From positions 1-33,188 of the forward strand of contig CANIHR010000019.1 of assembly GCA_947467185.1 (NCBI GenBank): DNA of 33,188 nt, in the 5' to 3' direction. This document shows, piece by piece, positions 1-33,188 of this stretch (the stretch's first letter is position 1; each line of letters starts with the position of its first letter). The DNA is from Bryobacterales bacterium (GTDB taxonomy: Bacteria > Acidobacteriota > Terriglobia > Bryobacterales > Bryobacteraceae). The position numbers were made by a program, and so were the translations under genes. Under the pieces are notes generated by a model. The model did no database searches and was not told the DNA's origin. It was given only the letters and a program-made list of their open reading frames with translations.

Positions 1-2
1 AC

Positions 3-440
3 CGCAGTGTGCCGTATCCCATGCTGCAGGTCTTCGATTCGCCCAACGGCGAAGCGGCTTGTGTGCGTCGCTCGCGCTCCAATACGCCCCTCCAGGCGCT
101 CACTACGCTCAACGAGCCGATGTTCCTCGAAACGGCCCGCGCGCTGGCTCAGAAGACGCTCAATGAAGCGACAGCAGACGATTCTCAGCGGTTGCGGTTC
201 ATGTTCCGCCGCGTTCTGTCGCGCGACCCGTCGAAGGCGGAGGCTGACGAACTGCTCGCCCTCGAAACCCGCGAGCAGCAGAACTTCTCTGCCCCCGGCC
301 GCGACCCGTGGAAGTTTGCCGCCAACGACCCGGCAAAGCCGCCAACTTTTGCAAAGAACATCACCCCGGCGCAGGCGGCGGCATGGACCGTCGTCTCTCG
401 CGTCCTGCTGAACCTCGACGAAACGATTACCAAGGAATAG
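3..440 (+). CDS. DUF1553 (PSD1) domain protein, C-terminal fragment truncated by window start
   Basis: Frame open from base 3: [50 protein letters not shown], the typical DUF1553 C-terminus; followed 4 nt later by a DUF1501 gene, the usual partner. Confidence 0.88.
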
Positions 441-444
441 TGCG

Positions 445-1863
<1,419 letters not shown>

Positions 1864-1956
1864 CTAAATTACAACCACATGAATTACAATTCCGCTACAT
1901 TTGAGTGAACGCAACGTCTTCCTTATCTTAACTTTACAGACATATTTTTGAAACAC

Positions 1957-1992
1957 GGGGCCTTTAACCTGAGACTTCTCACCAAAGGCCCT
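1957..1992 (+). promoter_or_regulatory. Inverted repeat / stem-loop just upstream of the start codon at 1994
   Basis: GGGCCTTT (1958-1965) and AAAGGCCC (1984-1991) are perfect reverse complements, 18-nt loop; 3' arm contains AAAGG, the only SD-like sequence before ATG 1994. Confidence 0.5.
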
Positions 1993-1993
1993 C

Positions 1994-2734
1994 ATGTCTC
2001 GAAAACTCCTACTCGCATCCCTGCTGCTTTGCAGCGGTCTTCAGGCGCAGGTCGCCATTGTTAACGCCGCCAGCTTCGCCACCAATCAGGGCGTCGCGGC
2101 CGGCTCCTGGGCTGCCGCCTTCGGCACCTTCAGCGGTATCGCCACCACAACCGCGACGACGCTCCCCTTCCCAACCTCTCTGGCTGGGGTAAAGCTCACT
2201 ATTAACGGCGTCGCCGCCCCGCTGTTCGACGTGCGGCAGACTCAGATCACCTTCCTCGTCCCCGCTGGCGTCACCGCGGGCCTGCAACCTGTCGTTGTCA
2301 CCACACCACTTGGGGCCACCAACGGCAATGTCCGCATTGTTTCCGCTGCTCCTGGCATCTTCCCGAAGGAAGGCACGAACCCACCCAAGGGCGCCATCAT
2401 CAACCAGAGTGGTATCGAAAACTCCTCTACCCTGCCGGCGAAAAAGGGCGAAGTCATTTCGATCTATGGCACCGGCCCCGGCGCTTTCAAGGCGGCCTAC
2501 ACAGACGGTATCGCCCCCGGTGCAACCCCGCTTGTGGAAACAAGCTCTACCCCTCAGGTCTTTATTGGTGGCGTCTCCGCCGAAGTGAAGTACTCGGGCC
2601 TGAACCCCTCCTCGCCCGGCCTGTGGCAGATCAACGTGGTGGTCCCGAATCTCGCTTTCATCACCGGCAAAGTCCCGGTCAGCATCTTCATCGACGGCGT
2701 CGATTCGAACCAGGTGGCTGTGTTTGTCCAGTAG
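1994..2734 (+). CDS. Secreted single-domain TIGR03437-family protein (Solibacter C-terminal domain)
   Basis: Signal peptide MSRKLLLASLLLCSGLQA, then VNAASFA...SLAGVKLTINGVAAPLFDVRQTQITFLVPAG...APGIF...GAIINQSGIENSSTLPAKKGEVISIYGTGPG...TPQVFIGGVSAEVKYSGL...GLWQINVVVP, the TIGR03437 pattern. Confidence 0.85.
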   Translation: MSRKLLLASLLLCSGLQAQVAIVNAASFATNQGVAAGSWAAAFGTFSGIATTTATTLPFPTSLAGVKLTINGVAAPLFDVRQTQITFLVPAGVTAGLQPVVVTTPLGATNGNVRIVSAAPGIFPKEGTNPPKGAIINQSGIENSSTLPAKKGEVISIYGTGPGAFKAAYTDGIAPGATPLVETSSTPQVFIGGVSAEVKYSGLNPSSPGLWQINVVVPNLAFITGKVPVSIFIDGVDSNQVAVFVQ

Positions 2735-5480
2735 TCTCAAAACTCTCGCAATACTGTTGGTCGGTACTTTCTCTCTTCTCGCACAAACCGGAAAGGGGAC
2801 TGTCTCCGGAACGGTATTTGACAGCCGCTCGGGGCGCGGGGTGGTCGGGGCCTCTATCGCCATCAACGGCCAGTCCGATGGACGCACCCTGACCGATGCG
2901 CAGGGCAAGTATGTGATTACTCTTTCGCCCGGAACTTACACACTGGACTTCTCAGCGAATAAGTACGCGAAAGTCCAGCTAACCGGTGTGGAAGTCAAAA
3001 GTAACGAGAACGCCGACGCAAGCACCGTCATGTCCGATCTCTCCCAAACCAACACCAGTGTTGACGTTGTGGAGAAGATCGGCGCCCTGGAAGCCACGGC
3101 AGAAGCCATGCTGACAGAACGCAAGCTCTCCGCAGTAGTCAGCGATGCCATCAGCCGCTCTGAACTCGCGTCGGGCACCTCCGGCAATGCCGCAGCCGCT
3201 CTGGAAAAGGTAACGGGCGTGAGCGTAGTCGGCGACGGCTTCGTCTATGTCCGCGGTCTCGGCGAGCGCTACAGTTCGACCCAACTCAACGGAGCAGCGG
3301 TCCCCACCACAGAACCGGAAAAGCGAGTCGTATCCCTCGACCTGTTTCCCACCGGCATGATCGAGAACATCCAGATCAACAAGACTTACTCTCCCGATCT
3401 CCCTCTGGAATTTTCGGGTGGCCTGGTCCAGATGAAGACGGTGGACTTTCCCACGCAGAAGATCCTGAACTTCTCCGTGAAGACCGGCTACAACACGGTC
3501 ACTACCAACAATCCTTTCCTGACATCACCGTCCGCCTCCGGCGATTTCTGGGGCTACGGGGGCGGCGCACGCTCTCTACCCTCAGTCATCCCCGCCGATG
3601 CGCGACTCTTCTCCGGACAATTCACCTCCGCCGAACTCCAGACCTTTGGACGCGCTTTCTCCAACACCTGGCAGCCCACCTCCGCGAAGGCCAGGCCGCA
3701 GTTGGATTTCTCCGGCATGGGTGGCGGTACGTTTGGCCGCTTCGGCATCGTCGGCAGCGTGAGCTTCTCCAACAAGCCCCAACAGCAGAGTGAAGTGCAG
3801 CGCTTCATCCGCCAGGGAGCGGGTTCCCCCCTCATCTTCACCGAATACGGGAACTACAAGGAGTACACAGAAACCGCCCGCCTCGGCGCGGTCTTCAATG
3901 TGGCAGTTCGCCTCACTCCTTCCAACAAGCTCATCTTCCGTAACACCTATACGCACGACGCCGACAAAGCCTCCCGTCAGTTCTCGGGCTACGATGGCGG
4001 CGTTGGTGGTGACCTCGCCGCCGAACGACTCCACTATGTGGAACGCGGTATGACCTCTTCCTCCGTGGAAGGCGAACACTCCGTCGCGAAGTGGAAGAAC
4101 AGCCTGTTCCGCTGGCAGTTCACCTACTCCACCTCCAACAGAAATGAACCGGACCTGCGCGAAGTCATCCGCAACCTGCTCCCCGATGGTCGCTACATCT
4201 TCGCCGCCTCCGGCAGTTCCGGGCTCCGGTTCTTCTCCGACCTGCACGACAAAATCTACGAACCGCAGGGCGACTACAGCGTGCCATTCATGAAGGGCAA
4301 TATCAGCGGCCTGTTCAAAATGGGCTTCCGCGGCACCATACGACGCCGCGATTTCCAGGCACGACGCTTCCTGTACGCTCCGATTCAGCGCTCCACGCTG
4401 GACCTCTTCCTGCCCAGCAACCAGCTCTTCTCCGAAGCCAACGTCCGGCCGAATGGCTTCCAGATCATTGAGTTCACACGCGCCACCGACGCCTACAACG
4501 CCGACATGAACATCATGGCCGGATACGCCATGGTGGATCTCACACTGGGTCCGAAGTGGCGACTCGAAGGTGGCGTCCGCATCGAGAATTCCGACCAGAA
4601 AGTCATCACCTACGATAACCGGATTCCCAACGCCAAACCCATCACGGCAGGTCTGAACAATACCGATCCAGGCCCGGCAGTCAACCTGATCTACTCGGCC
4701 ACCGCGAAGCAGAATATCCGCTTCTCCTTCAGTGAGACCGTCTCGCGTCCGGACTTTCGCGAGCTGTCACCGTTCGACTTCAACAACACGCTCGGAGGCT
4801 TCGTCACAGCCGGCAACCCGGACCTGAAGCGCGCCAAAATCCAGAACTACGACGCCCGTTGGGAGTTCTTCCCCGGTGGCAACCAACTGATCGCGGCCAG
4901 TGTCTTCGCCAAGCGGTTCGACCAGCCCATCGAACAGACCATTGTGCCTTCCAACGATCTGCGGCAGACCTACGTCAACGCCAAATCCGCGCGCAACATC
5001 GGCTTCGAACTGGAGTTCCGCCGGTCGATGCGCAGCGTCACTCCAAAGCTAAAAGACTTCGGCGTTCAGTCAAACTTCACCTTCGTCGATTCCAGCATTC
5101 AGATCAAGCCGGAAGACGCGACGATCGTCACCTCGCAGACACGTCCTCTACTGGGTCAGTCAAAGTACATCGTCAACGGAATTGTGGAGTGGAAACGGCC
5201 AGGCCTCCGCTCGGACGCCCGCTTCTACGCCAACCATGTCTCCCGGCGAATTTCCGATGTCGGCACCTTCAAAGTCCCCGACATCTACCAGGAAGCCAAC
5301 ACCTTCCTCGACTTCGTTTACCAGTTCATCCCCCGCCGTGAAAAGAGCCGCTGGTCGGTACGTTTCGACGCTCAGAACCTGAGCGACAACACGTACCGCT
5401 GGACGCAGGGGCCCTTTGTGCAGCGGGAATACAAGGTTGGCCGGACGTTTTCGGTCGGTCTGAATTATTCGATTTTCTAG
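2724..5480 (+). CDS. TonB-dependent receptor with N-terminal carboxypeptidase-regulatory-like domain
   Basis: TTG start overlapping the upstream stop; signal peptide; GTVSGTVFDSRSGRGVVGASIAINGQ; plug motif VVGDGFVYVRGLGERYSSTQLNGAAVPTTEPEKRVVSLDLFP; C-terminal aromatic beta-strand FSVGLNYSIF. Confidence 0.92.
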   Translation: MSSSLKTLAILLVGTFSLLAQTGKGTVSGTVFDSRSGRGVVGASIAINGQSDGRTLTDAQGKYVITLSPGTYTLDFSANKYAKVQLTGVEVKSNENADASTVMSDLSQTNTSVDVVEKIGALEATAEAMLTERKLSAVVSDAISRSELASGTSGNAAAALEKVTGVSVVGDGFVYVRGLGERYSSTQLNGAAVPTTEPEKRVVSLDLFPTGMIENIQINKTYSPDLPLEFSGGLVQMKTVDFPTQKILNFSVKTGYNTVTTNNPFLTSPSASGDFWGYGGGARSLPSVIPADARLFSGQFTSAELQTFGRAFSNTWQPTSAKARPQLDFSGMGGGTFGRFGIVGSVSFSNKPQQQSEVQRFIRQGAGSPLIFTEYGNYKEYTETARLGAVFNVAVRLTPSNKLIFRNTYTHDADKASRQFSGYDGGVGGDLAAERLHYVERGMTSSSVEGEHSVAKWKNSLFRWQFTYSTSNRNEPDLREVIRNLLPDGRYIFAASGSSGLRFFSDLHDKIYEPQGDYSVPFMKGNISGLFKMGFRGTIRRRDFQARRFLYAPIQRSTLDLFLPSNQLFSEANVRPNGFQIIEFTRATDAYNADMNIMAGYAMVDLTLGPKWRLEGGVRIENSDQKVITYDNRIPNAKPITAGLNNTDPGPAVNLIYSATAKQNIRFSFSETVSRPDFRELSPFDFNNTLGGFVTAGNPDLKRAKIQNYDARWEFFPGGNQLIAASVFAKRFDQPIEQTIVPSNDLRQTYVNAKSARNIGFELEFRRSMRSVTPKLKDFGVQSNFTFVDSSIQIKPEDATIVTSQTRPLLGQSKYIVNGIVEWKRPGLRSDARFYANHVSRRISDVGTFKVPDIYQEANTFLDFVYQFIPRREKSRWSVRFDAQNLSDNTYRWTQGPFVQREYKVGRTFSVGLNYSIF

Positions 5481-5511
5481 GTTTTCAGCAATCAATCCAA
5501 AAGGAGAAATT

Positions 5512-7338
5512 ATGCGAATCGTATCGCTTACACTGCTCGGGCTCGCCGCCATGCTGGCACCCGCCCAGGAACTTATCCCCGTCGACAACGGCCCGGTCAC
5601 AAAACCGGCACCCCAGGCCGTCGTCTATAACGGTCCCCGCGCAAAGGTCTCCATGTATTCATGGAGCAACAAGTACGTCTACCGTGCCGGTGACGCGCTG
5701 ACCCTTAAGTGGACCGTGAAGACCAACGGCGACCTCTACCCCTACACGACCTTCGTCTACCGCCAGAACAATCAGACCGGCGTGAAGACCTGGCTCCCCG
5801 GCAACACGGAGACCCCGACCGATATCAACGGCAACACGCCGGATGCCCTGCAGCCCGCCGTTCTCACTGATGCCAGCAAAGCCATCCTGATCGGTGCCGG
5901 CGGCAAGTTCCCCGCCATCACGCTGCCCACCGAATACGGCATGCACACCATCGCCGTTCAGCTGCGCGACTATACCGGCACTCGCGTTCTGAAGACGTCC
6001 TACATGAAGATCGGCGTCGTGAAGAATGCCACCACCATCACCGGTGACATCACGGCCGACCGGACGCTCACCAACGACACCCAGTGGGACCTCAAGGGCA
6101 TCGTCTACGTAAAGAACGGTGCGACGCTCACCGTGGAACCCGGCACTTTCGTGTTCGGCCAGCCCGGCACCGCGCCTCCCTCCGCCCTGATCATCACCCA
6201 GACTGGCAAGATCATTGCGAACGGCACGAAGTCCCGTCCCATCGTCATGACCAGCTCTCAGGCCTTTGGCTCCCGCATCCGCGGCGACTGGGGTGGCCTC
6301 GTAATGCTCGGCAAGGCTCCCATCAATGTTGGCGGCAACATCGCGGGCGGCGCAACCTGCGGTACCGGTGGCTGCAAGAACGAACCCGGCACGTTCTACA
6401 TTGAAGGTCTCGTTGGCAACCCGGACAGCCTTTACGGTGGCACCGATGCCAACCACAACTGTGGTTCGCTCAAGTACGTCCGCGTGGAATACGCCGGCAC
6501 CATCCTCTCCCCCAACAACGAACTCAACTCCTTCACCTGGGGTGGTTGCGGCAAGCAGACAGTTGCCGAGCACCTGCAGGCCATCGAAGGCAAGGATGAC
6601 TGCTTCGAATGGTTTGGTGGTAACAACGATGCCAGATGGCTGGTTGGCGGCAACTGCGCCGACGACTACACCGATTACCAGCTCGGCTACACCGGCCGCG
6701 TCCAGTATGGTCTGATGTACCAGTCCCCCGATTCCAACGGCAATCGTGGCGTGGAAGGCGACAACAGCGAATACGACAATGCCGCCGTCCCGTTCTCGAA
6801 CCCCACTTTCTACAACATCACCTACTTCGGCAGCGGCGTCCCCGGCTTCGATGAAGCGGCTGCTCCCGGCTTGTTCGTCCGGCGAGGAAGTCGAGGGTCG
6901 TTTAACAATCTGGCCTTCATGAATTACTACAGCCCCTGCATCAGCGTCTCGGACGCCAACACCCAGGCGCAGGCAGATCTCGGCAACCTGACCATGAACG
7001 GCATTCTCTGCTACAACAACAACATCGGTGGCAAGGGCACCAACACCCTAACGGGCCAGATCCTGACCGCTTACGACCAGGCCTACGCCCAGGGCCAGAA
7101 GGGCAACGGCGCCGGCAAGAACTTCCTCTTCTCCGATCCGTTCATCACCCGCCCCTTCGAATACAGCGATCCGGATTTCATGGGTCTGTTCGGCAGCCCG
7201 CTCTTCCGGGCCGGCTGGATTTCGCCTCCCGATGATGGCTTCTTCGACCAGACGGCGAAGTTCATCGGCGGCATCGGTGATGAGGACTGGACCGAAGAAT
7301 GGACCAGCTTCCTGATCGAAAATGACATAAAGCCGTAA
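5512..7338 (+). CDS. Secreted beta-helix-like protein of uncharacterised family commonly seen beside TonB-dependent receptors
   Basis: SD AAGGAGA upstream; signal peptide MRIVSLTLLGLAAMLAPAQ; ITGDITADRTLTNDTQWDLKGIVYVKNGATLTVEPGTFVFGQPG...ANGTKSRPIVMTSSQAFGSRIRGDWGGLVMLGKAPIN...LKYVRVEYAG. Confidence 0.75.
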   Translation: MRIVSLTLLGLAAMLAPAQELIPVDNGPVTKPAPQAVVYNGPRAKVSMYSWSNKYVYRAGDALTLKWTVKTNGDLYPYTTFVYRQNNQTGVKTWLPGNTETPTDINGNTPDALQPAVLTDASKAILIGAGGKFPAITLPTEYGMHTIAVQLRDYTGTRVLKTSYMKIGVVKNATTITGDITADRTLTNDTQWDLKGIVYVKNGATLTVEPGTFVFGQPGTAPPSALIITQTGKIIANGTKSRPIVMTSSQAFGSRIRGDWGGLVMLGKAPINVGGNIAGGATCGTGGCKNEPGTFYIEGLVGNPDSLYGGTDANHNCGSLKYVRVEYAGTILSPNNELNSFTWGGCGKQTVAEHLQAIEGKDDCFEWFGGNNDARWLVGGNCADDYTDYQLGYTGRVQYGLMYQSPDSNGNRGVEGDNSEYDNAAVPFSNPTFYNITYFGSGVPGFDEAAAPGLFVRRGSRGSFNNLAFMNYYSPCISVSDANTQAQADLGNLTMNGILCYNNNIGGKGTNTLTGQILTAYDQAYAQGQKGNGAGKNFLFSDPFITRPFEYSDPDFMGLFGSPLFRAGWISPPDDGFFDQTAKFIGGIGDEDWTEEWTSFLIENDIKP

Positions 7339-7366
7339 CAAAACGGCAGAAACAGCGCTTCCTTCG

Positions 7367-7399
7367 GGCCGGATCCAGAGATGGATCCGGCCTTTTTTT
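7367..7399 (+). terminator. Rho-independent terminator after the beta-helix gene
   Basis: Perfect 11-bp stem GGCCGGATCCA / TGGATCCGGCC with GAGA loop followed by T7. Confidence 0.95.
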
Positions 7400-7436
7400 C
7401 ATAGACTTACAGCCGAAAACTGCCCTGTGGCAGATT

Positions 7437-7480
7437 AGTGACGCAATCTTAACAGTGGAGTAACTGATCTGTAACCGTTT
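7437..7480 (+). promoter_or_regulatory. Four 11-bp-phased direct repeats (Pho-box-like operator candidate) upstream of TBDR
   Basis: AGTGACGCAAT|CTTAACAGTGG|AGTAACTGATC|TGTAACCGTTT; TGAC/TAAC/TAAC/TAAC begin at 7439, 7450, 7461, 7472, exactly 11 bp apart. Confidence 0.55.
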
Positions 7481-7494
7481 TCCCCGTAGCCTGA

Positions 7495-7513
7495 AGGTGT
7501 CAACATGACACCT
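7495..7513 (+). promoter_or_regulatory. Perfect inverted repeat spanning the start codon of the TBDR
   Basis: AGGTGTCA-ACA-TGACACCT (7495-7502 / 7506-7513); start codon is 7505-7507. Confidence 0.55.
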
Positions 7514-10500
7514 AAAAAACTAATTGTTTGTTTCGCCCTGTTTGCTGGCCTTGCTGCCGCGCAGGTGGATCAGGCCCGCCTTACCGGGACCGTGTCCGAC
7601 GCTTCGGGAGGCGTGCTCCCCAGCGTCACCGTCAAAATCACGAACCAGAAAACCGGCGCAGCTCGTGAGGCTGTTACCAATGCCTCCGGCATCTTCTTCG
7701 CCCCCGGCCTTTCCGCTTCCAACTACACCATTACCGCCTCCGCAGCAGGTCTGGAACCCGCTGAATACAAAGACGTCAACCTCGCCGTGGGTCAGGAACG
7801 AACCCTCAACATCACCCTGCAGGCCGCCGGCGTCACCACCTCGGTGACGGTTTCGGGCGGCGATCTCGCCGTTGTCGAAACCAGTTCCGCCACCGTCGGT
7901 GCCAATGTCAACGCCCGCGAAGTGGCCGAAATGCCCATCAACGGCCGTCAGATCTCTCAGCTTTACCTCCTCACCCCCGGTGCCCAGTCTTCCGGCGGTG
8001 GCTCTTTCGACAACATCCGCTTCAGCGGCCGGTCGAACCAGCAGAACGCCGTGAAGTTCGACGGCGTCGAAGGTTCCGCCATCGTCGATGCTTCGCCTGG
8101 TAACCTGAACGGCCAGACGTCTTCGGCCTTCCGTCTCCAGGCCAGCCTCGAGACAGTGCAGGAATTCCGCGTGGAATCCAGCAATTACCCCGCTGAGTAC
8201 GGCACCGGAAGCGGCGGCCAGATCAGCATCATCACCAAGTCCGGCGGCAACGAATACCACGGCAGCGTCTTCGAGTACCTCCGCAACGACGCGCTCGACG
8301 CCCGCAACTACTTCGACGGCCTCAACAAGAACCCCCTCCGTCTGAACCAGTTTGGTGGCTCCGTCGGCGGCGCCATCATTAAGGACAAGCTCTTCTTCTT
8401 CGGCCACTATGAAGGTCTCCGGCAGCACGCCGGAATCGCCCTCGTCGGTCAGACGCCCTCCGCCGCCGTTCGCAACCTGCCCGTCTGCGCCACCGGCGTC
8501 GTCGGTCGCTGCGTCGATTCCCAGATCAAGCCCCTCTTCGGTGCCTTCCCCCTGGGCAACCGCGGTGCCACCTCCAACCCTGATTTCGACATCGCGCAGC
8601 TCGATGGCCGCTCCATCGTCAACGAAAACTCCGAGAGCATCCGACTCGACTACCACCAGAACGACAAGAATACCTTTTACGTTCGCTGGTTCCGCGACGA
8701 CGGCACCTCCACTTCGCCCTTCGACGTTTCCGGCAGCGCCTTCCAGCAGAAGGCCCTCAGCCAGAATGGTGTCGCAAGCTGGCAGCGTATCCTTTCCCCC
8801 TCCATCGTGAACGAAGCCAAGTTCGGCTACAACGGCCCCAAGACCCGCACCAACGGCATCGCGCCGGTGGTTCCCGGCCTGGATCTTTCCGCCACCACGC
8901 TGAACATCACGGGTGCCAACGTCCTCGTCGGCATCGGTGGCCAGGGTGCCAGCGCCGGTATCTCCATCCCGTCGGGCCTGGTTCGCGCCAGCTCCGCCAC
9001 CAACGGCCGCGCTCAGCCTTACACGAACTACTCGCTCAGCTACATGGACACTCTGAGCTGGATCAAGGGCAACCACAACTTCAAGTTCGGTGGTGAGTTC
9101 CGCCAGGTTCGGATGTACACCGACCGCCTCGGCGGCGTGACCTACGCGTTCGGCAACCTCGATTCCTTCCTTGCCAACACGCCCTCCATCAGTGTTCTGG
9201 GCGACCTGAGTTCCCCCAGCCCGTTCAACGGCGGCGCCACGGGCAACCGCCTCGGCAAGACCGAAATGTTCAGCGCCTACGCGCAGGACGAATACAAGCT
9301 CACCCCCGAGCTGACCCTGAGCTACGGTCTGCGCTATGAGTACTACACGCCGATGCGCGAAGACCGCAATCTGGTGGTGCTCTACAACGTCTCAACGGGT
9401 GGCCTCGACGCCCCCGGCAGCCGCCCCTTCTACCAGACTTCGAAGACAGCCTTTGGCCCCCGCCTCGGCATCAGCTACGCGCCGAAAGCGCTCCATGGCA
9501 AGACCGTCATCCGCATCGGTGGTGGTTACTACTACGGGCCCGGTCAGGGCGAAGACCTCATCCAGCCGATCGAAAGCGACCGTGTCAGCACAACCGCCAC
9601 GGGCCGTTACCCGATCGACCCGCTGCCGATCATCAAGAACTTCAACATCAATACTGCAACCGGCATCGGTGTCCGCGCTTACGCCTCGGGCTACAAGGTT
9701 CCGGAGAAGATCCTCTCTTACACGTTCTCCGTGCAGCAGACCCTGCCCTTCAACGCGGTGCTCCAGGTCGCTTACGTCGGCAGCCAGGGCCGCAACCTCT
9801 TCCTCCGCTCCATCGCGAATAAGGTCACCGGCTTCACCATGAATCCGACGACCGGTGTGGCGTCAGCGGTTCGCGAGTTCGGTTCCCGCTTCGGCGAAAT
9901 CGACTACAAGACCACGGGCGGCAACGACAACTACAACTCGATGCAGACCACCCTCAACCGTCGCTTCAGCAAGGGTCTGACGCTCGGCGCACAGTGGACC
10001 TGGGCGCACTCCATCGGTAACACCGGTGGTTCCAACGAAGCCAACACGGCAACCAATCCGTTCAACTTCGCGGCCGACCATGGCAACAATGCCTTCGACG
10101 TTCGCCACTCGGCCAACATGACCGCTCTGTATGAACTGCCCTTCGGTAAAGGTCGCCAGTTCGCCTCGAACCTCAACAAAGCGGCCGATGCGATCATCGG
10201 TGGCTGGCAACTGGGCGGTGTTCTCAACGCCCGCACCGGCCTGCCGATCGACATCCGCATCACCCGCCCCGATATCGTTTATCGCGACACCCGCTCCAAC
10301 GCGATCGTGAACTCGCCCATCGTGGTGAACGGAACGCCGGCTACGGTTCCTGTGATCAACGTGCCCGGCGGCGGCAACTCCCGCGACGTCCGGTTCCCGA
10401 ATGTGGTGGCAGGTGTCAATCCCTTCCTCGAAAACGCTACCGACAAGCGCTTCATCCTGAACCCGGCCGCCTTCGCAATCCCGGCTCCTGGCACCTTCGG

Positions 10501-10819
10501 GAACCTCGGTCGCGGCGCACTGCACGGCCCCGGCCTCAGCCAGTTCGATCTCACCATGCACAAGAAGTTCAACATCACCGAGCGGATCAACACGGAACTC
10601 CGTATCGAGGTGTACAACATCTTCAACAAAGCAAACTTCGCAAACCCGGCGGTCCGCCTGAACAACGTTCTCGGAACCTCCGGCAACACATTGCAGCCCG
10701 GCCAGCCTTACACCGCCACCACCGGTGGTTCGTTCGGCTCGGTGCTCTCCACTGTGGAAAGCGCCGTCGGTCTCGGTGCCCAGCGTCAGGTCCAGATGTC
10801 ACTTCGTGTGAACTTCTAA
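7505..10819 (+). CDS. TonB-dependent receptor, Oar-like with N-terminal carboxypeptidase-regulatory-like domain
   Basis: QARLTGTVSDASGGVLPSVTVKITNQKTGAAREAVTNASGIFFAPGL; plug-like region NQQNAVKFDGVE...EFRVESSNYPAEYGTGSGGQISIITKSGGNEYHGSVFEYLRNDALDARNYFD; terminal QVQMSLRVNF. Confidence 0.93.
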   Translation: MTPKKLIVCFALFAGLAAAQVDQARLTGTVSDASGGVLPSVTVKITNQKTGAAREAVTNASGIFFAPGLSASNYTITASAAGLEPAEYKDVNLAVGQERTLNITLQAAGVTTSVTVSGGDLAVVETSSATVGANVNAREVAEMPINGRQISQLYLLTPGAQSSGGGSFDNIRFSGRSNQQNAVKFDGVEGSAIVDASPGNLNGQTSSAFRLQASLETVQEFRVESSNYPAEYGTGSGGQISIITKSGGNEYHGSVFEYLRNDALDARNYFDGLNKNPLRLNQFGGSVGGAIIKDKLFFFGHYEGLRQHAGIALVGQTPSAAVRNLPVCATGVVGRCVDSQIKPLFGAFPLGNRGATSNPDFDIAQLDGRSIVNENSESIRLDYHQNDKNTFYVRWFRDDGTSTSPFDVSGSAFQQKALSQNGVASWQRILSPSIVNEAKFGYNGPKTRTNGIAPVVPGLDLSATTLNITGANVLVGIGGQGASAGISIPSGLVRASSATNGRAQPYTNYSLSYMDTLSWIKGNHNFKFGGEFRQVRMYTDRLGGVTYAFGNLDSFLANTPSISVLGDLSSPSPFNGGATGNRLGKTEMFSAYAQDEYKLTPELTLSYGLRYEYYTPMREDRNLVVLYNVSTGGLDAPGSRPFYQTSKTAFGPRLGISYAPKALHGKTVIRIGGGYYYGPGQGEDLIQPIESDRVSTTATGRYPIDPLPIIKNFNINTATGIGVRAYASGYKVPEKILSYTFSVQQTLPFNAVLQVAYVGSQGRNLFLRSIANKVTGFTMNPTTGVASAVREFGSRFGEIDYKTTGGNDNYNSMQTTLNRRFSKGLTLGAQWTWAHSIGNTGGSNEANTATNPFNFAADHGNNAFDVRHSANMTALYELPFGKGRQFASNLNKAADAIIGGWQLGGVLNARTGLPIDIRITRPDIVYRDTRSNAIVNSPIVVNGTPATVPVINVPGGGNSRDVRFPNVVAGVNPFLENATDKRFILNPAAFAIPAPGTFGNLGRGALHGPGLSQFDLTMHKKFNITERINTELRIEVYNIFNKANFANPAVRLNNVLGTSGNTLQPGQPYTATTGGSFGSVLSTVESAVGLGAQRQVQMSLRVNF

Positions 10820-10837
10820 CTGCAACACTACAACCCG

Positions 10838-10869
10838 AAGGGCCTTCCTCGCAAGAGGGAGGCCCTTTC
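10838..10869. terminator. Probably bidirectional intrinsic terminator between convergent genes
   Basis: AAGGGCCTTCCTC-GCAA-GAGGGAGGCCCTTT: 13-bp stem with one G-T pair and a GNRA loop; A/T-flanked on both sides. Confidence 0.85.
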
Positions 10870-10873
10870 TCAT

Positions 10874-11761
10874 TTACGCCGCATGACTGATGGAATTCAG
10901 CGTCGCCGATACCCGGTTCATCGGCCCCGCAATCTCGTTCGTGGCACTCACCTGTTCCTCCACCGTCGCCGCAATCGACCGCACATGCAGATTCAGACTG
11001 TCGATCGACGAGTTAATCAGCTCAATCGCCGACTCCACATTCCCCGTCACTGAAGCAATCGACTTCACCTGCTCCCCAATCGTTCCCGTCGCCGTCTGCG
11101 TATGCTTCGAAAGCGACCGAACCTCGTTCGCGACCACCGCAAATCCCCGCCCACTCTCGCCCGCGTGAGCCGCTTCGATGGTCGCGTTCAGGGCCAGCAG
11201 ACGAGTCTGCCCGGCAATCCCGTTGATCATCTGCACGACTTCCTGAATCCGGCTGGAATTCATGGAGAGTGCCCCGACCGCGTCTCTGGCGACCAGCTAT
11301 TGCGCTACCGCCCGCTCCGTCAACCCGGCGGAGTCATTCAGTTGCGTCGAGATTTCCCGGCTGCTCGAAGTCAGCTGCTCGCAGGCTGCCGCTACGGTAT
11401 GTGCCGAGGAACTCACCTCCCGCACCAGCGCCTCACGTTGACGTTCCGCCTCCGCACGCTGCCGCAGGTTATCCCGCATCTCCACAGCAGCATTGTTAAT
11501 CACAATGGACGCCCCGCGGTAGGCGCCCTTCATGCCACGCACCAGAATCGGCCGGTGAAACTCACGACGGCTGCAGCACTCCAGCACCGACTGGGATTCC
11601 CGCACATACGAATCCACCATGTCCAGCAGGGCATTGATCGATGTACACATCGAGCTCCACGCCCCATCCTCAGGCAGCGGTGAAATCCGCGACTCCAGAT
11701 CCCCCTTCGCCGCTCGTGCGCATACCTCGCCAATCTGCAAAATCAGGTCACGTTCACTCAT
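10874..11761 (-). pseudogene. Soluble methyl-accepting chemotaxis protein gene interrupted by an in-frame TAG (nonsense codon at 11297-11299)
   Basis: ORFs 11761..11297 and 11263..10874 are in the same frame; joined reading ...[71 protein letters not shown]... with the MCP signalling tip intact. Confidence 0.8.
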
Positions 11762-12309
11762 GCCGCCAGTACCCCCATCGCCGTGAACTTCGAAAGCCCA
11801 AACACAAACTCCCCATACGACTTCCCCTGTTGCCGAAGAATCTCCTCCAGCATGCGGGTCGAAGCCTCCAGACCTTCCTTCTTCGAAGCGTGCCTCCGTT
11901 CCTCGGCCCGAAGCTTCGAATACAGAGTCTTAACGGCCGGCAGCGCGTCTGCGTAGACGGACCGCCGGCTGGAGTGGTAACCAATGTGGTTGCCCGCTAT
12001 GTCGTAGCTGGGCGTCACATGGGCAAAAACCCAATACTGACTGCCGCTCTTCGTCAAGTTCAGGACGTAAGCAAATATCTCCTTTCGCTGCTGCAGGGTG
12101 TCCCACAGCAGACGGAATACACAACCGGGCATGTCGGGGTGTCGAATCAGGTTGTGGGGCTCACCCAGAACCTCGGCCTCAGTATATTCAGATACCCTGA
12201 CAAACACGTGGTTGGCATAGGTGATATGGCCCTTCAGATCTGTCTTGGTAACAATAAGTTCGTCATCACCAAAACCAACTTCGCGGCCAGTAGGGGCGAT
12301 AGTCGCCAT
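11758..12309 (-). CDS. PAS domain protein (Aer-like sensor half)
   Basis: DDELIVTKTDLKGHITYANHVFVRVSEYTEAEVLGEPHNLIRHPDMPGCVFRLLWDTLQQRKEIFAYVLNLTKSGSQYWVFAHVTPSYD; SD AGGAGG upstream; ATGA overlap with downstream MCP frame. Confidence 0.9.
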   Translation of the reverse strand: MATIAPTGREVGFGDDELIVTKTDLKGHITYANHVFVRVSEYTEAEVLGEPHNLIRHPDMPGCVFRLLWDTLQQRKEIFAYVLNLTKSGSQYWVFAHVTPSYDIAGNHIGYHSSRRSVYADALPAVKTLYSKLRAEERRHASKKEGLEASTRMLEEILRQQGKSYGEFVFGLSKFTAMGVLAA

Positions 12310-12372
12310 TCTTAGCAGACCTCCTGCTTATTTCTTATCGCCAGATATAGTCCGCAACTTTAGAGCGAAGGT

Positions 12373-12422
12373 GTAAGAAAAATGACGACACGAGCGAAAT
12401 CGCTCACTTGCGGTATTCTTAC
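12373..12422 (+). promoter_or_regulatory. Nested inverted repeats in the leader of the PSD1 cytochrome gene
   Basis: Outer GTAAGAA (12373-12379) / TTCTTAC (12416-12422), inner GAGCG-AAAT-CGCTC (12392-12405); directly 5' of the SD CGGAG before ATG 12428. Confidence 0.4.
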
Positions 12423-12427
12423 CGGAG

Positions 12428-15118
12428 ATGAGCACTAACCGCCGGGCAGCACTGCGATTCCTGATCCTGCTCTCCCCTGCCCTCCTGGGTGCCGACGCCG
12501 GCACCGATTTCTTCGAAGCCCGCATCCGCCCCGTGCTCGCCGAACGCTGCTACGGTTGCCACAGTTCCAAACTCCGCGAACCCAAAGCCGACCTCCGCCT
12601 GGACGGCCCCGCGCCCACCGTCATCACCCCCGGCAAGCCCGACGAAAGCAAGCTCCTCAAAGCGATCTCGTACACCGATTTCCGCCTCCGCATGCCCCCC
12701 ACCGGCAAGCTGCCAGACTCGGTCATCGCCGATTTCACCGAGTGGGTCAAGATGGGTGCCCCCGATCCCCGAACCGCTGTCACCGTGGAAGCCCGCGCCC
12801 TGCCCCCTGGTCTCGACCTCGACCGCGGACGCCGTTTCTGGGCCTTTCAGCCCGTGGTCGCCACCCCACCCCCTGCCGTCAAAAACAAACTCTGGTCCAA
12901 AACCGACTCCGACCGCTTCCTCCTCGCCGCCCTCGAAGCCAAAGGCCTGAAGCCCGCCCCCGAAGCCGACAAACGCTCCTGGCTCCGCCGCGTCACCTTC
13001 GATCTGACGGGTCTACCGCCCACTCCCGCCGAGATGGATGCCTTCCTCGCCGCCGGCAACTACGAAGCGGTGGTTGACCGCCTCCTCGCCTCCCCGCACT
13101 ACGGCGAACGCTGGGCACGCCACTGGCTCGACCTCGTCCGCTACGCCGAAACCAACGGCCACGAATACGACAACAACAAGCTCGACGCCTGGCAATACCG
13201 CGACTACGTCATCCGCGCCTTCAATGAGGACCTCCCGTTCAACCGCTTCGTCCAGGAACACCTCGCCGGCGACCTCCTCGAAGACCAGCGCACCTCCAAA
13301 GACGGCCGCTTCCTCGAATCCCCCATCGCGACCAATTTCTACTGGTTCGGCGAAGTCCTCAACTCCGCCACAGACTCCGTAAAGTCCAAAGCCGACAACG
13401 TCGACAACCAGGTCGATGTCATCGCCAAGAGCTTCCTCGGCCTCACCGTCGCCTGCGCCCGCTGCCACGACCACAAATTCGACCCCATTCCGACCCGCGA
13501 CTACTACGGCCTTGCCGGCATCATGCACTCCACGGGGATGCGCGAAGTCGTGATTGACTCGCCCGCCCAGGCCCGCGCGATCCACCGCGCCCACGAAGCC
13601 GCCCCCGCCACCACCCGCAACCCCGGCCGGGCGAAGATCCAACTCCGCCCCGGCGAAACTCTATGGGAAGACTTCACCGATCTCACCACCAACGCCTGGC
13701 ACCAAAGCGGTGAGGCTTTCGCCACCGGTCCCCGTGACGGCGTGATCGACTCGGCCGGACGCGGCGTCAACGAACTGGTCGGCTCCCTCACCTCAAAGAA
13801 GTTCAAAATGCCGAACCACTACGTCCACGTTCGGCTGAACGCCACAAAGGGCAACGGGAGCCTCGTCGAGCGCGAACCCATCCGCCTCACCCTCGTCGCC
13901 GACGATTACAAGAGCATCCACTACATGGGTTCCGGCAAAACGCCCGGCAAGTTCGAATGGATCTCGTACCGCATGACGCTGCCCTTCGAACGCCAGTGTT
14001 ACTTCGAACTGGTGGACCGCTCCCGCACCGGAGCCATCGCGGTGGACGCCATCGTTTTCTCCGAAGAAAAAGACCCGCCGCCCACCATCGAAGAAACTCC
14101 CGCCGAGTGGGCCGAACCCGCCCCGCAACCGCAGCTTCCCGCCTCCACCTTCGGCATGGTCGCCTGGGACGAAGCCCCCGGCAACACCAAACTCCACATT
14201 CGCGGCAGCCACCAGAACCTCGGCGAAGAAGTTCCGCGCCACTTCCTGCAGGTGATTTCGAAGGACGGCACGCACCCCGCCATTACCGGCAGCGGTCGCC
14301 TGGAACTCGCCAACTGGATGACCGGCGAAGCGGCCCCGCTGCTCGCCCGCGTCTACGTCAACCGCCTCTGGGAACACCACTTCGGCGATGGCCTCGTCCG
14401 CACCGCTGACAACTTCGGCGTGATGGGAGAACGCGCCACCAACCGCGAACTCCTCGACACCCTCTCCGCCAAATTCATCGCCGGGGGTTGGAGCACAAAA
14501 GCCCTGCAGCGCGAAATGGTCCTATCAGCGGCCTATCGAATGAGCAGCAAGGACGACCCCGTTGCCGCGAAAGCCGATCCCCGCAACGACCTGCTCCACC
14601 ACTACCCCGTGCGACGCCTCGAAGCCGAACCCATCCGAGATGCGATCCTTTCCGTCTCCGGTTCCCTCGACAAGACGCTCTACGGCCCCAGCATCGTACC
14701 GCACATCAGCGAATACCAGAACGGGCGCGGTAAGCCGAAGTCCGGCCCCCTCGACGGTGCCGGTCGCCGCAGCATCTACATCGAAGTCCGCCGCAACTTC
14801 CTGACGCCGCTCTTCCTCGCCTTCGATTACCCCCTGCCTATCTCCACCATCGGAGTCCGTAACCGCTCCACCGTTCCCTCGCAGGCCCTCATGCTGATGA
14901 ACAACGAGTTCGTGCTGCAGCAGGCCGGACGCTGGGCAGACAGCCTCTCAGGCACGCCCGAACCCGACCGTATACCCCTGATGTACCGTCAGGCGTTCGG
15001 ACGCCCCCCGCAGCCCGCAGAGCTTCAGGAAGCCAATACCTTCCTAAAGGACGGCGGCACGCTGGCAGGTCTCGCCCACGTCCTCTTCAATTCTCCGGAG
15101 TTCATTTATGTCCAGTAG
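12428..15118 (+). CDS. PSD1 and planctomycete-cytochrome-C domain protein (DUF1549/DUF1553)
   Basis: CYGCHSSKLREPKADLRLDG (CxxCH), PHYGERWARHWLDLVRYAETNGHEYD, CARCHDHKFDPIPTRDYYGLAGI, NRSTVPSQALMLMNNEFV. Confidence 0.95.
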   Translation: MSTNRRAALRFLILLSPALLGADAGTDFFEARIRPVLAERCYGCHSSKLREPKADLRLDGPAPTVITPGKPDESKLLKAISYTDFRLRMPPTGKLPDSVIADFTEWVKMGAPDPRTAVTVEARALPPGLDLDRGRRFWAFQPVVATPPPAVKNKLWSKTDSDRFLLAALEAKGLKPAPEADKRSWLRRVTFDLTGLPPTPAEMDAFLAAGNYEAVVDRLLASPHYGERWARHWLDLVRYAETNGHEYDNNKLDAWQYRDYVIRAFNEDLPFNRFVQEHLAGDLLEDQRTSKDGRFLESPIATNFYWFGEVLNSATDSVKSKADNVDNQVDVIAKSFLGLTVACARCHDHKFDPIPTRDYYGLAGIMHSTGMREVVIDSPAQARAIHRAHEAAPATTRNPGRAKIQLRPGETLWEDFTDLTTNAWHQSGEAFATGPRDGVIDSAGRGVNELVGSLTSKKFKMPNHYVHVRLNATKGNGSLVEREPIRLTLVADDYKSIHYMGSGKTPGKFEWISYRMTLPFERQCYFELVDRSRTGAIAVDAIVFSEEKDPPPTIEETPAEWAEPAPQPQLPASTFGMVAWDEAPGNTKLHIRGSHQNLGEEVPRHFLQVISKDGTHPAITGSGRLELANWMTGEAAPLLARVYVNRLWEHHFGDGLVRTADNFGVMGERATNRELLDTLSAKFIAGGWSTKALQREMVLSAAYRMSSKDDPVAAKADPRNDLLHHYPVRRLEAEPIRDAILSVSGSLDKTLYGPSIVPHISEYQNGRGKPKSGPLDGAGRRSIYIEVRRNFLTPLFLAFDYPLPISTIGVRNRSTVPSQALMLMNNEFVLQQAGRWADSLSGTPEPDRIPLMYRQAFGRPPQPAELQEANTFLKDGGTLAGLAHVLFNSPEFIYVQ

Positions 15119-16493
15119 GCGGAGTTTCCTCACCCGCGCCGCCAACGGTTTCGGCGGCCTCGCCCTCATGCAGATGCTCGCGGAAGCCGCCACGAAGAAC
15201 GGCACCCATCACCCCGCGAAAGCGAAAGCCGTCATCTTCCTCTTCATGGACGGCGGCCCGTCGCAGATGGACACTTTCGACCCCAAGCCCCGACTCCGCC
15301 TCGACCACGGCAAGAAACTCCCCTTCAAGCCACCCACCACTGTTTTCAACATCAGCGATCAGGTCTTCGGCTCGCCCTTCGACTTCAAACAGTACGGTCA
15401 AAGCGGAGCCACTGTTAGCGAACTCTTCCCCCACGTCGCCACCTGCGTGGACGACATCGCCATCATCCGTTCCATGGTGGCCGACCACTCCGAACACACC
15501 GCCGCCAACTACTTCATACACTCCGGCTCCGGCTTCCAGGGACGCCCCAGCATGGGTTCCTGGATCAATTACGGTCTCGGCTCGGAAAGCGACAACCTCC
15601 CCGGCTTCATCGTGCTGGAAAGCGGTCTCATTCCCCCCGGCGGTCTCGACTGCTTCTCCAGCGGCTTCCTTCCCGCCAGCTACCAGGGCACCGTCTTCCG
15701 CAAGGGCGAACACCCCATCGCCGACCTGACGCCGCCCGCTTCCGAAGCCGCCGCGCAGCAGAAAAAACTCGCTCTCCTCGGAAAACTGAACAAAGGCGCC
15801 GTCGCGCGCTTCGGCGAAGTCAGCGAGATCGACGCCACCATTCAGAACTACGAACTCGCCTTCCGAATGCAGTCCGCCGTCCCCGAGCTTCTCGACTTCT
15901 CAAAGGAATCGGAAGCCACCAAAGAACTCTACGGCCTGAACGACAAGATGACCGAAGAGTTCGGCCGCGAGTGCCTTCTCGCCCGGCGTCTGGTCGAAAA
16001 AGGCGTCCGCTTCGTGGAACTCCTCACCCCCGCCCGTCCCGGCCTCGACCGCTGGGACCAGCACAGCGGCCTCGCCAACGGTCACCGCATCAACGCGCAA
16101 TCTACGGACAAGCCCATTGCCGCGCTGCTCAAAGATCTTAAGCAACGGGGCATGCTCGATCAGACCCTCGTTGTCTGGGGTGGTGAATTTGGCCGTACAC
16201 CCTGCGCCCAGCTTCCCGACAACGGCAACATGACCAACGTGGGCCGCGACCACAATCCCTTCGGCTTCACTATGTGGATGGCCGGTGGCGGCACCAAACC
16301 CGGCATCGTCCACGGGGCCACCGACGACTTCGGCTACTTCGCCGTCGAAAACAAAGTCCACGTCCATGACCTGCACGCGACCATGCTGCACTTACTCGGA
16401 ATGGACCACAAGCGCCTCACCTACCGCTACAGCGGCCGGGACATGCGCCTCACCGACGTCGCCGGCAACGTGGTGACAGAGCTTCTCGCTTAG
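15108..16493 (+). CDS. DUF1501 domain-containing protein, Tat-signal
   Basis: SRRSFLTRAANGFGGLALMQML twin-arginine signal; [34 protein letters not shown]...[26 protein letters not shown]; overlaps upstream stop. Confidence 0.95.
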   Translation: MSSRRSFLTRAANGFGGLALMQMLAEAATKNGTHHPAKAKAVIFLFMDGGPSQMDTFDPKPRLRLDHGKKLPFKPPTTVFNISDQVFGSPFDFKQYGQSGATVSELFPHVATCVDDIAIIRSMVADHSEHTAANYFIHSGSGFQGRPSMGSWINYGLGSESDNLPGFIVLESGLIPPGGLDCFSSGFLPASYQGTVFRKGEHPIADLTPPASEAAAQQKKLALLGKLNKGAVARFGEVSEIDATIQNYELAFRMQSAVPELLDFSKESEATKELYGLNDKMTEEFGRECLLARRLVEKGVRFVELLTPARPGLDRWDQHSGLANGHRINAQSTDKPIAALLKDLKQRGMLDQTLVVWGGEFGRTPCAQLPDNGNMTNVGRDHNPFGFTMWMAGGGTKPGIVHGATDDFGYFAVENKVHVHDLHATMLHLLGMDHKRLTYRYSGRDMRLTDVAGNVVTELLA

Positions 16494-17341
16494 GGAACGA
16501 TAATCCGGGTTGGTGCCGTCTCACTGCCCAGCCCGGCGTACTGCTCTTTCACCTTCACAACCTTCGGGCCCTTAAACGTCACGAACGTAATCTTCCCCGG
16601 TGCCTGGCCGTAAATCCAGTCCTCCAGGTCGATCCCGTCCTTCGTCTCGCGGTACTTACGAACCGGACTCCCCAGCGCCAGCTTCACCTGCTCCCGGTCC
16701 ATGCCTTCTGACGCCCGCTTTTCCGCGATCGCCTTCTGCATCTCCGGCGGCAGCGTTTCCACATAGAGCTTCGAAGCCGTCCGCAGATCAAACGTCATCA
16801 GCGGCAGCAAAATCCGCTTCACATCCGCCGCCGTCAGATTCTCCAGCGGCTTGTGGAAGTTTACCGAAATGTAAGTCCCGAAGGTCGCCACCCCGGAAGC
16901 GCCGGAAACCGGACGGGTACTGTTCCCCATCCCCACTTCAATCCGGTCCACGAACCGCCTGCCGCTCTTCAGGCCACCATTGATCTCCAGCAGCAGCTTG
17001 TCGCCCTCAAACGAGACGTGCGTGATCTTGAGCTGATCGCCTTCGCGCACTGCCGGACCCTGTCCGCCCTGCGTCATCATCTGCCACTTCTGGATATCCC
17101 AGGTGCCGTCGATGTCAAAGTCCAGCGGGGTTTTCGAGCGAGGCAGATACGTCTTCGCCTTCGCATACTCTGAAGACAGATTGCGCAGAATCTCAATCCG
17201 CTCGTCGTCGGTCAGCTTGTCTTTCTTGGGGATAACACCGGCAACCAGAGCACTGGTAACTACTGCGGCGATTGCGCAGAGTCCAACGGCTCTTCGCCAT
17301 CCAGCAGGTACGCCCAGCCCTTGCGGACCCGCACCTTCCAC
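16490..17341 (-). CDS. Membrane-anchored/secreted protein of unknown function with BamE/SmpA-like C-terminal motif (start uncertain)
   Basis: ORF extends to 17434; GTG at 17341 gives MEGAGPQGLGVPAGWRRAVGLCAIAAVVTSALVAG; C-terminus EGMDREQVKLALGSPVRKYRETKDGIDLEDWIYG resembles SmpA/OmlA-type repeats. Confidence 0.65.
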   Translation of the reverse strand: MEGAGPQGLGVPAGWRRAVGLCAIAAVVTSALVAGVIPKKDKLTDDERIEILRNLSSEYAKAKTYLPRSKTPLDFDIDGTWDIQKWQMMTQGGQGPAVREGDQLKITHVSFEGDKLLLEINGGLKSGRRFVDRIEVGMGNSTRPVSGASGVATFGTYISVNFHKPLENLTAADVKRILLPLMTFDLRTASKLYVETLPPEMQKAIAEKRASEGMDREQVKLALGSPVRKYRETKDGIDLEDWIYGQAPGKITFVTFKGPKVVKVKEQYAGLGSETAPTRIIVP

Positions 17342-18141
17342 ACCGCCAGTGCGAGCAAAATCAAAACCGCCGAAGTGAGAACGCTCGCTTCGGGGCCATA
17401 CTCGCCACCGCTCCAGATGTTTCCGGCTTTCCATACCAGCCTGTACTCCGTGACTCTAATTGTAAGACCACTGAGCTCCACTCCGAGGAACGGCAAAAGA
17501 ACATTCCAGCCGAAATGCATCCCCGTAGCCAGCCAGATGTCATGAGTCCGAAGCAGTGAAGCCCCGAAAATGATGCCGAAGACGGCCGTGTTCACCAGGC
17601 CCAGCCACGTTGCTCCTGGGTTATAGACGTGTGCGATGCCAAAAAGTGCCCCAACGCCGAAAATTCCAGCCCAGGCGCCGTACCCCCGCATCATGTACTG
17701 CTGCACAAAGCCACGAAACGCAATCTCTTCGCCCGCCGCGCCGCAGAACAGCCAGACCGGCATGAACAGCATGGCCCGCCAGCCGATGTCGGCATTCTTG
17801 ACGGTTTCGTAGTGCGCCAGACCCACGCCAACCGCCGGGAGAATCACCAGCGCCGCCGCCGCAAGCCCCAAAACGCACCCCATCCCGAAGTTCCAGCCGG
17901 TGCCATCGCGCAGAGCAATCCCCAGGTCCCCGAACCCGCGCGATTCAAAGATCGCCATCGCCAGCGCACTGGCAACAGCAGCGGCGACCAGAGGCGGCAC
18001 GGTAATTGCCACCATCTCGCCACCCAGGAACCGGCCTACCGGGACCACCAGATTCAAAACAACCCAGTACAGCAACGCACAGGTGCCAACGGCCAAAAGC
18101 GGCCGCAGCGGATCGCGTTGCTTCGTGGGCGGTTCCGGCAA
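17260..18141 (-). CDS. CPBP-family intramembrane glutamic endopeptidase (CAAX protease-like)
   Basis: Multiple TM segments; GAAGEEIAFRGFVQQYMMRGYG, FGIAHVYN, TGMHFGWN motifs. Confidence 0.92.
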   Translation of the reverse strand: MPEPPTKQRDPLRPLLAVGTCALLYWVVLNLVVPVGRFLGGEMVAITVPPLVAAAVASALAMAIFESRGFGDLGIALRDGTGWNFGMGCVLGLAAAALVILPAVGVGLAHYETVKNADIGWRAMLFMPVWLFCGAAGEEIAFRGFVQQYMMRGYGAWAGIFGVGALFGIAHVYNPGATWLGLVNTAVFGIIFGASLLRTHDIWLATGMHFGWNVLLPFLGVELSGLTIRVTEYRLVWKAGNIWSGGEYGPEASVLTSAVLILLALAVWKVRVRKGWAYLLDGEEPLDSAQSPQ

Positions 18142-18143
18142 AT

Positions 18144-19142
18144 TTAGCGCACCTTTACGCCCTGTGGAGCGACTTTGGCATTCAGAACCTGCGCACCCGT
18201 TTCAGCGATCACCTTTGCGACCTTATCCTTCGCATCCGGCTCTACCAGGAACACCACACAACCACCACCACCCGCGCCGCAGACCTTCGCCCCGGTGCTG
18301 CCCGCACGCCGCGTCACCTTCACCATCTCGTCAATCAGAGGCGTGGTGAGCGTCGGGATATTCTTCCGGCGACTGGTCCAGTCTTCGCGCATCAGGCGCC
18401 CGGCTTCCGACCAGTCATGGCGCTCCAGCGCCGTCCGCATCGCGCACGCAATCGAAGCAATCCGGTCGAAGTTGCGATGCACCTGCTTATCGCCATCAAT
18501 GTGCGCCTTCATCACTTCCCAGTTATTGATGCCCGAATTGCGGGGCACCCCGGTATAGGAAAGGACAAACCGCGCGTTCAGCTCTTCGGCGGAAACCGGC
18601 AACGCATGCCGCACAATCCCGGCCGGCGTCAGCTCAATCGCCGAGACACCACCGTACATCGCCGGGTAGTAATCCTGCGCGCCCGTCGGCACACGAATCA
18701 CCTGCGCTTCAATGTTCTGCACAATTTCCCGCAGCTTTTCGATCTTGTAGCCCCGGCCCGTCAGCTTATTCAAAGCCGCCGCCACCGTGATCATCAGCGC
18801 CGACGAACCCGAAATTCCGGCACCCGCCGGAGCCTCCGATTCCGACACCAGCGTGATCCCCGTCTCAGGAGCGAAGAAATCCACCAGCAGCGCCAGCAGA
18901 CGAAGCTTATAGCTCTTAGCCGCCCGCATCGCCGCGAGCGATTCAAACGATTCTTCCAGCTTCAGGTCGCGCGAACTCAGCACGATCCGCGCGTCGTCGC
19001 GCGTCTCCAGCGTGCAGGACGTATAACGGTCCACAGCAAAATTCACGGTAACGGGGTTGGCGTGAAAGAGGTAAAGAGGCCAGATGTCGAGGGTTGCCCC
19101 GGCCAGATCAACGCGGCAGGGGGACTTAGCAGTGATGCGCAT
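18144..19142 (-). CDS. GHMP-family kinase
   Basis: MRITAKSPCRVDLAGATLD...SEAPAGAGISGSSALMITVAAALN...KVCGAGGGGCVVFLVEP; start chosen at internal Met (19142) of the longer ORF 19193. Confidence 0.88.
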   Translation of the reverse strand: MRITAKSPCRVDLAGATLDIWPLYLFHANPVTVNFAVDRYTSCTLETRDDARIVLSSRDLKLEESFESLAAMRAAKSYKLRLLALLVDFFAPETGITLVSESEAPAGAGISGSSALMITVAAALNKLTGRGYKIEKLREIVQNIEAQVIRVPTGAQDYYPAMYGGVSAIELTPAGIVRHALPVSAEELNARFVLSYTGVPRNSGINNWEVMKAHIDGDKQVHRNFDRIASIACAMRTALERHDWSEAGRLMREDWTSRRKNIPTLTTPLIDEMVKVTRRAGSTGAKVCGAGGGGCVVFLVEPDAKDKVAKVIAETGAQVLNAKVAPQGVKVR

Positions 19143-19227
19143 GTATTTCGAACGAATAGACGAACATAGCATGATCCCAGGCCCATCCACCACGTTCCGG
19201 GCCGTTATCTGCCATCATGGGACGAAC

Positions 19228-20094
19228 ATGCCGTACTGGACCCTGCGTTTTCGCACGTCCGTAATCCTCTTGCTGCTGCTGGCGGTAACAGCGGCAGCAC
19301 AGCGTTTTGGCGGCGGTTTCGGACGCGGTGGTCCCCGTTTTGAAGGCCACGGCGACGGTCCCAAACCCGTTTTCCCTGCCAAAGGCGAGTTTCACTTCAT
19401 CCGCCTCGAATACACCGACCTGCCCCAGTTCCACCGCGGCTTCGGCTTTGGCTCCCGGAATGGCGAAGGCAACGGCTGGTGGCTGGTTGACTGGCCCGAT
19501 TCCGACGAACACTTCAGCCAGGGCGTCCAGCGCCTCACCCGAATGGAAGTCGGCGAGCCCAAACACCTCCGCCTCACCGACGACCGCATCTTCGATTACC
19601 CCTGGCTTTACGCCACCCAAACCGGCTGGTGGGGCCTCTCCGACGTCGAAGTCGCCCGCCTCCGCGAGTACCTCTTAAGAGGTGGCTTCCTCATGGTTGA
19701 CGATATGTGGGGCCCCGACCCCACCCAGTGGCAGGTCTTCACCTGGACCATGAACCGCGTCTTCCCCGGCAAACCCATCACCGACATCCTCGAATCCGAT
19801 GTCGTCATGCACTCGCTCTACGACATTAAGGACAAGGACCGTTCTTTCATCCCCGGCACGCGGCACCTCCGCATCGCCCCCGGCGGAGGCGTCACCGTCA
19901 TGCAGCCACCCGGCACCGCCCCCGCCTGGCGAGCGATGAACGACGAGAAAGGCCACCTCATCGTCTCGGTCAACTACAACACCGATATCGGCGACGCCTG
20001 GGAGTACGCCGACGCCCCCGAGTACCCCGAACACATGACCACGCTCGCCTACCGCTACGGCCTGAACTACCTTGTTTACGCCGTCACTCACTAG
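19228..20094 (+). CDS. DUF4159 domain-containing secreted protein
   Basis: Signal peptide MPYWTLRFRTSVILLLLLAVTAAAQ; FHFIRLEYTDLP...GWWLVDWPDSDEHFSQGVQRLTRM...RIFDYPWLYATQTGWWGLSDVEVARLREYLLRGGFLMVDDMWG. Confidence 0.88.
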   Translation: MPYWTLRFRTSVILLLLLAVTAAAQRFGGGFGRGGPRFEGHGDGPKPVFPAKGEFHFIRLEYTDLPQFHRGFGFGSRNGEGNGWWLVDWPDSDEHFSQGVQRLTRMEVGEPKHLRLTDDRIFDYPWLYATQTGWWGLSDVEVARLREYLLRGGFLMVDDMWGPDPTQWQVFTWTMNRVFPGKPITDILESDVVMHSLYDIKDKDRSFIPGTRHLRIAPGGGVTVMQPPGTAPAWRAMNDEKGHLIVSVNYNTDIGDAWEYADAPEYPEHMTTLAYRYGLNYLVYAVTH

Positions 20095-20158
20095 CCGCCA
20101 TCACTTGCGACAAAAGTCTTACACACGGTTCTTTCCGGGACTGATAGCTTGAAGAGGC

Positions 20159-21031
<873 letters not shown>

Positions 21032-21044
21032 CTCAACCCCGACG

Positions 21045-21077
21045 GCGCTCCCCTCGTGCGAAACACTTTGGGAGCGC
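21045..21077 (+). promoter_or_regulatory. Stem-loop in desaturase / histidine-kinase intergenic gap
   Basis: GCGCTCCC (21045-21052) / GGGAGCGC (21070-21077), 17-nt loop, no T-tract. Confidence 0.5.
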
Positions 21078-21089
21078 TATCGTGAAGTC

Positions 21090-21976
21090 ATGATAGGAAT
21101 TGGCCGACGCAAAACGATCGCGTTCATCGCGCTCGGCGTCGGCCTTATTCTTTTTACGCTGCTGTTGTATTTCGGCTATCTGGTGTTCGACTGGCGCTCC
21201 GGTATCCGACTTTTTCTTGGCATCATCCTGCTGGCCGCGATCATCGCCGGCGTTGCCCTCAATACCGTCTTCCTCGTGCGCGAAATTCGCCGCGGCGAAC
21301 AGCACGATGCATTCATCAACGCCGTCACCCACGAACTGAAAACCCCTATTGCCTCCATCCGGCTCTACGCCGAAACCCTGAAGTCCCGCCAGGTGGATGA
21401 CGAAAAACGCCAGGAGTTCTACAGCATCATCCTGGCCAACACCGACCGGCTCACCACCACCATTGAACAGATCCTCCGAACCGGTCGTATCGGCTCGTCG
21501 GGCCGGCCGCCCAACCTCGCGCCACTGGACCTCACCGAACTGGTGAAGGAATCGGTTGAGCGCGCCCGCACCCTCCATAAGGTCACTTCGGAAGCCATTC
21601 AGTTCCGCCCCGGTCGACCCTTGCCCATCGTGGGCGATCTCGAAGAAATCCGCGCCGCCGTCTCCAACCTGATCGACAACGCCCTCAAGTACTCCGGCCA
21701 GGGCGCACGCGTCATGGTTTCCGCCGACGAAGTCGACAATCACCGCGCCGAAATCCGCGTCGCCGACAACGGCCCCGGCATCCCCGGCGCCGAACTCAAA
21801 CGAATTTTCAAGCGCTTCTACCGCATGCACGGCCCGCTCGCCACACGCGTTAAAGGTATGGGCCTGGGCCTGTTTATCGTACGCTCTGTCGCCCGTCGCC
21901 ACGGTGGCCGCGCCTGGGCCGAAAGCGCGGGTCCCGGCCGGGGCGCCACCTTCATCATTCAAATCCCTCTAGCCAA

Positions 21977-21980
<4 letters not shown>
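21090..21980 (+). CDS. Sensor histidine kinase (two TM helices, very short extracytoplasmic loop)
   Basis: VTHELKTPIASIRLYAETL H-box; NLIDNALKYSG N-box; VADNGPGIPG; GMGLGLFIVRSVARRHGG; ATGA overlap with RR gene. Confidence 0.94.
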
Positions 21981-22668
<688 letters not shown>

Positions 22669-22696
<28 letters not shown>

Positions 22697-23211
22697 ACTT
22701 TCAGAATTGCCACCGCTGACGATCCGTGCGTAATCTCGCCTGACATCACCTTCGCCACCGCCTGCTCCAAAGGCATCCGCACCACCTCAATCGTTTCGCC
22801 CTCTTCATGCTCCTGCGGCACCGAAGATAAGCCCCGCGCCAGAAACAGGTAGTTCTGGCAATTCAGCATGGTGGTAAACGGGTCCACCACCCCCAGCGGA
22901 GTCCAGTCCTGTGCCACCAAACCGGCCTCTTCGCGCAACTCACGTACTGCCGAAGCGAGCGGTTCTTCACCCGGTTCCATCCCTCCGCTCACCGCCTCGA
23001 GCGAATACCGTCCGATCGCGTACTTCCACTCCCGCACCAGCCAGACATCCAGGTTCTCTTCCACCGCGAGGGTCGTCGATCCGCTCTTGATCTCCAGATA
23101 CTCGTAAGTGTCAGGAGTCCCCTTGCGCAGAATGACCTGGTCTTCCCTCAAACGGGAAATGCGCCCCTGGTGAATCCAGCGCGACGAGACCAGGCGAACG
23201 GGAGGTTCCAT
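22669..23211 (-). CDS. NUDIX hydrolase (ADP-ribose pyrophosphatase-like)
   Basis: Nudix box GGMEPGEEPLASAVRELREEAGL. Confidence 0.93.
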
Positions 23212-23224
23212 ATCTCCAGTATCG

Positions 23225-24496
23225 TCAGGCGCGTTGCTTTAGACGAGGCGCAATAATCGCGGCCGTCAGCCCCACCACCGCCGCGAACGAAAGCCACGCG
23301 CCCGGAATCGCCTTGTTCCCCGTCGTCTCAATCAGCCACGTGCAGATCGCCGGAGTAAAGCCGCCAAACAGCGCGGTCGCCAGACTATACGCCAGCGAGA
23401 ACCCGGCGGTCTTCACGTCCGGCGGCATAATCTCCGTCAGATACGCTACCATCGCCCCGTTGTAGCTCGCATAGAACAGCGCGAACCAGAGCTCCACCAT
23501 CATCAGCCGCGCAAATGACGGAGCGCTCGCCAGCCACCACATCGCCGGATACGCGGTCGCCAGCGCCAGTAACGTGCAAACCAGCAACATCGGCCGTCGC
23601 CCCACGCGATCCGAAACCGCCCCCATCACCGGCAGCATCACGAAATTCAAAGCCCCCACTGATGCCGTCACAATCAGGCTGTCCACCGCCGCCAGATGCA
23701 GCGCATGCTGCCCAAACGTCGGCGTGTACGCGGTAATCAGGTAGAACGACACCGTCGTCATCGTGGCCAGCATCGCGCCCACGCCCACAATACGCCAGTT
23801 CAGGCCCAGTGACCGCATCGCTTCACCAAACGACGGTCGCCGAACCTTCGCCAGAAACTCGCTCGTCTCGGGCAGGGACCGCCGGATCAGGTAGACAAAT
23901 GGAATCAGCAGACACCCGAGGCCAAGCGGAATGCGCCAGCCCCACGCCTGCATGTCCGCCTTCGACAACAGCGCATTCAGCAGAATGCCCAGCCCCGCCG
24001 CCAGCACGACCGCCGGTTGCTGACTCGCTGACTGCCACGCCACATAGAAGCCCTTCCGCCCCGGCGTCGCGATCTCCGCCAGATACACCGAAACGCCGCC
24101 CAGCTCCACGCCTGCCGAGAAGCCCTGCACCAGCCGCCCCAGCACCACCAGAATCGGAGCCAGGATTCCAATCGCAGCATACGACGGCGTCACAGCAATG
24201 GCCAACGTGCCCACCGCCATCAGCCCCAGCGTCACAATCAGGCCCTCGCGACGCCCCTTGCGGTCTATGTACGCGCCCAGCACCACAGCCCCCAAAGGCC
24301 GCATCAGAAAGCCTGCGCCGAACGTCGCCAGCGACAACATCAGCGAAGCAAATTCATTGCCCGAGGGGAAGAATGTCCGCCCAATGGCCGCGGCGTAATA
24401 GCCGTAAACCATAAAGTCGTACATCTCCAGAAAATTACCCGCCGCAACGCGAATGACGTTGCTGAGCTTCGAGCCGGCCTGAGTAGTGTTGTCCAT
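23225..24496 (-). CDS. MFS transporter, metabolite:H+ symporter (MHS/citrate-like) type
   Basis: AAGNFLEMYDFMVYGYYAAAIGRTFFPS, MRPLGAVVLGAYIDRKGRREGL, RLVQGFSAGVELGGVSVYLAEIATPGRKGFY. Confidence 0.93.
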   Translation of the reverse strand: MDNTTQAGSKLSNVIRVAAGNFLEMYDFMVYGYYAAAIGRTFFPSGNEFASLMLSLATFGAGFLMRPLGAVVLGAYIDRKGRREGLIVTLGLMAVGTLAIAVTPSYAAIGILAPILVVLGRLVQGFSAGVELGGVSVYLAEIATPGRKGFYVAWQSASQQPAVVLAAGLGILLNALLSKADMQAWGWRIPLGLGCLLIPFVYLIRRSLPETSEFLAKVRRPSFGEAMRSLGLNWRIVGVGAMLATMTTVSFYLITAYTPTFGQHALHLAAVDSLIVTASVGALNFVMLPVMGAVSDRVGRRPMLLVCTLLALATAYPAMWWLASAPSFARLMMVELWFALFYASYNGAMVAYLTEIMPPDVKTAGFSLAYSLATALFGGFTPAICTWLIETTGNKAIPGAWLSFAAVVGLTAAIIAPRLKQRA

Positions 24497-24506
24497 TGAG
24501 TCCGCC

Positions 24507-24516
24507 TGTTATAACA
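24507..24516. promoter_or_regulatory. Perfect palindrome TGTTATAACA centred in a 30-bp divergent intergenic region
   Basis: Centre 24511.5; both start codons (24496 minus, 24527 plus) are 15.5 bp away; TATAAC is present on both strands. Confidence 0.5.
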
Positions 24517-24526
24517 ACATAGGTCT

Positions 24527-25939
24527 ATGTCTGCGAACAATTCGATCTGCGATCTATCCGCTACAACTATGGCCGCCGAGATCGCCGCAGGCCGGCTTTC
24601 CGCCCGCGAAACCGTCACCGCCCACCTCCGCCGCATCGAAGAAATCAACCCGACCGTCAACGCGATCATCACGCTCGCAGCCGACCGAGCCCTCGCCGAA
24701 GCGGAGGCAGCCGATGAACGGCAGGCGCACGGCGAAACGCTGGGTCCGCTCCACGGTCTGCCCGCCGCCCACAAGGATCTCCAGCCCACCGCCGGGATTC
24801 GCACCACCTTCGGCTCCCCGCTCTTCCGCGACCTCACCCCCTCGCAGGATTCCCTCCTCGTCGAACGGGTCCGCGCCGCCGGAGCCATCACCCTCGGCAA
24901 AACCAACACCCCCGAATTCGGCGCTGGCTCACAGACCTTCAACACTCTCTTCGGGGCCACCAAAAACCCATACGATCTGACGAAGACCTGCGGAGGCAGC
25001 ACCGGAGGCGGAGCGGTCGCGCTCGCCACCGGCATGGCCGCCCTCTGCGATGGAAGCGACCTCGGCGGCTCACTCCGAAATCCCGCAAGCTACTGCAATG
25101 TGGTCGGTCTGCGCCCGTCCTCCGGCCGAGTCCCCGTCTGGCCCCAGCCTCTCGCCTGGTCGCCCATGTCCGTCGAGGGCCCTCTCGGTAAAACCGTCGC
25201 CGATGTCGCACTTCTGTTGCAGGCCATCTCGGGTCCCGACCCGCGCGCACCCCTCGGCACCGAAGCCTTCCGCATCCCGGAGGGCGAGTCGCTGGAAACC
25301 AACATGCAGGGCACCCGAATCGCGTGGTGGAAGGATCTCGGCGGCATCCCCATCGACCCTGAAGTCCGCGACATCACCAATGCGCAGCGCGCCGTTTTCG
25401 AAGCGCTCGGGTGCGTCGTTGAGGAGGCCGAACCCAGCTGGACCGGCTGCGATGAAACCTTCCGCACTTTGCGCTTCTGGACACAGAATCTGCGCCTCGC
25501 CGAAGCGGTTGCCAGCACCCCGCAGCTGGTGAAGGACACCATCCGCTGGGAAGTCGAACAAGGGGCCAGCCTCAGCGCCCGCGACGTCGGCCTCGCCCAG
25601 ATCCGCCACACCGACATCTACCACCGCATGAGGCGGTTCCTGGAACGCTATGACTTTTTCGTCCTTCCGGTCAGCCAGGTGCAGCCCTATGCCATCAACG
25701 AACCCTGGCCCAAAGAGATCGCCGGCACGCGCCTCGAAACTTACATAGACTGGATGAAATCCTGTTACTACATCTCGGTGACAGGAGCGCCGTCCATGTC
25801 GGTCCCGGCAGGCTTCACCGCTGCAGGCCTGCCCGTCGGCATTCAAATCGTCGGCCGCCACTTGGGCGAATGGAAACTGCTGCAGTTCGCCCACGCTTTT
25901 GAGCAAGCCGTTAATCTCCGGAGAAAACCCGTTCTATGA
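24527..25939 (+). CDS. Amidase signature-family hydrolase
   Basis: LHGLPAAHKDL; KTCGGSTGGGAVALATGMAALCDGSDLGGSLRNPASYCNVVGLRPSSGRVP; SGAPSMSVPAGF-like C-terminal motif TGAPSMSVPAGFTAAGLPVGIQIVG. Confidence 0.95.
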   Translation: MSANNSICDLSATTMAAEIAAGRLSARETVTAHLRRIEEINPTVNAIITLAADRALAEAEAADERQAHGETLGPLHGLPAAHKDLQPTAGIRTTFGSPLFRDLTPSQDSLLVERVRAAGAITLGKTNTPEFGAGSQTFNTLFGATKNPYDLTKTCGGSTGGGAVALATGMAALCDGSDLGGSLRNPASYCNVVGLRPSSGRVPVWPQPLAWSPMSVEGPLGKTVADVALLLQAISGPDPRAPLGTEAFRIPEGESLETNMQGTRIAWWKDLGGIPIDPEVRDITNAQRAVFEALGCVVEEAEPSWTGCDETFRTLRFWTQNLRLAEAVASTPQLVKDTIRWEVEQGASLSARDVGLAQIRHTDIYHRMRRFLERYDFFVLPVSQVQPYAINEPWPKEIAGTRLETYIDWMKSCYYISVTGAPSMSVPAGFTAAGLPVGIQIVGRHLGEWKLLQFAHAFEQAVNLRRKPVL

Positions 25940-27207
25940 AACGCTTCCTTCTGCTCGCCGCCTTCGCCGCGCTGCCCCTCCTCGCCGCCGATAAATGGGT
26001 GGCCGTCTGGGCTGGCTCCACACACGGTCCCTACCCCAGCGGAAACCCCGTCGCCCAACCTGAACTCGGCAAAATCCTGGCCGGCAATACCGCCGAGGAC
26101 ATGACGATGCGCATGATCGTCAAGCCCGGTCTCTGGAGCCAGAAGCTGCGCATCCGTTTCTCCAACGTCCTCGGCGACCGCCCCCTCACGCTTGATGGAG
26201 CGTTCGCCGGCGTCCACGGCTCGGCCGGCAATCTCCTGCCCGGCACCAACCGTCCCGTCAAGTTCCATGGCGGCAAGACCACCGTCACCCTCGCCCCCGG
26301 CGAACTGATATTCTCCGACCCGGTCGATCTCCCCAAAGCCGCCGACCTGACCGACCGCCGCCTCGCCATCAGCTTTCACGTTGTCGGCAATTCCGGCCCC
26401 CTTACCTGGCACGCCAAGTCGCTGACCACGTCTTACCTGTCCGCATCCCGTGCCGGTTCGCACGGCTCCGAAGAAACGGCAGACTCTTTCCCCTTCACCA
26501 CAACTTCCTGGTTCGTTGTGGACGCCGTCGAAGCTATGGCTCCCGCCAACACCCGCGTCATTATGGGCTTCGGCGATTCCATCACCGACGGCACTGCCTC
26601 CACCATCAACGGCGATGACCGCTGGCCCGACTTCCTCACCCACCGCCTCCGCGCGGCGAAGACGCCCGGCGTGGTCGTCGTCAATGCCGGCATCGGCGGC
26701 AACCGCGTCGTCAGCCCGGAGCACTACGACAAAACGAAGCCAATCGCAGGTGGCCCATCCGCTCTCGAACGCCTGGAGCGCGACGTGCTCTCCCTCAGCG
26801 GCATCACCACCGTAATCTGGCTCGAAGGCATCAATGACCTCGGCGCGAACATCCCGCCTGACGCCATCATCGACGGCTTCAAACAGGGAGTCGCCCGCAT
26901 GAAGCAGAAGGGTATCCGTGTCATCGGTGCCACCGTCACCTCCGCGCTCACAGCCACAAGTTCCGCCGGAACGCCCGAAAAAGACGCCCAGCGCAAGACC
27001 ATCAATGCGTTCATCCGCACCGGAGGTTTGTTCGATGCCATGGCCGATTTCGACGCCGCCACTCTCGACCCGCCGACCGGCGCCCTGAAACCCGAATTCC
27101 AGCCCAACTCATCCACGGGTGGCCCCGGAGACCGCCTCCACCCGAACCGTGCCGGCTATCAGGCCATGGCCAACTCCATCGACCTGAAGACCCTGCTCCC
27201 GCGCTAA
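25936..27207 (+). CDS. Secreted SGNH/GDSL hydrolase
   Basis: MGFGDSITDGTAS block, GIGGNR block, EGINDLG block, DRLHPNRAGYQAMA block; ATGA overlap with the amidase gene. Confidence 0.92.
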   Translation: MKRFLLLAAFAALPLLAADKWVAVWAGSTHGPYPSGNPVAQPELGKILAGNTAEDMTMRMIVKPGLWSQKLRIRFSNVLGDRPLTLDGAFAGVHGSAGNLLPGTNRPVKFHGGKTTVTLAPGELIFSDPVDLPKAADLTDRRLAISFHVVGNSGPLTWHAKSLTTSYLSASRAGSHGSEETADSFPFTTTSWFVVDAVEAMAPANTRVIMGFGDSITDGTASTINGDDRWPDFLTHRLRAAKTPGVVVVNAGIGGNRVVSPEHYDKTKPIAGGPSALERLERDVLSLSGITTVIWLEGINDLGANIPPDAIIDGFKQGVARMKQKGIRVIGATVTSALTATSSAGTPEKDAQRKTINAFIRTGGLFDAMADFDAATLDPPTGALKPEFQPNSSTGGPGDRLHPNRAGYQAMANSIDLKTLLPR

Positions 27208-28871
27208 GGCTTGTAGCCCTGGCCGTACAGAATGCCACCAGGGCGGGCACCTGTATGCTTGCCCTGGTCCAGCACCACGCGGCCATTCACCAGCACATAC
27301 TCGACGCCTGACGCGTATTGCATTGGCTTATCGTACGTTGCGTTGTCGATGATCTTTTCGGCGCTGAAAACCGTCACATCCGCCAGCATCCCGGGCCGCA
27401 ACAGCCCTCGGTCCCAGATGTGCAGCTTAGCCGCATTCGCCGAGGTCATCTTGCGAATCGCGTCCTCCAGGGTCAGCACTTTTTCCTCGCGAACATAGCG
27501 ACCCAGCACGCGCGGAAAAGTCCCGAAATACCGCGGATGCGGATTCCCCACCGCCGTCGGACCTTCCGTCGCAATCGCGGTCCCGTCCGACCCAATCGAA
27601 GCAAACGGCTGCTTCAGTGCAAACCGCATATCGTTCTCGTCGTGATGAAAATAGACGGTCGGCACCGACCCGCGGTTATCCGCCAGCACCCGGAAAAGCA
27701 CGTCCAGAGGATCGCCACCCAACGCCTGAATCACCTGATTCATCCGTTGCCCTTCGAACTTCCTGTACGCCGGATTCGACAGCGTCACCAGCAGCATCCC
27801 CTCCCAGCTTCCGGTCGCCGTGTAGTGGTTGTACCAGGGCGGACTCCCGCCCGGAATCCCATGCTCAATCTCATCCCGCAACCGCGCCCGCAGCGCCGGA
27901 TCCTTCAGGCGCGCAATCATCGCGGCGTCCCCGCCCTCATGCGCCCACGGAGGAATAATCGAAGCCAGATTGTTCTGCCCGGCCCGGTACGGATACACAT
28001 TCGCGGTGACGTCCTGCCCCGCGGCGCGTGCCTGCGCGATCAACCCCACCAGCTCCGGCATCTGCCCCCACAGCTTCTTATCCGCCAGCTTCAGGTGGAT
28101 GATGTCCACCGGCACACCCGCCCGCCGGCCAATCTCAATCGCCTCCGCCACGCTCTCGAAAACGCCCTGACCTTCCGTCCGCATATGAGTCGAATAGATC
28201 CCGCCGAACGGAGCCGCAGCCTTGCACATCGCGACCAAAGTCTCGGTATCGATCCACGAACCCGGAGGCCCACTCAGCGAACTCGCAACACCGAGCGCGC
28301 CCTGTTCCATCGCCTGCGTGACGATCCCCGCCATCTGCCGGGCTTCATCCGCCGTCGGAGGTCCCGCCTTCTCACCCCGCACATAGGTCCAGATCTGGCT
28401 CGACCCCACATAGGTGCCGATATTCGTCGAGATCCCCTGCTGCAGCAGCCGTCCGAAGTAGCCCTTGAAGTCCGTCCAGGTGACATCGCCGGGCTTCAGA
28501 TCCTGGTTCCCGCCCACCGGTGCCGCCGACCCACCTTCGCCGAAGATCATCGAGGTCACACCCTGCCGGATCATGCTCTGCGCATTGCCATCCGCCACCA
28601 GCGAGTAGTCCGAATGATTGTGCAGATCGATAAACCCGGGCGCGACAACCAGCCCCGTCGCATCAATCACACGCTTCGCCTTCGCCCCCGGCAAATTCCC
28701 CAGCGCCGCGATCCGGCCATTCAGAATCGCCACATCGCCCAGGAACGAAGCGTTTCCCGCGCCATCAACAATTCGCCCATGGCGAAGCAGTACGTCATAT
28801 TCCTGAGCCACCGCGCCCGGCGCAAAACACGACAAAGCACCGCACAGGGCGGCACAAAGGACAAACTTCAT
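27204..28871 (-). CDS. N-acyl-D-amino-acid deacylase / amidohydrolase family protein, secreted
   Basis: Signal peptide MKFVLCAALCGALSCFAPGAVAQ; YDVLLRHGRIVDGAGN, VVAPGFIDLHNHSD, IYSTHMRTEG, VDIIHLKL, IGSDGTA. Confidence 0.93.
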   Translation of the reverse strand: MKFVLCAALCGALSCFAPGAVAQEYDVLLRHGRIVDGAGNASFLGDVAILNGRIAALGNLPGAKAKRVIDATGLVVAPGFIDLHNHSDYSLVADGNAQSMIRQGVTSMIFGEGGSAAPVGGNQDLKPGDVTWTDFKGYFGRLLQQGISTNIGTYVGSSQIWTYVRGEKAGPPTADEARQMAGIVTQAMEQGALGVASSLSGPPGSWIDTETLVAMCKAAAPFGGIYSTHMRTEGQGVFESVAEAIEIGRRAGVPVDIIHLKLADKKLWGQMPELVGLIAQARAAGQDVTANVYPYRAGQNNLASIIPPWAHEGGDAAMIARLKDPALRARLRDEIEHGIPGGSPPWYNHYTATGSWEGMLLVTLSNPAYRKFEGQRMNQVIQALGGDPLDVLFRVLADNRGSVPTVYFHHDENDMRFALKQPFASIGSDGTAIATEGPTAVGNPHPRYFGTFPRVLGRYVREEKVLTLEDAIRKMTSANAAKLHIWDRGLLRPGMLADVTVFSAEKIIDNATYDKPMQYASGVEYVLVNGRVVLDQGKHTGARPGGILYGQGYKP

Positions 28872-28888
28872 GTTTGAGATTCTACAGG

Positions 28889-29857
28889 TTATTCCGCGGC
28901 GGCAAGCAGTTCCGCCGCGCTGACCGCCCACGTCCCATGGTGGCTCACCGCAACACCTGCCGCCAGATTGGCAATCGCAGCCGCCTCGCGAAGCGGCAGT
29001 CCCGCCCCCAGCGCCACCGCCAGCAGACTGACGACCGTGTCACCCGCGCCCGTCACATCTGCTACTTCATTCACAACAGCCGGATAATGCCGCTCCGCCG
29101 AACCGGGCTCAAACAGCGACATCCCCTCTTCGCCACGCGTCACCAGCAACGCCGACGTGCCAATCACCGGCAACAACGCGTCAACCGCTCCGTGCAGACC
29201 ATGAGTTTCAATCACCTGCCCAGCCGCCGCAGCTGTCTCCTTCAGATTCGGAGTGATAACCGTCGCCCCGGCATACCGGCTCAAATCCTGCGACTTCGGA
29301 TCCACCACAACAGGCAGCCCCAGACGATTCGCTTCGGAAATCAGCCAGCGGCAAAAACCCGCCTCGACCGTACCCTTCGCGTAATCGGAAATCACACAAA
29401 CCTGGACGCTCGGTAGCAGTTGCGCACACCGATTCCGCATCGCCTCCAGCGCCGCGCCCGCCAGCGGCGAGGTATCTTCCGCATCAAAACGAACAATCTG
29501 CTGCCCCCCAGCCGTCACTCGGGTCTTCGTCGTGGTCACACGCCCGGAATCTTCCACCAGCCAGTCCGGCTGCAACCCGGCTTCCAACAGAGCCTGCCGC
29601 AGACGCTGCCCTGCCTCGTCCGCCCCCAGAACGCCCGCCAGAATCGCTTCCGCCGTCATTGCTGCAACATTCGCCGCCACATTCGCCGCGCCACCTGGCA
29701 CAGACCGACGTCGGCGCACAGCCACCACAGGCACCGGAGCTTCGGGGGATATGCGGGTCGCCGAACCGGAGATATACTCATCCAGCATCACGTCGCCCAC
29801 AACCAGCACCTTCACGCCGGGCGCCAGCGACAGAAATTCCGAAATCTTTTCCCGCAT
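28889..29857 (-). CDS. rfaE1: D-glycero-beta-D-manno-heptose-7-phosphate kinase (RfaE domain I / HldE N-terminal-type)
   Basis: VLVVGDVMLDEYISGSATRISPEAPVPVVAVRRRRSVPGGAANVAANVAAM; VTGAGDTVVSLLAVALGAG PfkB signature. Confidence 0.93.
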   Translation of the reverse strand: MREKISEFLSLAPGVKVLVVGDVMLDEYISGSATRISPEAPVPVVAVRRRRSVPGGAANVAANVAAMTAEAILAGVLGADEAGQRLRQALLEAGLQPDWLVEDSGRVTTTKTRVTAGGQQIVRFDAEDTSPLAGAALEAMRNRCAQLLPSVQVCVISDYAKGTVEAGFCRWLISEANRLGLPVVVDPKSQDLSRYAGATVITPNLKETAAAAGQVIETHGLHGAVDALLPVIGTSALLVTRGEEGMSLFEPGSAERHYPAVVNEVADVTGAGDTVVSLLAVALGAGLPLREAAAIANLAAGVAVSHHGTWAVSAAELLAAAE

Positions 29858-30345
29858 CAGGAAGCTTGCTCCGCACGCTGCAAAATCGCGGTCGTGGAGC
29901 GACCTTCGTGCAAAGGTAGAAATCGCACCTGGCCGCCATAGGCTTCCACAACCGCGCGTTCCGGCACCGGACGCTGCCCATCGGCATATTCCGCACCTTT
30001 GCAATGAATGTCAGGTTTCACAACAGACAGTATGGCGGAAGGCTCGGTCTCGTCAAAAATGACCACCGCATCCACCGGCTCCAGTGCGGAAAGCAACTCC
30101 GCCCGGTCATCCTGATTCACGACAGGTCGAGCCGGCCCTTTGATTGCCCGGACACTGGCATCGCTGTTAATGCCGACCACCAGAATGTCACCGAGCGCTT
30201 TCGCGTCCCGCAGACTCCTCACGTGCCCCACATGGAGAATATCGAAACAACCGTTCGTCCAGACAACAGTCTTCCCCTGCTCAGCCCAGGCAGCCCGAAG
30301 CTTCAGCAGGCTGTCGAGAGTTTCCAGCCGGGTAACAGGAGGCAC
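29857..30345 (-). CDS. rfaE2: D-glycero-beta-D-manno-heptose 1-phosphate adenylyltransferase (RfaE domain II)
   Basis: VVWTNGCFDILHVGHVRSLRDAKALGDILVVGINSDASVRAIKGPARPVV; TGATG overlap with rfaE1. Confidence 0.95.
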   Translation of the reverse strand: MPPVTRLETLDSLLKLRAAWAEQGKTVVWTNGCFDILHVGHVRSLRDAKALGDILVVGINSDASVRAIKGPARPVVNQDDRAELLSALEPVDAVVIFDETEPSAILSVVKPDIHCKGAEYADGQRPVPERAVVEAYGGQVRFLPLHEGRSTTAILQRAEQAS

Positions 30346-30357
30346 GCGGGAAGGGTT

Positions 30358-31335
30358 CTACCGACCCTTAACGTAGATCAGAGCGGTGCCCGCAGACTGG
30401 GCCGAACCCGTCAGGGCGTTGATTGCCTGCTGTGTAACCTTGGCCCGGTTATTCAGCGGAACATACAGCAAGTCTTTCGCCTGTAACACGACATCGTCTT
30501 TCTTCCGCTTGAGGATCGACTCCAGGTCCACCGGAATCTCGTGGCGAGTCCCCTGATCGTCAGGACGCAGGATGTAAACAATTTTCGGCTGGTAATCCGC
30601 CAGCCCTCTGGCTTGCGCGATCGCCGTCATCACGGTCGTGGTGCCGCTGTCCTGAACAGGATAGACACCCGGTTCGCGAACATTGCCGGAAACAACTACG
30701 GAGCCGATCGTTGGAACGCGAATTTCTTCACCGCCAACCAGCACCAAATTCAGTTGTGGATCGGTCCCCTCATAGAGCGCCTTCACAGGTACGCGGCTCA
30801 CGGACTGAGAACCAGTATCGCCGTTGGGCCGAGTCACAATCAGCTCACCGCCAGCGTCCGTAGCCAAGCCGTTGGCACGCGCCAGCGCATCCAGCAAACG
30901 AACCCGTCCGACGGCTTGAAAAATCACCGGCGTCTTCACCGCGCCATTCACACTGATCGGTCGGCTGTGATATTCCGCAACAGAGACGGTAACGAACGGA
31001 TCCACCAGAAGGCCATCGCGCCTCAGCGCATCGGCGACCGTCTTCTCAATCTCCACGGGCAACATCCCGACAACCGGAATCGTCGTTTTTAACATCGGCA
31101 GCCGAATCGTGCCATCCGCACTCACACGGATCGTACGAGTCAGATCTGGGGAGTCGTACACCCGAACCATCAGAAGGTCATCAACACCGACTTTCTGGGC
31201 AGGAAGATTTGTGGTGTCAACAGGAACCACAACCTTGTCCTGCGCGTACGCAATGGAACTACCGAAGGAGAGAATTGAGGCTGCTGCCAGAACGGCAAAA
31301 ACCGGGCGTCTGAAGTGATTGAACATTACCTGCAT
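30358..31335 (-). CDS. Polysaccharide biosynthesis/export protein (Wza-like, SLBB)
   Basis: Signal peptide; VGVDDLLMVRVYDSPDLTRTIRVSADGTIRLPMLKTTIPVVGMLPVEIEKTVADALRRDGLLVDPFVTVSVAEYHSRPISVNGAVKTPVIF. Confidence 0.92.
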   Translation of the reverse strand: MQVMFNHFRRPVFAVLAAASILSFGSSIAYAQDKVVVPVDTTNLPAQKVGVDDLLMVRVYDSPDLTRTIRVSADGTIRLPMLKTTIPVVGMLPVEIEKTVADALRRDGLLVDPFVTVSVAEYHSRPISVNGAVKTPVIFQAVGRVRLLDALARANGLATDAGGELIVTRPNGDTGSQSVSRVPVKALYEGTDPQLNLVLVGGEEIRVPTIGSVVVSGNVREPGVYPVQDSGTTTVMTAIAQARGLADYQPKIVYILRPDDQGTRHEIPVDLESILKRKKDDVVLQAKDLLYVPLNNRAKVTQQAINALTGSAQSAGTALIYVKGR

Positions 31336-31459
31336 GACCTCGATGGAATACCCGATTATCTCACGATTTTGGGTGGCTCTAACGATCCAGTGCCGCAGAG
31401 CCTTAAAATGTTACGCCGCATTCTCGCCCGAGCTCAAATTTCCTGAGTCGGAGAGGAAG

Positions 31460-31535
31460 TGGCGTCCCCAGAGGGATTCGAACCCTCGTTACCGCCGTGA
31501 AAGGGCGATGTCCTGGGCCTCTAGACGATGGGGAC
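31460..31535 (-). tRNA. tRNA-Glu, anticodon TTC, encoded CCA
   Basis: Minus strand GTCCCCATCGTCTAGAGGCCCAGGACATCGCCCTTTCACGGCGGTAACGAGGGTTCGAATCCCTCTGGGGACGCCA; closes into a cloverleaf, anticodon loop CTTTCAC. Confidence 0.97.
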
Positions 31536-31647
31536 AGCAGGAGGACGAACAAAACCATCGTAACATGCCACTTTTCGTCGCCACGAAATCCGCGTTTGGG
31601 TCTGCCGCCCGCAGCCGTCCAACCCCTGCCGTTAAAATAGGAAGTCT

Positions 31648-32832
31648 ATGTCAGTAAACGACGAGTTTTATCGAATCCAAAAGTTGCCGCCCTATGTTTT
31701 TGCCGTCTTGAATGAGATGAAGGCAAAAGCACGCGCAGCACAGATGGACATCGTGGACCTCGGCATGGGCAACCCCGACGGGGCCACGCCTTCTGTTATC
31801 GTCGACAAACTCGTTGAAGCAGCCCGTAACCCCCGCAATCACCGTTACTCGCTGTCTCGAGGTATTCCGAAACTCCGCGAAGAGATCGTGAAGCGCTACA
31901 AGCGCAACTATGATGTGGATCTCGACCCGGAAAAGGAAGCCATTGTCACGATGGGCGCGAAAGATGCTCTGGCGCACCTCCTGTTCGCCACCATTGGACC
32001 CGGTGACGTCGTGGTCGCACCCAACCCGGCGTACCCGATCCACCAGTACGGAGTCATCATGTCCGAAGGCCACTCTCAGATGTTGCCTATGCCGGACGCA
32101 GCAACCTTCCTCGAACGCCTCCGGGGCCTGTTCCGCGAGTCCCCCAAGCCGCCGAAGATGCTGCTGATCTCCTTCCCGCACAACCCAACCACCACCTGCG
32201 TCGATCTCGCTTACCTCACGGAGATCGTCGAACTCTGCCGCGAACATGGCACGCTCATCGTGCACGATTTCGCCTACGCAGACTACGGTTTCGACGGCTA
32301 CAAACCGCCCAGCATCCTCCAGGTTCCGGGCGCAAAAGACATCGCAGTCGAAATCTTCTCCATGTCGAAGAGCTATGAAATGGCCGGCTGGCGTGTCGGT
32401 TTCTGTCTGGGCAACCAGAAGATGATCGCAGCCCTCGCCCGTATCAAGAGCTACCTCGACTACGGCATGTTCCAGCCGATTCAGATCGCCGCCATCGTCG
32501 CCCTTCGCGAATGCGAAGAGGAGACGAAGCGCATCTGCGCCGGTTACCAGAACCGCCGCGACGTCCTCGTCGACGGCCTGCTCCGCGCAGGCTGGCCCGT
32601 GGAACCGCCGAAGGGCACCATGTTCCTCTGGGCACCGCTGCCCGAGAAATTCAAAGAGCTCGGCTCGCTGGAATTCTCCAAGCAACTCATGCAGAAGGCC
32701 CTCGTCGCCGTCTCCCCGGGCATCGGCTTCGGCCCCATGGGCGAAGGCTTCGTGCGCTTCGCCCTCGTCGAAAACGAGCACCGCATCCGTCAGGCAACAC
32801 GCTCGATCGGTCAGTTCCTCCGCCAGGAATAG
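31648..32832 (+). CDS. PLP-dependent aminotransferase class I/II (AlaC/YfdZ-like)
   Basis: [72 protein letters not shown] (PLP-lysine motif). Confidence 0.95.
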
Positions 32833-33188
32833 GCGCGTCGAATCACCAGTGCCGCGCCGAGTGTAACCAACACCAGCGCGGCATACCTTTCCACAAAGGG
32901 GATGTGGGCGCCCGGAGCCATTACCGGCTTCCACATCCCCGCATGACCACGTCCACTACTCGCCATCAGTTGCTCTTGCCAAAAATTCCAGGCTGCGTGC
33001 AGCCCAATTGGCAGCATCACGCCTCCGGAGCGCATGAAGGCATACCCAAACAGGAGAGAACCCATACCTGTAAACAGAAGCGCGGGGACCAGCGGCATCC
33101 CGACATTGAGAACGTGGTAAACGGCAAAGAGAATCGCAGTGAGGGCCTGCGCTGCCCGAAACCCAAGCGATTCCGACAGGCGAACGAA
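32811..33188 (-). CDS. CPBP-family intramembrane protease, C-terminal part (runs off window end)
   Basis: Frame open to the window edge: [74 protein letters not shown]. Confidence 0.85.

Follow-up and report, generated by a model that had tools for sequence, protein, structure and literature searches.

A predicted PhoB-controlled phosphorus uptake operon at the outer membrane of a Bryobacterales bacterium

A three-gene operon in the genome of a Bryobacterales bacterium, encoding a TIGR03437 protein, a TonB-dependent receptor (TBDR) and a secreted beta-helix protein (BH), very probably constitutes a phosphate-regulated system, controlled by PhoB, for the uptake of phosphorus at the outer membrane. 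This reading draws together gene order, co-occurrence, a site motif, linkage with Pho genes, homology and predicted folds, and the division of labour among the three proteins is less certain than the uptake role itself. Soils and waters poor in phosphorus abound in Acidobacteriota, of which few have been cultured. The reading would provide a testable phosphate function for three families annotated only as a receptor, an unknown domain and an unknown, with a regulator and binding sites predicted for the operon, and it would extend the barely characterised TBDR/beta-helix phosphate system of Caulobacter and Flavobacterium to the Acidobacteriota, Gemmatimonadota, Fibrobacteria and Gammaproteobacteria. 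Literature searches yielded no paper that deals with Pho-linked TBDRs in Acidobacteria or Gemmatimonas.

The window, that is, the whole stretch of DNA that was analysed, comprises 33,188 nucleotides, and the features under discussion are the following:

1928..1954, + strand: degenerate PHO-box-like site ahead of the operon, with three half-sites (TTAAC / GACAT / GAAAC) at an 11-bp period
1994..2734, + strand: TIGR03437 (Soli_cterm) gene, 246 aa, ATG start, product predicted to be secreted
2724..5480, + strand: TBDR gene, 918 aa, TTG start, overlapping the TIGR03437 gene
5512..7338, + strand: BH gene (secreted beta-helix protein), 608 aa, ATG start, 31 nt past the TBDR stop
7366..7399, + strand: intrinsic terminator at the 3' end of the operon, stem 7366-7393 of 12 pairs with a 4-nt loop, T run
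7438..7475, + strand: PHO-box-like site of four half-sites, GTGAC / TTAAC / GTAAC / GTAAC, at an 11-bp period and separated from the next gene by 29 nt
7505..10819, + strand: Oar-like TBDR (PF25183; Pfam 562.9 bits), a separate transcription unit with the box directly upstream

Layout of the operon and pairing of receptor and beta-helix protein

The TIGR03437, TBDR and BH genes are a single operon with a strong terminator. A sequence-only reading of the same DNA had described three open reading frames, of which the first two overlap at a TTG start and the third follows after 31 nt behind a Shine-Dalgarno sequence (AAAGGAG, upstream of the ATG of the BH gene), and all these coordinates agree with ours; the strong terminator that it placed after the triad is likewise present as the 12-pair stem and T run, ranks first among seven candidates, and keeps both stem arms in the sister contig L041. 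The TTG overlap of the TIGR03437 and TBDR genes is also kept in L041, and start-codon overlaps are seen in L042-L045, L073 and L080. By Pfam, the receptor carries an N-terminal CarboxypepD_reg domain (PF13620), a plug (PF07715) and a barrel (PF00593). On either side of the region lies a separate PSD1 (DUF1553)/DUF1501 gene pair, at 1-1863 (cut by the window start) and at 12428-16493.

In the earlier reading the three proteins were supposed to act together, and the triad is indeed syntenic in related genomes; what stands of that supposition is the pair, as TBDR and BH clearly belong together, whereas the TIGR03437 protein is optional, limited to a lineage and not part of the core. An alignment of BH was used to scan a collection of 84,980 species genomes, and the best 80 loci served for the locus counts. 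Among these, in each of the 53 Bryobacterales loci that extend far enough, the TBDR gene immediately precedes the BH gene in the same orientation, and this order and strand are kept in 24 of the 25 loci outside Bryobacterales, which belong to Gemmatimonadota, Bacteroidota, Fibrobacteria, one deltaproteobacterium and one unnamed bacterium; the pair is thus present in Gemmatimonadota, Bacteroidota, Fibrobacteria and Proteobacteria as well as in Bryobacterales. When orthologues of the two proteins were searched separately in 61 related genomes, both were found in 23 and neither in 38, an agreement with a chance of about 3e-17 by simple counting in which the kinship of the genomes is ignored. One order-level genus keeps both genes though on different contigs or far apart, and there a PhoB-like regulator lies directly upstream of the separated TBDR in all five loci examined (L157-L160, L164). 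Within the genus to which the window belongs, the pair is present in only 2 of 19 genomes and is therefore an accessory trait there. Distant BH paralogues without a TBDR (L030-L040) occupy a conserved neighbourhood in order-level relatives, in which no Pho gene was detected.

PHO-box-like repeats and linkage to phosphate genes

The PHO boxes and the phosphate setting are points missing from the sequence-only reading. The half-site motif is KTMAY, repeated at an 11-bp period, so that a triple takes the form KTMAY-N6-KTMAY-N6-KTMAY; it was defined after inspection of these same upstream regions, and it is the contrast between spacings and the independent sites that constitute the actual tests. 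Of 50 Bryobacterales operons, 32 have KTMAY pairs at period 11 in their upstream region, against 0 to 4 for unrelated spacings, and the sole other raised spacing is 22, a multiple of 11 (27/50 operons). Triples are found at period 11 in 18 loci and otherwise just once, at period 22, while the control, period-11 pairs inside the BH gene, gave 0/50. The distance from the site to the first gene of the operon is 31-87 nt in most cases, and outside Bryobacterales the period-11 peak is weaker (6/21).

The box of the operon itself has two mismatches to the triple motif and is not significant alone; TTAACTTTACAGACAT of this box recurs unchanged in L041, the diverged sister contig, where the third half-site is GTAAC and matches the motif. 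The site of four half-sites beyond the terminator is also conserved in L041. In the 5.78-Mb genome there are only four perfect triples: (i) in the window, at 7449-7475, before the Oar-like TBDR; (ii) before a DUF47-Pit phosphate transporter operon; (iii) at L121 (G000:C3:31473-31499), 17 nt before the gene of a secreted retropepsin-like aspartic protease; and (iv) in the ribE/lepA region. A pair of KTMAY half-sites directly precedes phoB here, and does so in three relatives too, as expected for autoregulation. The Oar-like TBDR, which the sister contig (L021/L041) also has beside the triad, probably belongs to the same regulon as the operon. Contigs C1, C21 and C104 carry more genes of the Oar-like kind with similar sites before them, suggesting that the genome may hold several phosphate-controlled receptors of the Oar type.

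Genes related to phosphate also recur in the neighbourhood. Within about 9 kb, a PhoB-like regulator or Pst, PhoU, Ppk, Ppx or Pit genes are found in 25 of the best 80 loci, with Pst, PhoU or polyphosphate genes (Ppk/Ppx) near 11 of the 80, and in 10 Bryobacterales loci the gene immediately preceding the operon encodes a PhoB-like regulator. When representative neighbours were checked against NCBIfam, PhoU, PstC, PstA, PstB, PstS and polyphosphate kinase scored over cut-off, and exopolyphosphatase and PhoB were the best match but below it, the adjacent regulators reaching 219-277 bits against the PhoB equivalog TIGR02154, whose cut-off is 296. The phoB of the window genome lies on another contig, at C53:4779-5456, and is 81% identical to the operon-adjacent one in L088. 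In this genome, which is 96% complete, PstS (TIGR00975) and PhoU (TIGR02135) had no match and PstC had none over cut-off; PstC over cut-off is missing from 8 of the 10 BH-bearing Bryobacterales genomes tested. For linkage in the window genome, phoB and DUF47-Pit were used in place of Pst, and DUF47-Pit, with its PHO-box-like site, may be the route of phosphate uptake. A two-component pair within the window (21090-22696) was considered as PhoRB and rejected: the best models for its response regulator are MtrA/CseB, and those for PhoB rank lower.

It is against this setting that carbon utilisation has to be weighed, according to which the locus would resemble a small PUL, with a beta-helix lyase or glycan-binding protein and a TBDR for oligosaccharides. 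Beta-helix folds are frequent among polysaccharide lyases, the TIGR03437 protein resembles the SGBP-B proteins of glycan loci, and the TBDR matches TIGR01782 (TonB-Xanth-Caul), albeit below threshold (238.3 bits for a curated cut-off of 310). However, the neighbours that recur and could be recognised across the loci compared are Pho genes, the SusD families (PF07980/PF14322) have no match among the window proteins, PHO-box-like repeats lie upstream, and the relatives are phosphate-induced (PMC8115612), so that the use of glycans as a carbon source appears very improbable.

The two secreted proteins

BH has no match in Pfam, NCBIfam, PHROGs or PDB sequences. It has a signal peptide, and the AlphaFold model (mean pLDDT 93, pTM 0.91) predicts an Ig-like domain (residues ~45-170) and a beta-helix (~172-560), for which Foldseek returned weak, generic beta-helix and Ig matches with a TM-score below 0.3 by query length, and for this reason no enzyme class is claimed; as regards membership of the pectate lyases or polygalacturonases, neither a Pfam catalytic family nor a close fold match was found. 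The homology with other BH proteins spans residues ~173-600. The BH profile matches relatives with E-values down to 1e-221, and by BLASTP the window protein is 31-36% identical (E 4e-26 to 3e-65) to T2SS-linked proteins and others from BH-TBDR loci. A lipobox cysteine is absent from the N-terminal region of the window BH and of nine Bryobacterales examples inspected, whereas most of the inspected homologues from other phyla do carry a lipobox; the window protein is accordingly named ElpS-like, and not ElpS. On plasmids of Alteromonas and Pseudoalteromonas (L154, L155), a single lipoprotein of 1356-1362 aa contains three tandem beta-helix domains, its gene adjoining a TBDR gene and lying near ExbB/ExbD/TonB genes.

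Three motifs are invariant across 59 BH homologues, DD-x-FEWFG (362-369), DD-xx-D (384-388) and E-x-D (415-417), and their acidic residues (D362, D363 and E366; D384, D385 and D388; E415 and D417) are located on, or adjacent to, consecutive short strands of the modelled helix. This grouping, judged from the strand positions of the predicted model, suggests a stacked acidic face that would perhaps bind Ca2+. Within the phosphate reading, such residues are placed as a Ca2+ site or an active site could be, and BH might be an enzyme (a phosphatase, a phosphodiesterase, or a lyase that frees phosphorylated polymers) rather than a protein that captures without catalysis; its fold resembles pectate lyases and tailspikes, and supernatants show alkaline phosphatase activity in association with the release of ElpS (PMC2996285). 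That association is nevertheless indirect, the fold matches are weak, and the searches of Pfam, NCBIfam and PDB sequences yielded no catalytic family, so that an enzymatic BH can be entertained only as a tentative, somewhat doubtful possibility.

The TIGR03437 protein was identified as such in the sequence-only reading, and its score with the NCBIfam model (186.6 bits, cut-off 29.05) upholds that assignment; it also matches TIG (PF01833) with 29 bits in Pfam. Its AlphaFold model (pLDDT 92) shows two predicted beta-sandwich domains of the Ig/IPT type, and the best bacterial matches by Foldseek are the IPT-domain SGBP-B proteins of glycan loci, with a low TM-score (about 0.35). A literature search on TIGR03437 found no paper. 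Of the 48 Bryobacterales loci with upstream DNA, 28 have the gene immediately before the TBDR, a placement well beyond chance despite the 68 copies that the generic model matches in this genome; it is absent from the other 20, and was looked for and not found at the TBDR-BH loci of other phyla. The protein is, then, an optional addition of the Bryobacterales, so far seen only in that order. These absences, and the generic nature of the domain, would be accounted for if the gene stood outside the system as nothing other than a frequent neighbour. Yet a profile built from the operon copies of other species, with the window copy and its sister left out, scored the window copy at 298 bits, with the runner-up in this genome at 166, which marks the operon TIGR03437 as a distinct, operon-specific subfamily; moreover, the overlapping start codons of the TIGR03437 and TBDR genes are conserved in several species, and the gene occupies the first place in the operon, behind the box. 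A mere neighbour is consequently unlikely, and the TIGR03437 protein could have a part in ligand capture.

Proposed mechanism and comparison with known systems

The PHO-box-like repeats, the linkage with PhoB and the site before phoB give strong computational support for a control by phosphate starvation, with a degenerate box at the window operon itself. From the evidence as a whole we infer the binding and activation by PhoB under Pi limitation, the secretion of BH and the TIGR03437 protein, the surface location, the formation of a complex, the nature of the ligand and the role of the TIGR03437 protein. When phosphate is short, phosphorylated PhoB would bind the upstream 11-bp direct repeats and turn on the secreted TIGR03437 protein with its two Ig domains, the TBDR and the secreted, ElpS/FII-like BH. 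Outside the outer membrane, BH would capture, or partly hydrolyse, a phosphorus-containing ligand and pass it to the TBDR, which would draw on TonB energy for the import; the TIGR03437 protein would serve as a lineage-specific structural or ligand-presenting spacer. A broader reading is conceivable, although we put it forward with considerable reserve: BH would represent a widespread class of extracellular, non-SusD TBDR partners devoted to phosphorus in several phyla; in Bryobacterales it would form a three-part surface complex with the operon-specific TIGR03437 protein, the first functional setting for that domain; and in genomes without PstSCAB, apparently including this one, the complex would be the main inducible route for scavenging phosphorus across the outer membrane, feeding Pit.

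The system had been taken as uncharacterised in the sequence-only reading, a description that no longer fits the BH/TBDR pair, as this has precedents under phosphate starvation in the ElpS-TBDR pair of Caulobacter and in the FII-TBDT pair of the phoBR cluster of F. johnsoniae; the likeness of BH to ElpS and Fjoh_0546 is drawn through syntenic relatives and published descriptions. ElpS is produced on Pi starvation and exposed at the surface, its gene adjoins that of a TBDR in the layout BH-TBDR-T2SS, and in Caulobacter the partner TBDR is reported not to be phosphate-regulated (PMC2996285). Plasmid homologues of BH in Indioceanicola and Sphingomonas show the order BH-TBDR-gspC/D/E/F, as for elpS, and an Alteromonas homologue lies in the order phoB-phoR-phosphate-binding protein-BH-TBDR-ExbB/ExbD-TonB. 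With ElpS (CC0170)/CC0171 of Caulobacter crescentus the window operon shares the pairing of a secreted protein with a TBDR and, very probably, the context of phosphate starvation. ElpS, however, is a lipoprotein encoded 5' of its TBDR and beside a T2SS, whereas the window BH has no lipobox, lies 3' of the TBDR, and possesses an additional N-terminal Ig-like domain and a TIGR03437 partner; no gsp gene of a nearby T2SS cluster was found among the scanned window ORFs.

In F. johnsoniae, the phoBR cluster encodes the TBDT Fjoh_0545 and the lipoprotein FII Fjoh_0546 (IPR011050), and this phoR-phoB-TBDT-FII locus, PUSIV, is strongly induced by Pi depletion and related to ElpS (Lidbury et al., PMC8115612). 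PUSIV and PUSIII resemble the window system in their carboxypeptidase-regulatory-like TBDR and their IPR011050 (pectin-lyase-fold) partner, and the order PhoB-TBDR-BH of PUSIV equals that of the Bryobacterales loci L052, L088, L089 and L091. In contrast, FII is a lipoprotein and no TIGR03437 gene has been reported there, and in the window genome phoB is on another contig. The SusCD/PusCD systems of Bacteroidota, of which the PusCD class is induced by Pi depletion, also combine a TBDR with an adjacent gene for a secreted partner, but their partner has the SusD fold and that of the window is a beta-helix. SGBP-B resembles the TIGR03437 protein in its tandem IPT/Ig-like domains; the likeness is one of low TM-scores, no glycan-binding domain was identified, and the setting is one of phosphate and not of glycans. 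Thus, as judged from these comparisons, the window system is of the ElpS/FII-TBDR kind, and what would be new in it is a beta-helix protein with no lipobox and with an N-terminal Ig-like domain, together with TIGR03437 as a third subunit.

Follow-up and report, generated by a model that had tools for sequence, protein, structure and literature searches.

The window analysed here is a stretch of 33,188 nucleotides and corresponds to contig C19 in the draft genome (G000; 5.78 Mb, assembly 96% complete) of a Bryobacterales bacterium. The region of interest is a 166-bp gap between the stop codon of a gene for a 608-aa protein (7338) and the start of a gene for an Oar-like TonB-dependent receptor (7505). 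It contains a terminator, four repeats and the hexamer TAGCCT, arranged as follows:

7367–7399, + strand: intrinsic terminator of the upstream gene, an 11-bp perfect stem followed by a T run
7438–7492, + strand: whole predicted Pho-type box including the -10 element, scoring 30.6 bits against a matrix derived solely from regulator promoters
7438–7442, + strand: repeat 1, GTGAC, matching TTCAC, the first repeat of that matrix; the repeat that varies most among orthologs
7449–7453, + strand: repeat 2, TTAAC, a matrix match; invariant in the four closest orthologs
7460–7464, + strand: repeat 3, GTAAC, a matrix match; conserved across the closest orthologs
7471–7475, + strand: repeat 4, GTAAC, on the -35 side of the promoter, a matrix match; invariant in the four closest orthologs
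7487–7492, + strand: putative -10 element TAGCCT, which follows the last repeat core at a distance of 11 bp
7505–10819, + strand: Oar-like TonB-dependent receptor of 1104 aa (CarboxypepD_reg and OMP_b-brl_4 domains), the putatively controlled gene

Because the upstream gene ends in an intrinsic terminator, the receptor needs a promoter of its own.

Architecture and conservation of the repeats

The initial annotation had described four TRAC words, TGAC at 7439 and TAAC at 7450, 7461 and 7472, and all four lie exactly there; five-base cores (GTGAC, TTAAC, GTAAC and GTAAC), recurring with a period of 11 bp, describe the repeats better. The hexamer TAGCCT, which had been proposed as a -10 element past the box, is likewise present, and a TANNNT sequence 9–12 bp after the last repeat is conserved in receptor orthologs and in regulator promoters. 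The -35 position holds CTGATC (7464–7469), with no recognisable -35 element. A perfect 8-bp inverted repeat, AGGTGTCA-ACA-TGACACCT, spans the receptor start codon (7495–7513); as an operator it was rejected, being only partly conserved in orthologs.

Four TRAC words at 11-bp spacing occur once in the 5.78-Mb genome. The reversed pattern has zero matches in the same genome, and the TRAC pattern has none in two 8-Mb Markov sequences with the window's dinucleotide usage and none in a single-strand scan of 8 Mb matched in composition to the intergenic region. Within the window, the box alone holds four four-base repeats spaced 11 bp apart that agree at 15 or more of 16 positions. Word and period were nevertheless chosen post hoc, and a scan of the window for periods of 9 to 13 finds five comparable sets at periods other than 11, namely 9, 12 and 13, so that the 11-bp repeat, taken alone, is only mildly unusual.

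Stronger evidence comes from the orthologs, on whose conservation of the repeats the original proposal had depended. In the four closest, 17 of the 20 core bases are invariant as against 5 of the 24 spacer bases (Fisher p = 2e-5); because the cores are conserved and the spacers free, we judge the repeats to be real rather than a post hoc selection. The G007 ortholog (92% identical) carries five repeats, the extra one upstream, repeats 2–4 and the -10 are kept in the G015 and G016 orthologs, and the G011 ortholog (58% identical) retains three repeats. An independent matrix, described below, reaches at least 9.5 bits at 13 of 17 receptor ortholog loci, some of which come from public records that may duplicate genomes in the set. 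A strong match to this matrix is absent at the orthologs G014, G018, L220 and L227, several of which have other words at 11-bp spacing.

Among the 30 PF25183 receptor loci examined (the family has 82 matches in the genome), only the window locus has a strong box. The possibility of a promoter common to TonB-dependent receptors was rejected, since the other loci examined have no strong box. The window's receptors are flanked by two DUF1501 genes and a PSCyt/PSD1 gene (445–1863 and 12428–16493); in G011, G015 and G016, too, a DUF1501 ortholog (85–97% identity) is found upstream of the box.

A motif common to regulator, phosphate and receptor promoters

When the window's own genome was searched with the pattern, the same repeats turned up before the gene of an orphan OmpR-family regulator on contig C53. 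Further matches on C1, C369 and C461 were discarded, as nothing beyond the pattern supports them. A blind search for three repeats and a -10 in 101 family genomes returned 26 matches, compared with 7 in the reversed control, and 18 of the 26 are the promoter of a single PhoB-like response regulator, the ortholog of the C53 protein. With a looser blind pattern, 19 genus genomes gave 27 matches against 2 in the control, 14 of them at the regulator and 6 at the receptor. When 30 regulator orthologs were gathered by protein similarity alone, 27 had the box no more than 130 bp from the start, compared with 0.03% of shuffles.

We trained the matrix on these regulator promoters only and excluded the window box from training. 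Its consensus reads TTCAC/TTxAC/kTAAC/GTAAC, followed by TACGCT, and its first repeat provides independent confirmation, as that repeat was not used in selection. The window box scores 30.6 bits, whereas a random null of 6 Mb of Markov sequence tops out near 14. The next best scores in the window are 4.7 at 1917 on the plus strand and, on the minus strand, 5.8 at a site that spans the box.

The best NCBIfam model for the C53-type regulator is TIGR02154 (PhoB), at 233.8 bits; as this falls below the equivalog cut-off of 296.2, we call the regulator PhoB-like only. Its DNA-binding domain aligns with that of E. coli PhoB in 1GXP and keeps the DRTVDV stretch. In G075, G097 and G106 the regulator is adjoined by a PhoR-like kinase, with PnpS, WalK and PhoR as its best families. 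The window genome has an ortholog of this kinase (58% identity) at the edge of contig C3, apart from the regulator. Boxes were also observed at genes of another kind: a secreted aspartyl-protease gene (PF13650) on C3 has a three-repeat box of 20.5 bits (~31468–31498; L062), another aspartyl-protease gene carries one in G017 and a similar gene does so in G014.

The same motif occurs at phosphate genes of relatives, as revealed by a regulon sketch assembled from pattern and family searches. In G011, a box, the receptor ortholog, phoU, a porin gene, pstS, pstC, pstA, pstB and phoU follow one another and all point the same way; pstS is preceded by a second box. Across 16 genomes, 12 have a (C)TAAAC/GTAAC/GAAAC-type box at the pstS promoter with a score of at least 4.4, a value of 5 being reached by roughly 1.5% of random windows. 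Many of these boxes have CACACT in place of TANNNT at the -10 position. Boxes precede porin genes in several pst loci, and a phosphoesterase-family gene in G012 has a weak one. The name porin is interpretive for a porin-like protein of about 560–590 aa with an N-terminal coiled coil, encoded between phoU and pstS (L163:4701–6386 and equivalents in other pst loci), which gave no significant Pfam or NCBIfam match.

Recurrence at regulator, pst and porin promoters supports the Pho-type class suggested in the initial annotation. Its expectation of further matches before pst- and phoU-type genes is borne out in relatives, at pstS, at the pst-linked porin and at the receptor upstream of phoU–pst. 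The window's own genome offers no such targets, because the pst and phoU genes have been lost there; of the pst, phoU and phoB gene set, only the regulator promoter with its box is left.

The three genes upstream of the gap form a cluster of their own, preceded by a weaker site:

1928–1970, + strand (within 1917–1972): probable second, degenerate box, TTAAC/GACAT/GAAAC followed by TAACCT; highest plus-strand site away from the main box
1994–7338, + strand: cluster encoding a Soli_cterm protein (246 aa), a TonB receptor (918 aa) and a secreted protein (608 aa), homologous to a cluster beside phoR–phoB in relatives

The repeats of the degenerate box are also present in G007 (L170:307). In G075 and G097 the homologous cluster directly follows the regulator and is equipped with boxes scoring 18.0 and 20.9 bits; identities to the G075 proteins are 39% (Soli_cterm), 54% (TonB receptor) and 47% (608-aa protein). 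G015 and G016 lack this cluster, and a DUF1501 gene is immediately next to the box. PDB and Pfam searches with the 608-aa protein gave no match, and its AlphaFold model, built from an alignment of two sequences, has a pLDDT of 29 and is uninformative.

Regulator identity and the signal behind the box

From the evidence above, we consider it highly probable that 7438–7492 is a phosphate-starvation (Pho) control region of the Oar-like TonB receptor. The sequences themselves show the geometry of the repeats, their conservation, the linkage of the genes and a motif that recurs at the promoters of regulator, pst, porin and receptor genes; binding, phosphorylation, activation, the start site, the cargo and the C3–C53 pairing we infer. 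Counting against this reading are the regulator's PhoB score below the cut-off, the missing PhoU and PstC of the window genome, the four receptor orthologs without a strong match, the CACACT variant at many pstS boxes and a second PhoB-like paralog.

That the repeats arose by chance or from a structural periodicity and serve no regulator is exceedingly improbable: a word and a period picked after the fact and the other periodic repeats of the window would favour such a reading, but it accounts poorly for conserved cores with free spacers, for uniqueness in the genome and for a score so far above the null maximum. A more substantial question is which regulator binds. Tandem repeats of 11 bp are common to OmpR-family regulators, and a different member, answering a signal other than phosphate, might occupy the box. 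One candidate is a second PhoB-like paralog (G000:C387 in the window genome), which could share the box; it is PhoB-like at least as well, with 253 bits for the G003 ortholog, and in G003 and G010 it is the neighbour of the box-linked regulator. The box was not found before this paralog, however, but precedes the C53-type regulator, which is also the one adjoined by the kinase, and its recurrence at pst and porin genes argues against a non-phosphate regulator. The other candidate is the regulator at 21977, which the initial annotation had put forward as a possible partner. With only 34% identity to the box-linked regulator and best families other than PhoB, it was rejected as the likely partner; we note that it forms a histidine kinase–OmpR-family pair (21090–22696) unrelated to the box. 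Taken together, binding by another OmpR-family regulator seems improbable.

The signal itself deserves closer consideration. Among the 19 genus genomes, 15 have pstC above the cut-off, and it is absent exactly in G000, G007, G015 and G016; PhoU was not found in these four or in G017. With neither PhoU nor a PstC above the cut-off, G000 does not hold the complete pstSCAB and phoU set that characterises a canonical Pho regulon, and three close relatives agree. Judged by gene content, the usual Pst–PhoU sensing route is missing in the window genome. Since the four genomes nevertheless keep the regulator and the box, the element might be a Pho box whose regulator, in this subclade, now answers another envelope or nutrient signal. 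We regard this as rather unlikely, given that all four retain a Pit-type transporter, that the PhoR-like kinase ortholog persists in G000 (the one genome covered by the kinase search) and that Pst-independent phosphate control is possible in principle. The phosphate reading can be extended, as a tentative possibility, to a subclade in which the PhoR–PhoB-like pair lost its Pst–PhoU partner, had its regulon reshaped around TonB-dependent receptors and senses phosphorus independently of Pst.

Proposed mechanism and relation to known systems

We propose that, under phosphate limitation, the PhoR-like kinase (ortholog on G000:C3) phosphorylates the PhoB-like regulator (G000:C53). By analogy with PhoB and PhoP, two regulator dimers would line up along one face of the DNA on the four 11-bp repeats, which run head to tail. 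The dimer nearer the promoter would substitute for the missing -35 element and bring sigma-70 RNA polymerase to the -10 element TAGCCT. Transcription would start near 7499 and yield a nearly leaderless receptor mRNA with about six untranslated bases, so that GAAGG (7493–7497) would not serve as a ribosome site. A similarly tight arrangement is seen at the promoter of the regulator gene. Read from the sequence in this way, the box very probably switches on the outer-membrane receptor under phosphate shortage, and the receptor presumably takes up phosphate or an organic phosphorus compound.

For Bryobacterales, soil and freshwater Acidobacteriota, these results offer a consensus of the Pho box and outline a phosphate regulon for the first time; they also suggest a likely signal for two receptors of a large, mostly unassigned TonB receptor set. 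Genomes with a phosphate regulator but without Pst and PhoU also constitute a natural test of phosphate sensing by PhoR. A text search of the literature returned no paper joining Acidobacteria, PhoB and Pho box.

In E. coli, the PHO box replaces the -35 element and lies about 10 bp before the -10, and the PhoP boxes of Bacillus subtilis are TTAACA-type repeats. The window box resembles the PhoB box of E. coli and other proteobacteria in its 11-bp head-to-tail repeats, its replacement of the -35 and the placement of the regulator gene under its own box. The proteobacterial PHO box consists of 11-bp head-to-tail repeats, each a 7-nt CTGTCAT and a 4-nt spacer (PMC3131613), whereas the window core is TTAAC/GTAAC and comprises four repeats rather than the minimal two. 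Because other phyla have other cores (PMC9019756), CTGTCAT characterises the proteobacterial subtype and not the whole Pho-box kind. With the Streptomyces PhoP boxes, which are 11-bp direct repeats of GTTCACC (PMC9019756), and with those of B. subtilis, the window box shares 11-bp direct repeats, a core near TTCAC/TTAAC and multiple tandem units; it differs in its phylum, in its position at a TonB receptor promoter and in having a regulator that is no proven ortholog.

At the level of gene content, the phoBR locus of Flavobacterium johnsoniae, with its TBDT and FII lipoprotein, is strongly induced by phosphate depletion (PMC8115612), and its lipoproteins resemble the Caulobacter low-phosphate lipoprotein ElpS (PMC2996285). 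The G075 and G097 clusters of PhoR, PhoB, TonB receptor and large surface protein are similar to these F. johnsoniae and Caulobacter ElpS/CC0171 loci, the likeness being one of cluster make-up; when both papers were searched as text, the term Pho box did not come up. Several receptors of F. johnsoniae and Caulobacter are induced only under phosphate depletion (PMC8115612, PMC2996285), but the window's Oar-like 1104-aa receptor is of a different type. The class of element is already known; new are its lineage, a GTAAC consensus of four repeats, a receptor as target and the lack of Pst–PhoU.
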